Below, one piece after another: positions 1 to 64,000 of a stretch of 64,000 bases of DNA. Below the pieces are notes generated by a model. It worked only from the letters and a program-made list of their open reading frames with translations. It had not been told where the DNA came from and made no database searches. This stretch comes from Bacteroidota bacterium (lineage in GTDB: Bacteria > Bacteroidota > Bacteroidia > B-17B0 > Aurantibacillaceae). The stretch is taken from assembly GCA_947450025.1 (NCBI GenBank), contig CANFTW010000001.1, positions 62,001 through 126,000 on the forward strand, given 5' to 3'. Position 1 is the first letter of the stretch; every line of letters starts with the position of its first letter. A program made the translations under genes and the position numbers.

Positions 1-2
1 CG

Positions 3-758
3 ATGCTAAAAAACATTTTTATAGAAGTTGGATTAATTGCTCGGTTTACTGGGCGTTTTTTCGTGGAAGTGTTTAAGCCACAGTTTGAGTTTAAAGAGTT
101 TTTAAGACAATGTTTTTATATAGGTAATAAATCACTTCCTTTAGTGGTTATTACAGCATTTATAATGGGATTAGTTCTAACCATGCAATCTCGCCCTACC
201 CTTCTTGAATTTGGCGCTCAAGCTTGGTTACCTAAAATGATTTCAGTTTCACTAATTCGAGAAATTGCCCCCGTTATTACAGCATTAATTTGTGCAGGAA
301 AAATAGGTTCAGGAATTGGTGCCGAACTTGGTTCGATGAAAGTTACCGAACAAATTGATGCTATGGATGTATCAGGAACTAACCCTTATAAATTTTTGGT
401 AGTTACACGAGTGATGGCAACCACCTTAATGATTCCTTTGTTGGCTATTTTAGCCGATGCGGTCTCTTTATATGGAGGATATTTGGGGTGTAACATTAAA
501 GGTGTAGTAAGTTGGGATTTATTTTGGAATCAAATATTTGACACTTTAGTATTTGGTGATATCTTACCCTCCATTATAAAAACATTTTTCTTTGGCTTTG
601 TCATTGGCATTATTGGTTGTTATCAAGGTTTTAATTCAAGCAAAGGAACAGAAGGAGTTGGACAATCAGCAAATTCAGCTGTAGTAATTTCATCATTATT
701 AGTATTTATAATTGATTTATTAGCCGTTCAAATAACCGACGTCTTAAATTTAAATTAA
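3..758 (+). CDS. mlaE: MlaE-type ABC transporter permease (MCE system)
   Basis: Inner-membrane permease of an MCE phospholipid transporter, the family that moves lipids between inner and outer membrane. The 251-residue length is typical. The protein is highly hydrophobic, with the conserved family core around residues 95-125 (REIAPVITALICAGKIGSGI followed by AELGSMKVTEQIDAM). It overlaps the next gene by one base (ATGA-type junction with the ATPase) and is followed by an MCE-domain protein, so the three form one operon. The ATG at base 3 gives a normal N-terminus, but the upstream promoter is outside the window. Assignment to the family is secure; the exact lipid substrate is not visible. Confidence 0.93.
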   Translation: MLKNIFIEVGLIARFTGRFFVEVFKPQFEFKEFLRQCFYIGNKSLPLVVITAFIMGLVLTMQSRPTLLEFGAQAWLPKMISVSLIREIAPVITALICAGKIGSGIGAELGSMKVTEQIDAMDVSGTNPYKFLVVTRVMATTLMIPLLAILADAVSLYGGYLGCNIKGVVSWDLFWNQIFDTLVFGDILPSIIKTFFFGFVIGIIGCYQGFNSSKGTEGVGQSANSAVVISSLLVFIIDLLAVQITDVLNLN

Positions 759-1513
759 TGACAACCAACAAACCCATCATCAAAAAAGAATCGGTCATTA
801 GCATTAATGATTTAAATAAAGCATTTGGCGATCACAAGGTTATTAATGAGTTTAATTTTAATCTATTTCGAGGCGAAAATGTTGTTGTGTTGGGAAAATC
901 GGGTTCTGGAAAATCTGTATTAATCAAATTGATAATTGGATTAATGAAACCAGATAAAGGAACCATTCATGTATTAGGCAATAATGTCCCCGAATTAAAT
1001 TCTTCGGAATTGGATGAAATGCGAGTTAAAATTGGATTTCTATTTCAAAGCAATGCCTTATACGATTCGATGACCGTTCGTGAGAATTTAGAATTCCCTT
1101 TAAGAAGACATTGGATTAAAACGAGTAAACAAGATGTTAACGCTTTAGTGATAGAAGCTTTAACCAATGTGGGACTGCCAGAAACTATTGATATGATGCC
1201 TTCTGAATTATCAGGTGGTATGAGAAAACGAATTGCCTTAGCAAGAACATTAATATTAAAACCGGAAATTATCTTATATGATGAACCTACTACTGGACTA
1301 GATCCTATTACAGGAAAAGAAATCAGTCAACTCATGCTTGATATTCAAAAAAAATATAACACATCGTCAATTATTATTTCTCATGATATCAACTGTGTTA
1401 AAATAGTTGCCAATAGAATTGTGATGTTGATTGACGGAACATGCTACGCTACCGGAACATTTCAAGAACTTGAAAACTCAAAAGATCCCAAAGTAAAACA
1501 ATTTTTCGAATAA
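758..1513 (+). CDS. mlaF: MlaF-type ABC transporter ATP-binding protein
   Basis: Cytoplasmic ATPase that powers the MCE lipid transporter with the preceding permease. Visible motifs are the Walker A GKSGSGKS (about residues 46-53), the signature LSGGMRKR (about 148-155) and the Walker B ILYDEPTTGLDP (about 169-180). The signature form with GGMRKR is characteristic of the MlaF subfamily rather than of generic importers. The start codon overlaps the stop region of the permease and the gene ends 4 bases before the MCE-domain gene, which indicates translational coupling. Confidence 0.94.
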   Translation: MTTNKPIIKKESVISINDLNKAFGDHKVINEFNFNLFRGENVVVLGKSGSGKSVLIKLIIGLMKPDKGTIHVLGNNVPELNSSELDEMRVKIGFLFQSNALYDSMTVRENLEFPLRRHWIKTSKQDVNALVIEALTNVGLPETIDMMPSELSGGMRKRIALARTLILKPEIILYDEPTTGLDPITGKEISQLMLDIQKKYNTSSIIISHDINCVKIVANRIVMLIDGTCYATGTFQELENSKDPKVKQFFE

Positions 1514-1517
1514 AAAT

Positions 1518-2489
1518 ATGTCACAAGAAACATCAAAAAACATACGAGTAGGAGCCTTTGTCATGGTGGGCACTTTGTTGCTAATCGTTTCCCTTTATTT
1601 CATAGGAATCAAACAAAATTTATTTGGTTCTACTTTTAAATTGACGTCTCAATTTAAAAATGTCAATGGATTAATGCCTGGTAACAATGTTCGTTTTACT
1701 GGTATTGATGTAGGAACCGTAAAAAGTGTTGAAATTCTCAATGACTCAACAGTGAATGTTACCATGATAATTGAAAATAAAGTTCAAGCCTTTATTAAAA
1801 AAAATGCCATGGCTATGGTAGGAACTGATGGCTTAATGGGTAATAAATTAATTAACATCATTCCTTCCAATGAATCAGCAGTCAGTGTCGAAGATGGAGA
1901 TATTTTAGCGTCAAAAAATCCATTGGGAACTGATGATATGATGAGAACTTTAAACATCACTAATGAAAACGTTAAAGACATCACTGTTGATTTAAAAAAC
2001 ATTGTCAACAAGTTAAATAGTCCAAATACATTATGGAGTATTTTAATGGATACGATTGTAGCAGATAATGTAAAACAAGCTATTGTCAATATTAAGGTTA
2101 CTGGCGAGCGAACTGCAATTATCACTGGAGATTTAAGTCGAATCGTCAAACACATCAAGGATGGAAAAGGAACTATTGGAGCTTTAATAGCTGACACATC
2201 ATTTGCTATTAAATTAAATCAAAGTATTGTTAATATTAAATTAATCACAGATTCACTTGCTTTAGTAACTGGTGATATGCATTACATTTCATCGAAAATA
2301 AAAAAAGGAGAAGGCGCGATAGGAACCGTGTTAATGGATACTACTTTTGTCAATAATTTAAATGAAAGTATGAGGAATATAAAAAGCGGAACCAAAAGTT
2401 TTGATGAAGATATGGAAGCAGTTAAACACAATATTTTATTAAGAAATTATTTTAAGAAAAAAGAAAAAGAAGCCAAGAAAAACAAATAA
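1518..2489 (+). CDS. mlaD: MlaD-type MCE domain protein with helical repeats
   Basis: Membrane-anchored periplasmic substrate-binding subunit of the MCE transporter. One N-terminal transmembrane segment (about residues 12-30) is followed by the MCE domain (about 38-115, with GLMPGNNVRFTGIDVGTV). The C-terminal half contains three related segments of about 57 residues, each with a pattern like K-x-G-x-G-T/A-I-G-x-x-x-x-D-T followed by N-(L)-x-x-S-(I/M)-x-N-I-K; the last two are the clearest (from about residues 205 and 258). Such repeats in this family form long helices that multimerise into a tunnel. A basic, lysine-rich tail ends the protein. It lies 5 bases upstream of the P-type ATPase gene. 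Confidence 0.9.
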   Translation: MSQETSKNIRVGAFVMVGTLLLIVSLYFIGIKQNLFGSTFKLTSQFKNVNGLMPGNNVRFTGIDVGTVKSVEILNDSTVNVTMIIENKVQAFIKKNAMAMVGTDGLMGNKLINIIPSNESAVSVEDGDILASKNPLGTDDMMRTLNITNENVKDITVDLKNIVNKLNSPNTLWSILMDTIVADNVKQAIVNIKVTGERTAIITGDLSRIVKHIKDGKGTIGALIADTSFAIKLNQSIVNIKLITDSLALVTGDMHYISSKIKKGEGAIGTVLMDTTFVNNLNESMRNIKSGTKSFDEDMEAVKHNILLRNYFKKKEKEAKKNK

Positions 2490-2494
2490 TCTCA

Positions 2495-4993
2495 ATGTCT
2501 CCTAATCATTTTAATATTTCCGGTCTATCAGGTGAGCAAGTATTGCAAGCCAGAAATAAGTATGGGAACAATCAATTAAATTACAAAAAAGAAAATGGCT
2601 TCTTTGATGCTGTGAAAAGTATTGTAAAAGAACCAATGGTGCTTTTACTCCTTGTTGCCTCATCGGTATATTTTATTAGCGGAAAAACAGGTGATGGGAT
2701 CTTTTTGTCTTCTGCTATTATTTTAGTATCTGCTATTTCATTATATCAAGATTCAAGAAGTAGAAATGCATTGGAAAAATTAAAAAGTTTTTCTCAAGCC
2801 AAATGCAAAGTCATTAGAAATCACGAAACTATCGAAATCAATAGCGAAGACTTAGTCATTGGAGATTATTTAATTGTAGAAGAAGGAACTTTTATTGCCG
2901 CGGATGGAGAAATCATTCAATCAAATGACTTTTCTGTAAACGAATCTATTTTAACCGGTGAATCCTTATCAGTTGAAAAAGATAAAAACAAAGAAGATCA
3001 TTTTGTATACAGTGGAACAACAGTAGTTAGTGGATTAGCTATTGTTATGATTATAGCCATCGGAAATGAAACTAAACTAGGGAAAATTGGAAAAAGCTTA
3101 GAAAGCATCGTTGAAGAAAAAACACCTTTAGAATTACAGATTAGTAACTTTGTAAAAAAAATGGTGATTGCTGGCGCCATTGTATTTGTAATTGTATGGG
3201 GTATTAATTTTATCCAGTCATATGATGTATTAGATAGTTTACTAAAAGCTTTAACGCTTGCCATGAGTATTTTACCAGAAGAAATTCCAGTGGCCTTTAC
3301 CACGTTTATGGCATTAGGAGCATGGCGATTAATGAAAATGGGTATTGTGGTGAAGCAAATGAAAACCGTAGAAACCTTAGGAAGTGCTACTGTTATTTGT
3401 ACTGATAAAACAGGGACGATTACCGAAAACAAAATGAGCTTGGCTAAACTCTTTGTTTTAAACTCACAAAAAATTTCTAGTCCTGAAGAATCCTTAGATG
3501 AAAATGAAAAAGAATTAATTCGTTTAGCCATGTGGTCGAGTGAACCCATTCCATTTGACCCAATGGAAGTAGCTTTACACAAAGCATATGAAAAAGCAGT
3601 TGAAGAAGATGAAAGAGAGCATTTTAAAATGGTAAACGAGTATCCATTAGAAGGTAAACCGCCTATGATGACACATATATTTGAAAACTCAAAAGGTTCA
3701 AGAATCATTGCTGCAAAAGGAGCTCCAGAAGCTATGATGAATGTGTCTCAACTAACTTCGGATGAAAAACAACAAATTACAGAGGCAATTAAAACACTAA
3801 CATCTGAAGGTTACCGAGTATTAGGAGTTGGAGAAGCTCTATTTAATGGAGCGAACTATCCTAAAAACCAACAAGATTTTAAATTCCAATTCAAAGGTAT
3901 CGTAGCGTTTTACGATCCGCCAAAGAAAAATATTAAGCAGGTCTTAGAACATTTTTATCAAGCTGGCATTACCGTTAAAATTGTGACTGGCGATAACGCT
4001 GAAACAACCACTTCGATTGCTAAACAAATTGGCTTTAAAGGTTATGAAAAAAGTTTATCTGGAGATGAATTGATGAAACTAACTGAAAGCGAATTGCAAA
4101 TACGTGTGATGGATACTAATTTATTTACACGCATGTTCCCAGAAGCAAAATTAAAAATCATTAATGCTCTTAAAGCCAAACAACAAATTGTAGCGATGAC
4201 TGGCGATGGTGTAAACGATGGCCCTGCTCTTAAAGCCGCCCACATTGGTATTGCCATGGGTAAAAAAGGAACCGAAATTGCTAAACAAGCAGCTTCTTTA
4301 ATTTTATTAGAAGATGATTTGTCTAAAATGGTAGACGCCATAGCAATAGGAAGAAAAATATATACCAATCTTAAAAAAGCTATCCAATATATAATATCCA
4401 TCCATATCCCAATCATTTTAACGGTATTTATTCCTTTAGCTTTGGGTTGGATTTACCCAAATATTTTTTCTCCAATTCATGTTATTTTCTTTGAATTAAT
4501 TATGGGACCTACCTGCTCCATCATTTATGAAAATGAGCCAATGGAAAAAAACATGATGATTCAAAAGCCACGTCTTTTGACTAACACTTTTTTTAATTGG
4601 AAAGAATTAACAACAAGCATCATTCAAGGCTTAATGATTACCGCAGGAAACTTAGTCGTTTATCAATACGCTGTGCATCAAGGTTATAATGAATCAACGA
4701 CACGTACAATGGTTTTTAGTGTTTTAATCACTTCAAATATTGTTTTGACTTTAGTGAATCGTTCTTTTTATTATTCTATCATCACGACCTTAAAATATAA
4801 AAATAATTTAGTGTTGCTGATTATTAGCATTTCCATGTTAATCACTACATTATTAATATATATGAAACCACTCGCCAATTTCTTTGAATTAGAAGCCTTA
4901 AACTTAACTCAGTTAGGTATTAGTGTATTAATTGGCTTTGTATTTGTGATTTGGTTTGAAATTTTAAAGTGGCGACAAAGAACCATTAATTAA
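2495..4993 (+). CDS. P-type cation-transporting ATPase (P2-like)
   Basis: Inner-membrane ion pump of the P-type family, about 832 residues. The sequence shows the N-terminal cation ATPase domain, the actuator motif TGES (residues 154-157), a membrane PEEIP motif, the phosphorylation motif DKTGT with D304, and the hinge motif GDGVND (570-575), followed by a C-terminal membrane domain. The arrangement resembles Ca2+/Mn2+ P2A pumps, but the PEEIP motif differs from the PEGLP of SERCA-type pumps, so the ion is not assigned. The gene starts 5 bases after mlaD and is probably cotranscribed. Its TAA stop directly abuts the stop of the convergent helicase gene, with no spacer. Confidence 0.88.
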   Translation: MSPNHFNISGLSGEQVLQARNKYGNNQLNYKKENGFFDAVKSIVKEPMVLLLLVASSVYFISGKTGDGIFLSSAIILVSAISLYQDSRSRNALEKLKSFSQAKCKVIRNHETIEINSEDLVIGDYLIVEEGTFIAADGEIIQSNDFSVNESILTGESLSVEKDKNKEDHFVYSGTTVVSGLAIVMIIAIGNETKLGKIGKSLESIVEEKTPLELQISNFVKKMVIAGAIVFVIVWGINFIQSYDVLDSLLKALTLAMSILPEEIPVAFTTFMALGAWRLMKMGIVVKQMKTVETLGSATVICTDKTGTITENKMSLAKLFVLNSQKISSPEESLDENEKELIRLAMWSSEPIPFDPMEVALHKAYEKAVEEDEREHFKMVNEYPLEGKPPMMTHIFENSKGSRIIAAKGAPEAMMNVSQLTSDEKQQITEAIKTLTSEGYRVLGVGEALFNGANYPKNQQDFKFQFKGIVAFYDPPKKNIKQVLEHFYQAGITVKIVTGDNAETTTSIAKQIGFKGYEKSLSGDELMKLTESELQIRVMDTNLFTRMFPEAKLKIINALKAKQQIVAMTGDGVNDGPALKAAHIGIAMGKKGTEIAKQAASLILLEDDLSKMVDAIAIGRKIYTNLKKAIQYIISIHIPIILTVFIPLALGWIYPNIFSPIHVIFFELIMGPTCSIIYENEPMEKNMMIQKPRLLTNTFFNWKELTTSIIQGLMITAGNLVVYQYAVHQGYNESTTRTMVFSVLITSNIVLTLVNRSFYYSIITTLKYKNNLVLLIISISMLITTLLIYMKPLANFFELEALNLTQLGISVLIGFVFVIWFEILKWRQRTIN

Positions 4994-7420
4994 CTACATC
5001 ACCACTTTTAACTTCGCATACTTCAATAACAAATTCTTTTCACCAGCATTTCTAAAATTAATACAAGCCTTTGATTCAGGATACACACCTTCGATTGAAG
5101 TCACTTCACCTATTCCAAATTTTTCATGTTCTACCACACTTCCAACTCGTAAACCAGCATTCGCGCTATTATCGGATGGTGCATTAGTACTTGCCATCCG
5201 TTTAGCTAATGGAATTAATTTTTTTGGTGGGGCAAAATTAATAGGTTTTGGTTCTTGTTTAGCAAAACCTGTTGTTTCCTTCGTTCTAAAATCAATGGAT
5301 TCCATCGGCTTTTGAAATGGACGTGTTGGTCTCATAAAAGCATCATCGCTAAATTTACGTTTCTCAGGTTCCTGAGGAAAATCAATACAGTTCTCATCCA
5401 ATTCCTCAATAAAACGACTTGGCTCACAATAAATAATATTCCCAAAACGGTAACGTGTTGTTGCAAAACTAACCGTTGCCTTTTTCTCCGCACGAGTGAT
5501 TGCTACATAAAACAAACGACGCTCTTCTTCTAATTCACTTCGACTATTTAATGCCATTTGCGAAGGAAACAAGTTCTCTTCTAAGCCAACAATGTTAACA
5601 TAAGGAAACTCTAATCCTTTAGAAGCGTGAATGGTCATCATGGATACTTTATCCGCATCTTGCTCATTTTCTTTTTCTTTATCTACATCCGTTAACAAAG
5701 AAATCTCTTGCATAAACTCATCCAAGGTTTTTAATTCAGACGAATGCTCTGGTGAATCAAATAATTCAACTGGATTCACTTCTATATTATTGGCAATCGC
5801 TTCTTTTAATTCCTCCTCTTGTGGAGTGCGTTCTTGTTCTACAAAATCTTTAATACCATTTAATAACTCTTGGATATTTTCATAACGACTAACACCTTCA
5901 GGCGTTTTATCATGATATAAATCTTTAACAACTCCACTTGTAACCGCAATATGATTAGCACATTCAAAGGCATCTTTATATGGAATCATCATTGAGAACG
6001 TTTTAATCATCGTGGTAAATTCCGATATTTTTGTGGCGGTTCCTGAATTAATACCTGTATTAAAATCTTTTAAATTATCTAGTACCTGCCACATACTAAT
6101 ATCATGTTCCATGGCAGCAATCATAATTTTATCAATTGTCGTTTGACCTATACCACGTGTAGGATAATTAATGATTCGTTTTAAGGATTCATCATCATTA
6201 TGATTAATAGACAATCTGAAATAAGCTAAGGCGTCTTTAATCTCCTTACGTTGATAAAACGAAACCCCACCATATATTTTATAAGGAATATTTAATTTTC
6301 GTAAAGCCTCCTCAAAAGAACGTGATTGAGCGTTGGTGCGATACAAAATAGCAAAATCTTTATAATGAGCTTGCTGTGTAAAATGTGTTTCATAAATAGA
6401 TGCTGCTACCTTTTGCCCTTCTTCGTTATCCGTATTAGCCTTTATAATTTTTATTTTCTCCCCTTCCTCATTATCAGTAAAAATATTTTTCTTAAACTGA
6501 TCTTTATTAATAGCAATCACTGCACTAGCTGCTTTAACAATCGTTTGAGTACTTCGGTAGTTTTGCTCTAACTTGAATGTTTTTAAATCTGGGTAGTCTT
6601 TCTCAAAATTTAAAATATTTTGGATGTTAGCACCTCGAAAAGAATAAATACTTTGTGCATCATCCCCTACCACACATATATTTTGAAACCGAGCGGCTAA
6701 TTGCTTCACAATCACATATTGCGAAAAGTTAGTATCCTGGTACTCATCCACCAAAATATATTTAAACTTACTTTGATACTTAATTAATACATCTGGAAAA
6801 TCTCTTAATAAGACATTGGTATTGTATAACAAATCATCAAAGTCCATGGCTCCTGATTTGAAATTTCGTTTTTGATAGGCTAAATATATTTGTCCCAATA
6901 AGGGCTTGTTAGATGCTCTATCTTCTGCTTGCGTAATAGGATTATTTGCATATTGATGCGCTGAAATTAAACCGTTTTTTGCTGAGGAAATACGATTTAA
7001 AACTAAAGATGGTTTATATACTTTATCATCTAAATTCAATTGTTTTAAAATATCCTTAATCACACTTTTACTATCATCCGTATCATAAATAGTAAAGTTT
7101 GCAGGATAGCCCAACTTCTCTGCTTCGAAACGTAAAATCTTCGCAAAGATGGAGTGAAAGGTTCCCATCCAAATATTTTTAGCTTCTTTACTACCCACAA
7201 TTTTACCAATACGCTCTTTCATTTCGCGAGCAGCTTTATTAGTAAAGGTTAAGGATAAAATATTAAATGCATCTACACCCTTTTCCATAATATGCGCGAT
7301 GCGATAAGTTAACACACGTGTTTTACCTGAACCGGCGCCAGCAATAATCATAACTGGCCCCTCGGTTGTTTCAGCAGCCAAACGCTGAACAGGATTTAAT
7401 TCATTTAAATAATCACTCAT
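4994..7420 (-). CDS. UvrD/PcrA-family ATP-dependent DNA helicase
   Basis: Superfamily 1A 3'-5' DNA helicase involved in repair and in clearing replication obstacles. The Walker A AGAGSGKT lies at residues 27-34, the Walker B region reads VDEYQDTN, and later helicase motifs are present (QNYRSTQ, MTIHASKGLEFPYVNIVG, RRLFYVAITRA). The C-terminus carries the usual Tudor-like tail (SVVEHEKFGIGEV). I chose the ATG at 7420, giving 808 residues, because the motif I context then matches the family. The frame stays open for 29 more codons upstream, but that extension crosses a good -7 box (TACTTTTG, 7426-7433) and has no family resemblance. Confidence 0.93.
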   Translation of the reverse strand: MSDYLNELNPVQRLAAETTEGPVMIIAGAGSGKTRVLTYRIAHIMEKGVDAFNILSLTFTNKAAREMKERIGKIVGSKEAKNIWMGTFHSIFAKILRFEAEKLGYPANFTIYDTDDSKSVIKDILKQLNLDDKVYKPSLVLNRISSAKNGLISAHQYANNPITQAEDRASNKPLLGQIYLAYQKRNFKSGAMDFDDLLYNTNVLLRDFPDVLIKYQSKFKYILVDEYQDTNFSQYVIVKQLAARFQNICVVGDDAQSIYSFRGANIQNILNFEKDYPDLKTFKLEQNYRSTQTIVKAASAVIAINKDQFKKNIFTDNEEGEKIKIIKANTDNEEGQKVAASIYETHFTQQAHYKDFAILYRTNAQSRSFEEALRKLNIPYKIYGGVSFYQRKEIKDALAYFRLSINHNDDESLKRIINYPTRGIGQTTIDKIMIAAMEHDISMWQVLDNLKDFNTGINSGTATKISEFTTMIKTFSMMIPYKDAFECANHIAVTSGVVKDLYHDKTPEGVSRYENIQELLNGIKDFVEQERTPQEEELKEAIANNIEVNPVELFDSPEHSSELKTLDEFMQEISLLTDVDKEKENEQDADKVSMMTIHASKGLEFPYVNIVGLEENLFPSQMALNSRSELEEERRLFYVAITRAEKKATVSFATTRYRFGNIIYCEPSRFIEELDENCIDFPQEPEKRKFSDDAFMRPTRPFQKPMESIDFRTKETTGFAKQEPKPINFAPPKKLIPLAKRMASTNAPSDNSANAGLRVGSVVEHEKFGIGEVTSIEGVYPESKACINFRNAGEKNLLLKYAKLKVVM

Positions 7421-7425
7421 TAATA

Positions 7426-7433
7426 CAAAAGTA
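7426..7433 (-). promoter_or_regulatory. -7 box for the UvrD-like helicase, 5 nt from ATG
   Basis: On the minus strand the sequence reads TACTTTTG, an exact match to the Bacteroidota -7 consensus TAnnTTTG. Only 5 bases separate it from the ATG at 7420, so transcription would begin at or next to the start codon. No clear -33 TTTG is seen at the usual distance. Confidence 0.5.
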
Positions 7434-7593
7434 CACATTATGCAAGTTGAAAAATGAGTTGTTAAAAATTTTATATCATCCAAAAACAACTTTATCACTA
7501 TAAACATCCATTTTATTTAGATGAACGATTTGCAGAAATAGAAAATTGTTGGTTTGTTTGTTAAACAATTAATTTGATCAAATCTTTAATTAT

Positions 7594-8016
7594 ATGGCAG
7601 GCGTTAATAAAGTAATTTTAGTAGGAAATCTCGGGAAAGATCCTGAATTAAAATATTTAGAGGGTAATATAGCTCGAGCAAATTTTAGTATTGCCACAAG
7701 CGAATTTCATAAGGATAAAAATGGCAATAAGATTGAACAAACAGAATGGCATAATATCGTTGTTTGGAGAAGCATGGCTGAAAGTGCTGAAAAACTTCTA
7801 AAAAAAGGGACTCAAGTTTACTTAGAGGGTAAATTACAAACTCGTCAGTGGATTGACAAGGATGGCAATAAACGAAATATTACCGAAGTGGTTGGAGAAT
7901 CTTTTTTAGTCTTACAACGGAAAGAAAATTCAGGGAATTCAAATACTAATCTTTCGGATGATTCAAGCAATGTCAATTTTGATGATTTAGGCAAAAAAGA
8001 CGGGTTGCCGTTTTAA
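7594..8016 (+). CDS. ssb: Single-stranded DNA-binding protein
   Basis: Binds single-stranded DNA during replication, recombination and repair. The N-terminal OB fold is recognisable from NKVILVGNLGKDPE (from residue 5), TEWHNIVVW and the YLEGKLQTRQW strand. A short, polar linker leads to an acidic C-terminal tip that ends DGLPF, the partner-docking tail found in bacterial SSBs. The 140-residue length is usual for Bacteroidota. It is followed by a terminator and then gldD, which recalls the ssb-gldE-gldD neighbourhood known from gliding flavobacteria, although gldE is not between them here. Confidence 0.95.
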   Translation: MAGVNKVILVGNLGKDPELKYLEGNIARANFSIATSEFHKDKNGNKIEQTEWHNIVVWRSMAESAEKLLKKGTQVYLEGKLQTRQWIDKDGNKRNITEVVGESFLVLQRKENSGNSNTNLSDDSSNVNFDDLGKKDGLPF

Positions 8017-8038
8017 ACAATATATCGTTATCAATTTT

Positions 8039-8061
8039 AACCCAGGTAGCTCATCTGGGTT
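8039..8061 (+). terminator. Rho-independent terminator after ssb
   Basis: A 7-bp stem (AACCCAG at 8039-8045 with CTGGGTT at 8055-8061) is followed by a T run to 8065. It lies 22 bases past the ssb stop and separates ssb from the gldD promoter. Confidence 0.8.
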
Positions 8062-8071
8062 TTTTATTGAT

Positions 8072-8079
8072 TAATTTTG
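8072..8079 (+). promoter_or_regulatory. -7 box for gldD, 4 nt from ATG
   Basis: TAATTTTG matches the Bacteroidota -7 consensus TAnnTTTG and lies 4 bases before the gldD ATG, immediately after the ssb terminator. The geometry implies a leaderless gldD mRNA. Confidence 0.5.
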
Positions 8080-8083
8080 TAAT

Positions 8084-8713
8084 ATGAGAACATTATCATT
8101 TAATACTATTTTAAGATTACTGATGATCAGTATTTCTATAATAACATTTTCTTCTTGTGGAGATGATGATGATGAAGTATTTATTCCTAAACCAAAGGGA
8201 TATCCTAGAGTTGATTTTCCTAAAAAAGCGTATCGATTATATGACAGTATATGTCCTTATAGCTTTGAGATACCAATCTATTCAAGAATTAGTAATGATA
8301 AGCACAAGGGTGCCGACCCTTGCTGGATTAATGTTGATTTCCCGAAATACAATGCTCAAATACATTTAAGCTACAAACCGGTGAACAATAACTTAGATAC
8401 TTTTTTAAATGATAGTCGAGATTTTGCGATTAAACATCAAATTAAAGCAACTGGAATGGATGAAACTATCATTATTAGAGACAGCTCTCAAGTTTATGGA
8501 TTAGTTTATGATATCAGTGGAAACACCGCATCTAACGTTCAATTTTATTTAACAGATAGCACACATCATTTTATGCGTGGAGCCTTATATTTTAATGTAG
8601 TTCCTAATATCGACTCTCTTAAAATTGTAGTAGATTTTTTAAGACAAGATATTGTTCACATGATTAAAACCTTTGAATGGAAAGGGATTGAGAAGAAGAA
8701 AGTAAAAAAATAA
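8084..8713 (+). CDS. gldD: Gliding motility lipoprotein GldD
   Basis: Lipoprotein required for gliding and T9SS function in flavobacteria; its biochemical role is not known. The N-terminus has a hydrophobic signal ending TFSSC with lipidation Cys25, followed by acidic residues. The conserved family features include PKGYPRVDFP near residue 37, the Y-D-S-x-C-P-Y-S-F-E-I-P segment and the C-terminal FNVVPNIDSLKIVVDFLR. The length of 209 residues fits. It has its own predicted promoter and is convergent with gpsA. The gldE gene usually linked to it is not in this window. Confidence 0.9.
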   Translation: MRTLSFNTILRLLMISISIITFSSCGDDDDEVFIPKPKGYPRVDFPKKAYRLYDSICPYSFEIPIYSRISNDKHKGADPCWINVDFPKYNAQIHLSYKPVNNNLDTFLNDSRDFAIKHQIKATGMDETIIIRDSSQVYGLVYDISGNTASNVQFYLTDSTHHFMRGALYFNVVPNIDSLKIVVDFLRQDIVHMIKTFEWKGIEKKKVKK

Positions 8714-8740
8714 CTTTTATAGACTGAACGGAATCGAAAC

Positions 8741-9739
8741 CTAACTCAACTGATCAGCCAACATTTCCATTTCTCGCTTTGCATCTTTATGATTGTAAAT
8801 AATATTATTTACAGCGTTGGTAATTGGCATATTGACATTGTATTTTTTGTTAATTTCTACCACGCATTTCACAGCGTAATAACCTTCGGCTATCATATTC
8901 ATTTCTAATTGGGCTTGCTTTACACCATAACCTTTTCCAAGCATAGCACCAAACATACGGTTACGAGAAAACTGAGAATAGGCTGTTACAATTAAATCTC
9001 CTAAATAAGCAGAAGCTTTGGTATCTCTGTCAATTGGATGCACAGCAGCCACAAAACGATCTATTTCCTGAATAGCATTACTCACCAAAACTGATAAAAA
9101 GTTATCTCCATAACCAAGACTATGACAAATACCACCAGCAACAGCAACAACATTCTTTAAAACCGCCGATAATTCTGTTCCATAGATATCATCACTACTT
9201 GAGCATTTGATGTAACGACATTTCATGTATTCGCACAATTCATCTGCCTTGGAAATATCACGAGACGCTAATGTTAAGTAGGATAACTTTTCTAAAGCAA
9301 CTTCCTCTGCATGACAAGGTCCAGTAATAACACCAATACTATCTAAAGGAACTTGAAATACCGTATTCAAATATTCGCCAACAATTAAATTATACTCAGG
9401 TACTATACCTTTAATAGCAGAGAACACCGTTTTGCCTTTAAATACATCTGCTGAAATATCTTTAATCGTATTATTTATAAAGGCAGACGGTACAGCTAAA
9501 ATGATCACATCAGCATTGGTTATTGTTTCTAATAAATTAGATGATAGATGTAATTTGTTTAAATCGAAATTAACAGAACTTAAATAACGTGGATTGTGTT
9601 GGTATTTAACCATATAGTCCACATCAGATTGATTTCTAAAGTACCAACTCACTTTACTCGCGTTGTTACATAATATTTTTACAATGGCTGTTGCCCAACT
9701 TCCACTTCCTATTACTGCTATTCTTTTTCCGTTTGTCAT
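8741..9739 (-). CDS. gpsA: NAD(P)H-dependent glycerol-3-phosphate dehydrogenase
   Basis: Reduces dihydroxyacetone phosphate to sn-glycerol 3-phosphate, the backbone precursor of phospholipids, in the cytoplasm. The N-terminal Rossmann motif GSGSWATA sits at residues 11-18, followed by ITGPCHAEEVA and the catalytic lysine region SAVLKNVVAVAGG. The 332-residue length matches the family. It is the last gene of a long minus-strand run, starting 5 bases after the stop of the exonuclease gene, so it is probably cotranscribed with folA and the exonuclease. Confidence 0.95.
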   Translation of the reverse strand: MTNGKRIAVIGSGSWATAIVKILCNNASKVSWYFRNQSDVDYMVKYQHNPRYLSSVNFDLNKLHLSSNLLETITNADVIILAVPSAFINNTIKDISADVFKGKTVFSAIKGIVPEYNLIVGEYLNTVFQVPLDSIGVITGPCHAEEVALEKLSYLTLASRDISKADELCEYMKCRYIKCSSSDDIYGTELSAVLKNVVAVAGGICHSLGYGDNFLSVLVSNAIQEIDRFVAAVHPIDRDTKASAYLGDLIVTAYSQFSRNRMFGAMLGKGYGVKQAQLEMNMIAEGYYAVKCVVEINKKYNVNMPITNAVNNIIYNHKDAKREMEMLADQLS

Positions 9740-9744
9740 AAATG

Positions 9745-10440
9745 TTATGTGTAAATAATATCTTTATCATTTAATGGCGACAATCCTTTTAAAGACAGAT
9801 ATATGCGTGCCAAAGTAATGACGTCTTTTATGCAATATGTTTTTATTCGTTCAATATTTTTTTCTTCGTAATACACTTTTGCTATTTGACTTCCATCAAT
9901 ATCATCCTTTGGAGAAGGAATTCCGAATATATGCGCTAATAAATTTAACGATGTGAAGTTTTTAATATCGCCAAAACGCCACATTTCCATGGTATCTAGG
10001 TGCTTTACTTCCCAAGGTTTCATGCCTTGTAGTTGCAATAATTTCGGCAATGCAATTTTATTAACTAACAATCGGCGACATAAAAATGGATAATCAAACT
10101 CTTTACCATTATGCGCGCATAAAAAATGCTCTTTCGTATTGAAGAATTGTTCGAGCAATTTAGAAAACTCTGTTAAGATATCATGCTCATTATCACCAGC
10201 AATAGCTTTGGTTCTAAATTTCCCTTCACTCATAAAACCTAAGCCAATACAAACCACTTTAGCAAACTCGGCATAAATACCAGCTTTAGCATATTGCTGT
10301 TCAGGCATGATGTCCTTGCTGTACATCCATTTTTTATCCCATAATTCTTTCTCTGTTTCAGACAAAGAAGCATATTGATAATGAATAGGAGCCGATTCAA
10401 TATCAATAAATAAAATGTTTTCTAATTTAATAAAACTCAT
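9745..10440 (-). CDS. PolB-like predicted 3'-5' exonuclease
   Basis: RNase H-fold nuclease related to the proofreading domain of family B DNA polymerases (the uncharacterised PolB-like exonuclease family). The exonuclease motif I is visible as FIDIES (D13, E15), motif II as CAHNGKEFDYPFL and motif III around KTYCIKDVITLARIYL, so the catalytic acidic residues appear intact. At 231 residues it is a free-standing exonuclease with no polymerase domain. The start overlaps the folA stop by 4 bases. Substrate is not known; a repair role is inferred. Confidence 0.8.
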   Translation of the reverse strand: MSFIKLENILFIDIESAPIHYQYASLSETEKELWDKKWMYSKDIMPEQQYAKAGIYAEFAKVVCIGLGFMSEGKFRTKAIAGDNEHDILTEFSKLLEQFFNTKEHFLCAHNGKEFDYPFLCRRLLVNKIALPKLLQLQGMKPWEVKHLDTMEMWRFGDIKNFTSLNLLAHIFGIPSPKDDIDGSQIAKVYYEEKNIERIKTYCIKDVITLARIYLSLKGLSPLNDKDIIYT

Positions 10441-10931
10441 TTTCGTTCGAATTTTTGAAAGGTATAATCAAATTTATTTTTTTCATCAGCCAAATGTTTT
10501 TCTTCCCAAGCCAAATCAAACTTAGATTTGTCAATTTCAGGAAAATATACATCACCATCTATCACAGTATTAACTAATGTGATATAAATTGTATCAACTG
10601 AATCAATCGATTGCTTGTAAATTTCGCCGCCACCGATAATAAAGACTTCTTTCTCAGCATGCAATTTCACCAATGCTTCGTCAATACTTCCTACTACAGT
10701 TAAATCAAATTGATTGTCGGCATTAAAACTTTTATCTCTTGTAATGACCACATTTTGTCTCCCCGGTAAGGTTCTCCCAATAGATTGAAATGTTTTTCGC
10801 CCCATAAACACAGGACAACCCATAGTGGTTGTTTTAAAAAATTTCAAGTCAGCAGGTAAATGCCAAAGCAATTGATTGTCTTTACCAATAGCATGATTTA
10901 AAGAGGTTGCTACAATGATAGATACTTTCAT
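10437..10931 (-). CDS. folA: Dihydrofolate reductase
   Basis: Reduces dihydrofolate to tetrahydrofolate with NADPH. The sequence shows the N-terminal ATSLNHAIGKDNQLLWHLP with active-site D28 (the usual D27), the nucleotide-binding FMGRKTFQSIGRTLPGR, and VIGGGEIY near residue 106. I use the ATG at 10931, giving 165 residues, which begins MKVSIIVA as in the family; the frame is open for 18 more codons upstream but those overlap the preceding gene. It starts 2 bases after the stop of the repeat-protein gene. Confidence 0.94.
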   Translation of the reverse strand: MKVSIIVATSLNHAIGKDNQLLWHLPADLKFFKTTTMGCPVFMGRKTFQSIGRTLPGRQNVVITRDKSFNADNQFDLTVVGSIDEALVKLHAEKEVFIIGGGEIYKQSIDSVDTIYITLVNTVIDGDVYFPEIDKSKFDLAWEEKHLADEKNKFDYTFQKFERK

Positions 10932-10933
10932 AA

Positions 10934-11338
10934 TTAATACGCTAAATCCTCTATAAAGAAAAAGAAAACAACTGCTGCTACCCAATCTCTGCGAACCCCT
11001 TTACAATCACCTATTCTACTGCCGTTATAATAAATATCACCATCATCTTCTATCTGACCAATACGACTACCATTTTTGTAAACATCACCATCCGATTCTA
11101 TTTGCCCTACTCGACTGCCATTTTTATAAATATCTCCATCCGATTCAATTTGACCTACTCGACTGCCATTCACATAAACATCTCCATCCGATTCAATTTG
11201 ACCTTTTCGTGAACCGCCAATATACACATCCCCATCCGATTCGATTTCACCTTTCTTACTTCCTTTAATATAGAGACTTTGGGATGAAACTGATGTGTAA
11301 AAAAATCCAGCTAGTAGTATAAAAATTAGTTTTTTCAT
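10934..11338 (-). CDS. Secreted protein of tandem 16-residue repeats
   Basis: Not a family I can name. A signal peptide (about residues 1-20, cleavage after SVSSQ) is followed by five near-identical 16-residue units and one partial unit (residues 24-114) with the pattern x-N-G-S-R-x-G-Q-I-E-S-D-G-D-x-Y. The regular G and D spacing and the single hydrophobic positions suggest a short-turn beta structure, perhaps a solenoid. A hydrophobic tail rich in F and V ends the protein (residues 115-134), which could be a membrane or surface contact. It sits one base after a T9SS cargo gene and 2 bases before folA, so it is cotranscribed with unrelated genes. Function is unknown. Confidence 0.75.
   Translation of the reverse strand: MKKLIFILLAGFFYTSVSSQSLYIKGSKKGEIESDGDVYIGGSRKGQIESDGDVYVNGSRVGQIESDGDIYKNGSRVGQIESDGDVYKNGSRIGQIEDDGDIYYNGSRIGDCKGVRRDWVAAVVFFFFIEDLAY
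10997..11269 (-). repeat. Tandem 48-bp coding repeats (5.7 copies)
   Basis: In-frame tandem array of 48-bp units that encode the 16-residue repeats of the secreted protein. Full units run 11269-11222, 11221-11174, 11173-11126, 11125-11078 and 11077-11030, with a partial unit at 11029-10997. The inner units are the most alike at DNA level, the edges diverge, which is the pattern of expansion by slippage or unequal exchange. Confidence 0.85.
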
Positions 11339-11339
11339 T

Positions 11340-12245
11340 TTATTGTTTTACAAATTTTGATTGATATTGATTACCTGATTTATCTTGAATTTTAATAACA
11401 TACAAGCCATCTGCTAAAGAAGATATATTGATAGATTGTAAGCCTGATAAATTTCCTTTTAATATTATTGCTCCTAAATTATTGAAAATTGAATATTCAT
11501 TTAATTGTAACGAAGCGTTTATATTTAATTCAAAATTAGTAGGATTAGGAAATGTTTCAATAAATCGACTAGAACTTAAATCAGCTACTGAGTTTATATT
11601 ACAAGTTGAAAACCCTGTTGAGTATACAGCTGAGGGTTCAAAAGGACATCCTCCTAAATAGCCAGTAACATCAAACTTATCTTTAAATCCCACACCTTCA
11701 ATTAGTGATGTTTCAAATCCACCATTTATCAAACATCCAAAATTAAACTGTTTATAATATGAACCACATATTAAAACGCTATCAATAGAGTTCACAATCC
11801 TTCTCTGATTATTCGTAATATTCCCGAAACTAGTATAAGCAAATGTCTCTTTTAATGTGTCGCCAACATTCAAATTAAAATCATACCATAGTGTATCTTT
11901 ATTAGTTCCTGCTGTAACATCCAAATAATAAGCCTTTTTATTAATAGAATCATTTCTATAACCAAAAGCAAAAACTTTAGGACCAAAATTAAAAGGATTA
12001 TACATACTAATGGATACTGTTACCTTTTTATAAGTAAACAAACCAACTATCGTATCTCCTAGCGCTTCGTAATGTTGATAGGTTAAATAAGAACCCGTTG
12101 GAGGGGAACCAATATAATACTGACCAGACACATTCCAACTTCCATAGGTTTGAGGAAATGGTTTGTAAACATTGGTTTGAGAAAATACATTACCGCAAAC
12201 TACTAAAGCAATAATCAATAGTTTAAATGATTTAATAGTTTGCAT
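11340..12245 (-). CDS. Secreted T9SS type A cargo protein, function unknown
   Basis: Exported protein of 301 residues. The N-terminal signal peptide ends near VCGNVFSQ (residue 23). The C-terminal 75 residues form a type A sorting domain, recognisable from FPNPTNFELNIN, the middle YSIFNNLGAII and the end GLYVIKIQDKSGNQYQSKFVKQ. The central part has no family I recognise; it is rich in Y, G and T and contains several Cys (around residues 157-217). It lies between kdsA (24 bases upstream) and the repeat protein (1 base downstream). T9SS would carry it across the outer membrane. Confidence 0.82.
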   Translation of the reverse strand: MQTIKSFKLLIIALVVCGNVFSQTNVYKPFPQTYGSWNVSGQYYIGSPPTGSYLTYQHYEALGDTIVGLFTYKKVTVSISMYNPFNFGPKVFAFGYRNDSINKKAYYLDVTAGTNKDTLWYDFNLNVGDTLKETFAYTSFGNITNNQRRIVNSIDSVLICGSYYKQFNFGCLINGGFETSLIEGVGFKDKFDVTGYLGGCPFEPSAVYSTGFSTCNINSVADLSSSRFIETFPNPTNFELNINASLQLNEYSIFNNLGAIILKGNLSGLQSINISSLADGLYVIKIQDKSGNQYQSKFVKQ

Positions 12246-12269
12246 TATAATGAGTTTTATTGTTAATAA

Positions 12270-13103
12270 TTAATCTCTGTATTTCACTTCCACATTGTGA
12301 AGTTCTATAATTGGTTTCAAGAACTCTTCAAGATCAGTCACGCATAATTGAGAAGCCGCATCGCATAATGCTGTTTCAGGATTAGGATGTGTTTCAATGA
12401 ACATACCGTCAATACCTGATGCTACTCCTGCTCTAGCTAATACTGGCAAGAACTCACGAGCCCCACCTTTTTTATCGGAACTTGGAATGCCATATTTACG
12501 CACACAGTGAGTCACATCAAATACTACTGGATAACCAATATTATTCATGTGATAAAATGCACGAGGATCAACAATTAAATCATTGTAACCAAAAGAATAA
12601 CCTCTCTCCGTTAAAATCACTTGATCATTACCACTATCAATACATTTTTGTACTGGGTGTTTCATATTATCAGGTGCTAAAAACTGCCCATGTTTAATAT
12701 TAATCACGCGTCCTGTTTTTGCAGAAGCTACTAATAAAGATGACTGCATGCATAAATATGCTGGTATTTGTAATACATCACACACATCTGCCGCTGCTGC
12801 TGCTTGATCATGAGAGTGAATATCCGTTAATACAGGGAAACCAAACTGGTCCTTGATTTTACCCAACATTTCACACCCCTTAATTAAACCTGGTCCTTGG
12901 TAGTAACTTAAACTACTGCGGTTATCTTTGGTGAAAGATGATTTATAAATAATTTTAATTTTTAAACGCTCTTGAACTTCTCTCAACTTCTCAGCTGTTT
13001 TCATCATAATAGATTCTTCTTCTATTACGCAAGGCCCCGAAATCAAGAATAACTCTTTACTTCCGCACTCAATATCTCCTACTTTTACTATTTTTTTTGA
13101 CAT
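12270..13103 (-). CDS. kdsA: 3-deoxy-8-phosphooctulonate (Kdo-8-P) synthase
   Basis: Condenses arabinose 5-phosphate with phosphoenolpyruvate to form Kdo-8-phosphate for the inner core of lipopolysaccharide. The 277-residue sequence shows LISGPCVIEEES near residue 20, the substrate-binding KSSFTKDNRSS near 54, PVLTDIHS and the NIKHGQFLAP segment, and FDVTHCVRKYG. It starts 12 bases after the kdnB stop. Its position with kdnB and kdnA puts the enzyme that makes Kdo beside the two that convert it to 8-amino-Kdo. Confidence 0.96.
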   Translation of the reverse strand: MSKKIVKVGDIECGSKELFLISGPCVIEEESIMMKTAEKLREVQERLKIKIIYKSSFTKDNRSSLSYYQGPGLIKGCEMLGKIKDQFGFPVLTDIHSHDQAAAAADVCDVLQIPAYLCMQSSLLVASAKTGRVINIKHGQFLAPDNMKHPVQKCIDSGNDQVILTERGYSFGYNDLIVDPRAFYHMNNIGYPVVFDVTHCVRKYGIPSSDKKGGAREFLPVLARAGVASGIDGMFIETHPNPETALCDAASQLCVTDLEEFLKPIIELHNVEVKYRD

Positions 13104-13115
13104 GTTTTTTGTTTT

Positions 13116-14198
13116 TTATAATCTTCTAAATAAATCCTTAATATAATCCATGGTTGCAATCTCTTTATAATTATCACCAAATGCGTGATTCCACATAAAA
13201 GGTAAATTATACGATACTTGTGCCATAGCTGTAATTTGTTCTTCTGTCCAGTCTTTACTTAAGTTTTGAGGCAATACAATTTTATGCTTTTCAATCATTT
13301 GCATAAATTCACTATGGCCTTTTAAGTAAATATCTCCTAAGTGTTGAAATATTAAACAATTAGCATAACAATGACGAGTTCCTAAAACCATTGATAAACC
13401 ATAGCTCAAAGCATGACATACACCTACTTCACTATATGTTAAACTTAAACCTCCCATTAAAGAAGCTACCATTAACTTGTCATCATTTTCGGGAGTACGA
13501 CCAGCGTTTGGTCCTAAATATACTTCTCTGCAAAGTTTTAACGATTGCTCACCATAAGCTAAACTAAAAGCATTGTTTCTGATACCTGTTTCTGATTCAA
13601 TACAGTGAATGTAAGTATCCATACCTGTATAAAACCACCAATCAGTAGGAACAGAGGCAATTAATTCTGGATCTAAAATCACTTGATTAAAAACCGTCCA
13701 ATCGCATTTTAATCCTAATTTTTTTTCTGGCCCTGTTAATACTGCCGTCATTGATACTTCAGCACCTGTACCAGAAATAGTTGGAACACCTAAGTGATAA
13801 ATACCTGGTTTCTTCACCAAGTTTAATCCTTGATACAATGTTGAAGAACCTTCGTTAGTAAGCATTAATGATAAAGCTTTAGCGATATCCATAATGCTAC
13901 CTCCACCAATTCCAATCACACCACTTGGTAAACCTTGCTTTGCTAATATTTCATCACGCAATGAATCTATTTGCTCTGTCTTTGGTTCATGAGGATCAAC
14001 GTCAATATAATAAATTAAATCCTCTGGTTTGTTTTGTAATTTGTTTGATAAAGGCTTTCCTTTAAAGTAATTATCCACTACATAAACAAAGTAGTTTTTA
14101 TTTTCTTTACGAATAGGTTCAACCGTTTCTGCTAATTGAGCAAACGAACCACGACCGTAAGTGACTTTATCAATATTTTTAAAATTTTTGTGTTGCAT
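13116..14198 (-). CDS. kdnB: Kdo 8-oxidase KdnB (iron-type alcohol dehydrogenase)
   Basis: Member of the iron-containing alcohol dehydrogenase family that resembles KdnB, which oxidises the C8 hydroxyl of Kdo to the aldehyde. The nucleotide-binding GIGGGSIMDIAKAL lies near residue 96, SGTGAEVSMTAVL near 142, and metal-ligand regions are visible as GMDTYIHCIES, CHALSYGLS and GTRHCYANC. The close pairing with the KdnA-like transaminase (5-base gap) and kdsA (12-base gap) is what separates KdnB from other members of this broad family. The assignment therefore mixes sequence resemblance and context. Confidence 0.85.
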   Translation of the reverse strand: MQHKNFKNIDKVTYGRGSFAQLAETVEPIRKENKNYFVYVVDNYFKGKPLSNKLQNKPEDLIYYIDVDPHEPKTEQIDSLRDEILAKQGLPSGVIGIGGGSIMDIAKALSLMLTNEGSSTLYQGLNLVKKPGIYHLGVPTISGTGAEVSMTAVLTGPEKKLGLKCDWTVFNQVILDPELIASVPTDWWFYTGMDTYIHCIESETGIRNNAFSLAYGEQSLKLCREVYLGPNAGRTPENDDKLMVASLMGGLSLTYSEVGVCHALSYGLSMVLGTRHCYANCLIFQHLGDIYLKGHSEFMQMIEKHKIVLPQNLSKDWTEEQITAMAQVSYNLPFMWNHAFGDNYKEIATMDYIKDLFRRL

Positions 14199-14203
14199 GT
14201 TTA

Positions 14204-15412
14204 TTAAGCATTAACAGGCTTTAAAGCCTTAGTAGCACATTCAGAAATTTTAGCAGCTAAGGCTTTCAATTCTTCCTCTGTCCAAGTGCAACGTATACCA
14301 AAAGAAATTAAACGACCAACAACTGCTTGCGTTTTAGGAATATCTAAATTATGATAATCTTGTGGCGCACCTAATAATTGAATTGGTAATTTAGAAGCTG
14401 TTTTCAAGCCTTTAATATGTTCCCATTGATTAATAAAGTGATACATGTTTGTGAACCAATAGTTAAATCCAGCAACACCTGCTTTATTAAACTCATCAAC
14501 GGTGCGTTTAGCTGTTTCAGTATCAGGCATTAAAATATTTAAGAACGTTCCTGAATCACCATTATCATCCCCTAATTTAGAGAAACTAATGCCTTCTACT
14601 TTAGATAATTCTTTTTGTAAGAACGCTTTGTTTTTTAAGTTTGCTTCTCTGATAGCTGGCACTTTACGAGTTTGAGCCGCACCAACTGCTGCGTGTAATT
14701 CAGAGATACGATAGTTAAATCCTATGATTGGGTGATTTTCCATACCACGGTTATTTCCAACATGGTCATGACCATGATCACAGTAGCTATCTGCTAATTT
14801 GTATATGTTTTCATCATTTGTTACAAAAATACCGCCTTCTCCTGCTGTTGCAATTTTAAAGAAGTCGAAAGAGTATGCGCCAGCGCTACCAAATAAACCT
14901 GTTGCTGTTCCTTTGTATGAAGCTGCAAATGCTTGACCTGCATCTTCCACTAATTTTAATTTATGCTCTTTTACAACAGCCATAATTTCGTCCATGTTAG
15001 CATTACCACCGCACATATGAACTAAACATACCGCTTTGGTTTTTGGAGTAATAGCTTTTTTTATTCCTTCAGCACTTAAACATAACGTTTCATCAATTTC
15101 AGCAAATACTGGCAAAGCGCCAAGCATTAACACGGCTTCAATTGTTGCAATGTAGGTAAATGGAGGACAAATAACTTCATCTCCAGTTCCAATACCACTA
15201 GCTGCTAAAGCTGCTAAAATAGCTGCTGAACCATTAGATACAGCTAAGGCATATTTTGCACCAGTTATTTTTTTAGCTTCCGCTTCAAAGTCTTTTGCTT
15301 TCCAAATATTGTTACGTTGTGCATCATGGTTAAAACGGAACATAATTCCGGTTGATAACACATCTTCAATTTCCTTGCGCTCTTCTGCGCCAAATAATTC
15401 AGTTCCTGGCAT
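14204..15412 (-). CDS. kdnA: 8-amino-Kdo transaminase KdnA (DegT/DnrJ family)
   Basis: PLP-dependent sugar aminotransferase that, with KdnB, turns Kdo into 8-amino-3,8-dideoxy-octulosonate (Kdo8N). The start MPGTELFGAEERKEIEDVL with FRFNHDAQRNNIWK soon after follows the pattern I know for KdnA. The fold-type I core shows VSNGSAA near residue 59, EDAGQAF near 157 and the PLP lysine K186 in DFFKIATAGEGG. The length of 402 residues fits. It is followed 5 bases later by kdnB and preceded by an unknown gene 31 bases away. Confidence 0.87.
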   Translation of the reverse strand: MPGTELFGAEERKEIEDVLSTGIMFRFNHDAQRNNIWKAKDFEAEAKKITGAKYALAVSNGSAAILAALAASGIGTGDEVICPPFTYIATIEAVLMLGALPVFAEIDETLCLSAEGIKKAITPKTKAVCLVHMCGGNANMDEIMAVVKEHKLKLVEDAGQAFAASYKGTATGLFGSAGAYSFDFFKIATAGEGGIFVTNDENIYKLADSYCDHGHDHVGNNRGMENHPIIGFNYRISELHAAVGAAQTRKVPAIREANLKNKAFLQKELSKVEGISFSKLGDDNGDSGTFLNILMPDTETAKRTVDEFNKAGVAGFNYWFTNMYHFINQWEHIKGLKTASKLPIQLLGAPQDYHNLDIPKTQAVVGRLISFGIRCTWTEEELKALAAKISECATKALKPVNA

Positions 15413-15443
15413 TGTATTGATTTTTAGTTATTGGAGTATATAT

Positions 15444-15905
15444 TTAATTAGGTAAAAATTCAAAATTATTAAGTTCATCAATTACACCAAAGTTCACCGA
15501 CGACATTTTTCCATTTTCAAAATAACAATCTAAGCCTGCTTCATCAAAGCTTAAACGCTTCTCTCCCCAATCTTGTTTTTCGGTATCTGTAATAGTGAAG
15601 TTATGTTCTTTCATCAAGTCAATTAATTGTTGCTCACTCAAGGAAAATATCTTTTTAGAAAACAACAGTGTATCTTTATTATCAACCTCTACACTGCCAA
15701 ATTTCATTGAATTTTTATTATCAAAAAACAATGAAAATCCAGATTCCCAATAATGGTAAACCGTGCATGAAGTTTCTAAAATCGTATCATCCAATACTTG
15801 TATTTCTTCTGGTTTTCCAAAAACTAATTCAGCATCAACTGCAGTAACACCAAAGTTTAATGTACAAAATCCCTTTAATAAATTTATTTGAGGCGTGAAG
15901 TTCAT
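15444..15905 (-). CDS. Conserved-looking hypothetical protein
   Basis: I do not recognise this 153-residue protein. It has no signal peptide or membrane segment and is acidic overall. It contains FGKPEEIQVLDDTILE, then a stretch with Y-x-Y-W-E-S-G-F-S-L-F-F-D and a Trp-containing motif DWGEKRLSFDEAGLDCYFENG that suggest repeated beta strands. It is the first gene of the minus-strand run that continues into kdnA with a 31-base gap, so it is likely cotranscribed with the Kdo8N genes. A role in that pathway is only an inference from position. Confidence 0.7.
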   Translation of the reverse strand: MNFTPQINLLKGFCTLNFGVTAVDAELVFGKPEEIQVLDDTILETSCTVYHYWESGFSLFFDNKNSMKFGSVEVDNKDTLLFSKKIFSLSEQQLIDLMKEHNFTITDTEKQDWGEKRLSFDEAGLDCYFENGKMSSVNFGVIDELNNFEFLPN

Positions 15906-15980
15906 AAGTGACTATAAAAATAAGGCTAATAGCCAGTAAAAGCAAATCAGCAAAATAAAATAAAAAAAAATAAAAAAAAT

Positions 15981-16011
15981 TTTGCTAGTTAACAAATCGT
16001 TTATATATTTG
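15981..16011 (+). promoter_or_regulatory. Promoter of tRNA-Lys
   Basis: TTTG at 15981-15984, a 19-base spacer and TATATTTG at 16004-16011 make a full Bacteroidota housekeeping promoter. Transcription would start about 30 bases upstream of the tRNA. Confidence 0.75.
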
Positions 16012-16045
16012 CAGCCCGAAAAGGAAAGAACGTTCTTAAATTCAT

Positions 16046-16118
16046 GATTCTGTAGCTCAGTTGGTAGAGCAATACACTTTTAATGTATGGGCCCTGGGTT
16101 CGAGTCCCAGCAGGATCA
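16046..16118 (+). tRNA. tRNA-Lys (anticodon UUU)
   Basis: Cloverleaf of 73 bases. The acceptor stem pairs GATTCTG with CAGGATC (one G-T pair), the D stem pairs GCTC with GAGC, the anticodon stem ATACA/TGTAT encloses the loop CTTTTAA with anticodon TTT, and the T arm is CTGGG-TTCGAGT-CCCAG. The discriminator base is A at 16118. A canonical promoter precedes it and a strong terminator follows, so it is a single-gene unit. Confidence 0.97.
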
Positions 16119-16140
16119 CAAGAATAGTAACTAATTCGGT

Positions 16141-16170
16141 AAAGCCTTTAAATGAAAATTTAAAGGCTTT
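16141..16170 (+). terminator. Terminator after tRNA-Lys
   Basis: Perfect 13-bp stem (16141-16153 with 16158-16170, GCCTTT/AAAGGC core) with a GAAA tetraloop and a T run to 16174. It lies between the tRNA and the convergent RNase H gene. Confidence 0.9.
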
Positions 16171-16200
16171 TTTTATTCCATTAAATCCTTATAATTATGA

Positions 16201-16665
16201 TCATTCGCGAACTGCCTCTCTCACAAGCTTTCTAGATAACTTGTCAACTTCTATGTTATAATTAACAATTTCGGTAACCTTTTGATGAGCTTTGATTTTT
16301 ACAAACTCAACATCAATAGTTTTTAATAAAATTAATAATTCCTTTACTAAATCTACATTACGAATATCTTTTCCCGCTTTAGTTTTAAAATCAGAAGCTA
16401 TGAATTTAGATTGTCGTTCGATTAAACCTATAACATACTGACTGTCAGAAATGATTTTTAGTTTTGTAACCAAAGCCCACTTCTCCTTTACATATTTAAG
16501 TGAATTTATAACAGCCAATATTTCCATTCGATTGTGGGTTGTCTGGAATTCTATACCAGACAACTTTATTTTTTCATTATGATATAAAATAACCGATGCC
16601 CACGCACCAATGCATTGCAGAGTATGACATGAACCATCGGTATATATTTCGGCAAAGGAATGCAT
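16201..16665 (-). CDS. rnhA: Ribonuclease HI
   Basis: Cleaves the RNA strand of RNA-DNA hybrids. The catalytic acids are visible in order: D10 in IYTDGS, E48 in HNRMEILAV, D74 in IISDSQYV, and a late Asp in IEVDKLSRKLV. Position 48 for the Glu matches the classic enzyme. The 154-residue length is normal. The C-terminal part is divergent, with KAHQ in place of the usual GHxG loop. It converges on the tRNA-Lys gene and shares the intervening terminator region. Confidence 0.87.
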   Translation of the reverse strand: MHSFAEIYTDGSCHTLQCIGAWASVILYHNEKIKLSGIEFQTTHNRMEILAVINSLKYVKEKWALVTKLKIISDSQYVIGLIERQSKFIASDFKTKAGKDIRNVDLVKELLILLKTIDVEFVKIKAHQKVTEIVNYNIEVDKLSRKLVREAVRE

Positions 16666-16726
16666 CTAATAAATTATGGTTAAGGTATAAACTATTTTTA
16701 ATTAATCGAATGTTCCTGATTTTATT

Positions 16727-16734
16727 TAGCTTTG
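16727..16734 (+). promoter_or_regulatory. -7 box for the YdcF-like gene, 9 nt from ATG
   Basis: TAGCTTTG fits TAnnTTTG, with 9 bases before the ATG at 16744. It gives a mRNA with almost no leader. Confidence 0.45.
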
Positions 16735-16743
16735 AATAGCTAA

Positions 16744-17448
16744 ATGTCAAAGAAATTTATAATAATTATAGGAGTTGTTACGCTCCTTACATTCTCTAGT
16801 TGCGAGGCCTACTATCATTTATTTTATACCAATCCTTCTATCTGTTTTAAAGAAGCAAGTTTAAAGAAACCGTATGATGTTATTATTGTCCCTGGTTTTC
16901 CAAACGATTCAGGAAAGGTGAATATGATTTTAGCTGAACGTGTAAAATGGGCATATTATTTATATAAAAATGGTTATACAAAAAATATCATTTTTTCCGG
17001 TTCCGCAGTTCATACTCCATATATCGAAGCCAAAGTCATGCGCTTACTCGCACTTCAAATAGGCATAAAAGACGAACATATTTTTATGGAAACAAAAGCT
17101 GAGCATACCACTGAAAATCTATACTATTCATGTGTTTTAGCTCAAAATCTAGGATTTAATTCCATTGCTTTTGCAACAGAACCAGCACAAGCAAGCTTTA
17201 TGAAACCTTTTAAAAGAAAGTTTAAGTTAAAATTAGATTTCTTGCCAGTTTTGACCGATAGTTTATTGACTTTAAAAATTCAATTAAAACCCATTGATGA
17301 AAGTTCTGCGTTTGTTCTTAATTTTGTCCCCTTAAATCAAAGAGAAGGGGTTATTAAAAGCCTGAGAGGAACCAGAGGTCATCGTGTGAAAAAGGAAATT
17401 CGAAAAGCAAAAAAAATAAACCGACAAAAAACACATTTAAATAAATAA
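16744..17448 (+). CDS. DUF218 (YdcF/SanA/ElyC-like) lipoprotein
   Basis: Envelope-associated protein of the DUF218 family, whose members affect cell envelope integrity but have no settled reaction. The N-terminus has a signal ending LTFSSC, which fits a lipoprotein (Cys20). The family core is visible from YDVIIVPGFPND near residue 40, through LAERVKWAYYLYKNG, IIFSGSAVHTPYIEA and KAEHTTENLYYS. The last 30 residues are unusually basic (K/R-rich). A DUF1415 gene begins 2 bases after its stop, suggesting cotranscription. Confidence 0.82.
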   Translation: MSKKFIIIIGVVTLLTFSSCEAYYHLFYTNPSICFKEASLKKPYDVIIVPGFPNDSGKVNMILAERVKWAYYLYKNGYTKNIIFSGSAVHTPYIEAKVMRLLALQIGIKDEHIFMETKAEHTTENLYYSCVLAQNLGFNSIAFATEPAQASFMKPFKRKFKLKLDFLPVLTDSLLTLKIQLKPIDESSAFVLNFVPLNQREGVIKSLRGTRGHRVKKEIRKAKKINRQKTHLNK

Positions 17449-17450
17449 CT

Positions 17451-17996
17451 ATGTCTATTTCTAACGAAAAAGTAATTGAACAAACCACTAATTGGATAAA
17501 ATCAGTTGTGATAGATTGTAATTTTTGTCCATTTGCTGCTAGAGCCGTTATGAAAAAAACAATCCGTTACATCATTAAAACAGATGTAGATATGATGTCT
17601 AGTTTATTAGCATTGCAAGAAGAATTAACCTACTTGGAAACTGATACAGAAATTGAAACCAGTTTTATCATTTTTCCAAATAATTTCATTGACTTTGATG
17701 ATTATCTAGAATTAGTAAAAAAAGCTGAACAATTTATTAAAAAAGAAAATTATGAAGGCGTATACCAAATAGCAAGTTTTCATCCTGATTATTGTTTTGC
17801 AGGAGAAGAGGAAAATGATGCCGCTAATTTCACTAACCGTTCTATTTATCCAATGTTACACATCTTAAGAGAAGAAAGTTTAACAAAAGCACTAAGCCTA
17901 TACCCTAATCCTGAGTTAATTCCGCAGCATAATATTGATTATGCTCGACAAAAAGGCCTTCAGTATATGCAGATGCTTCGTGCAGCGTGCTTATAA
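17451..17996 (+). CDS. DUF1415 family protein
   Basis: Cytoplasmic protein of the DUF1415 family, with no known reaction. The characteristic start is present: TTNWIKSVVIDCNFCPFAAR near residue 11, where the C-x-F-C-P-F motif includes two Cys three residues apart, and ASFHPDYCFAG in the middle, which carries another His/Cys pair. The Cys and His residues could bind metal, but this is not shown. Two bases separate it from the upstream DUF218 gene. Confidence 0.82.
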   Translation: MSISNEKVIEQTTNWIKSVVIDCNFCPFAARAVMKKTIRYIIKTDVDMMSSLLALQEELTYLETDTEIETSFIIFPNNFIDFDDYLELVKKAEQFIKKENYEGVYQIASFHPDYCFAGEEENDAANFTNRSIYPMLHILREESLTKALSLYPNPELIPQHNIDYARQKGLQYMQMLRAACL

Positions 17997-18026
17997 ATTT
18001 ATATTTTTTATGCAATAGGCTTTTTG

Positions 18027-18034
18027 TATCTTTA
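18027..18034 (+). promoter_or_regulatory. -7 box for the heme-motif lipoprotein, 5 nt from ATG
   Basis: TATCTTTA differs from TAnnTTTG only at the last base and lies 5 bases before the ATG at 18040. Confidence 0.4.
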
Positions 18035-18039
18035 TATAA

Positions 18040-19506
18040 ATGAAAAGCAAAAAACAAATACACGTCAAATTATACCTCGTGGGTATTATCCTTGTCTGTT
18101 TACTAAACTTTTTATTTTCTTGCAAAAAAGATCCTTCTATTCCAGTATTTGGAGATTATCCAAACGAAGTTGGAAAAATCATTGCCAACAAATGTGCAAC
18201 TCCTGGCTGTCACAATAATTCAAGCTATCAGGCTGCTGCTAATTTAAACCTAAGCTCCTTCAAAACATTATTTCAAGGATCAAGCAATGGCTCACCTGTT
18301 ATACCATTCCGAAGCGATTTCTCATCACTATGTTACTTCATCAATACCTATTCTGATTTAGGGCCTATCAACAATCCTTCAATGCCATTAAATGGAGCTG
18401 TTCTTAGCAAAGAAGAAGTAAATACAATTAAAACTTGGGTTAATCAAGGCGCTCCAGATATTAATGGAAATATTATGTGGGCTGACAATCCAAACAGAAA
18501 AAAATATTATGTATTAAATCAAGGATGTGATGTAGTGACTGTATTTGATGCCAATACGCAATTACCCATGAGATATATAACGGTTGGCAATAAAACAAAT
18601 ACACCTGAATTACCCCACATGATAAAAATCTCTCCAGATGGACAGTATTGGTATGTTGTATTTGTAGCAAACACTATTTTACAAAAATACAAAACCTCAG
18701 ATGATAGTTTTGTTGGTGAAATCAATTTAGGAAATGATCAAAACTGGAATACCATAACGATAAGTAATGATAGTAAAAAAGCATATTGCGTTTCATGGCA
18801 AGCAAGTAGCCGACTAGCCATCATTGATATTGAGCACATGGTATTACTTCATAATGTGGGTGGTGGAAATTTCTCAGATGCCCATGGCGTCGCTTTAAAT
18901 TCGAGTAATGATACCATTTATATCACTCGTCAAACTGGGAATTATATTTATAAAATTGATACCGCCTTAAACAATGGGTTCCAGGAAGTTTCTTTGGATG
19001 GAAATCTTCCAAACCAAACATCCTCATTAGATCCTCACGAAATAACATTCTCTCCCGATGGAACTAAATATTTTGTTAGCTGCCAAAAATCAAATGAAGT
19101 AAGAGTGATGAATACTAATAATGATGCATTACTTCATACCATTTCAACAGGACAGTATCCTTTAGAATTCGCAAAAAGTATTATTAGGAACAAGCTTTAT
19201 GTAACCTGCGAAAACGATCCAGGAACATCAAATACCTTAGGTTCAGTAACTGTTATCGATATGACAACTTACCAATCATCAAACTATCACGTCGGCTATC
19301 AACCTCATGGCATTGCTATTGATGAAACAAATGGTTATTTGATAGTTGCCAACAGAAATATTCTAAGCAATGGCCCTGCTCCTCACCATACCGGTGTATG
19401 CGGCAGAAATGGATTTGTCAACTATTTTGATATCAATACCATGCAATTGTTATCTAAAAAAACAGAAGTTGCATCAGATCCATACTCTGTAATAGTGAGA
19501 CCATAA
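18040..19506 (+). CDS. YncE-like beta-propeller lipoprotein with CX4CH heme motif
   Basis: Envelope lipoprotein of 488 residues. The signal ends LFSC with lipidation Cys28. Residues 52-58 read CATPGCH, a CX4CH arrangement with C52, C57 and H58, followed by a short cytochrome-like segment (to about 145, ending IKTWVNQGAPDINGN). The rest (about 155-488) is a YVTN/YncE-type propeller with repeated motifs such as ISPDGQYWYVVFV, FSPDGTKYFVSC and HGIAIDETNGYLIVANR. CX4CH is an unusual spacing but occurs in cytochrome-like domains of Bacteroidota. The stop overlaps the start of the DCC gene by one base. Electron transfer is inferred, not shown. Confidence 0.78.
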   Translation: MKSKKQIHVKLYLVGIILVCLLNFLFSCKKDPSIPVFGDYPNEVGKIIANKCATPGCHNNSSYQAAANLNLSSFKTLFQGSSNGSPVIPFRSDFSSLCYFINTYSDLGPINNPSMPLNGAVLSKEEVNTIKTWVNQGAPDINGNIMWADNPNRKKYYVLNQGCDVVTVFDANTQLPMRYITVGNKTNTPELPHMIKISPDGQYWYVVFVANTILQKYKTSDDSFVGEINLGNDQNWNTITISNDSKKAYCVSWQASSRLAIIDIEHMVLLHNVGGGNFSDAHGVALNSSNDTIYITRQTGNYIYKIDTALNNGFQEVSLDGNLPNQTSSLDPHEITFSPDGTKYFVSCQKSNEVRVMNTNNDALLHTISTGQYPLEFAKSIIRNKLYVTCENDPGTSNTLGSVTVIDMTTYQSSNYHVGYQPHGIAIDETNGYLIVANRNILSNGPAPHHTGVCGRNGFVNYFDINTMQLLSKKTEVASDPYSVIVRP

Positions 19507-19916
19507 TGAATAACGTTCTAGAAAATAAAACTATTTTGTTATTTGATGGCTATTGCAATCTATGTCAATCATCGGTTCAATTCGTACTTAAACATGAAAA
19601 AAAACAAGTATTAGTTTTTACATCACTTCAATCTCCCATTGGTAAAAAAATTCTTAACCAATACTCTATCAACCCTAATGAAATTGATAGTCTGGTTCTT
19701 ATAAAAAATAACAAAGCATACATCAAATCTTCGGCGGCATTAAGGTTAGGCTACTATCTAAAGGGAATTTATTTTTTAGGCGTAATATTGATTATTATTC
19801 CTCCAATGATAAGAAACTTCGTTTACGACTATATCGCTAAAAACCGTTATAAATGGTTCGGAAAAAGTGAATCCTGCATGATTCCAGATGAAAAAATTGC
19901 TAATCGATTTTTATAA
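19506..19916 (+). CDS. DCC (DUF393) thiol-disulfide oxidoreductase family protein
   Basis: Small protein of the DCC/DUF393 family, thioredoxin-like proteins with a CxxC site. The signature FDGYCNLCQSSVQF is at residues 13-26, with C17 and C20. A hydrophobic stretch (about residues 92-106) suggests membrane contact. At 136 residues it is full length. The start overlaps the stop of the heme-motif propeller gene, so translation of the two is coupled; a redox partnership is a reasonable inference. Confidence 0.85.
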   Translation: MNNVLENKTILLFDGYCNLCQSSVQFVLKHEKKQVLVFTSLQSPIGKKILNQYSINPNEIDSLVLIKNNKAYIKSSAALRLGYYLKGIYFLGVILIIIPPMIRNFVYDYIAKNRYKWFGKSESCMIPDEKIANRFL

Positions 19917-19932
19917 AATCGGTATTTAATTA

Positions 19933-19940
19933 TACCTTTA
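19933..19940 (+). promoter_or_regulatory. -7 box for pdxJ, 4 nt from ATG
   Basis: TACCTTTA (one base off TAnnTTTG) lies 4 bases before the pdxJ ATG. Confidence 0.35.
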
Positions 19941-19944
19941 TCAC

Positions 19945-20661
19945 ATGACAAAGCTTTCTGTAAACATTAATAAAATAGCAACTATTCGTAATTCAAGAGG
20001 TGGAAATACTCCTAATTTAATTCAAGTAGCTATGGATGCTGAACGATTTGGTGCACAAGGCATTACAGTTCACCCTCGTCCTGATGAAAGACATATTCGT
20101 TATCAAGATGTTTATGATTTAAAACCATTATTAAAAACAGAATTTAATATTGAGGGTAATCCTAAAATTAAAAAATTTGTAGATTTAGTTTTGGATATTA
20201 AACCTGAACAAGTAACCTTAGTTCCTGATGGTGATAATCAGCTTACCTCTGATCACGGTTGGGATACCATTTCTAATAAAGACTACCTGATTGATATCGT
20301 TAGTCAATTTAAAAGTGCTGGAATTCGCACTTCCATTTTTGTTGACCCTGATTTAAAAATGATAGAAGGCGCTAAATTAACTGGCACCGACAGAATTGAA
20401 TTATACACAGAAGAATATGCTCGTTTATATACTTCAAATAAAGAACAAGTAATTATACCATTTACTGAAGCTTCTCAACTAGCTAGCCAGTTAAGTTTAG
20501 GCTTAAACGCTGGTCATGATCTAAGCTTAGAGAATTTAGCCTATTTTAAACAACATACAGAAAACTTATTAGAAGTATCCATTGGTCATGCATTAATTAG
20601 TGATTCAATATATTTTGGATTAGAAAACACGATTCAATTGTATTTAAAACAATTAAAATAA
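19945..20661 (+). CDS. pdxJ: Pyridoxine 5'-phosphate synthase
   Basis: Makes pyridoxine 5'-phosphate from 1-deoxyxylulose 5-phosphate and 3-amino-2-oxopropyl phosphate, the last step of de novo vitamin B6 synthesis. The start [17 protein letters not shown] near residue 4 and [14 protein letters not shown] near 36 are the family signatures, followed by [22 protein letters not shown] and [11 protein letters not shown]. The length of 238 residues is standard. A bidirectional terminator separates it from the convergent protease gene. Confidence 0.96.
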
Positions 20662-20686
20662 TTTATTTTAAAATAAACTAAAATCA

Positions 20687-20716
20687 AAAAAGCCCTTGAA
20701 TAGTCAAGGGCTTTTT
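20687..20716. terminator. Bidirectional terminator between pdxJ and M43 protease
   Basis: Stem 20687-20699 with 20704-20716 (GCCCTTGA/TCAAGGGC core) flanked by an A run on one side and a T run on the other, so it can stop both converging genes. Confidence 0.87.
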
Positions 20717-20735
20717 GGTTTTAAAGAAATTGAAT

Positions 20736-22094
20736 TTATTGTAAAATGATGCGTTTTGTTTTTGATACTGTTTTTGATTTCAATGTTACAAAATACACAC
20801 CCTCTGCTTTATCAGATAAATCGACTTTAACAGAACCTCCGTTAGACTGAACTTGTTTGATTTCTTTAACTGTTTGACCTAAAGTATTAATGACTGTAAT
20901 AGTATAATCTTGTTGGTTTAACAAATCAACATTTACAAAAAATTCACCTTTTGATGGATTAGGAAATACATCAAAAGTGATATCAGAATTTGATTCGTCA
21001 AGACCTGTTGTACTGCATACTGTAGAAGTCGTTAAAGTTTTTCTTCTTAAACAATTAGCCATCACCGCTTGCATACGAGCTTTTTGACCAGCCGTAAACA
21101 TTACCATACATTTATCGTCACTATAATCCATATAATTTTGATACATCGCTCCTGTAGAACCAGCACAAGCATCAGCACTTACAGCGCCATTTGTAGTAGG
21201 ACATGTATAATTTTCATCTGCTTGATTAGGAGTATCTGTTACATAATCTGTTCCACTACATGATGTTCCATCATCACCCCAAATATGCCATAAACCTAAC
21301 CAGTGACCAGTTTCATGAGTTAATGTTCTTCCTTTATTATAAGGAGCAGATGCTAAAGCTGTTCCTGTGTTCCCTATATACTGATAATCAATAACTACTC
21401 CATCAGTATTAGCTGCACCACCAGCGCCTACCATATCCGTAACTGGGGACGTACCTGATGGAATCGTTGGAAATTGTGCATAGCCTAGAGTTCCCACATC
21501 AGCTCCTCCAAATTCTAAAATCCAAACATTATAATATTTAGTTGGATCCCAAGATGAACCTGGCTTTACTGTTGATTCAATATAAGACATGGAATATGGT
21601 AATGCTGTCCAGCCTTTAGACGAAACGCTAATACGCTCAATTCCTGGCTCTGCCAAAACTGTTCCTGTAGGACTAACCTTAGCCGCACAAAAATTAATTT
21701 CAACATCAGCAGCTACACTAGTAAAAGCTGATTGAGTAACATAAGTGCTAAAATCAGTATTTAATTTTCTATAATCAGCATTTAAAATGGCTAATTGAGA
21801 GTTAATTTGAGCTTGACTTAAGTTACGACCTGTAGTTGCGCTATTAGCATTAACAGCAACACCAGAATGCAAAACGTGAAAAATTACAGGGATATTATAA
21901 ACAACCGTTGCTTTTTTTCCATTAGCAAATTGTTCATCTTTTTGTAACATGTTTTGAAATGCTTCTTCATAAGTTGCATTTACTTTTGGAGAACCACACT
22001 TACGAATTGGTGTTTCTGAACTAGTAGAATTTTGAGCCATAGAACTCAAAAAAACTAAAGTCGATAAAGATAGAGTTGTAAAGATTTTTTTCAT
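20736..22094 (-). CDS. Secreted M43-family metalloprotease with T9SS type A domain
   Basis: Extracellular zinc protease of the pappalysin/cytophagalysin (M43) type. Counting from 22094, the zinc motif HETGHWLGLWH has H260, H264 and H270, followed by a Cys-rich segment and MYQNYMDYSDDKCMVMFT, the Met-turn region. The N-terminus is a signal peptide ending SSMAQ. The last 80 residues are a type A sorting domain (FPNPSKGEFFVNVD and LGQTVKEIKQV, ending KTKRIILQ). An ATG nine bases upstream (22103) is also possible. It is exported through T9SS and probably digests protein outside the cell. Confidence 0.9.
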   Translation of the reverse strand: MKKIFTTLSLSTLVFLSSMAQNSTSSETPIRKCGSPKVNATYEEAFQNMLQKDEQFANGKKATVVYNIPVIFHVLHSGVAVNANSATTGRNLSQAQINSQLAILNADYRKLNTDFSTYVTQSAFTSVAADVEINFCAAKVSPTGTVLAEPGIERISVSSKGWTALPYSMSYIESTVKPGSSWDPTKYYNVWILEFGGADVGTLGYAQFPTIPSGTSPVTDMVGAGGAANTDGVVIDYQYIGNTGTALASAPYNKGRTLTHETGHWLGLWHIWGDDGTSCSGTDYVTDTPNQADENYTCPTTNGAVSADACAGSTGAMYQNYMDYSDDKCMVMFTAGQKARMQAVMANCLRRKTLTTSTVCSTTGLDESNSDITFDVFPNPSKGEFFVNVDLLNQQDYTITVINTLGQTVKEIKQVQSNGGSVKVDLSDKAEGVYFVTLKSKTVSKTKRIILQ

Positions 22095-22186
22095 AGTAAA
22101 CATTTAGTTATACATAGTTACAAAAATTATTTTCAAAAATCAATAGCAAAGTCGATTTTTGAGGTAAATTAGATGCTTTAATAGAT

Positions 22187-22873
22187 ATGTCGTTTAAAAT
22201 CTTAATAATTGAAGATGAATTAGCACTTCAACAAACGTTGAAATTAAATTTAGAGCTAGAAGGCTATATGATTGAATCATGTAGTTCTGGCGAAAATGCT
22301 ATATCTCAAATACAACTATTCAAACCTGATTTAATTTTATTAGATATTATGTTGCCTGTTCTTAACGGAACGGAAATTTATCAGAAATTAAAAACATTAA
22401 ATATTTCGATTCCTGTTATATTTTTAACTGCAAAAAACAATGTGCAAGATAAAATTGAAGGTTTAAAATTAGGCGCCGACGATTATATCACTAAGCCATT
22501 TGATTTAGAAGAATTATTATTAAGAATCCATAATGTTTTAAAACGAAATGCGCCTCAAAAACTAGAGTCAAGCATTTTTAAATTTGATAGTTGTGAGATT
22601 AATTTCTCCACTTTTCAAATTATCTCCCGAGAAGGGAAAGTAGAAGATTTATCAAAAAGAGAAATAGCCTTATTGAAACTTTTAGCTGATAATATCAACA
22701 ATGTCGTTTCGCGGGATGAAATACTTGATAAATTATGGACTAAGGATGAAAATCCTTCATCAAGAACGATTGACAACTATATTTTAAATTTCAGAAAATT
22801 ATTTGAAGTGAATCAAAAAGAGCCTATCCACTTTTTATCAATCAGAGGGGTGGGATATAAATTTTGCGTTTAG
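22187..22873 (+). CDS. OmpR/PhoB-family response regulator
   Basis: Two-component DNA-binding regulator of 228 residues. The receiver domain shows E9/D10, phospho-acceptor D53 in LLLDIMLP, the Thr in IFLTAK and Lys in TKPF. The C-terminal winged helix is recognisable from LSKREIALLKLLADN, VSRDEILDKLWTKDENPSSRTIDNYI and RGVGYKFCV. No histidine kinase is adjacent: the neighbours are a protease and small unrelated genes, so its partner must lie elsewhere. It overlaps the convergent DUF1653 gene by 4 bases. Confidence 0.92.
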   Translation: MSFKILIIEDELALQQTLKLNLELEGYMIESCSSGENAISQIQLFKPDLILLDIMLPVLNGTEIYQKLKTLNISIPVIFLTAKNNVQDKIEGLKLGADDYITKPFDLEELLLRIHNVLKRNAPQKLESSIFKFDSCEINFSTFQIISREGKVEDLSKREIALLKLLADNINNVVSRDEILDKLWTKDENPSSRTIDNYILNFRKLFEVNQKEPIHFLSIRGVGYKFCV

Positions 22874-23076
22874 ATTTTTTCAAATCGCTTCTTCTCTAAC
22901 CCTTCAATAATAACTGTTTCTAAAAACATCTTCAAAGGTCGCACCCATAAGTTCTCACCTTCTCTTTGATAAGTTGCTTTATAAACCACCATCTCTTCCA
23001 ATGTTTCGGTATGTTTGGCAATTCCAATCACTTCGTATATATTTCCTTTATAATGTTTATATAAACCTAATTCCAT
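22870..23076 (-). CDS. DUF1653 family small protein
   Basis: A 68-residue cytoplasmic protein of the DUF1653 family. The pattern LGLYKHYKGNIYEVIGIAKH at residues 3-22, then ETLEEMVVYKATYQ and LWVRPLKMFLE is typical of the family, whose function is unknown. It lies 6 bases after the stop of the DUF4440-like gene, in the same direction. Confidence 0.85.
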   Translation of the reverse strand: MELGLYKHYKGNIYEVIGIAKHTETLEEMVVYKATYQREGENLWVRPLKMFLETVIIEGLEKKRFEKI

Positions 23077-23082
23077 AATGTT

Positions 23083-23508
23083 TTAACTTGTATGATCTGC
23101 CACAATTACCCATTTACTATTTATTTTCTTCCATAATAAAGTAAAATGACCTCCTGAAGGCTTTTCTTTTTTCAACTCCCATTTACCAATCACATAAATA
23201 CTAGTTTCGGATAATAGAGTTGCTTCAAGTATGGTGAATGTTAAAATTCCCATAGCTTCTTTATTTGGATAACCTTTTATATAATTATCCAACGTTTTTT
23301 GCCAACCATAAGTAATCCCTTTACTTCCAATAAATTTAAGACTATCATTATTCCAATAGTATTCCATAAAACCTCTTACGTCACCTTTATTCCAAGATTC
23401 TTCTTGCGTTTTCATATTTGTTAAAACATGATTCACATCTTGACTCTGTTTTTGAGCAAATAGGTTTAACCCAGCAAGCAAACAATAGATCATCAATAGT
23501 TTTTTCAT
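23083..23508 (-). CDS. Exported SnoaL/DUF4440-like protein
   Basis: A 141-residue protein with a signal peptide ending NLFAQ (residue 19). The mature part has the NTF2-like cone fold pattern of the DUF4440/YybH group: NMKTQEESWNKGDVRGFMEYYWNN followed by strands ending KWVIVADHTS. Such domains bind small ligands, but no reaction can be assigned. It lies just upstream of DUF1653 on the minus strand and divergent from the metH riboswitch. Confidence 0.8.
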   Translation of the reverse strand: MKKLLMIYCLLAGLNLFAQKQSQDVNHVLTNMKTQEESWNKGDVRGFMEYYWNNDSLKFIGSKGITYGWQKTLDNYIKGYPNKEAMGILTFTILEATLLSETSIYVIGKWELKKEKPSGGHFTLLWKKINSKWVIVADHTS

Positions 23509-23577
23509 ATTATAAAAAAGGTATAAATGTTAATAATTAAGACATTACAATATTCTATAAATTTACATAAATAGTTA

Positions 23578-23585
23578 TATCTTTG
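23578..23585 (+). promoter_or_regulatory. -7 box of the metH leader transcript
   Basis: TATCTTTG matches TAnnTTTG exactly and lies 20 bases before the riboswitch P1 stem. The 349-base gap 23509-23857 holds this promoter, the riboswitch and its expression platform; no gene is seen in it. Confidence 0.6.
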
Positions 23586-23604
23586 TAACTCGTTCTTTAA
23601 CACA

Positions 23605-23771
23605 CTTATTAAGAAAAGCAGAGGGATACGCCCAATGAAGCTTTACCAACCCTATAACAGTTTAAATTTAAAGGTTGAAAGTTTAAAAAATTAAAACTTT
23701 GAACTTTGAACTTTCAATTTTAAACCTTTAAAGAAGGTGGGAATTCGTCTCAAATTACTGAGAAAAATAAG
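23605..23771 (+). ncRNA. SAM-I (S-box) riboswitch upstream of metH
   Basis: S-adenosylmethionine-sensing leader. P1 pairs CTTATT (23605-23610) with AATAAG (23766-23771). Conserved core pieces appear in the right order: GAGGGAT (23621-23627), CCCAATGAAG (23631-23640), CCAACCC (23646-23652) and GGTGGGAATTC (23736-23746), then a P4 of TCTC/GAGA and the purine-rich return to P1. P3 is unusually long: AAAGGTT-GAAAGTT (23670-23683) pairs with AACTTTC (23709-23715) and AACCTTT (23723-23729). The downstream platform includes an antiterminator and a terminator, so high SAM should stop transcription of metH. The match is by eye, but the order and spacing leave little doubt. Confidence 0.9.
23695..23715 (+). 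repeat. Three tandem 7-bp repeats in the riboswitch P3 arm
   Basis: AACTTTG, AACTTTG and AACTTTC follow one another without spacer at 23695-23701, 23702-23708 and 23709-23715, inside the enlarged P3 hairpin of the SAM-I riboswitch. Confidence 0.85.
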
Positions 23772-23826
23772 TCGGAAACAATTAGTAAAAACAAAAACAT
23801 TATAAAAACACTAATCCCTTCTGACT
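23770..23826 (+). promoter_or_regulatory. Antiterminator of the SAM-I riboswitch
   Basis: AGTCGGAA (23770-23777) can pair with TTCTGACT (23819-23826), and ATTAGT (23781-23786) with ACTAAT (23810-23815), giving 14 pairs with a 3x3 internal loop. It takes up two bases of the P1 3' strand and most of the 5' arm of the terminator, so antiterminator and terminator exclude each other. Confidence 0.75.
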
Positions 23827-23844
23827 ATAAAAACAGAAGGGATT
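23813..23844 (+). terminator. Riboswitch-controlled terminator before metH
   Basis: Perfect 11-bp stem, AATCCCTTCTG (23813-23823) with CAGAAGGGATT (23834-23844), and a T run at 23843-23848. It ends 14 bases before the metH ATG, so it can only serve to abort the metH transcript. Confidence 0.92.
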
Positions 23845-23857
23845 TTTTATTGATTAT

Positions 23858-26800
23858 ATGAGTACAATACAACAAGAATTAGAAAAAAGAGTATTAGTGA
23901 TTGATGGTGCGATGGGCTCCATGATTCAACAATATAAATTAACTGAAAAAGATTTCAGAGGAAAACGTTTTTCTGATTGGCATAAAGATTTACAAGGCAA
24001 TAACGACTTGTTATCTATTACCCAACCACAAATCATTAAAACAATTCATAAAGAATATTTAAAAGCTGGCGCTGATATCATTGAAACTAATACATTCAGC
24101 GACACTACTATTGCTATGGCGGATTACGATATGCAAGAGTTTGTATATGAACTAAATTTCGAATCAGCTAAAATTGCCAAAGAAGCCATTGCGGAATTTA
24201 AAACTGAGTTTCCTGAATTTGCCTCTATCCCAAAATTTGTGGCTGGAGCAATCGGACCAACCAATCGTACTTTATCATTATCGCCAAATGTAAATGATCC
24301 TGGCTTTAGAGCGATTACTTTTGATGAATTAGTAGAAGCTTATACAGAACAAGTTCGTGGATTAATTGATGGTGGTGCTGATTTATTACTAATTGAAACG
24401 ATATTCGATACGCTAAATGCCAAAGCTGCATTATATGCGATTCAAAATTATTGCGAAAAGATAGATAAGAAAATGCCAGTGATGGTTTCTGGAACTATTA
24501 CTGATGCTAGTGGAAGAACTTTATCAGGACAAACGACGGAGGCTTTTTTAAATTCAGTTTCTCACGTTGATTTATTAAGTGTTGGTCTAAACTGCGCGCT
24601 TGGTGCAAAAGATATGCGTCCATATTTAGAAGAGCTTTCTAATAAAGCGCCATTTTATGTAAGTGCCTATCCAAACGCAGGATTACCAAATCAGTTTGGC
24701 GAATACGATCAAGATGCCCATGAAATGGGACATCAAATTGAAGATTTTTTAAAAGCAGGATTTTTAAATATCGTTGGTGGATGTTGCGGAACAACGCCAT
24801 CACATATTAAACGAATTGCCGAAATTGCTAAAGATGCAAAGCCACGTAAAAAGCCAACACCCGATACGTTGATGCATTTAAGTGGATTAGAACCTTATAC
24901 TCTTACCCCTGAAAGTAATTTCTTAAATGTAGGTGAACGAACAAACGTGACTGGTTCTAAAAAATTCTTACGCTTAATTAAAGAAGGAAATTACGAAGAA
25001 GCATTATCTATTGCACGCGAACAAGTTGAAGGAGGTGCGCAAGTGATTGATGTGAATATGGACGAAGGCATGTTAGACAGCGAACAAGCTATGACAACAT
25101 TCTTAAACTTAATTGCTTCTGAACCAGATATTTCTCGTGTGCCAATTATGATTGACTCCAGTAAATGGAGTGTGATTGAAGCGGGATTAAAATGCGTTCA
25201 AGGAAAAGCAATCGTAAACTCTATTTCATTAAAAGAAGGCGAAGAAAAATTTATTGAACAAGCTCACAAAATAAAACAATATGGTGCTGCCGTAATTGTT
25301 ATGGCTTTTGACGAAGTGGGGCAAGCAGATACATTAGAACGCCGTAAAGAAATTTGTAAACGCGCTTATGATGTATTAGTTGACAAAGTTCATTTCCCAG
25401 CTCAGGATATTATTTTTGATCCCAATATTTTTCCTGTCGCTACAGGTATGGAAGAACATCGTTTAAATGCTTTAGACTTTTTCAACTCTACCAAGTGGAT
25501 TAAAGAAAATTTACCATTTGCTAAAGTGAGTGGTGGTGTAAGTAACGTTTCTTTCTCTTTCAGAGGAAATGACCATGTGCGTGAAGCGATTCACTCTGCA
25601 TTTTTATACCACGCTGTGAAAAACGGAATGGATATGGGAATTGTTAATCCTGCACAATTAGTCGTATATGATGATATTGATAAAACACTTTTAGAATTAG
25701 TAGAAGATGTTTTATTAAACAGACGAGATGATGCTACCGAGCGACTAGTTGATCATGCCGAATCTTTAAAAGGAATCACCAAAGAAAAAACAGAAAAAGA
25801 CGAAGCTTGGAGAAAAGGAACGGTTGAAGAGCGTTTAAGTTATGCTTTAGTAAAAGGCTTAGTAGAACATATTGATGCCGATACTGAAGAAGCTCGTCAA
25901 AAATTAGGCAGACCATTACATGTGATTGAAGGTCCACTAATGGATGGTATGAATGTGGTTGGAGATTTATTTGGTCAAGGAAAAATGTTTTTACCGCAGG
26001 TTGTGAAAAGCGCTCGTGTGATGAAAAAAGCCGTAGCGTATTTAGAACCTTATTTATTAAAAGAAAAAGAAGACAATGCCAAAGCTGGTATTGTTGGCGA
26101 TGGCAGAACGAATGCTGGTAAAATTTTGATGGCAACGGTTAAAGGTGACGTGCATGATATTGGAAAAAACATTGTAGGCGTTGTATTAGCTTGTAATAAC
26201 TATGAAATCATCGACTTAGGTGTGATGGTTTCCTGTGATAAAATTTTAGAAGAAGCAAAAAAACACAACGTTGACATTATTGGTTTAAGTGGTTTAATTA
26301 CGCCGTCTTTAGATGAAATGGTTCACGTAGCTAAAGAAATGGAACGTTTGAATTTCAAATTACCATTAATGATTGGCGGAGCTACAACGTCTAAAGTACA
26401 TACAGCAGTTAAGATTGCACAAAATTATTCCGGACCTGTTATTCATGTGAATGATGCTAGTAAATCAGTACCAGTCGCAAGTAGTTTAATTTCAAATGAA
26501 TTACGCGATGCGTTTATGGCTGATATCAATAAAGATTATGAGCGTGTGCGTGAACAAAATAAAAACGCGCAGTCTCAAAATAAATTAATTTCAATGGCGG
26601 AAGCCAGAGAAAATAAATTCCTAATTGATTGGAGCAAAACAGAAATTGCTAAACCAAATTTTATTGGCAATAAAGTATTTGATAATTACGATTTAAAAGA
26701 GATCTCTGAATACATTGATTGGACGCCATTCTTTCATAGCTGGGAATTAAAAGGCTCTTATCCGAAAATTTTAACAGATGCGACTCGTGGTGCAGAAGCC

Positions 26801-27550
26801 ACAAAACTATTTAATGAAGCTCAAACCATGTTGAGTAAAATAATTTCCGAAAAATGGTTACAAGCAAAAGCAGTGATTGGCATTTATCCTGCCAACACAG
26901 TAAATGATGATGACACAGAAGTATATGATGAAAAAGGAAATGTAATTGCGACATACCATTCATTGCGTCAACAAAGCAAAAAACCAGCAGGTCAATACAA
27001 TGTCGCTTTATCAGATTTTATTTGTCCTAAAGGCAAGCAAGATTATATCGGCTCATTTGCATTAACTACAGGAATTGGAATAGATGCTCATGTTTCTTGT
27101 TTCGAAAAAGATCATGATGATTATAGCGCCATTATGTTGAAAGCTTTAGCAGATAGATTAGCTGAAGCCTTTGCAGAATTAATGCATAAAAAAGTTCGTG
27201 CCGAAATCTGGGGTTATGCAAAAGATGAAAACTTTAAAAATGAAGATTTAATTAAGGAAGAATACGCAGGTATTCGTCCGGCACCAGGCTATCCTGCTCA
27301 ACCAGATCACACAGAGAAAAATACGATTTGGAAATTATTGGATGTAGAAAAAAATACAGGCATTATTTTAACAGAGAGTTTAGCTATGGTACCAACTGCT
27401 GCGGTGAGTGGTTTATATCTATCTCATCCTCAATCTCACTATTTTGGAATTGGTAAATTAAACAAAGAACAAATTGAAGACTACGCGAAACGTAAAAACA
27501 TGAAAGTAGAAGATGTTGAACGTTGGCTAGGAAGTGTTTTAGCTTATTAA
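23858..27550 (+). CDS. metH: Cobalamin-dependent methionine synthase, full length
   Basis: Transfers a methyl group from 5-methyltetrahydrofolate to homocysteine through cobalamin. All four modules are in one 1230-residue chain: homocysteine domain (about 1-330, zinc cysteines C309 and C310 in GGCCGTTP), folate domain (about 350-620, with [14 protein letters not shown]), B12 domain (about 650-890, [11 protein letters not shown] with cobalamin ligand H766) and the C-terminal AdoMet reactivation domain (about 900-1230, with [15 protein letters not shown]). A complete SAM-I riboswitch precedes it. It is followed 4 bases later by a cupin gene and then a transporter. The cell must therefore obtain cobalamin. 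Confidence 0.97.
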
Positions 27551-27554
27551 TTGT

Positions 27555-28055
27555 ATGACAGTTGACACTTTAGTTAAAGAATTAAATTTACTACCTCACC
27601 CCGAAGGAGGTTACTATAAAGAAACGTATCGATCGGAAGGCAAAATTACTAATGCTTGTTTATCACCTGATTTTTCAGGTGATAGAAACATGGCAACAGC
27701 CATTTATTTTTTAATTGAAAAAGGAAATTTCTCTGCTTTACATAAAATTAAGAGTGATGAAACATGGCATTTTTATTATGGCAATGCCTTAGAAGTAATT
27801 GAAATTAATGAACAAGGTAACTTAACCATTACTAAAATCGGTTCTAATATTTTAAATGGAGAAACCTTTCAATACACTGTAAAAGCAAATACATGGTTTG
27901 GATCGAGAGTTAGTGGTAATGGAAATTTTTCTTTAGTAGGTTGTACCGTTTATCCTGGTTTTGACTTTAATGATTTTGAATTAGCAAACAGAAAGGGACT
28001 AATTCAACTATTCCCTCAACATCAATCGCTTATTTCAGAATTAACAAGACTATAG
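27555..28055 (+). CDS. DUF985 cupin family protein
   Basis: A single-domain cupin of 166 residues from the DUF985 family, whose reaction is unknown. Typical features are LLPHPEGGYYKETYRS near residue 12, ATAIYFLIEKGNFSALHKI, the metal-site region SDETWHFYYG, and the C-terminal LVGCTVYPGFDFNDFE. It starts 4 bases after metH and stops 3 bases before the transporter gene, so all three should share the SAM-controlled transcript. Confidence 0.87.
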   Translation: MTVDTLVKELNLLPHPEGGYYKETYRSEGKITNACLSPDFSGDRNMATAIYFLIEKGNFSALHKIKSDETWHFYYGNALEVIEINEQGNLTITKIGSNILNGETFQYTVKANTWFGSRVSGNGNFSLVGCTVYPGFDFNDFELANRKGLIQLFPQHQSLISELTRL

Positions 28056-28058
28056 AGT

Positions 28059-29276
28059 ATGCATAAAAAAAGAAATCCTTCTCTTGCCTTTATTTTCGTT
28101 ACAATTTTAATTGACTGTATAGGTTTTGGGATTATTATTCCAATTATTCCCACTTTAATCAAACAATTGAATGGCAGTGATGTAGCCGCAGCTAGTACCG
28201 TTGGGGGTTGGTTATTATTTTTATATGCTTTCATGCAATTTATTTTCGCTCCAATTTTAGGAGGATTAAGTGATCAATATGGAAGGAGACCTATTTTATT
28301 AATTGCATTATTAGGATTGGGATTAGATAATTTTTTATTAGCCTTTGCTCCTAATTTAAGTTGGTTAGTGATAGGCAGAATTATTGCTGGAATTTGCGGG
28401 GCTAGTTTTAGTACAGCCGGAGCATACATTGCAGATATCAGTACAAAAGAAAAACGTGCTCAAAATTTCGGATTAATTGGAGCAGCTTTTGGAGTTGGTT
28501 TTATTATAGGTCCATTACTAGGTGCTATCTTTAGTAAAATAGATATTCGCGCTCCTTTTATGGTTGCTGGTTGTTTGTCGATGTTAAATTTTTTATTTGG
28601 ATTGCTATTTATTCCAGAATCACTATCAAATGAAAATCGAAGAAAATTTGATTTAAAACGTGCAAACCCTCTTGGAGCATTTATCAATCTAAAAAGATAC
28701 CCATTATTAAGAGGTCTAATTATAGGTCAATTTATATTATATGTTGCTGGAAAAACGATTGAAGTTATTTGGGGATATTATAATATTTTAAAATTTAATT
28801 GGACAGAACAGGAAATAGGATATTCTCTAGCGTTTGTAGGTGTGTTAGTCTCTTTAGTCCAAGGAGGATTAATTCGTTGGTTTATACCTAAATATGGACA
28901 AGCTAAGGCCGTTTTTTATGGAATTATATTTTATGCCATTGGACTATTTTGTTTTGCTTTTGCGACAAGTAGTTGGATGATGTATGCATTTTTAATACCA
29001 TATTGTTTAGGTGGTTTATGCGGTCCTGCATTACAAGGAATCATTTCAAATCATATCCCAGAAAATGAACAAGGAGAAATTCAAGGACTAAATACTTCCC
29101 TAATGAGTATATCAGCCATTATAAGCCCTCTCATTATGACCAATTTATTTTACCAATTTTCTAAGCAAGAAGCACCTGTATATTTTCCAGGTATTTCCTT
29201 TTTTATAAGCGGTATATTATCCCTAATTGCCTCAATAATTATTTACTTTTCATTGAAAAAGATAAAATTAGATTAA
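28059..29276 (+). CDS. MFS transporter, TetA-like (TCR/DHA1) branch
   Basis: Inner-membrane major facilitator of 405 residues with about 12 transmembrane segments. The N-terminal half carries IDCIGFGIIIPIIP near residue 17, the loop motif GGLSDQYGRRP (motif A form, after TM2) and GRIIAGICGASFSTAGAYIAD, as in TetA-type drug exporters. Annotation as a tetracycline exporter would be premature: TetA relatives with other substrates are common. Its position behind metH and a SAM-I riboswitch points to a methionine- or one-carbon-linked substrate, by inference only. Confidence 0.85.
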   Translation: MHKKRNPSLAFIFVTILIDCIGFGIIIPIIPTLIKQLNGSDVAAASTVGGWLLFLYAFMQFIFAPILGGLSDQYGRRPILLIALLGLGLDNFLLAFAPNLSWLVIGRIIAGICGASFSTAGAYIADISTKEKRAQNFGLIGAAFGVGFIIGPLLGAIFSKIDIRAPFMVAGCLSMLNFLFGLLFIPESLSNENRRKFDLKRANPLGAFINLKRYPLLRGLIIGQFILYVAGKTIEVIWGYYNILKFNWTEQEIGYSLAFVGVLVSLVQGGLIRWFIPKYGQAKAVFYGIIFYAIGLFCFAFATSSWMMYAFLIPYCLGGLCGPALQGIISNHIPENEQGEIQGLNTSLMSISAIISPLIMTNLFYQFSKQEAPVYFPGISFFISGILSLIASIIIYFSLKKIKLD

Positions 29277-29372
29277 TCTTAATTTTTCTGAATTGAATGT
29301 ATTTCTTAGTATTTTTTAGTATCTATTTTTATAATATATCGTTATATTTATGCTAATACTATTTCACATACT

Positions 29373-31343
29373 ATGCAACGTTTTCTGATATTCATTTTTA
29401 CTTTTCTAAATACACTATCTCTATACTCTCAAAGTAGTTTACCTCCTGGTAGTTATACAAGTACCAATAAAAAGGCTATCAAATATTTTGAAGAAAGTAA
29501 AAAAATGTTTCAAATAAGAAAAGATACCGAAGCAGAAAAATTAATTAAAAAATCTATAGAGGAAGACCCTCAATTTATCGAAGCTTATTCAGCATACGCT
29601 GATTTCTTAATGGGGCATAATCGGGTGAAAGAAGCTATCCCATTGTACGAAAAAGCCATACAAATTAATCCGAAACTTTTCGTTGATAATAATTTTTATT
29701 TAGGCGGGGCATTGCTTCATGAAGCTCAATACGAAAAAGCTATTCCATGTTTCGAGAAAATATTAAAAACAGAACGCATAAATCCAAACCTCAAAGATGA
29801 ATCTGCTCGATTTTTAAAAAATGCTCAATTTGGAGCAAACGCTATAAAGAATCCTAAGCCGTTTAAACTAACTAATGTTGGACCAGGAATAAATACAGGT
29901 GAATATGAGTACTTTCCTGCCTTAACCGCAGATGGTAATACCTTTTTATTTACTAGAAATATTAGAGAAGGTGAAGGTGTAAATGCTCCGAGACAAGAAG
30001 ATTTTTATGTCAGTAAAAAAGTGAACAATATATGGCAAACGGCTAACCCAATCACATCTGTAAACACTGTTGGTAACGAAGGGGCGCCATCTTTAAGTGC
30101 TGATGGAGAAATTATGTTTTTTGCTTCTTGCATGGAAATGACTGGAGATTATGGTTCCTCTGATAGAAAAGGATATGGGAGCTGCGACATTTTTTATGCT
30201 CAAAAACTAAATGGAAAATGGACTAAACCTAGAAATGCTGGACCAATGATTAATACAAAAAACTGGGAAACTCAACCTAGTTTTAGTAGTGATGGAAAAA
30301 CGCTCTATTTTATTAGAGGAATGGTAGCAAGAGATGGGATAAAAAATCCAGATATCTATTCATCAACTATTGGAGAAGATGGAAAATTTTCTGAACCAAT
30401 AAAATTATCTGACAACATTAATACACTTGAAGGAGAAGAAAGTGTATTTATTCATCCTGATAATCAAACACTTTATTTTAGTAGTGAAGGGCACCCTGGA
30501 ATGGGAGGCTTAGATATTTTCATGAGTAAACGTCAGGCGGATGGTAGTTGGGGAAAAGCGATTAATTTAGGATATCCTATTAATACGTTTGCAGATGATA
30601 ATAGCTTTTTAGTAGATGCCAATGGGAAATTTGCTTATTTGGCAAGCGAGCGCGAAGGAGGTTTTGGAGGACTAGATATTTATCAATTTGAATTACCAGA
30701 ATCACTTCGTCCAGAAAAAATAACTTATGTAAAAGGCTTAACTTATAATGCAAAAACCAAAGCTCCAGTAGAAGCATCTTTCGAATTAATTGATTTAGAA
30801 ACTCAACAATCCGTTACAAGTGCTTATAGTAATAGTGCGGGTGAATTTTTAGTAACCTTAACTTCTAATCACAACTATTTAGTAAATGTAAGCAGACCTG
30901 GTTTTTTATTTTATAGCGACAATTTTTCACTAAAAGATAAGGTCGCCGATTATAATAAACCATATCAATTACAAATACCATTACAACCAATTGACACTGG
31001 AATTATTGAATTAAAAAATATCTTTTTTGATGTTAATAAATGGGATTTAAAGGCTGAATCAAAAGCTGAATTGCAAAAAATTATCGCTTTTGTAAAAGCC
31101 AACACCTCATTAAAAATTGAATTTAGTGGGCATACTGATAATAGTGGCGATAAAGTATTTAATAAAACGCTATCTAATAATCGCGCAAAAGCTATTTATG
31201 ATTATGTAATTGAAAAAGGAGCTTTACCAGCTACTAACTTATCTTACAAGGGATATGGAGACTCAAAACCTAAAGCACCTAATGATACTCCTGAAAATAA
31301 AGCAAAAAACAGACGAACAGAACTTAAAATCATAAGTAAATAA
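29373..31343 (+). CDS. PorE-like TPR/PD40-propeller/CRD/OmpA envelope protein
   Basis: Exported protein of 656 residues with signal peptide ending SLYSQ. In order it has TPR repeats (about 30-150, EAYSAYADFLMGHNRVKEAI), a PD40 propeller (about 160-450, with repeated FSSDGKTLYFIRG-type blades and GGLDIF/GGLDIY endings), a carboxypeptidase-like regulatory domain (about 455-540) and an OmpA-like peptidoglycan-binding domain (about 550-656, EFSGHTDNSGD and NRRTELKI). This is the domain order of PorE, a T9SS component of Porphyromonas, but the N-terminus lacks a clear lipobox Cys. Several paralogues with this layout can exist, so identity with PorE is not certain. Confidence 0.83.
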   Translation: MQRFLIFIFTFLNTLSLYSQSSLPPGSYTSTNKKAIKYFEESKKMFQIRKDTEAEKLIKKSIEEDPQFIEAYSAYADFLMGHNRVKEAIPLYEKAIQINPKLFVDNNFYLGGALLHEAQYEKAIPCFEKILKTERINPNLKDESARFLKNAQFGANAIKNPKPFKLTNVGPGINTGEYEYFPALTADGNTFLFTRNIREGEGVNAPRQEDFYVSKKVNNIWQTANPITSVNTVGNEGAPSLSADGEIMFFASCMEMTGDYGSSDRKGYGSCDIFYAQKLNGKWTKPRNAGPMINTKNWETQPSFSSDGKTLYFIRGMVARDGIKNPDIYSSTIGEDGKFSEPIKLSDNINTLEGEESVFIHPDNQTLYFSSEGHPGMGGLDIFMSKRQADGSWGKAINLGYPINTFADDNSFLVDANGKFAYLASEREGGFGGLDIYQFELPESLRPEKITYVKGLTYNAKTKAPVEASFELIDLETQQSVTSAYSNSAGEFLVTLTSNHNYLVNVSRPGFLFYSDNFSLKDKVADYNKPYQLQIPLQPIDTGIIELKNIFFDVNKWDLKAESKAELQKIIAFVKANTSLKIEFSGHTDNSGDKVFNKTLSNNRAKAIYDYVIEKGALPATNLSYKGYGDSKPKAPNDTPENKAKNRRTELKIISK

Positions 31344-31359
31344 CTAGATTAGCTGATTC

Positions 31360-32010
31360 ATGATTATTGGAAAACAAATTAAAAAACAATATGGCTCCCT
31401 TGAAGTTTTAAAAGGAGTTGATATACATATTAAAGAATCTGAAGTAGTCTCTGTCGTTGGATCATCGGGTGCAGGCAAAACAACCTTACTAACTATTTTA
31501 GGAACATTAGACCGACCTTCGTCGGGAGACATTTTATTCAATAATATAAATATCACCTCCCTCAACGAAAAAAAATTAGCAGCATTTAGAAATCAACATA
31601 TTGGATTTGTATTTCAATTCCATCATTTACTTCCTGAATTTACAGCTATTGAAAATGTTTGTATTCCTGCATTTATCAATAAAACATCCAAAAAAGATGC
31701 TGAAATAAAAGCCAATGAATTATTAGATTTATTAGGTTTAAAACACCGCGCGCATCACAAACCTTCTGAACTATCAGGTGGTGAGCAACAACGTGTTGCT
31801 GTTGCCAGAGCATTAATCAATAACCCTAAGGTTATTTTTGCAGATGAACCAAGCGGTAATTTAGATAGTGAAAATGCACAAAATCTTCATCAGTTATTTT
31901 TCACGCTGAGAAAAGAATTAAAACAAACGATAGTAGTGGTTACTCATAATGAAGTATTAGCCAATATGGCCGATCGAAAATTAATAATGAAAGATGGTCT
32001 AATTTTATAA
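31360..32010 (+). CDS. LolD-like ABC transporter ATP-binding protein
   Basis: ATPase of the MacB/LolD type, 216 residues. Walker A is [13 protein letters not shown] near residue 30, the signature [15 protein letters not shown] near 137 and Walker [14 protein letters not shown] near 157. The family powers MacB-like exporters or lipoprotein release by LolCDE. No permease gene is adjacent, which is common for lolD in Bacteroidota where the permease is elsewhere. The gene lies 16 bases after the PorE-like gene. Confidence 0.87.
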
Positions 32011-32114
32011 AACACACTCTTATCAGTTTTTTATCAAACATATCTATTAACGAACTTAGAGCCATTATCCACAGACGAAATGCCAAAAAGTTATCGAAAC
32101 TTAATAAAGTTTTA

Positions 32115-33182
32115 TTGTGGATTAATTATGTTTTTATTATTTGTTTAATAGGCTCTGTAGCATCTAAATATATTTCGCCAAACCATTTTTGGATGCTTGC
32201 TTTTTTTGGACTAGCATTCCCTATTTTTTTATTAGCAAATATTATTTTTACAATATATTGGTTTGCTCAATTTAGGGTACATTTCATATTTTCATTAATA
32301 GCTATTCTATTAAGTGCAAAAACTTGTTTGGGATTTATTCAAATTGATTTCATATCAGAAAAACCTTCTAACAAAGATGTTAAAATCATGAGTTACAACT
32401 CTATGCTCTTTGATTTATATAATTGGAAGAAAAACAAAGAAAGCCGAAATTTAATTTTAACTTCCTTAGCAGAGGAAAATCCAGATATTTTATGTCTCCA
32501 AGAATTTTACACTTCAGAACAAAAAGGAGATTTCAATAATATAGATACCGTTAAAGGCTTATTAAATGCTAAAAACTATCATGTAGAATACACTACCACC
32601 TTAAGAGGCAATGATCATTGGGGAATTGCCACATTTACAAAATTCCCTATCATCAAAAAAGGAAAAATTGAATTTAATACAAGTGCCAATAACATTTGTA
32701 TTTATTCAGATGTTATTATATATAAAGATACTGTCAGAATTTATAACATGCATCTTCAATCTATTCGTTTTCAAAAAGCTGATTATAAATTTATTGATCA
32801 AGTGAAAAATGATACTGTAGATACGAAAGATGAAATGGAAAAAAGTAAAAATATATTACGCCGTTTAAAAAGAGCATTCGTAAAAAGAGCTATACAAGCA
32901 GATGCCATTGCTTCACATATAGAACATTGTAAATATAAAGTTATAGTATGTGGAGATTTTAATGATACCCCCGCATCCTATGTATACAATAAAGTGAGAG
33001 GTAATTTAAAAGACGCTTTTGTTGAATCAGGTTCTGGATTTGAACAAACCTATGCTGGGAAATTTCCTAGATTCAGAATAGATTATATCCTGCATAGTAA
33101 AGAATTCAAAAGCAAACAGTACCATCATTTAACGGAAACTTTAACCGACCACTACCCTATCGTAACTTATGTTTCTTTCTGA
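32115..33182 (+). CDS. Membrane-anchored endonuclease/exonuclease/phosphatase family protein
   Basis: EEP-superfamily hydrolase (DNase I-like fold) with an N-terminal membrane region. Three hydrophobic segments span about residues 5-75, then the catalytic domain shows the family order: MSYNSMLF, ILCLQEF with metal-binding Glu, NMHLQS, the VCGDFNDTP motif with Asp and Asn, and DHYPIV with the final His. Substrate is unknown. No ATG is available: I use TTG at 32115, but the frame continues open upstream with a plausible basic N-terminus and an ATG lies one base out of frame at 32080 (see findings). It follows the LolD-like gene in the same direction. Confidence 0.75.
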   Translation: MWINYVFIICLIGSVASKYISPNHFWMLAFFGLAFPIFLLANIIFTIYWFAQFRVHFIFSLIAILLSAKTCLGFIQIDFISEKPSNKDVKIMSYNSMLFDLYNWKKNKESRNLILTSLAEENPDILCLQEFYTSEQKGDFNNIDTVKGLLNAKNYHVEYTTTLRGNDHWGIATFTKFPIIKKGKIEFNTSANNICIYSDVIIYKDTVRIYNMHLQSIRFQKADYKFIDQVKNDTVDTKDEMEKSKNILRRLKRAFVKRAIQADAIASHIEHCKYKVIVCGDFNDTPASYVYNKVRGNLKDAFVESGSGFEQTYAGKFPRFRIDYILHSKEFKSKQYHHLTETLTDHYPIVTYVSF

Positions 33183-33266
33183 CATAAACACTAAGGTTTT
33201 ATTATAAAACAAACCAGAATGGTTAAAGAAAGTTCCATCTATTTTAATTTTAAAATACATATAATA

Positions 33267-35123
33267 CTAATCAAAAAACAACCAATTTAAACCAAATTTA
33301 AACGCTCTATCATTTTGAATATAACCTGGTGTTAATGAATATCCACTTCCTAATAATCCTTGAGTGACATGATCTATTTTTACAAAAAATCTCACGGGTT
33401 TGATTCGAGCATTTAAAAAGAAATCTACAAAAGGATAGTTACCAACTGTTTTAGTAGTTTGAACATAGTATTGATTGGTAGCTGGCATATAATCATAACC
33501 ATAAAACTCACTAAAATATTGAGCGTTAAATCCTACTTGCAATTGCAAGGCATTTTTAAATAAATTTCCTTGGTAATAAATGGCTCCATTAATGATATGG
33601 TTTGGAATACTAACAATAGCTTGATAAGACGAGCTTTGATAATTATACTTAGCACTAATTCCAAGGTGTTTAAACAGCAATATATCTTTATGAATAAATG
33701 CTGATATATTTTGAATAGAAATGGGGCTTTGAGCGGGAACAGCTTGTTCATTAAAATAAATAAAATGATCAATAGATTGAATAACAAAGCCAATATCAAA
33801 TCGATGATCTGTAGAAGAAAAAACTAAGGTAGATTGTAATTTATCTGTTGGTAAAAAACGATTATACCATGCATAATGATTGCTTAACCATGTATTAAAA
33901 ATAAAATCAGGATGTCGTTTTTCAGCACTAGCATTTAGTGTTATTTCAATAGGTAATTTAGAGTGCCTCCATGGCATATGATAAATATATCGATTCCCTA
34001 ATTCAATTAAATAATCATTTTGATTTGAACCCTGAACTATATAACTTCCTTTTAAAAAACCAGCATAATTTTTAGATGAAAAATACACGCCAGCATCAAC
34101 AAAATGATTCATAAATAAAGAATCGGAATTCTGATACGTTTGATTCACTTCGTTTTTGTATCCAAGTTTAATTTTTGTATTGATTGGACTAATTTTTAGA
34201 ATGTAATTTAATCCATTAGAAATGGTTCGCCAGTGGGTAGAATCCTTTGAAGCAACAGTATCTAAATAATAAACATTATAAAAATTCCCTGATCCACTTT
34301 TAGTATCGGTGTACTTTGTGTAATTACCAGAATAATGTAATTGATAATCAACATAATGTGATAGAACCGTGGAGCTATCCTCTGTTTTATTTAATCTAAA
34401 CCAAGGGTTAAAATCAAATGATGTACTTCGATACTCTCTTTTTGCAGTCGTTAAATTTAATGGTAATAGAAATTTATTAATATTTACATTTTCTAGAAAT
34501 AAAGAATCGTTAGATAAACCACCATTTTCTTGGTGCTTTAACTTATTAAATAAAACATAAGCATAATATCCTACTCTATTATTAGCTGAATGATAATTAG
34601 AAGTTATATATAAATTATTTGTAAAACTTTGTTGGTATTTATAAAACCCTATACCACTATATCTATTAAATGCTAATGTTAGATTTAATTTATTTTTAAA
34701 TGTATTTGAAAATAAAAGTTTAAAGGCTTGTTCTTGTTTACTTCCAGCAATACCTGTTAATGAAGCATATGGCCCTTTCGTTTGATAATATTTCACATCA
34801 TCTCCTTTAATCATATCGTTTTGATAAGGAGCATTGTACATTTGAAATCCAATAGACTGAGATTGATATTTTACAAATAAAGGCGAAGAAGCTTGTCCCA
34901 AATGACCGTTTGTGTTTCGAGGAAAATAATTTTGAAAATTGGTAATTGAACTATCAATTTTTATATAAGAAAAGTTTAAAAAATTATTTTTATCACGATG
35001 TGATAACGTGCTAATAAACGTGCTATCTGAAGGATATTTAACTTGAGCTTTAGAAAGAAATGATATCATTAATATCATATACAATAAACATCTACTCGTT
35101 AACGTATATTTATAATGATTCAT
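33267..35123 (-). CDS. Putative outer-membrane porin (Porin_10-like)
   Basis: Outer-membrane beta barrel of about 618 residues from the Bacteroidota putative porin group. A signal peptide ends LSKAQ, followed by a region with YFPRNTNGHLGQASSPLF and then many alternating strands. The C-terminus ends FKFGLNWLFFD with terminal aromatic residues, as expected for barrel assembly. I use the ATG at 35123; a TTG three codons upstream is possible. It lies 18 bases after the patatin gene on the same strand. Cargo or solute is not predictable. Confidence 0.8.
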   Translation of the reverse strand: MNHYKYTLTSRCLLYMILMISFLSKAQVKYPSDSTFISTLSHRDKNNFLNFSYIKIDSSITNFQNYFPRNTNGHLGQASSPLFVKYQSQSIGFQMYNAPYQNDMIKGDDVKYYQTKGPYASLTGIAGSKQEQAFKLLFSNTFKNKLNLTLAFNRYSGIGFYKYQQSFTNNLYITSNYHSANNRVGYYAYVLFNKLKHQENGGLSNDSLFLENVNINKFLLPLNLTTAKREYRSTSFDFNPWFRLNKTEDSSTVLSHYVDYQLHYSGNYTKYTDTKSGSGNFYNVYYLDTVASKDSTHWRTISNGLNYILKISPINTKIKLGYKNEVNQTYQNSDSLFMNHFVDAGVYFSSKNYAGFLKGSYIVQGSNQNDYLIELGNRYIYHMPWRHSKLPIEITLNASAEKRHPDFIFNTWLSNHYAWYNRFLPTDKLQSTLVFSSTDHRFDIGFVIQSIDHFIYFNEQAVPAQSPISIQNISAFIHKDILLFKHLGISAKYNYQSSSYQAIVSIPNHIINGAIYYQGNLFKNALQLQVGFNAQYFSEFYGYDYMPATNQYYVQTTKTVGNYPFVDFFLNARIKPVRFFVKIDHVTQGLLGSGYSLTPGYIQNDRAFKFGLNWLFFD

Positions 35124-35141
35124 AAACTCCAAATAATGAAA

Positions 35142-36173
35142 CTAAAATTTATCGAAGAAATGCTCCTCTACGTCAAAAGTAGATTTTATACCAACTTGTT
35201 TATAATCTGTTTCTAACCACTTAGATGCCGTTTGACGTCCTCGTTCCTTTAATGTTAATAGAAACTCCCAAGAGGTATTCATTTTACTACTATAACTCAA
35301 CTGACTTAATGCATCGTATCCTGAAATCGTGTGAACGAAAATTTCTCTATTAACCTTATTATCTGATTTTAAAATTCCATTGCGTAGCAATTCATTACGA
35401 TAGTGTATCAATTTCATTTCATTAATTAAACTACTATTAAACGAAATTTCATTTACTCTATCTGCAATATCTCTTGCTGTTGTTGGAACAGAACTAATAT
35501 TAATTGAATTAATTTTAATCAAGACAATATCATGTAAATTCGTATTTGTAATTAAAGGAAATATTGGTGGATTTCCCATATATCCTCCATCCCAATAATA
35601 TTCTCCATCGATTTCAACTGCCTGAAATAACTGAGGTAAACATGCAGAAGCCAAAACTGAGTCAACCGTTATATCCTTATTACTAAAAATTTTGGCTCTG
35701 TTAGTTTTAACATTAGTTGCACAAATAAATAATTTCTTTTTACTATACATGTGTAACTCTTTAAAATCAATTAAATCAGTTAAAATATCTCGTAATGGAT
35801 TATAATTTAAAGGATTAAAATTGTAAGGAGACATGTATTGTGTCATATTATTAAACATAATATAACCTGGAGAATTATGAATATCTCCATTACTAAAAAA
35901 TCTATCAAAACTACTAGGCTGAAAAAAACTTCCTGCTTGGGCAACTCTTCGCCAAAGGGTTTCTAATAATTCTTTAGCTTTTTTAGGACCACCTACATGC
36001 AATCCATATGCACAAGCAACCGCATTAACAGCCCCTGCACTTGTGCCACACATGGCGTCTGCTATAATATGATCTACTTCTAATAACCTATCTAAAACAC
36101 CCCAGGTAAATGCACCATGTGCTCCACCTCCTTGAAGGGCTATACCAACTTTTTTTATCTCAGAACTAATCAT
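35142..36173 (-). CDS. Patatin-like phospholipase
   Basis: Lipid acyl hydrolase with a Ser-Asp dyad, 343 residues. The oxyanion loop GGGAHGAFTWG lies near residue 15, the nucleophile motif CGTSAG near 43, and the catalytic Asp in WDGGYMGNPP near 195, so all catalytic motifs are intact. It lacks a signal peptide and a barrel domain, so it is a cytoplasmic or RssA-type patatin rather than a PlpD-type secreted one. It is followed by the putative porin, probably in one transcript. Confidence 0.9.
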   Translation of the reverse strand: MISSEIKKVGIALQGGGAHGAFTWGVLDRLLEVDHIIADAMCGTSAGAVNAVACAYGLHVGGPKKAKELLETLWRRVAQAGSFFQPSSFDRFFSNGDIHNSPGYIMFNNMTQYMSPYNFNPLNYNPLRDILTDLIDFKELHMYSKKKLFICATNVKTNRAKIFSNKDITVDSVLASACLPQLFQAVEIDGEYYWDGGYMGNPPIFPLITNTNLHDIVLIKINSINISSVPTTARDIADRVNEISFNSSLINEMKLIHYRNELLRNGILKSDNKVNREIFVHTISGYDALSQLSYSSKMNTSWEFLLTLKERGRQTASKWLETDYKQVGIKSTFDVEEHFFDKF

Positions 36174-36230
36174 GTATTATTAACAACCTATTAAAAAATA
36201 TTAAACCAATTTAACACTTCAATAGGCTAT

Positions 36231-36238
36231 CAAATATA
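36231..36238 (-). promoter_or_regulatory. -7 box upstream of the patatin gene
   Basis: On the minus strand TATATTTG, an exact -7 consensus match, about 57 bases before the patatin ATG. No clear -33 element is found. The rest of the 174-base gap 36174-36347 shows nothing recognisable. Confidence 0.45.
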
Positions 36239-36347
36239 GGTAAATTAGTTAATTATAGAAATAAATTAAGACAGAGCCAGTATAAGCTTAGATTAATTTT
36301 AGAAATTTTGTGAGTAATATTGAACCAAGCTAAAAAGACCTGTTAAA

Positions 36348-37193
36348 CTACTTCTTATCTGATGTTACTAATATTTGCCTAACAATAGTTTGAGAATTCG
36401 ATTTCATTTTTAAAAAATAACTTCCTGGCATTAAATTACTTGGTAGCAGAACCAAATACCCATCATCTGTTTTTTCCGCGTAAAGAGTGCTCCATTTACC
36501 TAAATTATCATAGACTGAAAATTCTTCAACATCATTCACACCCGTAATTTTTAGTTTAAAATCTGATACTGGAACGGGGCTAACAATAAGTTCATGCTCA
36601 GTAATCTTAAATCCAGTGGACGAATAATCTTTAATAATACATTTACCAGATAAAGGGCAGTTAACCCTTATCCATCCATATACTGTGTCGGATGCTGTTT
36701 CAAGTTTTAACCCTATAAAAAAATCATTCGCTCCAATCCAATCTGTTGGATTTACATATGTTCCAGCGCTACCGCTATTATTAGTGAGGTATAAATTTTG
36801 ATTAGACCAATTCGCAGTTTTATGATTAATCGAATCATGATTATGCAATACCTCAGCCAAAGGTGTTTCAATCCAATAGTTATAAAAATTATGATAAACA
36901 GAATCGATCCTACCTTTCAGAATAGAGGCATTTGAAATTAGAGGTACTACTGAAATATACCTACTTACCCCACCGAGTCCACCTGAATTATAAGCCTCAA
37001 TTTTGTAATCATTGGTAAAATCTTGATTAAAATCGAAATAAAATACCTCAGTAGGACTTACTTGAAAATTAAAATTGATAGCTGTATCTGGTATTAAGTC
37101 AATGTATCCTGAAAAGAGTTCTCCAGCATAATAAACTTGAGCTTTTGTATTAAAACATAGACAGAATAAAACTATGCAAATTTTTATTTTCAT
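36348..37193 (-). CDS. Secreted T9SS type A cargo protein, function unknown
   Basis: Exported protein of 281 residues with a signal peptide ending NTKAQ (residue 19). The body has no family I recognise; it shows a FYFDFNQDFTNDYKIEAYN stretch that recalls acidic calcium-binding loops. The C-terminal 75 residues resemble a divergent type A sorting domain (VSPVPVSDFKLKI, then EFSVYDNLGKW and a final SQTIVRQILV). The usual P-N-P motif at its start is altered to P-V-P. It lies between the patatin and DPP IV genes on the same strand. Confidence 0.75.
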   Translation of the reverse strand: MKIKICIVLFCLCFNTKAQVYYAGELFSGYIDLIPDTAINFNFQVSPTEVFYFDFNQDFTNDYKIEAYNSGGLGGVSRYISVVPLISNASILKGRIDSVYHNFYNYWIETPLAEVLHNHDSINHKTANWSNQNLYLTNNSGSAGTYVNPTDWIGANDFFIGLKLETASDTVYGWIRVNCPLSGKCIIKDYSSTGFKITEHELIVSPVPVSDFKLKITGVNDVEEFSVYDNLGKWSTLYAEKTDDGYLVLLPSNLMPGSYFLKMKSNSQTIVRQILVTSDKK

Positions 37194-37250
37194 TATACAT
37201 TAAATCGTAAGTAATTTAAATGTACACCATAAATTTGATTTTAAAAATTT

Positions 37251-39431
37251 CTATAGATTCTCTTTAACAAAAGCGAGCATTTTATTATACAAATGCGTTC
37301 TGGTATATCCACCATAAATACCGTGATTTTTATTTGGATAAACCATGAAATCAAAAGGCTTATTATTTTTCACTAAAGCATTTGCTAACTCCATTGAATT
37401 TTGAAAATGAACATTGTCATCCCCACTTCCATGTATCAATAAAAAATGCCCCTTTATTTGTTTAGTAAAATTTACAGGTGAATTATCCTCATATCCACTT
37501 TTATTATCTTGTGGTTTTCTCAGGAATCGCTCTGTATAAATATTATCGTAAAATTTCCAATTAGTAACAGGCGCAACTGCAATTGTTGATTTAAAATAAT
37601 CTGCACCTTTAGTAATTAATAACGATGCCATATAACCTCCAAAACTCCATCCTTGAAATCCAATACGAGATTTATCCACATATGGTAAATTCCCTAAATA
37701 CTTTGCCGCATCAATTTGATCAAGCGTTTCCAATTTACCTAATTGTAAATAAGTACAATGTTTAAATTCACGTCCTCTTCCTAAGGTCCCTCTTCCATCC
37801 ACACAAACAACCATATACCCTTCTTGATTTAATAAAGAGTGCCACCAAAAATCAAAGGTTTCCCATGCATTATTACATTCATTAGAACCTGGTCCATTAT
37901 AGGCAAACATATATACAGGATATTTTTTACTAAGATCAAAATTTTGTGGCTTCATAACCCAGCCATTTAAATCAATTCCCTCAGCATTTTTAAAAGTGAA
38001 AAAATCTTTAGTAGACAAATTATACTCTTTCATTTTAGTTTTTAATGCTGAATTCTCTTCTAAAACTTTTACCAATTTTCCATCCGCACTGTGTAACTCG
38101 TAAACTGGCGGTGTATTGGCATTTGAATATGAGCTCACATAATACTTTAAACCTTTACTGAATTCAGCTCCAGAGGTCCCTTCTAATTTGGATAAGCGTT
38201 TTTTATTAGATCCATCTAATTTAATACTGTAAATATCTCTGTTAATTTGTCCTTGCTCCGTAGAAATATAGTACAAGGTGTTATTTTTTTCATCATATCC
38301 ATTAAACGAAATCACATCCCATTTTCCTTTTGTGATTTGATTAATTAATTTTCCTGAATGATCATAAAAATACAAATGATTGAAATCATCAGATTCACTA
38401 CTCCAGATAAATCCTTTATGATTTGGTAAAAACGTTAGATCATCGGTTATATCAATATATGTTTTAGCTTCTTCTGTTAAAATAGTTTTTGTGGAACCAT
38501 CTTCCGCATTTGCAAACATCAACTCTAATTTATTCTGCAAACGATTCATACGCTGAAGAGATAGCGTATTTCTATCGGTTGTCCATTGAATTCTTGGTAT
38601 ATAAATATCAGTTTCTTTTCCAATATCAACTGTCGTTATTTTAGATGATGTTAAATCAAAAATATGAACCGACAATATTGAGTTGTCTTCACCTGCTTTA
38701 GGGTATTTAAAGGTTACTTTGTCAGGATATAAATTGTTGTTGTATTTATCAAATGAATACTCTTTTACCTTACTTTCATCAAAACGAACAAATGCCAATT
38801 TACTTCCATCAGCATTCCATTCAAAGTAATTAGCTTTACTAAATTCCTCTTCATAAACCCAATCAGCCCATCCGTTTTTAATTTCATTATTTTTACCATC
38901 CGTCGTTACCTGAGTCTCATTACCATTATCTAAATCTTTGATGAATATATTATTGGCTCTTACAAAGGCAACTTTATTTCCAACAGGAGAAAATGTTGCA
39001 AACATTTGCTTTCCATTTTCAGACAATTCAATAGTTTTTCCTGTTTTAATATCATAAACATAATTTTTTTCTAGAGAAGAACGGCGATAAATCCCTTCAG
39101 CTTCAGTAGAAAAAAATAATTTAGTTTCATCTGGACTAAATGAATATCCACTAATATCAATTGTTTTATCGCCAACTTTTACATTTGAACCCTTTACTAA
39201 AACAGCCACTTTTTTACCTGACTTCAATTCATACTTCACAATATTTTCGAAATCACCTTCTTTTTCCAAATCAGTATAATGCAATCCATCTTTCATGGCA
39301 TTAAATCCTCCTGCAGAAGCCGGCATAAAGGCATACTTGCTCCAAATATCATCAACGGTTATTGATTTTTGGGCGAAACCGTTTGAGATCATCACTAGAA
39401 AAACCGCCACTACTGTATTAAAATATTTCAT
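37251..39431 (-). CDS. Dipeptidyl peptidase IV (S9 family)
   Basis: Serine exopeptidase that removes X-Pro and X-Ala dipeptides from peptides. A signal peptide ends SNGFAQ. The N-terminal propeller includes the substrate-binding acidic motif WVYEEEF, and the C-terminal hydrolase domain shows catalytic Ser in GWSFGGYMA, Asp in GSGDDNVHF and His in NKNHGIYGG. The 726-residue length fits bacterial DPP IV. I use the ATG at 39431; another lies two codons upstream (39437). It probably acts in the periplasm with the DPP11-type peptidase at 47611-49770 to feed on peptides. Confidence 0.92.
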   Translation of the reverse strand: MKYFNTVVAVFLVMISNGFAQKSITVDDIWSKYAFMPASAGGFNAMKDGLHYTDLEKEGDFENIVKYELKSGKKVAVLVKGSNVKVGDKTIDISGYSFSPDETKLFFSTEAEGIYRRSSLEKNYVYDIKTGKTIELSENGKQMFATFSPVGNKVAFVRANNIFIKDLDNGNETQVTTDGKNNEIKNGWADWVYEEEFSKANYFEWNADGSKLAFVRFDESKVKEYSFDKYNNNLYPDKVTFKYPKAGEDNSILSVHIFDLTSSKITTVDIGKETDIYIPRIQWTTDRNTLSLQRMNRLQNKLELMFANAEDGSTKTILTEEAKTYIDITDDLTFLPNHKGFIWSSESDDFNHLYFYDHSGKLINQITKGKWDVISFNGYDEKNNTLYYISTEQGQINRDIYSIKLDGSNKKRLSKLEGTSGAEFSKGLKYYVSSYSNANTPPVYELHSADGKLVKVLEENSALKTKMKEYNLSTKDFFTFKNAEGIDLNGWVMKPQNFDLSKKYPVYMFAYNGPGSNECNNAWETFDFWWHSLLNQEGYMVVCVDGRGTLGRGREFKHCTYLQLGKLETLDQIDAAKYLGNLPYVDKSRIGFQGWSFGGYMASLLITKGADYFKSTIAVAPVTNWKFYDNIYTERFLRKPQDNKSGYEDNSPVNFTKQIKGHFLLIHGSGDDNVHFQNSMELANALVKNNKPFDFMVYPNKNHGIYGGYTRTHLYNKMLAFVKENL

Positions 39432-39576
39432 AACCATTATATTTAAATTAAAGGCTGAAGATAATCACTTACTCCCTATTAACAAATACTATTTTACTCA
39501 AACGGTAACATTGTTAAATAAATGACTAAAATGTTATTCTATTTTTTATTAGATTAGCATAATAATTAATCCACAT

Positions 39577-40320
39577 ATGCAAACTTTCAAAACCATTATC
39601 ATTGACGATGAAGAAAATAGCCGCAGTAATACTAAAAGTATGTTAGCGAGCTATTGTCCCGAAATAGAAATTATTGCGGAGGCTTCAAGCGGCATGGAAG
39701 GAAAAAAATTAATTCAGGATTTAAAACCAGAAGTCGTTTTTTGTGACATTAATATGCCAGGAATGACGGGTTTAGAAATGATTGAAGGATTAGTTCATCG
39801 TGATTTTTGCTTAATATTTTTAACCGCTTATAGTGAGCATGGTATTAATGCAGTTAAAGCTGGGGCTATTGATTATTTATTAAAACCTTTATTGTTAAGT
39901 GAACTTCAGGGTGCTGTAAAAAAAGTAGTAAAACACTATGAACAGAAAGCCATTCCTGCTCCTTCTGCTGGAAATGACAAGAACTTAGTATTGATTAATC
40001 ATAGTAAAGGATTTACCTTAATTGACTATAAAGACATTGTTTGGTTAGAAGCATCTGATAATTACACAAATATTTTTTTAAATAATGCAAAAAAAATCGT
40101 GGCTTCAAAAACACTCAAAGAATTTGAAGCTATCTTACCAACAAATGTCTTTTTTCGCATTCACCGTTCATCTCTAATCAACATTGATTTTATTAAAGAA
40201 TATTCAAATGCTGAAGGGGGGACCATCATCATGGCTGATGGAACAAGTATTCAAGTATCAAAAGCACGATCTCAAGAATTTTCAGAATTCTTAAAAACAA
40301 GAGCTGTTACTCCAAAATAA
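39577..40320 (+). CDS. LytTR-family response regulator
   Basis: Two-component regulator of 247 residues. The receiver has D10/D11 and phospho-acceptor D57 in VVFCDINMPG, Thr in IFLTAYSEHG and Lys in LLKPL. The C-terminal LytTR DNA-binding domain is clear from DIVWLEASDNYTNIFL and FFRIHRSSLINIDFIKEY. A LytS-type histidine kinase gene follows, 86 bases after its stop. The pair is likely a cognate system with unknown signal; the first-regulator-then-kinase order is seen elsewhere in Bacteroidota. Confidence 0.93.
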   Translation: MQTFKTIIIDDEENSRSNTKSMLASYCPEIEIIAEASSGMEGKKLIQDLKPEVVFCDINMPGMTGLEMIEGLVHRDFCLIFLTAYSEHGINAVKAGAIDYLLKPLLLSELQGAVKKVVKHYEQKAIPAPSAGNDKNLVLINHSKGFTLIDYKDIVWLEASDNYTNIFLNNAKKIVASKTLKEFEAILPTNVFFRIHRSSLINIDFIKEYSNAEGGTIIMADGTSIQVSKARSQEFSEFLKTRAVTPK

Positions 40321-40346
40321 ATTCAATTATTTTAATGTGATGATTG

Positions 40347-40365
40347 TCGCGGGCTAGTCTCGCGA
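40347..40365 (+). other. Short GC-rich hairpin between regulator and kinase genes
   Basis: TCGCG (40347-40351) and CGCGA (40361-40365) pair around a 9-base loop in an otherwise AT-rich spacer. It is followed by an AT stretch without a clean T run, so it is not a convincing terminator. Confidence 0.4.
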
Positions 40366-40406
40366 TTATTATTTTCAAAAAAAAATTTCTACTTCTATTA
40401 ATAAAC

Positions 40407-43349
40407 ATGTCTAACAAACAGCTATATTCTTTTCTTCTTAGTGTTTTTATACTTTGTATTAATGTTCGTTCGCAAAATAGAAGTTTTTCATTTCAACACT
40501 ATGGACCTGAAGATGGATTAAGCAATGCTAACGTGTTTGCAGTTAAACAAGATAGATCTCATATTATCTATTTAGCGACAGAAAACGGTGTATACAATTT
40601 TGATGGCTATAAATTTGATAAAATAAAACCTAAAACACCTCTAAAATCTAATTACATTAGAAATATTGGGTTTAACCAAAAAAACAACCTTGTTATTATT
40701 AACAGAAGAGAGGGTATTTATGAATATTCTTCCAATACAAAAGATGCTTTTTTACTCAAAAATCTAGTATTTAACAATTCTGTTGATGAACTCATTATTG
40801 ATGATGCATTTGCCTATTCTTTAAATGATCAGATTTCGGTAGCTGCTATTAATTTAAAAACAGGTGCCGTTATCGATGACAATATAAAAAAACTTAATAA
40901 AGAGAATCAGGCCTTTGCGATATTTAAAACATCTAAAAATCAAATATTAGTCGGCAGAAGCGATGGATTATATCTTTTTGTGAACGGCAATCAACAAAAA
41001 TTAAATCTCAATAAAACATTTGCAGCCTACTCGATCACAGAAGATAACTTAGGTAACCTTTTTATCGGAAGTGATGATGCTATTTTTTGTATAAAAGGCA
41101 ACAAAATTATTAGTACAATTCCTATTAAAACCCAAAAAGTTAATAGTTTTTTTAGTGCTAATAATACAGCAAGAGTAAGTAAATTATTAGTAGATAAATA
41201 TGGTCGTATATGGTTTACTAATAATCCAGATGATAATTTATACTTAATTGAAAATCAAATAACCTACGATGCTTTTGATTTATTAGGAATTGACAAAGTT
41301 CTAATAAATTGCATATTTAAAGATTCCGATGATCATATTTGGATTGGAACATTCAATGACGGGGTTTATTTCATTCAAAATCCACAATTACAAAATATTT
41401 CATTTACTTCTGGGAGAAAAATATTACCAGTTAGTAGCGCTTGTTTTATAGGAAATAGCCTAGTGGTTGGAACCAATAATGGTTTGTTTATTTTTGATAA
41501 AAAAAATAATAATACTCAAACTGTTATTGCCCCAGACGAAATATTTAATGAAACCGTCTATGGCATTTATCCTTTAAATAAAAAAGTTATTTATTCAAAG
41601 ATTAACTCTGTATCAAATTCTGTTCGCTCATTTTTAATCAACAATTCTTTTTATGACTTTACTCCTATTGCCTCTCGATTATTTTCTTATCGTAAATCAC
41701 CCTCCGAAGCATATATGGCTGATGGAACAGGTACTTTATTTAAAATAAAAAACTATACAAATGAAAAGTTTACAGTTCTTGACACACTTGTTTCTTTTCC
41801 TGATTATAGAACGCGTATTAATACCATTTATGAGTCTAATGATGATTTGTATATAGGGACATCGGATGGACTATGCATTTATTCCCTTAAAAATAAAAAA
41901 TATAAAATTTACACCAGTCAGATTTTTAGCTTTGGCATCAATCACATTGAACATTTTAAAAACAAAACTTTTTTAGCACATGAAAATGGTATTACAGTTT
42001 TAGAAGACTCAGCGCTAATCCAACAAATTGGAGATCAGCAATTAACTGCAGTAAAAAAAATAAAATATTATCAAAATAAAATATGGATTGCCACTTTAGA
42101 TGGATTATTTATTTGCGATAACAATTTTAAACCAATTGTTATCTATAATAAATCCAATGGACTATTGTCTAATACTATTAACGATATCGTTTTTGACGGT
42201 AATAATTGTTGCATATGCAGCGATAAAGGCATTACTCTTTGCTCAACAGATGATTTATTAAAACAAATAAAAATTGCTAATAAATTATTTATTACATCTA
42301 TTGATGCTGATGGTAGTTTTCTGAAATTAGAAAACAGTATTTTAAAACTTAATAGCAATCAATCTGATGTGATGATTGGTTTTTCTAGTCCACTGTATGT
42401 AAAACCTAACAAACAATATTACAGATATCGCTATAGTAATAGATATGATAAAGGATGGTTTAGTCTAGAAAACAGACAAATCCATTTAACTTCAATTGAT
42501 GGGGGAACACATCAACTAGAAATTATGTGTTCTTATGATAATATTAATTGGTCTGACCCAATTACAATTACGATAAAAAAAGATATTCCATTTAAACAAA
42601 CTGTTTGGTTTAGTATATCTATCGTTTTTGGATCTTTATTAATTATCTTAATTATTGTTTTCTTTTGGGTAAAACAAGTGAGAAGTAAAGCAACACGTAG
42701 AGTTCAAGAAGATAGACAGGTTAATCTTTTGAAGCATCAAGCAATGAACTCGTTAATGAGCCCTCATTTTATTTTTAATTCATTAACCTCTATTCAAAAT
42801 TACATTAACCTGAATGATTCTTTAAAAGCAAGTGAATATTTAGCAAAATTTTCTAGATTAATTCGTATGATTATAGAAAAAGCATCGCAAAGTGAAATCA
42901 CACTTCACGAAGAATTAATACGCCTAAATTATTATTTAGATTTAGAGCGAGAACGTTTTAAAGGCAAATTTGATTTTCATATCGAAGTCAATCCCGAAGT
43001 AAATACATTAGACATCAAAATCCCAAATATGATCATTCAGCCTTATGCTGAAAACTCAATCATTCATGGAATATTACCTAAACATGAGTATGGAAACTTA
43101 TTTATCCGATTCGAAAAATTAAATGAAAACACTTTACTTATTGTGATTGAGGATGATGGGATTGGATTTAATAAAGCAAAAGAAAATGCTAAAGTTGGGC
43201 ACAAATCTTTGGGCACAAAAACTATCGAAAACATCCTTGAGCTTAACACAAAATTAACTGGCAAAAAACAAACCGTAGAAATCATCGACAAATCAGAAAT
43301 ATCAAACGATGAACAAGGAACTAGGATAACCATTTCATTACAAATTTAA
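40407..43349 (+). CDS. Propeller-sensor LytS-type histidine kinase
   Basis: Membrane sensor kinase of 980 residues counted from the ATG at 40407, which gives a normal signal segment ending VRSQ; the open TTG 21 codons upstream is less likely. The periplasmic part contains two-component regulator propeller repeats (LATENGVYNFDGYKF, WIGTFNDGVYFIQ, YIGTSDGLCIY) and a Y_Y_Y domain (about 660-740), followed by a transmembrane segment near 755-775. The kinase core has H787 in SPHFIFNSL and the N box IIQPYAENSIIHG. It is probably the partner of the LytTR regulator upstream. Confidence 0.92.
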   Translation: MSNKQLYSFLLSVFILCINVRSQNRSFSFQHYGPEDGLSNANVFAVKQDRSHIIYLATENGVYNFDGYKFDKIKPKTPLKSNYIRNIGFNQKNNLVIINRREGIYEYSSNTKDAFLLKNLVFNNSVDELIIDDAFAYSLNDQISVAAINLKTGAVIDDNIKKLNKENQAFAIFKTSKNQILVGRSDGLYLFVNGNQQKLNLNKTFAAYSITEDNLGNLFIGSDDAIFCIKGNKIISTIPIKTQKVNSFFSANNTARVSKLLVDKYGRIWFTNNPDDNLYLIENQITYDAFDLLGIDKVLINCIFKDSDDHIWIGTFNDGVYFIQNPQLQNISFTSGRKILPVSSACFIGNSLVVGTNNGLFIFDKKNNNTQTVIAPDEIFNETVYGIYPLNKKVIYSKINSVSNSVRSFLINNSFYDFTPIASRLFSYRKSPSEAYMADGTGTLFKIKNYTNEKFTVLDTLVSFPDYRTRINTIYESNDDLYIGTSDGLCIYSLKNKKYKIYTSQIFSFGINHIEHFKNKTFLAHENGITVLEDSALIQQIGDQQLTAVKKIKYYQNKIWIATLDGLFICDNNFKPIVIYNKSNGLLSNTINDIVFDGNNCCICSDKGITLCSTDDLLKQIKIANKLFITSIDADGSFLKLENSILKLNSNQSDVMIGFSSPLYVKPNKQYYRYRYSNRYDKGWFSLENRQIHLTSIDGGTHQLEIMCSYDNINWSDPITITIKKDIPFKQTVWFSISIVFGSLLIILIIVFFWVKQVRSKATRRVQEDRQVNLLKHQAMNSLMSPHFIFNSLTSIQNYINLNDSLKASEYLAKFSRLIRMIIEKASQSEITLHEELIRLNYYLDLERERFKGKFDFHIEVNPEVNTLDIKIPNMIIQPYAENSIIHGILPKHEYGNLFIRFEKLNENTLLIVIEDDGIGFNKAKENAKVGHKSLGTKTIENILELNTKLTGKKQTVEIIDKSEISNDEQGTRITISLQI

Positions 43350-43387
43350 TTAATATAAATAAACGACAAACTAATCTCAAAACAAAG

Positions 43388-43395
43388 TATTTTTG
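43388..43395 (+). promoter_or_regulatory. -7 box before the TTG-start T9SS type B gene
   Basis: TATTTTTG matches TAnnTTTG. It lies 8 bases before the TTG at 43404, which supports that unusual start codon. Confidence 0.45.
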
Positions 43396-43403
43396 TACAA
43401 GCA

Positions 43404-44405
43404 TTGAATCCGAAACGCTACATATTTTTCATATTACTACACTTCTGTTTTTGCTTCTTAAAAGCTCAAATAAAACCGTTAAATTTATTAAATGACACGA
43501 CAATTATTTGTGCTGGAGATTCTTTTTTATTGAAATTTTCAGAAGAACAAGTCAGCAAATCGGCAACTTATAATTGGCAAACTCCAAAATCCATTATTGT
43601 TCATACCAAACAATTATACATTAAACATAAAGGTCTTCATATTGTGAAAATATATGATGGAAAAAAATTATTAATAGATTCAACTTATTTAAAATTGAAT
43701 GACAAACCTCGTCTCAAAATCAGAGATACAGTATTTTGCGGAAACCCTATTATTGTTTCAATAAAAAACAAATCTTATAAATACTTATGGAGTAATGGCG
43801 AAACCTCAGATCAAATAAAAATAGAAAAGCCAGGTATCTACTCTGTAAAAATAAATAATAAAGGATGCGCTGTTATTGACACGTTTAAAGTCGCATCAGG
43901 AAATTCTACAATTCCATATTTTGGTAAAGAATTGCTAATTTGTGAGAATGAACTCAATAAAACATTATCTGTTAAAGCACCCAGTGATGTGAAATTATAT
44001 TGGAATACAGGATCAAACTCATCAAGCATTAACATATCCAAAGAAGGGGTATATTGGGTAAAAAGTTCTTCGAAAAATTGCGGAATTAAAACAGATAGTG
44101 TCACAGTAAAATACAAAAACTGTGATTGTGATATTTTTATACCAAATAGTTTCACTCCAAATGATGACGACAGAAACGATTTTTTTTACCCTGCATTCCA
44201 GTGCGATTACTCTTACTTTTTAATTACAATTATGGATAGATGGGGTAATACAGTTTACACCTCAAATAATATAATTGGAAAATGGGATGGGAAATTTAAA
44301 GGAAATCCATGCCCAGATGATGTTTACGTATATAGAATTGAAGCTATTCAAAAAAATAGCGACAAGAAAGTTATTCGTAATGGACACATATCTTTATTTA
44401 GATGA
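43404..44405 (+). CDS. Secreted protein with T9SS type B (gliding-associated) C-terminus
   Basis: Exported protein of 333 residues with signal peptide ending FLKAQ. Ig-like or PKD-like segments follow, with repeats around GETSDQIKIEKPGIYSVKI and NSSSINISKEGVYWVK. The C-terminal 90 residues form the gliding motility-associated type B sorting domain, recognisable from FIPNSFTPNDDDRNDFFYP, MDRWGNTVYTS and WDGKFKGNPCPDDVYVYRI. Translation most likely begins at TTG, since no ATG gives a complete signal peptide. Its end overlaps the following esterase gene by 4 bases. Confidence 0.85.
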   Translation: MNPKRYIFFILLHFCFCFLKAQIKPLNLLNDTTIICAGDSFLLKFSEEQVSKSATYNWQTPKSIIVHTKQLYIKHKGLHIVKIYDGKKLLIDSTYLKLNDKPRLKIRDTVFCGNPIIVSIKNKSYKYLWSNGETSDQIKIEKPGIYSVKINNKGCAVIDTFKVASGNSTIPYFGKELLICENELNKTLSVKAPSDVKLYWNTGSNSSSINISKEGVYWVKSSSKNCGIKTDSVTVKYKNCDCDIFIPNSFTPNDDDRNDFFYPAFQCDYSYFLITIMDRWGNTVYTSNNIIGKWDGKFKGNPCPDDVYVYRIEAIQKNSDKKVIRNGHISLFR

Positions 44406-45625
44406 AAATTCTAACGCATAATTTATATCGTTGGATCATCCTATTTTCAAGCATCTCTCTATTTTCGATTGCACAAGAAGATTTAATTCAGATACGTCCA
44501 TTTGGCTCTAATCCTGGTAATTTAAAATTAATGTTTTATGACCCAGGAAATATTACCGAAAAATCACCTTTAGTCGTTGTTTTACATGGATGCACACAAA
44601 TGGCAAAATCTTGTGCCGAACAATCTGGTTGGAACAAATTAGCAAAACTTCATCAATTTTATGTTTTATATCCAGAACAAATCATCATCAATAATGCTGA
44701 AAATTGTTTTAATTGGTATAGATCAAACGACCAAAGTCGAGATAAAGGAGAACCTTACTCTATCATGGAAATGATTACTTACCTCAAGAAAAACAAAAAT
44801 ATAGATTCGACAAGAATATATATTATTGGTTTATCAGCAGGTGGAGCCATGAGTAGCATTATGATGGCTGTTTATCCTGAAGTATTTGATAAAGGAGGTG
44901 TAATGGCTGGAGGCCCTTATAAATCAACCGAATCAATAGTTAATGCAGGAGCATCAATGTTAGGTATGATTTCAAAATCACCAGAAGATTGGGGTGACCT
45001 AGTACGTCAACAAAACCCAAATTATCATGGCTCTTATCCTGAACTAGTTGTTTTTCACGGAGGAATAGACCCTATTGTAAGTACAAATAATTCAAATCAA
45101 TTGATAAAGCAATGGGTCAATATTCATCATTCAGATTACCAAGAAGATGAACATTATGAGCGATTTAGAAATCATGAAGATATTGAATTAACTATTTATA
45201 AAAACAATGATCAAAAAGAAATCGTTCGCTATTACAAAGTGAGAGGAATTGGTCATGCATTGCCAATTGACACAGGGAAATGCAGCACCCAAGGCGGTAA
45301 AACTGATATTTTCGCTGTAAACAAAGGTTTTCATAGTACATTTTGGGCGGCTCAATTTTTTGGATTAATAAAAGCGCCATATCAAATAGACGGTCCAAAT
45401 CAAGTAAATCCAAAAACAACTAACCTAACCTACACTATTCCATTCCATTCTGGCTCAACTTATTTATGGAAAATGCCTTCTGGAATGTGGATTAGTAAAG
45501 GAAATCACAGTCATTCAATAACTTTAGAAGTAGACTTTCAAAGTGGCTTGATTGAAGTGACTGAAACAGATGTAAACGGCTGTCAATTGGAGCCTTGTAA
45601 ACTTTGGATAGATGTCAAAGAATAG
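44402..45625 (+). CDS. PHB depolymerase-family (LpqC-like) secreted esterase
   Basis: Exported alpha/beta hydrolase of 407 residues. The signal peptide ends FSIAQ. The esterase core shows PLVVVLHGCTQMAKSC near residue 57, nucleophile Ser in IIGLSAGGAMS near 143 and a C-terminal His in GIGHALP, as in poly(3-hydroxybutyrate) depolymerase and feruloyl-esterase-like proteins. A C-terminal tail of about 75 residues adds an Ig-like segment. The true substrate is unclear. It overlaps the T9SS type B gene by 4 bases, suggesting coupled translation. Confidence 0.85.
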   Translation: MKILTHNLYRWIILFSSISLFSIAQEDLIQIRPFGSNPGNLKLMFYDPGNITEKSPLVVVLHGCTQMAKSCAEQSGWNKLAKLHQFYVLYPEQIIINNAENCFNWYRSNDQSRDKGEPYSIMEMITYLKKNKNIDSTRIYIIGLSAGGAMSSIMMAVYPEVFDKGGVMAGGPYKSTESIVNAGASMLGMISKSPEDWGDLVRQQNPNYHGSYPELVVFHGGIDPIVSTNNSNQLIKQWVNIHHSDYQEDEHYERFRNHEDIELTIYKNNDQKEIVRYYKVRGIGHALPIDTGKCSTQGGKTDIFAVNKGFHSTFWAAQFFGLIKAPYQIDGPNQVNPKTTNLTYTIPFHSGSTYLWKMPSGMWISKGNHSHSITLEVDFQSGLIEVTETDVNGCQLEPCKLWIDVKE

Positions 45626-45686
45626 GTCAAAAAGATTTCCTTTTTAAATAAAAACCTCCTAAATTCACTACTTTTAAATTGGTTAA

Positions 45687-46769
45687 GTGACTTTAAAGAA
45701 AATACTTTTATTTCCTTTTGCTGTTTTATATGGCATCATTACATCTTTTCGTAATTTATTATACGATTGGAAAATTTTGAAATCCAAATCATTTGATGTA
45801 CACACTATTTGTGTTGGTAATTTATCTGTTGGAGGAACAGGAAAAACTCCTCATGTTGAATATTTAATTAAGCTTCTTCAATCTGATTTTAAAATAGCTA
45901 CATTAAGCAGAGGTTATAAACGAAAAACATCTGGTTTTGTTCAGGCTACTTCTTCAAGTAATGCTTTAGATATTGGAGATGAACCACTTCAATACAAAAC
46001 TAAAAATCCTAATATTGATGTATGCGTTGATGCTGACCGTGTTAATGGAGTAAAAAAAATATTAGAATTTTTAGACCCTCCTAAAGTCATTTTATTAGAT
46101 GACGCGTTTCAGCATCGTGCATTAAATAGTGAATTAAAAATTGTTATTAGCGAATTCACAAATATCTTTCTAAACGATTGCATGATGCCTTCAGGAACAT
46201 TAAGAGAATCTAAAAAAGCCATAAATCGTGCAGATATCATAATTGTTAGCAAAACACCTGAAAAAACAACGGCCGTTGAAATCAGAAACCTTATCAAAGA
46301 TCTAAAACCATTAGCCCATCAACAATTATTTTTCACTTGGTTAAAATATGGAGAGCTAACTAGTTTTCAAAATAATCAAGAAACTATTGACACTTTAAAT
46401 GATTTGTTTAGATATCGAATTGTTTTATTTACTGGAATAGGAAATCCAGCTCCAATGCGCACCTATTTAAAGGAATACGCATCTGATGTGAAACACATTG
46501 AGTATTCTGACCATTATCAATTTACTTTACAAGATATTATAGAAATTAGGGCGGAATTAGATGCTATTGAAGGGGGAAATAAAATAGTAGTCACGACTGA
46601 GAAAGATGCTATGCGACTAAGAAGTGGTGACTTGCAGGATATAGCAAATACATTACCTTTGTACGTTTTGCCGATAGAGGTAGATTTTAAAGATAAAACC
46701 CAAGAATTTAATGAAACAATCATAAACTATGTTAGAACAAATAAATTTTACCACAAAAAGTATTCTTGA
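45687..46769 (+). CDS. lpxK: Tetraacyldisaccharide 4'-kinase
   Basis: Phosphorylates the 4' position of the lipid A disaccharide precursor at the inner membrane. The 360-residue protein starts with a hydrophobic membrane anchor (LLFPFAVLYGIITSF), followed by the Walker A-type loop VGNLSVGGTGKTPH (residues about 43-56) and LDDAFQHRALN. The start codon is GTG. The 3' end overlaps the purine nucleoside phosphorylase gene by 41 bases. Together with kdsA it shows that the cell makes lipid A and a Kdo-type core. Confidence 0.94.
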   Translation: MTLKKILLFPFAVLYGIITSFRNLLYDWKILKSKSFDVHTICVGNLSVGGTGKTPHVEYLIKLLQSDFKIATLSRGYKRKTSGFVQATSSSNALDIGDEPLQYKTKNPNIDVCVDADRVNGVKKILEFLDPPKVILLDDAFQHRALNSELKIVISEFTNIFLNDCMMPSGTLRESKKAINRADIIIVSKTPEKTTAVEIRNLIKDLKPLAHQQLFFTWLKYGELTSFQNNQETIDTLNDLFRYRIVLFTGIGNPAPMRTYLKEYASDVKHIEYSDHYQFTLQDIIEIRAELDAIEGGNKIVVTTEKDAMRLRSGDLQDIANTLPLYVLPIEVDFKDKTQEFNETIINYVRTNKFYHKKYS

Positions 46770-47544
46770 AAAAACAAACAACTTTAAACCCGAAGTTGGA
46801 ATTATATTAGGTACAGGATTAGGAGGGCTAGTTAAAGAAATCAGTGCAGAGTTCATTTTACCATATGAAGAAATTCCAAATTTCCCTATAAGTACAGTAG
46901 AAGGTCATAGTGGTAAATTAATATTTGGAGAGTTAGGTGGTAAAAAAGTAATGGCAATGCAAGGCCGTTTTCATTTTTACGAAGGTTATACTATGCAACA
47001 GATTACATTCCCTGTAAGAGTAATGAAAGCAATCGGTATTCATACGGTATGTGTTTCAAATGCCAGTGGAGGAATGAACCCTAATTTTGAAATTGGAGAA
47101 ATTATGATCATCAATGATCATATCAATTTATTTCCTACCAATCCCTTAATTGGAAAAAATTATCCCGAATTAGGGCCTCGCTTTCCTGATATGAGTGAAG
47201 CTTATGATAAAAAATTAATCGCCAACGCTGTAAAAATCGCCAACGATAATCAAATCAAAGTAAGTCAAGGATGTTATGCTGGATTAACAGGTCCTTGTTT
47301 TGAAACTCCTGCTGAATATCGTTATATAGGTCGTATTGGTGCAGATGCTGTTGGTATGAGCACAGTTCCTGAAGTCATTGTTGCTAAACATGGGGGCATG
47401 AGGGTATTCGGAATTAGTATAGTCACTGATTTAGGTGTTGAAGGTAAAATTATAGAAGTGACTCACGAAGAAGTACAACATATTGCAGCAGCAGCTGAAC
47501 CTAAAATGAGTTTTATTGTTAAAGAAGTAATAAGAAGTATTTAG
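46729..47544 (+). CDS. Purine-nucleoside phosphorylase (trimeric type)
   Basis: Splits inosine and guanosine with phosphate into base and ribose 1-phosphate. The trimeric, class II enzyme is recognisable from GIILGTGLGGL near residue 24, VEGHSGKLIFG, MQGRFHFYEGY, VSNASGGMNP and MSTVPEVIVAKHGGM. At 271 residues it is full length. It starts within the last 41 bases of lpxK, an overlap long enough to suggest tight coupling, though the two products are functionally unrelated. Confidence 0.94.
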   Translation: MLEQINFTTKSILEKTNNFKPEVGIILGTGLGGLVKEISAEFILPYEEIPNFPISTVEGHSGKLIFGELGGKKVMAMQGRFHFYEGYTMQQITFPVRVMKAIGIHTVCVSNASGGMNPNFEIGEIMIINDHINLFPTNPLIGKNYPELGPRFPDMSEAYDKKLIANAVKIANDNQIKVSQGCYAGLTGPCFETPAEYRYIGRIGADAVGMSTVPEVIVAKHGGMRVFGISIVTDLGVEGKIIEVTHEEVQHIAAAAEPKMSFIVKEVIRSI

Positions 47545-47610
47545 TCCCCTGCATTACATATTAATACATTACCTTACAAAGAATAAAACACATACAATTA
47601 CAAAACTAAA

Positions 47611-49770
47611 ATGAACACAATCGGAAAAAAATTATTAGGAATTATATTATTAATCTCTTTAATAAGTAAGGCAGATGAAGGCATGTGGTTACCTCAGCTT
47701 TTAAACGCCATGAATATTAAAGACATGAAAAAAAATGGCTTAAAATTAACTGCCGAACAAATTTACAGTATTAATAAATCCAGTTTAAAAGATGCCATTG
47801 TTCAGTTTGCTGGAGGTTGCACAGCAGAAGTTATTTCAGAACAAGGGTTGATTTTAACAAACCACCATTGCGGCTACTCTGCTATTGCCTACCATAGTTC
47901 AGTAGAAAAAGACTATTTAACCAAGGGCTTCTGGGCCATGAATAAAAATGAAGAAGTTTATACTCCTAATTTAAATGCCACAATTATTCAACGCATAGAG
48001 GATGTGACCGCTAAAGTTTTAAAAGGGATTACACTTACTTGTACTGAAGCTAAAAAAGACTCAATTATAAAAGCAAATATCAAAGCCATTGAAAAGGAAG
48101 CTGTTTTAGGAACACAATATGAATCATTTGTAAAGCCGTTTTTTTATGGAAATGATTATTACTTATTTGTTGTAGAAACATTTAAAGATGTTAGAATGGT
48201 TGGTGCCCCACCTTCTGCTATTGGTAAATTTGGAGGAGAAACAGATAATTGGATGTGGCCAAGACATAATGCGGATTTTTCTGTATTTCGAATTTATGCT
48301 AATAAGGATAATAAACCTGCTGAGTATAGTCCCGATAACGTTCCATATAAACCCAAAAATGTTATTCCTATTTCATTAAAAGGATACAAACAAGGCGATT
48401 TTACAATGGTATACGGATTTCCAGGTCGTACACAAGAATATTTATCAAGCTATGCGGTTGATATGATTATGAACGAAAGCGATCCTTTAAAAGTTTCTCT
48501 TCGCGAAAAACGTTTAAATATTATGAATGTTGATATGCTGCAAAGTGACGCTGTTCGTATAGCCTATGCTAGTAAATATGCAGGTATTGCCAATTACTAT
48601 AAAAAATGGATGGGTGAGATGAATGGTTTAAAAAAATATGACGCTGTTACAAAAAAACAATTGTTTGAAGTCAAATTTACCGAAGCAATTAATAACGACC
48701 CTGCCAAAAAAGAAAAATATGGTAATATCTTTTCTCAATTGCAAAAAACCTATTCTGAATATCGAGTACTTAATAAACAAGTAGATTATTATTCAGAATG
48801 CTTAATGGCTATTGATGCATTCAACTATGCTAGATTATATATTACCTTAAACAATGAACTTAAGAAAAAACAAAAAGGACTCACTAACAATTATGAAACT
48901 ACATTATTAGAACATAAAAAAATGGGGTTCTTTAAAAACTACAATAAACCCACCGACATAAAAATATGTGAAGCAATGCTCACAGAATACATTAAAGGAG
49001 TCCCTTCTAACAGTAGACCTTACATTTTAGACTCATTTATTGTAGCAAATAACAATGATGCAAAAAAAATAACTGAATACCTCTATTCAAATACCAATTT
49101 TGTAGATAAAGAAAAGGCAGAAATCATGTTGAATGATTTTGAAAAATACACTCAACTTTATGAAAGGGATCCAGTATTTTACATAACAAATGCGATTGTA
49201 AAATATTACAACACATCTGTTTTTCCTCAATTTCAATATGATGAAAGAGAAATTAACGAATTACAAAAATTATATGTTCAGGGTCAAAAAGAATTATTTA
49301 AAGACAAAAAATTCTATCCAGACGCAAATTCTACTCTTCGAGTAGCATATGGAAAAGTAAATAGTTATATCCCAAAAGATGGTGTTGAATATAACTATTA
49401 TACAACATTAGATGGTATTATGGAAAAATACGTACCTAATGACGAAGAATTTGATGTTCCTGAAAAATTAAGAGATTTATATAATAAAAAAGATTATGGG
49501 CAATACGCTAATAAAGATGGTAAACTCCAAGTAGCCTTTACAGCGAGTAATCATACAACTGGTGGCAATAGCGGTAGCCCTGTATTTAATGCAAAAGGAC
49601 AATTAATAGGCACTAACTTTGACCGAAACTGGGAAGGAACCATGAGTGACATAATGTACAATCCTAACCAATGCCGAAATATTGTTCTAGATGTTAGGTA
49701 TACGCTATTTGTCATCGATAAATTTGCTGGTGCAGGTTATTTGTTAAACGAAATGAAACTGGTGAAGTAG
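47611..49770 (+). CDS. S46 dipeptidyl peptidase, DPP11-type
   Basis: Serine exopeptidase of the S46 family that releases dipeptides in the periplasm. Catalytic features are His85/His86 in TNHHCGY, Asp222 in HNADFSVFR and Ser654 in TGGNSGSP. The specificity position corresponding to Gly673/Arg673 of the Porphyromonas enzymes is R672 in NFDRNWEG, which predicts DPP11-like cleavage after Asp and Glu rather than DPP7-like cleavage after hydrophobic residues. A signal peptide ends near LISKA. The 719-residue length fits. Confidence 0.92.
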   Translation: MNTIGKKLLGIILLISLISKADEGMWLPQLLNAMNIKDMKKNGLKLTAEQIYSINKSSLKDAIVQFAGGCTAEVISEQGLILTNHHCGYSAIAYHSSVEKDYLTKGFWAMNKNEEVYTPNLNATIIQRIEDVTAKVLKGITLTCTEAKKDSIIKANIKAIEKEAVLGTQYESFVKPFFYGNDYYLFVVETFKDVRMVGAPPSAIGKFGGETDNWMWPRHNADFSVFRIYANKDNKPAEYSPDNVPYKPKNVIPISLKGYKQGDFTMVYGFPGRTQEYLSSYAVDMIMNESDPLKVSLREKRLNIMNVDMLQSDAVRIAYASKYAGIANYYKKWMGEMNGLKKYDAVTKKQLFEVKFTEAINNDPAKKEKYGNIFSQLQKTYSEYRVLNKQVDYYSECLMAIDAFNYARLYITLNNELKKKQKGLTNNYETTLLEHKKMGFFKNYNKPTDIKICEAMLTEYIKGVPSNSRPYILDSFIVANNNDAKKITEYLYSNTNFVDKEKAEIMLNDFEKYTQLYERDPVFYITNAIVKYYNTSVFPQFQYDEREINELQKLYVQGQKELFKDKKFYPDANSTLRVAYGKVNSYIPKDGVEYNYYTTLDGIMEKYVPNDEEFDVPEKLRDLYNKKDYGQYANKDGKLQVAFTASNHTTGGNSGSPVFNAKGQLIGTNFDRNWEGTMSDIMYNPNQCRNIVLDVRYTLFVIDKFAGAGYLLNEMKLVK

Positions 49771-49788
49771 TGTCGTTTTAGCCATTAA

Positions 49789-49824
49789 AAAAAGACCTAT
49801 TCGATAACTCGACTAGGCCTTTTT
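49789..49824. terminator. Bidirectional terminator between DPP11 and CDGSH genes
   Basis: Long imperfect stem, 49789-49804 with 49809-49824, around a TAAC loop (TCGA/TCGA and CCTA/TAGG pairs with two mismatches), with an A run before and a T run after. It separates two convergent genes. Confidence 0.75.
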
Positions 49825-49832
49825 ATTTTCCA

Positions 49833-50054
49833 TTATTTCTTTGGAGGCAAAGCAAAGGCTAAGGCCTCATGCTCGAAATTACCATTATGAGAGCCATCAC
49901 AAAAAGGTTTATTTTTAGATAAACCACAACGACATAAGCCAACAACTTCTCGTCCACCTAAATCATAAGTATTTCCGGCTTTATCTAATATTTCAAAATC
50001 ACCTTCTATTTTTAGTGACCCATTATTATTAATTGTGATTTTTGTTTTAGACAT
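49833..50054 (-). CDS. CDGSH iron-sulfur domain protein
   Basis: Small 2Fe-2S protein, 73 residues from the ATG at 50054 (a second ATG lies 12 codons upstream). The mitoNEET-type cluster motif is complete: [16 protein letters not shown], with three Cys and the His ligand. The upstream part is strand-rich ([15 protein letters not shown]). It is soluble and lacks the membrane anchor of the eukaryotic relatives. Role in redox or cluster transfer is inferred from the family. Confidence 0.88.
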
Positions 50055-50109
50055 GGTTTTTAAAGTTTTAGTTCGTCTAAATGTACTCAAATAAATAACA
50101 AAAAAAACC

Positions 50110-50117
50110 TATCTTTG
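50110..50117 (+). promoter_or_regulatory. -7 box for mtaB, 4 nt from ATG
   Basis: TATCTTTG, an exact consensus match, with 4 bases before the mtaB ATG. It is the clearest of the leaderless-type promoters in the window. Confidence 0.55.
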
Positions 50118-50121
50118 CGTC

Positions 50122-51465
50122 ATGTCTTTTGAAGGTAAAACCGTATCATTTCATACCCTTGGTTGTAAACTGAATTTTTCGGAAACGTCTACTATTGCCC
50201 GTTTGATGCAAGAAAAAGGCTTTCAAAAAATGCCTTTTGATTCGGGAGCTGATGTTTGTGTGATTAATACATGTTCGGTTACAGAAAATGCAGATAAAGA
50301 ATGTAAGCAAATTGTTAAATCTGCTTTAGCTAAAAACCCTGAAACCTTTATTGCGGTAGTTGGCTGTTATGCTCAACTAAAACCTGAAGAGATTTCAAAT
50401 ATCGAAGGAGTCGATTTGGTTTTAGGAGCTTCCGAAAAATTCAAATTATTAAATTACATCAACTTTTCTGGCAAAAACATTCATACCGAAATTCACAATT
50501 GCGAAATTTCTGATGTACATACTTTTGTAGATTCCTTTTCGGCTGGTGATAGAACTCGCTCTTTCTTAAAAGTACAGGACGGTTGCGATTATAGCTGTAC
50601 ATTTTGTACCATTCCTTTAGCTCGTGGAAAAAGCCGCAGCGATACTATTGAAAATGCTGTATCAAACGCTAAAAAGATAGCTGCGAGCGGTGTGAAAGAA
50701 ATTGTTTTAACAGGTGTAAACTTAGGGGACTTTGGCTACGGAATTGATATTGACACCGATACTAAAAAACGTAAAAATTATAATTTCTTAGATTTAATTA
50801 CAGAGTTAGACAAAGTAGAAGGAATTGAGCGTATTCGAATATCTTCTATCGAACCAAATTTATTAACTAACGAGGTTATTGAGTTTGTAGCAAACTCAAA
50901 ACGTTTTATGCCTCATTTTCATATTCCTTTACAAAGTGGTAATAATGAGATTTTAGGGAAAATGAAACGTCGATATAAGCGAGAATTATATCAAGATCGA
51001 GTTGCTAAAATCAAAGAATTAATGCCGAATTGTTGTATTGGCGTCGATGTAATCGTAGGATTTCCGGGAGAGACTGACGAACATTTTACTGATACCTACA
51101 ATTTCATTAACTCACTAGATGTATCTTATTTACATGTTTTTACCTATAGTGAACGAGATAACACCGAAGCAATAGAAATGAAAGGCATTGTAAATTATGC
51201 TGAACGTAAACGCAGAAATAAAATGCTACGAATTTTGTCTGCCAAAAAATTACGTTTATTCTATGAACAAAATTTAAATAAAGAACATACTGTGTTATTT
51301 GAACACGAAAATAAAAATGGGATTATGAATGGTTTTACCGAAAACTATATCAAAATCGTGTATCCATATGACGAAAAACTAGTGAATCAATCAATTTCTA
51401 TTCAAACCAAAGCTATTACCGAAGATGGCTTTGTGAGTGCAGAGTTAGTTTTGGTAAATGCATAG
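50122..51465 (+). CDS. mtaB: tRNA t6A37 methylthiotransferase MtaB
   Basis: Radical SAM enzyme that converts t6A to ms2t6A at position 37 of tRNAs reading ANN codons. The N-terminal UPF0004 domain contributes three cluster Cys (TLGCKLN, INTCSV, VVGCYAQ), and the radical SAM motif CDYSCTFC lies near residues 151-158. A C-terminal TRAM-like region closes the 447-residue protein. The start LGCKLN rather than GCQMN favours MtaB over MiaB. Its substrate class includes tRNA-Lys UUU, present in this window. Confidence 0.93.
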   Translation: MSFEGKTVSFHTLGCKLNFSETSTIARLMQEKGFQKMPFDSGADVCVINTCSVTENADKECKQIVKSALAKNPETFIAVVGCYAQLKPEEISNIEGVDLVLGASEKFKLLNYINFSGKNIHTEIHNCEISDVHTFVDSFSAGDRTRSFLKVQDGCDYSCTFCTIPLARGKSRSDTIENAVSNAKKIAASGVKEIVLTGVNLGDFGYGIDIDTDTKKRKNYNFLDLITELDKVEGIERIRISSIEPNLLTNEVIEFVANSKRFMPHFHIPLQSGNNEILGKMKRRYKRELYQDRVAKIKELMPNCCIGVDVIVGFPGETDEHFTDTYNFINSLDVSYLHVFTYSERDNTEAIEMKGIVNYAERKRRNKMLRILSAKKLRLFYEQNLNKEHTVLFEHENKNGIMNGFTENYIKIVYPYDEKLVNQSISIQTKAITEDGFVSAELVLVNA

Positions 51466-51596
51466 CAGCTAAAACTAACATTTAAAACTTTTACTTCTAA
51501 TTTTACATCTAACTTATTAAAATTCCGAAGTTTAAAACATTTTAAGGTTTTTCCTCAATTTTAACCTCTTGCCCTTATTTTTAATAACTATAAGAC

Positions 51597-54275
51597 ATGG
51601 CAACAACAAAAAATAAATTCAGAGAAAAACCAGTTGACGATACAGTTGTTCAACAATCTTCTATCGACAAAAACGATATCGAAGAAACTGTATTAACATC
51701 TTCAAAAAATAAATCTAAATCTAACAAAACAGATTCTGTAAAAACAGTAAAACAGAAAACAGAAAACACATCTTCTATAAATGAAACTAAGGCTTCATTG
51801 CTAGATCGTTGGAATAAAGCAGTTTCTATTTATCAAGATGAAAAAACACAGAAGTTATTGGGATTAATGCTAATACTTGCTGGCGGCTATTTATTTATAG
51901 CATTTACTTCGTATCTTTTTAATTATTTTGAATATCCAACAGTGCACTTTCCTGATCAAGATAATTTATATAAAAATTTAGAGGATTTTTTATTAATTGA
52001 TAATAAAGTATCTAATTGGGCTGGAAAATTAGGTGTTTTAGTATCACATCTATTTATATATAAATGGTTTGGCATTTCTTCTTTTATTTTAGTGCCCGTT
52101 TTTGTAGTTTATGGATTGCAAAAAGCACTAAACAAACAAATTACTAAACCCTCTGCCTTTACTGCAAAATGGCTATTCTTTATGGTATGGACTAGCTTAG
52201 TATTAGCATTCTTTTTTCATGATAAATTGTTTTTTCTAGGTGGGGGATACGGATATGTATTAAACATTCAATTATCTAATTATGTTGGTAGTATTGGTAC
52301 ACTTGCAGTTTTGGCATTTAGCATGCTAGCGTTTTTAGTATTAAGCATCAACATGAATTTCAATATTAAAAAAGATGTTATTCCTAGTTTAGACAATGAA
52401 GCTATTATTGAAGAAGAATTAAAAGAAGAAACGAACACAATTAACCCTCACGCAAATACTGTTTTTGACAAAGAACCAAACTTAAGTAAAGAGGAAGAAG
52501 AAGCGCTTTTAAATTTTGAAGTAATCTCAACAAATGAAGAAGTAAAACAAGAACCGATTACTGAACCTATTATAGAAAATATCCCTTTATATCTAGAAAG
52601 TTCTAAAAAACGAGAAGAACTAAAGAAAGATTTAGATTTTGAGATTAATAATCCAGGTGCTGATGAAGTTTTAAAAGAACCAGAATTTGTAAAAGAGGAG
52701 GTTAAAGAAAATCAAATTACTTTGGATGACGAATTAAAAGCGTCGCAATTAGTTGAAAAATTTGGGCAATACGATCCCACTTTAGATTTAGGACATTATC
52801 AATTTCCTAGTACTGATTTATTAATTGATTACGGTACAGGTAATGCTAAGGTAAGTAACGAAGAGTTAACCGCTAACAAAGACCGTATTGTTAGCACTTT
52901 AAAAAATTACGGAATTGAAATTGATAAAATATCTGCTATTGTAGGACCAACTGTTACTCTTTACGAAATAGTTCCTGCGCCTGGTGTTCGTATTTCTAAA
53001 ATTAAAAACTTAGAAGATGACATCGCATTAAGTTTAGCAGCTTTAGGTATTCGTATCATTGCTCCTATTCCAGGACGAGGAACGATTGGTATTGAAGTAC
53101 CAAATCAAAATCCTGAGATGGTACCCATGCGTAATATCATTGCTTCTGAAAAGTTTCAAAACACCACGCATGATTTACCAATTGCTTTAGGTAAAACCAT
53201 TAACAACGAAATTTTTATTGCAGATTTAGCAAAGATGCCTCACTTATTAATGGCAGGTGCTACAGGTCAAGGTAAATCAGTTGGATTAAACGCCGTGTTA
53301 GTTTCTTTACTTTACAAAAAACATCCAGCGCAAATTAAGTTTGTGTTAGTGGATCCAAAAAAAGTAGAGTTAACTTTATTCAATAAAATTGAACGTCATT
53401 TTTTAGCAAAACTTCCAAACTCCGAAGAAGCCATTATTACTGACAATACAAAGGTTGTGCATACACTAAATAGTTTGTGTATTGAAATGGATAATCGTTA
53501 TGCATTATTACAAGATGCGCAAGTAAGAAATATAAAAGAGTACAACGTTAAGTTTATCAATCGCAAATTAAATCCAAACGAAGGACATAAATACTTACCA
53601 TACATTGTGTTAGTTGTGGATGAGTTTGCTGATTTAATTATGACCGCTGGTAAGGAAGTAGAAACGCCAATTGCTCGTTTGGCTCAATTAGCAAGGGCCA
53701 TTGGTATTCACTTAATTATTGCTACTCAGCGTCCGTCAGTTAATATTATTACGGGAACAATCAAAGCTAACTTCCCTGCTCGTATTGCTTTCCGTGTAAC
53801 TAGTAAAATAGATTCACGTACTATTTTAGATGCTGGAGGAGCAGAACAGTTAATTGGACGAGGCGATATGTTATTAAGCACAGGAAACGACTTAATTCGC
53901 ATTCAATGTGCTTTTGTAGATACACCAGAAGCAGAAAAAATTACAGAGTTTATTGGTTCTCAACGTGCCTACCCTAGTGCCTTTTTATTACCAGAATATG
54001 TTGGTGAAGATGGTAGCGATGGCAAAGAAGAAATTGATTTAAGTGAGCGTGATAAAATGTTTGACGAAGCTGCTAAATTAGTAGTTCAATTTCAACAAGG
54101 TTCTGCTTCTTTTTTACAACGTAAATTAAAATTAGGATATAACCGTGCAGGTAGAATAGTTGATCAACTAGAGGCTGCAGGAATCATTGGACAGTTTGAA
54201 GGCTCTAAAGCACGTGAAGTAAAGTGCAAAGACATGGCTCAGCTAGAAGAGATTATTAGAAACATTAAGGGATAA
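51597..54275 (+). CDS. ftsK: DNA translocase FtsK
   Basis: Membrane-anchored motor that pumps chromosome ends through the closing septum and loads XerCD at dif. The 892-residue protein has a lysine-rich start, about four transmembrane segments (roughly 90-260), an acidic linker (about 270-390), and the motor domain with Walker A GATGQGKS at 554-561 and DEFADLIMTAGKEVE. The C-terminal gamma winged helix (FLQRKLKLGYNRAGRIVDQLE onward) recognises KOPS-like sites. Length is typical for Bacteroidota. Confidence 0.96.
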   Translation: MATTKNKFREKPVDDTVVQQSSIDKNDIEETVLTSSKNKSKSNKTDSVKTVKQKTENTSSINETKASLLDRWNKAVSIYQDEKTQKLLGLMLILAGGYLFIAFTSYLFNYFEYPTVHFPDQDNLYKNLEDFLLIDNKVSNWAGKLGVLVSHLFIYKWFGISSFILVPVFVVYGLQKALNKQITKPSAFTAKWLFFMVWTSLVLAFFFHDKLFFLGGGYGYVLNIQLSNYVGSIGTLAVLAFSMLAFLVLSINMNFNIKKDVIPSLDNEAIIEEELKEETNTINPHANTVFDKEPNLSKEEEEALLNFEVISTNEEVKQEPITEPIIENIPLYLESSKKREELKKDLDFEINNPGADEVLKEPEFVKEEVKENQITLDDELKASQLVEKFGQYDPTLDLGHYQFPSTDLLIDYGTGNAKVSNEELTANKDRIVSTLKNYGIEIDKISAIVGPTVTLYEIVPAPGVRISKIKNLEDDIALSLAALGIRIIAPIPGRGTIGIEVPNQNPEMVPMRNIIASEKFQNTTHDLPIALGKTINNEIFIADLAKMPHLLMAGATGQGKSVGLNAVLVSLLYKKHPAQIKFVLVDPKKVELTLFNKIERHFLAKLPNSEEAIITDNTKVVHTLNSLCIEMDNRYALLQDAQVRNIKEYNVKFINRKLNPNEGHKYLPYIVLVVDEFADLIMTAGKEVETPIARLAQLARAIGIHLIIATQRPSVNIITGTIKANFPARIAFRVTSKIDSRTILDAGGAEQLIGRGDMLLSTGNDLIRIQCAFVDTPEAEKITEFIGSQRAYPSAFLLPEYVGEDGSDGKEEIDLSERDKMFDEAAKLVVQFQQGSASFLQRKLKLGYNRAGRIVDQLEAAGIIGQFEGSKAREVKCKDMAQLEEIIRNIKG

Positions 54276-54290
54276 AAATATGCTACAACA

Positions 54291-54323
54291 AAAAGTCCCA
54301 TCTGCTATGCAAATGGGACTTTT
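54291..54323. terminator. Bidirectional terminator between ftsK and ahcY
   Basis: Stem AAAAGTCCCAT (54291-54301) with ATGGGACTTTT (54313-54323), A run before, T run after; it can serve both converging genes. Confidence 0.88.
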
Positions 54324-54341
54324 TTATGCTTAGATCAATTA

Positions 54342-55661
54342 CTAGTATCTGTAAGCGTCTCCTTTAAAAGGACCTTCTACTTTAACACCGATATAATCAG
54401 CTTGATCTTTGTTTAATGTATCTAATTCAACACCAATTTTTGCTAAGTGTAAACGAGCAACTTTCTCATCTAAAATTTTCGGTAACACATATACTTTTTT
54501 CTCATAAGCAGCTGTGTTTGTCCATAATTCTAATTGAGCTAATGTTTGGTTTGTAAATGAGTTACTCATTACAAAACTTGGGTGACCTGTAGCACAACCT
54601 AAGTTTACTAAACGACCTTCAGCTAAAACAATAATGTTTTTACCGTTGATTGTATATTGATCTACTTGTGGTTTAATTGTATCTTTAGTTGAACCGTAAG
54701 TTTTGTTTAACCAAGCCATATCGATTTCTGTATCAAAGTGACCAATGTTACAAACGATAGCACCATGTTTCATCATTTCAAAATGACGACCTACGATAAT
54801 GTCTTTATTACCAGTAGTAGTTACTAAAATATCTGCAATTTTAGCAGCATTATCCATTTTCATGACTTGGTAACCATCCATTGCAGCTTGTAAAGCACAA
54901 ATTGGATCAATTTCAGTAACAATTACACGAACACCTTGAGATGATAATGATTGCGCAGAACCTTTACCTACATCACCGTAACCAGCAACAACAGCAATTT
55001 TACCTGCCATCATCACGTCAGTTGCACGACGAATCGCATCTACTAATGATTCACGACAACCGTATTTGTTATCAAATTTAGATTTAGTAACTGAATCGTT
55101 TACGTTAATAGCTGGTAACAATAAAGTTCCTTTAGCCATACGCTCATATAAACGGTGAACACCAGTAGTGGTTTCTTCAGATAATCCTTTTATTCCAGCC
55201 GCTAACTCAGGGTAAACATCAAAAACTAAGTTGGTTAAATCACCACCGTCATCTAAAATCATATTTAAAGGCTTGCGATCTTCGCCAAACCATAAAGTTT
55301 GCTCAATACACCAGTCAAACTCCTCTGCTGTCATGCCTTTCCAAGCATATACTTGAATACCAGCTGCTGCAATAGCTGCTGCTGCATGATCTTGAGTTGA
55401 GAAAATATTACAAGAACTCCAAGTAACTTCTGCACCTAAAGCTGTTAATGTTTCAATTAATACAGCCGTTTGGATAGTCATATGTAAACAACCTGAAATA
55501 CGAGCACCAGCTAATGGCTTAGAAGCTCCATATTCAGCACGAAGCGCCATTAATCCTGGCATTTCTTCTTCTGCTAATTTAATTTCTTTACGACCCCACT
55601 CTGCTAATGAGATGTCTTTCACTTTGTACGCTAAGTACTTTCCTGTTGCTACTGATGACAT
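54342..55661 (-). CDS. ahcY: Adenosylhomocysteinase
   Basis: Hydrolyses S-adenosylhomocysteine to adenosine and homocysteine, removing the product that inhibits methyltransferases. The 439-residue protein shows [17 protein letters not shown] near residue 54, the [13 protein letters not shown] segment and NAD-binding [10 protein letters not shown], and ends with the conserved PFKGDAYRY. Its product homocysteine is the substrate of MetH at 23858. A strong promoter lies upstream with a short leader of about 35 bases and no riboswitch. Confidence 0.97.
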
Positions 55662-55702
55662 GTTTATTTTATTGATTTAAAAGTTTATTTTTTGTAATTA
55701 TG

Positions 55703-55734
55703 CAAAGATAAGATATAAGTTTGTAACACTCAAA
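55703..55734 (-). promoter_or_regulatory. Promoter of ahcY
   Basis: On the minus strand TTTG (55731-55734), a 20-base spacer and TATCTTTG (55703-55710): a full match to the Bacteroidota consensus, 41 bases before the ATG. Confidence 0.8.
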
Positions 55735-55761
55735 CTATTAAAAAGTTTATTAATTAAGATT

Positions 55762-56349
55762 TTGGTAGAGGTTTTTAACATAAAAAAGGGACTTTTTTTC
55801 GGATTATTAGATTTGAAGGCCTTTGCAACCTTGGAACACCTAACGGTTAAACGAGACATTGAGACTAAAGGCAAGGAATATTTAATAAAAAGACTTTTAG
55901 GAGATCCCTATTTTATTACATATGACGACAAAGGGAAGCCATACCTACCTGATGAGTCTATGCATATTTCAATTTCCCATTCTCATGAAAAATTAGCGAT
56001 TATTATTAATGAAGAAGAACCTACAGGAATTGATATTGAATTAATTAGAGATAAAGTATTGAAAATAAAACATAAATTTTTAACCAATACGGAACTCATT
56101 GATGCCAACGAGGATGTGGAAAAATTATTGATTTATTGGGCATCTAAAGAAACTCTTTATAAGATATATGGATTAAAAGAAGTTGATTTTATTGAACATT
56201 TATTTGTAAAACCATTTACAAAATATAATTTAGGCACTATAATTGGTGAAGTTAAACTGCCTAATTTTAAAAAAACTTTTGAATTAAACTACCAGTTAAT
56301 TGATGAATATGTTTTGGTATATGCCTTTAAAAAATTAAATAATTGCTAA
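55762..56349 (+). CDS. 4'-phosphopantetheinyl transferase superfamily protein
   Basis: Attaches the phosphopantetheine arm to carrier proteins. The 195-residue protein shows the Sfp-type motifs HISISHSHEKLAI, the magnesium-binding TGIDIE and the WASKETLYK motif with catalytic Glu and Lys. The start is uncertain: TTG at 55762 is used because no ATG gives a complete domain. It overlaps the GGGP-synthase gene by 7 bases and opens a five-gene operon. Whether it modifies acyl carrier protein or a secondary-metabolite carrier is not visible. Confidence 0.83.
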   Translation: MVEVFNIKKGLFFGLLDLKAFATLEHLTVKRDIETKGKEYLIKRLLGDPYFITYDDKGKPYLPDESMHISISHSHEKLAIIINEEEPTGIDIELIRDKVLKIKHKFLTNTELIDANEDVEKLLIYWASKETLYKIYGLKEVDFIEHLFVKPFTKYNLGTIIGEVKLPNFKKTFELNYQLIDEYVLVYAFKKLNNC

Positions 56350-57029
56350 AAAAAACAACACATACTCAACTCATTATTTTAATTGATCCAGATAAATACA
56401 ATCCGGAATTAATTAAAATGGCCAATCATTGTAAAGTAACATACATTTTTGTTGGCGGAAGTAAATTACAAAGTAATACTTTTGAAAAAACTATCAAAGC
56501 AATTAAATCAATTTCTAAAATCCCTGTGATTATTTTCCCAGGCGATGAAACTCAAATCTCCAAACAAGCAGATGGTATTTTAATCCTATCTCTGATATCG
56601 GGACGGAATGTTGAATATCTAATTGGTAAGCATGTGATTGCTGCAAAAAAAATCAAGGCCTCAAAAATTTACACTATACCTACAGGTTACATCTTAGTTG
56701 ATGTTGGACATAAATCAACAACCCAAAAAGTAACAAAAACAAAACCTCTATCTTCACAACAGGAAATTATAAATACTGCCATTGCAGGAGAATTGATGGG
56801 GAAACAATTAATTTATTTAGAGGCCGGAAGTGGGGCAAAAAAAACCTTGCAACAAAGTATTATAAAAAATGTCAAAAAAAGCATTAACATTCCTCTTATA
56901 GTTGGAGGAGGTATTGATTCTATAGCCAAAGTGAAACTTATGCTACGTTGCAAACCTGATTATATGGTAATAGGAAATGCTTTTGAAAAAAAACCTGATT
57001 TATTAACCGAAATAACCCATTTATTTTAA
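56343..57029 (+). CDS. GGGP synthase-family prenylglyceryl phosphate synthase
   Basis: TIM-barrel prenyltransferase of the GGGPS/PcrB family, which joins a polyprenyl diphosphate to glycerol 1-phosphate. The pattern LIDPDKYN near residue 13, FVGGSK near 36, ISGRN, YLEAGSGA near 158 and VGGGI near 181 covers the substrate and phosphate-binding loops. Family members occur in Bacteroidota as well as archaea; the product lipid in Bacteroidota is not established. The start is TTG, inside the end of the upstream gene, and the stop overlaps the TenI-like gene by one base. Confidence 0.85.
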   Translation: MLKKTTHTQLIILIDPDKYNPELIKMANHCKVTYIFVGGSKLQSNTFEKTIKAIKSISKIPVIIFPGDETQISKQADGILILSLISGRNVEYLIGKHVIAAKKIKASKIYTIPTGYILVDVGHKSTTQKVTKTKPLSSQQEIINTAIAGELMGKQLIYLEAGSGAKKTLQQSIIKNVKKSINIPLIVGGGIDSIAKVKLMLRCKPDYMVIGNAFEKKPDLLTEITHLF

Positions 57030-57661
57030 TGAAATTAGTCGTAATTACACCCAATCAAAAAAGTGATAACGAAATCGCTTCTATTATTCAAATGTTTGAA
57101 GCTGGTTTAGAAACACTGCATGTTAGAAAAAATAGATTTTCAACTAAAGAATTAGATGATTATTTAAATGAAATACCTGCTCATTTTCACAACCGCATTA
57201 TCATTCATTCTCATCATCGCTTAGCACTTAAATACAATTTAAAAGGCTTTCATTTTACCTCTACACATCTTAAACATAAGTTTAAATTATGGTGGAATAC
57301 ACGTATGATTTATTTAAGAAAACCTCATTTGATTAAAACCAGTTCTCATCGTCGGATACCTGAATTATATGATGAACAAAAATTGAAAACCGACTATTGT
57401 TTTTTAGGTACCATTTTCCATAATGTTTCAGGCGAATTATACAGCGGTTTCTACCCCGAAACTGTATCGGCAGCTATTAAAAAATCTGGGCAAAAAATTT
57501 ATGCTAGAGGAGGTGTAAACGAAAAAAGCATAGAACTAGCTCATAATTTAGGCTTTCATGGAGTTGCACTTTATGGCTATTTATGGAAAAGTTCTTCTCC
57601 ATATACAAAATATATAGATTTTATACGTTTTTGTAAAGATAAAAATATACCTATCGAGTAA
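57029..57661 (+). CDS. TenI/ThiE-like protein, active site altered
   Basis: Protein of the thiamine phosphate synthase/TenI superfamily, 210 residues. The fold signature is present in LVVITPN, LETLHVRKNRFS near residue 33, GFHFTSTHL, LGTIFHN and the final GGVNEKSIELAHNLGFHGVALYG. However, the ThiE magnesium-binding N-D after strand 3 is replaced by IIHSHHR, and the phosphate-binding loop is unusual, so thiamine phosphate synthesis is doubtful. No thiamine gene is nearby. The gene overlaps its neighbours by one base each. Confidence 0.75.
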   Translation: MKLVVITPNQKSDNEIASIIQMFEAGLETLHVRKNRFSTKELDDYLNEIPAHFHNRIIIHSHHRLALKYNLKGFHFTSTHLKHKFKLWWNTRMIYLRKPHLIKTSSHRRIPELYDEQKLKTDYCFLGTIFHNVSGELYSGFYPETVSAAIKKSGQKIYARGGVNEKSIELAHNLGFHGVALYGYLWKSSSPYTKYIDFIRFCKDKNIPIE

Positions 57662-58221
57662 TGACTATTTGGGATTGGATAGCATTATTAACTGGTATTG
57701 CAGGCGTTCTCCTAACCATTATCGAGAGTATTTGGTGTTGGCCAGTAGCCATTATTTCTGTTGTGATTTCAGGGGTGACATTTTATCACCAAAGACTATT
57801 TGGTGATTTTAGTTTGCAAATATTTTATTTAATAAGTGGATGCTATGGTTGGTTTTATTGGAATAAAAAGAAATCACATCCATTTAAAATATCTAAAATG
57901 CCTATTAAATGGGTTTTTCCATTAATACTGTCTATTGTTTTACAAAGCATCCTATATTACAACTTACTCAGTTATTTCAAATCTGACCAAATTTTATTTG
58001 ATGCCATCTTGACTTCATGTAGTTTTACTTGTACATTTATGATGACCAAAAAGTGGTTGGAAAATTGGATATTTTGGATATTAATTGATGCTGCATACGT
58101 ATTGTTATACCTTATAAAAGAATTACCAAGTTATGCCCTACTCTATGGCTTTTTTAGTTTAATGGCTTATTACGGATTTTACGCATGGAAAAAACAACTG
58201 ACAACGCTATCAAAAAAATAG
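57661..58221 (+). CDS. pnuC: Nicotinamide riboside transporter PnuC
   Basis: Inner-membrane facilitator for nicotinamide riboside uptake, 186 residues with about seven transmembrane segments. The family signature is seen in TGIAGVLLTIIESIWCWP near residue 12 and in IFYLISGCYGWFYWNKKK near 59. It overlaps the kinase gene that follows by 37 bases, which fits a transporter-kinase pair that traps the substrate by phosphorylation. Confidence 0.9.
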   Translation: MTIWDWIALLTGIAGVLLTIIESIWCWPVAIISVVISGVTFYHQRLFGDFSLQIFYLISGCYGWFYWNKKKSHPFKISKMPIKWVFPLILSIVLQSILYYNLLSYFKSDQILFDAILTSCSFTCTFMMTKKWLENWIFWILIDAAYVLLYLIKELPSYALLYGFFSLMAYYGFYAWKKQLTTLSKK

Positions 58222-58727
58222 TTATAATCGGGCCTGAAAGCACAGGGAAAACTGTTTTATGTGAGCAATTAGCAAACCATTTTAAAACAACATACGTTCC
58301 AGAATATGCTCGCTCATACTTTGATAAGAATGACATAAACAACTACTCTATTCACGATTTAGAAATTATTGCTAAAAAGCAATTAGAACTAGAAAAAAAA
58401 TACCATAAAAAAGCGAATCAATTTTTATTTTGTGACACTTCTTTAATTACTATTAAAATATGGTCGAGTCATAAATTTAATAATGTACCGAAATTCATTT
58501 CAAACTCTATTAAACCGCATGATTACGATTTATATTTAATCTCTAACAACGATGTTCCTTGGGTTCCAGACCCACAAAGACGACATGAAGATTTAAGGGA
58601 ACATTTATTTAAAAGTAATAAACATGAACTCCAAAAATTAGATGTTGACTATAAAATTATAAAAGGTATTGGCGAAGATCGATTGAAAAATACGATACGT
58701 ATCATTAATGAAAGCTTTAATAGTTAA
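58185..58727 (+). CDS. NadR-like nicotinamide riboside kinase (AAA ATPase)
   Basis: Small P-loop kinase resembling the C-terminal kinase domain of NadR. The Walker A GPESTGKT is at residues 16-23, followed by VPEYARSYFD and FCDTSLITIKIWS, characteristic of NadR-type ribosylnicotinamide kinases, and DVPWVPDPQRRHEDLRE. At 180 residues it lacks the adenylyltransferase and repressor domains of enteric NadR. It follows pnuC with a 37-base overlap and converges with the hydrolase gene, overlapping by 4 bases. Confidence 0.87.
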   Translation: MEKTTDNAIKKIVIIGPESTGKTVLCEQLANHFKTTYVPEYARSYFDKNDINNYSIHDLEIIAKKQLELEKKYHKKANQFLFCDTSLITIKIWSSHKFNNVPKFISNSIKPHDYDLYLISNNDVPWVPDPQRRHEDLREHLFKSNKHELQKLDVDYKIIKGIGEDRLKNTIRIINESFNS

Positions 58728-59491
58728 GCTATAAAATTCAAAACACAATTAAAAAATGCTTCTGGTTGTTCAGCATGAACCCAATGGCCGCTATTAGATA
58801 TTGTTTTTAGTTGATAGTTACTAAATCTATTGGCAATATCTTTTTCATCTTCATTTGTTATATAGTTTGATTTTTCACCTCGTATAAATAATGAATTGGT
58901 TTCACTCTTAAAATCAGGAACTCTCACACCAATATTATTATATTCAGCTGTAATGACTTTCAGATTAAAACGCCATGCCATCTGCTTAGTTTCATCTTCT
59001 CTCCAATAAATATTTTTTAGTAAAAATTGTTTCGTGCCAAAATCAGAAATATATTGACTTAATATCTCTTCTGCTTGTTTACGAGTATTTATTTCGGAAA
59101 AATCAACAGCATTTAAAGCTTTTAATACTAAGTCGTGATGAGGCTCATAAGCTCTTGGAGCTATATCCGCAACAATGATTTTATTTGCTAGTTTGGGGTA
59201 CATTTGTTCAAAAAACAAAACTGTTTTCCCTCCCATACTATGGCCAAGAAGAATTACATTATTTAATTGATGATGATCTATGAACTCTTTTAAATCCATT
59301 GCCATGACTTGATAATCCCACTCGTTATCATGATGAGATAAACCATGATTACGCTGATCAACTGTAAAAACTCGAAATCTATTGTCTCCAAAACGTTTTG
59401 CTAAAGTATTCCAATTATCACTTTGCCCAAATAATCCATGTAATATAATTAATGGTTGTCCTGACCCATATTCTCTATAAGCTAACTTCAT
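58724..59491 (-). CDS. Alpha/beta hydrolase, YbfF/ABHD11-like
   Basis: Cytoplasmic serine hydrolase of 255 residues. The oxyanion region LIILHGLFGQSDNW lies near residue 16, nucleophile Ser in LLGHSMGGKT near 82 and catalytic His in ISNSGHWVHAEQPE near the end, with DQRNHGLS in between. This matches the YbfF esterase group. The natural substrate is unknown. It follows cinA with a 6-base gap. Confidence 0.87.
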   Translation of the reverse strand: MKLAYREYGSGQPLIILHGLFGQSDNWNTLAKRFGDNRFRVFTVDQRNHGLSHHDNEWDYQVMAMDLKEFIDHHQLNNVILLGHSMGGKTVLFFEQMYPKLANKIIVADIAPRAYEPHHDLVLKALNAVDFSEINTRKQAEEILSQYISDFGTKQFLLKNIYWREDETKQMAWRFNLKVITAEYNNIGVRVPDFKSETNSLFIRGEKSNYITNEDEKDIANRFSNYQLKTISNSGHWVHAEQPEAFFNCVLNFIA

Positions 59492-59497
59492 GTGCTT

Positions 59498-60763
59498 TTA
59501 ATCTTGAATATTTAAAATTAATTTTCGTAACATATTCATTGCTGTATTTGCTGTCATTTGAATATTTCGTAGTCTGTTATGCCCGAAAACAAACTGTTTA
59601 GAAATGATTTCATGATGATAAGCTACAGCTATCCATGTTGTGCCAACAGATTTATCTTCTGTTCCTCCTCCAGGACCTGCTATTCCAGATACAGCAATTG
59701 CAACCTGAGCATTAAAGGTTTTTAATGTTTCATCTACCATTAACTCTACACATTCTTTACTCACAGCACCATGGTTTTCAAAAATAGAATTATCTACTTT
59801 TAATAGACTATGTTTAAATTCATTGTGATAAGGCACAATACAACCATTATAATAACTTGAGCTACCAGCAACACTTGTAATTAAATGAGAAATATAACCA
59901 CCAGTGCAACTTTCCGCTAATCCTAATTTCAATCCTTTTTGTAATAATAACTGCCCCAGTATTTCTTCTATTTTAGGCTGTTCTTTTCCATATTCCTCAT
60001 AACCATAAATATACTTTTCTATTAAAGGTTTTACTTTTTCAACTTGATTTTCAATTCTAGAATTTAAATCATTTTCATCAAATCCTTTGCTGCTTAACCT
60101 TAAACGAACCATTCCTGGTGAAGGGAGATAGGCTAATTTAATCTGATCAATTGCTAATCCATCTTCCCAATGACTAATTAATTCCGCCAAATCACTTTCG
60201 CCAATACCTTGAGTCAGAATTGTTTTATGGAAAATAAACGGCAATCGAAATCTTTTTTTTATTTCTGGTATAACAAAGTCATTCATAATGCCTTGCATTT
60301 CATATGGGACACCAGGCATAGAGACAAAAATAGTAGCATTCTTCTCCATCCACATTCCTGGAGCTGTGCCATTTTTATTTCTAATAACCTTACATCCTTT
60401 AGGAACCTCCGCCTGTTTAACATTTAAATCAGACACTACTTTGTTTCTTTTAGCGAAAAAAGCTGTAACATCATTTAATACCTGCGAATTCAATTCTAAA
60501 ATGGTTTCAAAATAATCACAAAATGTTGTTTTTGTGATATCATCTTTAGTTGGGCCAAGTCCACCTGTTATTAGCACAATATCGGCTCTTTCCGATGCAG
60601 AATCAAAGGCTTTTAAAATGGCTTCTCGATTATCTGATACTGAACTCATATGAACGACACTCACACCAATTAAATTTAATTGTTGAGCCATCCAAACAGA
60701 ATTAGTGTTGGTAATTTGTCCTATTAATATTTCATCGCCAATAGTTAAAAGTTCTGCATTCAT
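59498..60763 (-). CDS. cinA: CinA-like protein with NMN deamidase domain
   Basis: Two-domain protein of about 421 residues. The N-terminal MoCF-like domain shows AELLTIGDEILIGQITNTN near residue 3 and LITGGLGPTKDD near 67. The C-terminal PncC domain, an NMN deamidase that recycles NMN to nicotinate mononucleotide, is intact with LAESCTGGYISHLIT and VSGIAGPGGGTEDKSVG. I use the ATG at 60763; a GTG two codons upstream is also open. Its position beside pnuC and the NR kinase fits a shared NAD-salvage theme. Confidence 0.92.
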   Translation of the reverse strand: MNAELLTIGDEILIGQITNTNSVWMAQQLNLIGVSVVHMSSVSDNREAILKAFDSASERADIVLITGGLGPTKDDITKTTFCDYFETILELNSQVLNDVTAFFAKRNKVVSDLNVKQAEVPKGCKVIRNKNGTAPGMWMEKNATIFVSMPGVPYEMQGIMNDFVIPEIKKRFRLPFIFHKTILTQGIGESDLAELISHWEDGLAIDQIKLAYLPSPGMVRLRLSSKGFDENDLNSRIENQVEKVKPLIEKYIYGYEEYGKEQPKIEEILGQLLLQKGLKLGLAESCTGGYISHLITSVAGSSSYYNGCIVPYHNEFKHSLLKVDNSIFENHGAVSKECVELMVDETLKTFNAQVAIAVSGIAGPGGGTEDKSVGTTWIAVAYHHEIISKQFVFGHNRLRNIQMTANTAMNMLRKLILNIQD

Positions 60764-60833
60764 AGTCACTTAGTATCTTTAATTATTATATAACATATCG
60801 CACAAAAAAGGATTTCACATTTATTAATACTTG

Positions 60834-60868
60834 TTTGTAGGCAAACTAGCTAATTCATACTATATTTG
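60834..60868 (+). promoter_or_regulatory. Promoter of the DUF4197 gene
   Basis: TTTG (60834-60837), a 23-base spacer and TATATTTG (60861-60868), with 42 bases to the ATG. Confidence 0.6.
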
Positions 60869-60910
60869 GCAACATATTTGTTAAACCAGGTGTAAAATTA
60901 AAATTATATT

Positions 60911-61741
60911 ATGAAAATAAGATCAATTCTATTAACAACTATACTGTCAAGTAGTTTAATATCAAAGTCTCAAACATTAAATGGATTATGGAACAGTGCA
61001 AAAGATGCAGCTGTAACAAATTCTACCAGTATAATAGATGCTGCTAAAACAAATACAACTGCAGCTAATGTTATTAACACAACGGAAAATGTTTTAGGAA
61101 TAAAAACTTCTACTGGAACTGCCGCTCCTAGTTTAACCAATGATGAAGTTATAAAAGGTTTAAAAGAAGCGTTAACCGTTGGGACAAATAATTCGTCAGG
61201 ATTAGCTTCCAAAACAGATGGTTACTTAAAAAATCCAAAAATTTACATCCCATGGCCAGAAGAAGCTAAAGAAATGAAAGCGAAACTTATTAAAATGGGA
61301 ATGCAAAAAAAAGTAACAGAATTTGAAACTTCATTAAATAGGGCTGCAGAAGAAGCTGCTAAAAAAGCTGCTCCTGTTTTTGTTGATGCAATCACTAATA
61401 TGAGTATTGGAGATGGATTTGCTATTTTAAATGGTAACGATTCTGCTGCCACACATTATTTAAGAGAAAAAACAACAGCTCCATTAAAAGAAAAATTTAT
61501 GCCAACTATTAAAGAAGCAGTGACCAAAGCGAAAGTGGCAAGTTACTGGAAACCTTTAGCTACGGCATACAACAAAATACCTGGTGTAAAAAAACAAAAT
61601 CCAAATTTAGATGATTATGTATGTTCAAAAGCTATAAACGGATTAATGACTTTAATTCAAGATGAAGAAGCTAAAATTAGAAAAGATCCTATGGCTCGTG
61701 TAACCGATTTATTGAAAAAAGTATTTGGTTTTAAAAAGTAA
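60911..61741 (+). CDS. DUF4197 domain exported protein
   Basis: Exported protein of 276 residues with a signal peptide ending LISKSQ. From about residue 75 it carries the DUF4197 domain: LTNDEVIKGLKEALTVGTNN, then KIYIPWPEEAKEMKAKL, AAKKAAPVFVDAITNMSIGDG and AATHYLREKT. Helix-rich, Ala- and Lys-rich composition is typical. Family function is unknown. It has its own promoter and terminator and so appears to be a single-gene unit. Confidence 0.88.
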   Translation: MKIRSILLTTILSSSLISKSQTLNGLWNSAKDAAVTNSTSIIDAAKTNTTAANVINTTENVLGIKTSTGTAAPSLTNDEVIKGLKEALTVGTNNSSGLASKTDGYLKNPKIYIPWPEEAKEMKAKLIKMGMQKKVTEFETSLNRAAEEAAKKAAPVFVDAITNMSIGDGFAILNGNDSAATHYLREKTTAPLKEKFMPTIKEAVTKAKVASYWKPLATAYNKIPGVKKQNPNLDDYVCSKAINGLMTLIQDEEAKIRKDPMARVTDLLKKVFGFKK

Positions 61742-61763
61742 TACACCAATTAATCCTACTATT

Positions 61764-61789
61764 AAGTCATCTGTAATCACAGATGACTT
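61764..61789 (+). terminator. Terminator after the DUF4197 gene
   Basis: Perfect 11-bp stem (61764-61774 with 61779-61789) around AATC and a T run to 61793. Confidence 0.9.
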
Positions 61790-61800
61790 TTTTATTTAAT

Positions 61801-61808
61801 TATATTTA
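61801..61808 (+). promoter_or_regulatory. -7 box candidate for the Nth-Bcp gene
   Basis: TATATTTA, one base off TAnnTTTG, 25 bases before the ATG at 61834 and directly after the terminator of the preceding gene. Confidence 0.35.
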
Positions 61809-61833
61809 CCTTATTAATAAACAAAATTTCATC

Positions 61834-63099
61834 ATGACTTTAAAAAATAGATATGAAGCTGTTATCAATTATTTTAAAACCAATGTGCCTATAGCAGAGA
61901 CAGAACTGCATTACTCAAGCCCTTTTGAATTAATTGTGGCTGTTATTTTATCAGCTCAGTGTACCGATAAACGAATAAACCAAGTAACTCCTAAATTATT
62001 TAGAGATTATCCTACTGCTGAAGCTTTAGCATCTGCTAACTCAGACACTATTTTTACTTATATCAGAAGCGTCAGTTATCCAAACAACAAAGCAAAACAT
62101 TTAGTTAACATGGCTAATATGCTTTTAAATGATTTTGGAGGCGTAATCCCAAGTGAAATCGAACAATTAATTAAATTACCAGGAGTTGGCAGAAAGACTG
62201 CAAATGTGGTGGCATCGGTCATATATGACAAGCCTGCGATGGCTGTTGATACGCATGTTTTTAGAGTTTCTAATCGAATTGGACTAACGAAAGCTAAAAC
62301 GCCATTACAAAGTGAACATCAATTAATTAAACATATACCTGAACAATATGTGGCTACTGCTCATCATTGGTTAATTTTACATGGGCGTTATACCTGCCTT
62401 GCCAGAACCCCTAAATGTGGAGATTGTAACCTCACTGAGTGGTGTCAATATTTTAAAACTAAAACTATAAACAAAAAGTATCCTCATTCGTTATCTCATA
62501 AGAAATTAGATTCTATTAAACTAGATATTACAAAAGACACCATGACAAAAACTATTTCATCTAAAAAAACAGCAGTAAAAAAAGTAGCTGCAAAAAAAGT
62601 AACGCCTTCTAAAACAACAAAAGAAGTAAAATTCATGACACATTCCACTTCTTTAAAAGTTGGCCATAAAGCTCCAGATTTCTCTGCTAAAGATCAAAAT
62701 GGTAAAACCATTTCATTAAAAGATTTTAAAGGCAAAAACATTGTGCTATATTTTTATCCAAAAGACAATACTCCTGGTTGCACCATGGAAGCTTGCAGTT
62801 TAAGAGATGAACACACTCATCTAAATAAAAAAAATTATGTTGTATTGGGCGTTAGTGCCGATGATGAAAAAATGCATCAAAAATTTGCAACAAAATATGA
62901 ATTACCATTTTCGTTATTAGCAGATACCGAAATGAGTATTATAAAGGCTTACGATGTATGGGGCAAGAAAAAATTTATGGGAAAAATTTATGACGGGATT
63001 ATTAGAACTACATTTATTATTGATGATAAAGGAAAAATAGCAAGAGTTATTACAGATGTTAAAACAAAAGAACACGGAAAACAGATTTTATCTTTATAA
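61834..63099 (+). CDS. Endonuclease III fused to a Bcp/PrxQ peroxiredoxin
   Basis: Single uninterrupted frame of 421 residues that joins two enzymes. Residues 1-225 are endonuclease III (Nth): the helix-hairpin-helix LPGVGRKT with catalytic K121, D139 in AVDTHVFRVSNR, and the 4Fe-4S ligands in a Cx6Cx2Cx5C pattern beginning CLARTPKCGDC. Residues about 236-267 are a lysine-rich linker (SSKKTAVKKVAAKK). The rest is a thioredoxin-dependent peroxiredoxin of the Bcp/PrxQ type with C316 and C321 in TPGCTMEAC. ATG at 61834 starts the Nth domain correctly; internal ATGs at 62542 and 62635 could also make a free peroxiredoxin. Confidence 0.9.
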   Translation: MTLKNRYEAVINYFKTNVPIAETELHYSSPFELIVAVILSAQCTDKRINQVTPKLFRDYPTAEALASANSDTIFTYIRSVSYPNNKAKHLVNMANMLLNDFGGVIPSEIEQLIKLPGVGRKTANVVASVIYDKPAMAVDTHVFRVSNRIGLTKAKTPLQSEHQLIKHIPEQYVATAHHWLILHGRYTCLARTPKCGDCNLTEWCQYFKTKTINKKYPHSLSHKKLDSIKLDITKDTMTKTISSKKTAVKKVAAKKVTPSKTTKEVKFMTHSTSLKVGHKAPDFSAKDQNGKTISLKDFKGKNIVLYFYPKDNTPGCTMEACSLRDEHTHLNKKNYVVLGVSADDEKMHQKFATKYELPFSLLADTEMSIIKAYDVWGKKKFMGKIYDGIIRTTFIIDDKGKIARVITDVKTKEHGKQILSL

Positions 63100-63125
63100 C
63101 CCAAAAGGGACACTACATTAAAACT

Positions 63126-63157
63126 AAAAGGGGATTTACAATTGTAAATCCCCTTTT
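63126..63157. terminator. Bidirectional terminator after the Nth-Bcp gene
   Basis: Perfect 14-bp stem (63126-63139 with 63144-63157, GGGGATTTAC/GTAAATCCCC core) around AATT, with A and T runs outside, between two convergent genes. Confidence 0.92.
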
Positions 63158-63158
63158 T

Positions 63159-64000
63159 TTATTTTTTAATAAAAATCCCTAATCGCTCAAGATCTTCTAA
63201 AAACACTCGTTTTCCATTATACAACATTGTTACAAAGGCATCTTTTTGACCAGCCTCTATCACTTTTAAATTATGCTCATAGGCCTTTCTTAAAGTGGGA
63301 AAGCTACCTCCGATAGTAATACGAGTAATTCCATCGTCTAACAATAAATTCTCAACCTCACCCAATCCATTTAAATGATTGTACACGTAATTTATAGGGA
63401 ATTTATAGGCTGCAATTTGAACTCTAAACTGTAATCCTTCTGCAGAAATATCTCCATACAACGTAGTATAATTTTTTGTTTTTTCTTGCAAAATACTATT
63501 AGGCTTCAGATTTGAATTACTAGCTAATGGTTCTAAAACAGGGGGTACTTTTGCTGAATCTTTAAGTGTTGAAAGAGAATCTTTTTTAGGCTCAATAATT
63601 GGTTCAGGTATAAAATTAACATCAAATATCTTCTCATCATATCCTTCTAAATTTATCGTATTAACCTCTAACGTTTTTAAGGAATACCCTTTAAACTGAT
63701 AAGTTAATTTAAATTGTCCTCCTGAAGGTAATGAGATTAAATAGTGACCATTTATAGAATTACTATTAAACTCACCAAATTTTCGATTATTTTGATCGGT
63801 TACTTCTACTGAAACCTTTGCTTCTATAGGAATATTGTTTTCCGTTAAAACGCCTTTCACTAAATAGGTTGATGGTTTTTTACCAACATAACCTGGATAA
63901 ACAGTGTAAATATCTTTTAATCCAAAACCTCCAGACTTACCAGATGCATAATAACCCCTCTCGCCATTAGCCGACAAAACATAATAAATATCTTCATCAG
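63159..64000 (-). CDS. PD40/CRD/SPOR-like envelope protein, 5' end outside window
   Basis: C-terminal 280 residues of a larger protein; the frame remains open to base 64000, and the upstream codons (DEDIYYVLSANGERGYYASG) show that it continues a PD40 propeller blade of the kind seen in the PorE-like protein. A regulatory carboxypeptidase-like domain follows (about 42-115 of the visible part), then a Pro/Ser/Lys-rich linker and a C-terminal segment that resembles a SPOR domain (FRVQIAAYK, then RITIGGSFPTLRKAYEH and DAFVTMLYNGKRV). SPOR domains bind denuded septal peptidoglycan. A link with cell-envelope anchoring is inferred. Confidence 0.75.
   Translation of the reverse strand, partial: DEDIYYVLSANGERGYYASGKSGGFGLKDIYTVYPGYVGKKPSTYLVKGVLTENNIPIEAKVSVEVTDQNNRKFGEFNSNSINGHYLISLPSGGQFKLTYQFKGYSLKTLEVNTINLEGYDEKIFDVNFIPEPIIEPKKDSLSTLKDSAKVPPVLEPLASNSNLKPNSILQEKTKNYTTLYGDISAEGLQFRVQIAAYKFPINYVYNHLNGLGEVENLLLDDGITRITIGGSFPTLRKAYEHNLKVIEAGQKDAFVTMLYNGKRVFLEDLERLGIFIKK

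Follow-up and report, generated by a model that had tools for sequence, protein, structure and literature searches.

A predicted 8-amino-Kdo pathway in Bacteroidota, with accompanying differences at KdsB and KdsD

Three adjoining genes of a Bacteroidota genome, kdsA, kdnB and kdnA, are predicted to form the committed part of a pathway to 8-amino-Kdo (Kdo8N), a reading to which we assign a probability of about 0.82. Kdo is the sugar of the outer membrane's inner core, and its amino-substituted form is known as a trait of Shewanella. Sequence comparison establishes the kinship of KdsA, KdnB and KdnA, the co-occurrence of KdnA and KdnB, the gene-order and fusion links with kdsB and kdsA, and a set of residues in the CMP-sugar synthetase KdsB.

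The three genes and their products

The window, a 64,000-nucleotide stretch of contig CANFTW010000001.1, contains the following features.

12270-13103, minus strand: kdsA, Kdo-8-phosphate synthase, 277 aa; passes the NCBIfam cut-offs and matches solved KDO8P synthases
13116-14198, minus strand: kdnB, predicted metal-dependent Kdo 8-oxidase, 360 aa; matches 5k8c, ligands D194, H198, H262 and H276
14204-15412, minus strand: kdnA, predicted PLP-dependent 8-amino-Kdo transaminase, 402 aa; matches 5k8b, Shewanella clade, PLP lysine K186
15444-15905, minus strand: family-restricted protein, 153 aa; 31 bases before kdnA and conserved beside it
16046-16119, plus strand: tRNA-Lys (TTT), found by ARAGORN; upstream boundary of the run, outside the pathway

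The open reading frames, all on the minus strand, bear out the tight run described in the first-pass annotation, with gaps of 12 bases between kdsA and kdnB and 5 bases between kdnB and kdnA. A promoter and terminator scan returns sites that are about as numerous in shuffled sequences. KdsA scores 349.4 bits against NCBIfam NF003543 (cut-off 242) and 330.3 bits against TIGR01362 (cut-off 314).

Pfam and NCBIfam classify KdnA and KdnB no finer than the level of DegT aminotransferase and iron-type alcohol dehydrogenase. Among solved structures, KdnA best matches 5k8b (411.5 bits; runner-up, 157.1 bits). KdnB best matches 5k8c (394.9 bits), followed by 3rf7 (392.3 bits), which is deposited merely as an 'iron-containing alcohol dehydrogenase', and then by a match of 85.6 bits. 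5k8b and 5k8c are KdnA and KdnB of Shewanella oneidensis. The likeness to these enzymes covers nearly the full length of the sequences, the PLP lysine and the metal ligands, and identities to two Shewanella are 47% and 51% for KdnA and 52% and 48% for KdnB. The solved Shewanella enzymes belong to group I, whereas those of the window, about half identical to them, belong to group II, in which we know of no tested enzyme.

Window KdnA and Shewanella KdnA share a clade of 90 rows (FastTree support 100). Outside this clade lie E. coli ArnB and WecE and a further 12 DegT proteins, with a sister group made up of four of the latter. The earlier KdnA-like label is therefore upheld, as the tree does not put the protein among other sugar aminotransferases. 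The KdnB tree is less discriminating. In it, 119 KdnB-type rows, Shewanella among them and four pairs of identical rows counted twice, stand apart from FucO and EutG (support 100). However, the set also takes in KdnB-like proteins of divergent sequence from family f19 and from genome G118 (L090, at 35%, is outside this tree). The phylogeny thus sets KdnB apart from these alcohol dehydrogenases and does not separate it from the f19 and G118 proteins, so the case for KdnB rests on its distance in score from other families and on the metal ligands. Both trees omit KdnA and KdnB rows shorter than 250 aa, which removes 2 of the 103 chosen loci and 2 of 120.

Comparison at the active-site level agrees with both assignments. 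The PLP lysine K186 aligns with ArnB and is present in every one of the 89 KdnA rows fetched; the metal ligands Asp-His-His-His (D194, H198, H262 and H276) align with E. coli FucO and are present in 115 of 115 KdnB rows. The f19 KdnB-like proteins also keep the metal ligands, and the KdnA and KdsB correlates are absent. Those of G145, G169 and G311 were considered as Kdo8N enzymes and rejected, since their KdnA-like matches (215-222 bits) fall in a separate group, which is also present in f19 genomes without KdnB. Of the f19 KdsB copies, three can be read at column 233, and these carry G or A.

The gene before kdnA (15444-15905), suspected earlier of belonging to the pathway, is a real open reading frame. 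A homologue adjoins kdnA at seven loci (L091, L092, L093, L097, L209, L210 and L234), and the gene may be co-transcribed with kdnA. It was seen in no genomes other than those of the window's family and the named relatives nearest to it, and we reject it as a general pathway gene. The protein matches no family above cut-off (DUF7738, 20.0 bits against 24.6), and a fold search with its structure model (mean pLDDT 75) gives no match at an E value of 0.001 or better.

In the proposed pathway, KdsA would make Kdo 8-phosphate, from which a KdsC-type phosphatase would release Kdo. KdnB would then oxidize C8 of Kdo to the aldehyde, and KdnA would transaminate this aldehyde to give Kdo8N. The sole KdsB (C2:154740-155483) would convert Kdo8N to its CMP sugar, and WaaA (contig C20) would transfer Kdo8N onto lipid A. 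Besides KdnA and KdnB, the genome has KdsA, a CMP-sugar synthetase, a KdsC that exceeds its cut-off and a single WaaA. These reactions, the Kdo8N product and any effect on outer-membrane strength are predicted from sequence.

Occurrence, gene linkage and the CMP-sugar synthetase

KdnA matches of at least 349 bits and KdnB matches of at least 361 bits occur in the same 26 of 395 genomes of the phylum (about 7%). The two genes are unlinked in 16 of the 26. Many Flavobacteriaceae have KdnB with no adjoining kdnA; assignment of these to another pathway was rejected, since a genome-wide search finds KdnA elsewhere in all 16 unlinked genomes. All 19 other genomes of the genus have KdnB, as do 14 of the 17 others of the family. 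A KdnB search fetched 80 named loci; of these, 50 have kdnA on the same strand within 5 kb, 18 have kdsA within 100 bases, and 30 have kdsB within 5 kb. The neighbours of kdnA and kdnB in relatives are kdsA, kdsB and sometimes waaA, and one genome (L075) encodes a KdsB-KdnB fusion protein. The kdn genes neighbour kdsB in the two fetched Shewanella loci (L253 and L261), whereas they lie beside kdsA in the window.

The first-pass annotation had called for a search for a CMP-Kdo8N synthetase elsewhere in the genome. The genome has one KdsB, a full-length family member (TIGR00466, 217 bits; cut-off 155) encoded on another contig and unlinked to kdnAB. It keeps R157, H181, E210 and D235 of E. coli KdsB, but has C233 and E141 in place of G233 and A141; Shewanella KdsB has E233 and H141. 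An acidic residue at position 141 or 233 (E. coli numbering) is present in 64 of 65 KdnAB-positive rows and 2 of 116 negative rows, for columns picked from the same data as counted, with one identical pair counted twice (L073 and L262, apparently from one genome), with the f19 rows L086-L088 (unaligned at column 233) and rows L199, L201 and L203 excluded, and with 14 held-out rows chosen by KdnB and one discovery row without confirmed KdnA (L244) among the positives. The exceptions are G434 and G237, acidic without KdnAB, and G385, which has KdnAB and no acidic residue. A strict independent-pairs test of the residues against KdnAB has only 4 usable pairs and is not significant. That these KdsB residues follow KdnAB is a new observation. 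As to the three-dimensional place of positions 141 and 233, the available portions of two papers (PMC3149649 and PMC7717453) name neither. The candidate CMP-Kdo8N synthetase is this sole KdsB with its KdnAB-typical residues, from which a preference for Kdo8N is predicted.

Two other readings of the cluster have to be weighed. The substrate of KdnA and KdnB could be an acidic sugar other than inner-core Kdo, such as a nonulosonic acid of O-antigen or capsule. DegT aminotransferases and iron-type alcohol dehydrogenases serve many substrates, and the family databases assign the two proteins at that level only; the f19 proteins, lacking the correlates, make other roles for KdnB-like proteins possible. 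However, the linkage to kdsA, kdsB and waaA, the KdsB-KdnB fusion and the KdsB residues that follow KdnAB all argue for Kdo, and we regard another substrate as very unlikely. Slightly less improbable, though still unlikely, is an active pathway whose product is minor or conditional, with ordinary Kdo on most lipid A because KdsB still prefers Kdo. A single KdsB per genome serves whatever sugar is made, that of the window has C233 and E141 rather than the E233 of Shewanella, and its gene lies apart from kdnAB, all of which fit a minor product; the difference of the window-clade KdsB from that of KdnAB-negative genomes at columns 141 and 233 speaks against it.

An aldolase-CBS chimera in the place of KdsD

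The operon gene resembling KdsD encodes a transaldolase/fructose-6-phosphate-aldolase domain joined to CBS domains of the KdsD type (TAL/CBS). It resembles KdsD in its CBS pair (TIGR00393 positions 151-267; isomerase CBS structure 4o9k) and in its place in the Kdo gene set, but has the aldolase domain instead of the SIS isomerase domain. Its score against TIGR00393 (KpsF/GutQ), 59.4 bits from positions 151-267 only, is below the cut-off of 203.7. TAL/CBS shares with FsaA and TalC the Schiff-base lysine (K85) and R134, which are kept by all 29 aligned rows, one identical pair (own genome and L425) among them; in the same 29 rows, Q59, T109 and Y131 of FsaA are E, H and L, and the CBS pair is an addition. 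In 69 chosen genomes, 49 have KdsD only, 13 the chimera only, 1 both and 6 neither. TAL/CBS largely replaces KdsD. The 25-30% 'KdsD' frames in clusters were rejected as isomerases, as the CBS part alone matches KdsD where examined. The CBS frame of G444 was likewise rejected as a TAL/CBS protein, having no match, and G444 is therefore counted as 'neither'.

TAL/CBS may make arabinose 5-phosphate. According to the available text of two papers (PMC6298115 and PMC9947464), FsaA and FsaB form this compound from glycolaldehyde and glyceraldehyde 3-phosphate. We tentatively propose, at somewhat less than even odds, a natural arabinose-5-phosphate aldolase, in which a chimera joining an FSA/TalC-type aldolase to CBS domains of the KdsD type would replace KdsD in most of the window's Bacteroidota branch. 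The pathway would start with an aldol reaction, probably of glycolaldehyde and glyceraldehyde 3-phosphate, would be under end-product control through the CBS domains, and would end in Kdo8N, with the acidic residue of KdsB holding the C8 ammonium group.

The chance is nearly even that TAL/CBS is instead an ordinary transaldolase or a regulator and that a diverged isomerase supplies arabinose 5-phosphate. Consistent with this, the aldolase domain scores 163.5 bits against TIGR00875 (fsa_talC_mipB), below the cut-off of 245.95, its best solved relatives are named transaldolases, and the three FsaA positions are changed. The six genomes with neither TAL/CBS nor a KdsD above its cut-off indicate that other supply routes exist or were missed. 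Against it, the TAL/CBS gene is flanked by kdsA and a kdsC-like gene, an arrangement shared by two KdnAB-negative genomes (L414 and L418), the nearest match to its CBS part is the CBS part of KdsD, and TAL/CBS and KdsD are nearly mutually exclusive. The window genome has five SIS matches from four frames, which we read as GlmS, MurQ, a phosphoglucose isomerase and GmhA, none as KdsD.

Implications

In the available text of a 2019 paper (PMC6357163), Kdo8N is termed a Shewanella hallmark. If the prediction is true, about 7% of the phylum-wide Bacteroidota sample can make Kdo8N. Some Desulfobacula and Cloacimonadota genomes could do so too, with KdnA, KdnB and an E233 KdsB together in L252, L271 and L277. 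Both kdn genes also occur in fetched loci of two cultured genera, Runella (group II, with R. defluvii and R. aurantiaca as cultured species) and Chitinophaga (group I), so the prediction is directly checkable.

Related genomes suggest that two further steps of the Kdo sugar pathway are also changed, at KdsB and by replacement of KdsD, which is new here. With residues 141 and 233, the CMP-sugar preference of KdsB becomes a question for point mutation, and the residues can mark genomes. In the aldolase-CBS chimera there would be a second route to an inner-core sugar precursor, and a natural form of a reaction known from synthetic pathways, as described in the available text of PMC6298115 and PMC9947464.

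The kdnA-kdnB-kdsA run and its proteins

The window carries three closely spaced genes, transcribed in the order kdnA, kdnB, kdsA. In Shewanella, KdnB (Kdo 8-oxidase) and KdnA (transaminase) together convert Kdo to Kdo8N (8-amino-Kdo). The first-pass annotation had named the genes as such, and the identification is borne out by the open reading frames, which are in place and spaced 5 and 12 bases apart, and by structure matches, trees and catalytic residues.

Features of the run and its surroundings
11340-12245: protein with a type IX secretion sorting domain, downstream, 24 bases past kdsA
12270-13103, minus strand: kdsA, third in transcription order, 12 bases after kdnB
13116-14198, minus strand: kdnB, second, 5 bases after kdnA
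14204-15412, minus strand: kdnA, first of the three
15444-15905: 153-aa ORF, its end 31 bases ahead of kdnA
16046-16119, plus strand: tRNA-Lys gene, upstream of the run

The sorting-domain protein has no match at E<=1e-8 across the loci of 40 relatives. The 15444-15905 protein is kept only within the window's family and resembles DUF7738 weakly; a fold search gave no match. A 134-aa protein with short repeats around GSRxGQIESDGDxY is encoded at 10934-11338.

Residues 1-384 of the window KdnA match S. oneidensis KdnA (5k8b) with 411.5 bits, the second-best solved structure scoring 157.1. The window KdnB matches 5k8c with 394.9 bits and 3rf7, deposited without the KdnB name, with 392.3, followed by 85.6. 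In NCBIfam, KdsA exceeds two cut-offs, and KdnA and KdnB are each without any over-cut-off match. The PLP lysine K186 is present in 89/89 fetched KdnA rows and the metal ligands D194, H198, H262 and H276 in 115/115 KdnB rows, counts that include a few identical rows.

In a FastTree tree of 104 rows, the window KdnA and Shewanella share a 90-row clade (support 100) that excludes E. coli ArnB, WecE and 12 other DegT proteins. For KdnB the phylogeny agrees in part: a very long branch with support 100 separates 119 of 121 rows from FucO/EutG, but proteins of family f19 adjoin the window's group of 61 rows (support 80). That group has support 94 and leaves Shewanella outside, and the deepest forks are weak (supports 55 and 89). 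Both trees contain a group I, with Shewanella, Desulfobacterota-type genomes, Flavobacteriaceae and Chitinophaga, and a group II, with the window and relatives from several Bacteroidota lineages. The prediction of an amino-modified Kdo holds up, and a Kdo8N pathway is the best explanation, to which we give a probability of roughly 0.8. Mutants in kdn are more sensitive to polymyxin.

Distribution and gene context

Among 395 genomes of the phylum, KdnB is found in 31 at E<=1e-30 and in 26 when cut at the score gap (at least 361 bits; next 293). KdnA is found in 106 at E<=1e-55 and in 26 at its gap (at least 349 bits; next 236), the 80 weaker matches coming from f19 and from a single f20 genome. 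Both cuts pick out the same 26 genomes, and by their coordinates kdnA and kdnB are unlinked in 16 of these, either on separate contigs or at a distance above 20 kb. Three KdnB-like proteins of f19 (L086/L087/L088, from G169/G311/G145) are 39-41% identical and keep the metal ligands; true KdnA is absent. KdnB is present in 19/19 other genomes of the window's genus, in 14/17 others of its family (the three without it are 78-85% complete) and in 2/23 further relatives.

One scan, a sample of at least 80 KdnB loci in named genomes and no census, lists Runella, Zobellia, Maribacter, Kordia, Winogradskyella, Chitinophaga, Shewanella, Desulfobacula and one Cloacimonadota genome, among others. Among the 80 named loci listed, 50 have kdnA on the strand of kdnB and no more than 5 kb from it; kdsB (30), kdsA (21) and waaA (7) are further such neighbours. 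Five loci (L223, L224, L228, L231, L233) hold waaA, kdnA, kdnB, kdsA, a gene termed TAL/CBS and kdsB on one strand, with a kdsC-like gene also called in L223, L224 and L231. In L231 waaA is 61 bases ahead of kdnA; in L223 the gap is about 0.9 kb with an opposite-strand 173-aa ORF between, so that the set need not be a single transcript. In genome G367 one 612-aa open frame (L075:6995-8833) fuses KdsB and KdnB.

In the window genome the Kdo gene set is split, with the genes beyond kdnA-kdnB-kdsA on other contigs. The search for a CMP-Kdo8N synthetase elsewhere in the genome, suggested by the first reading, found one KdsB, on contig C2.

Other Kdo genes of the window genome
C3:162019-163083 (= L292:1477-2541): TAL/CBS gene
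C3:161128-161835: kdsC-like gene
Contig C6: KdsC, over cut-off
Contig C20: WaaA, one copy

KdsB residues that track KdnAB

KdsB activates the sugar with CMP, and the S. oneidensis enzyme prefers Kdo8N. We aligned 51 KdsB rows from KdnAB-positive genomes (KdnA seen in genome or locus for all except L244) with those of 54 KdnB-negative genomes and looked for the columns that diverge most. E. coli G233 ranks first and A141 second. G233 lies two residues ahead of D235, which our alignment pairs with D219, the Mg ligand in the enzyme of PMC3149649. Group I has E233 in 29/29; the window clade has C233 in 17/19 and E141 in 18/19; in three more group II rows residue 233 is C, A and P, and all three carry E141. 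In the KdnB-negative rows residue 233 is G, A, S or P without exception (54/54). In held-out sequences E233 occurs in 14/14 positives, and E or C in 1/60 negatives (G237). These positives, picked by KdnB, are all Flavobacteriaceae-type group I (one, L262, shares its KdsB with a discovery row); the window's own C233/E141 signature therefore lies outside the held-out set.

Pooled, 64/65 positives versus 2/116 negatives carry an acidic residue at one or other of columns 141 and 233, the negatives including E. coli and G118; the exceptions are the positive G385 and the negatives G434 and G237. E at residue 180, near which PMC7717453 places a substrate-binding R/K-H-x-G motif, occurs in 14/65 positives and 0/116 negatives. 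Dependent versus independent likelihood models on a FastTree KdsB tree (column 233 masked, 141 unmasked) give an LRT of 80.6 when the acid rule is tested and of 65.4 with 'E or C at 233' instead. Both figures overstate the case, since the data that served to choose the columns also served to test them, FastTree built the tree and the strict independent-pairs test (4 pairs) is not significant.

Two negative genomes may record loss. G434 groups kdsA, TAL/CBS, a kdsC-like gene and kdsB (L414) with KdnAB absent, and the E141 of its KdsB may mark recent KdnAB loss. In G118 a search for KdnA at E<=1e-40 finds nothing. Its KdnB-like protein (L085:6995-8074) has Q and R at positions 198 and 262, so that two of four ligands are gone; the adjoining KdsB has G233, yet is placed among E233 Flavobacteriaceae beside Kordia. 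Natural decay of the pathway is a possible reading of this single case. However, in the KdnB tree the KdnB-like protein of G118 falls outside the remaining KdnB rows; its branch is long and the support weak, and it may therefore be an old paralogue.

A TAL/CBS protein in the place of KdsD

One cluster gene carries the BLAST label KdsD (arabinose-5-phosphate isomerase). We reject the isomerase identity: in all four relatives scanned (L223, L064, L272, L287) Pfam finds TAL_FSA and CBS.

TAL/CBS genes in Kdo clusters (TAL_FSA aldolase plus KdsD-type CBS, in KdsD's place)
L223:9998-11011
L064:12150-13172

In the window genome's protein, the first part matches single-domain transaldolases (3r8r, 137 bits) and the last part isomerase CBS domains (4o9k, 50 bits), the tail corresponding to KpsF/GutQ positions 151-267 in NCBIfam. 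The CBS domains of KdsD bind CMP-Kdo. The window genome has no over-cut-off KdsD; its SIS matches, two domains in one 618-aa frame and three weak ones, we read as GlmS, MurQ, a phosphoglucose isomerase and GmhA.

We scored 69 chosen genomes, 33 of them KdnAB-positive and 36 negative. KdsD exceeds its cut-off in 50, and TAL/CBS was verified on DNA in 14: 49 have KdsD only, 13 TAL/CBS only, one both (G419) and six neither (G432, G437, G439, G443, G444 and G347, the last with a 222-aa frame whose match is confined to the isomerase part). The detection limit for TAL/CBS was 1e-11, and weaker genes would escape. The near-exclusion has a Fisher P of 8.8e-9, uncorrected for kinship. KdsD occurs in 20/20 group I and 2/13 group II genomes (G249, G419); in group II TAL/CBS is missing from G249 alone, whose kdn cluster (L061) has no such gene. 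As the KdnAB-negative G434 and G292 group kdsA, TAL/CBS and a kdsC-like gene, the swap concerns Kdo generally.

According to PMC6298115, E. coli FsaA/FsaB make arabinose 5-phosphate by joining the donor glycolaldehyde to the acceptor glyceraldehyde 3-phosphate, and PMC9947464 puts FsaA to the same use in vivo. Like FsaA, all 29 aligned TAL/CBS rows have K85 and R134; unlike FsaA, all 29 have E, H and L for Q59, T109 and Y131, and donor or mechanism may therefore differ. That TAL/CBS is a natural arabinose-5-phosphate aldolase is a tentative reading, to which we give somewhat less than even odds.

Among the open-licence papers searched we found none joining transaldolase with KdsD and kdsA. Nor did the accessible open-licence texts yield a case of Kdo8N in Bacteroidota, which is weak evidence of novelty as subscription journals lay outside the search. 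PMC6357163, PMC4052302 and PMC3210612 give Kdo8N for Shewanella; PMC3210612 sets the genus apart from other structures then known, and PMC4052302 mentions 'other bacterial species', with Shewanella work among the works cited. PMC8510873 reports a kdnB-annotated gene, by annotation only, in one Leptospira interrogans isolate. Kdo8N synthesis was already known; judged from sequence, the novelty would lie in group II as a branch, in a KdsB that has changed to match and in a precursor step with TAL/CBS.
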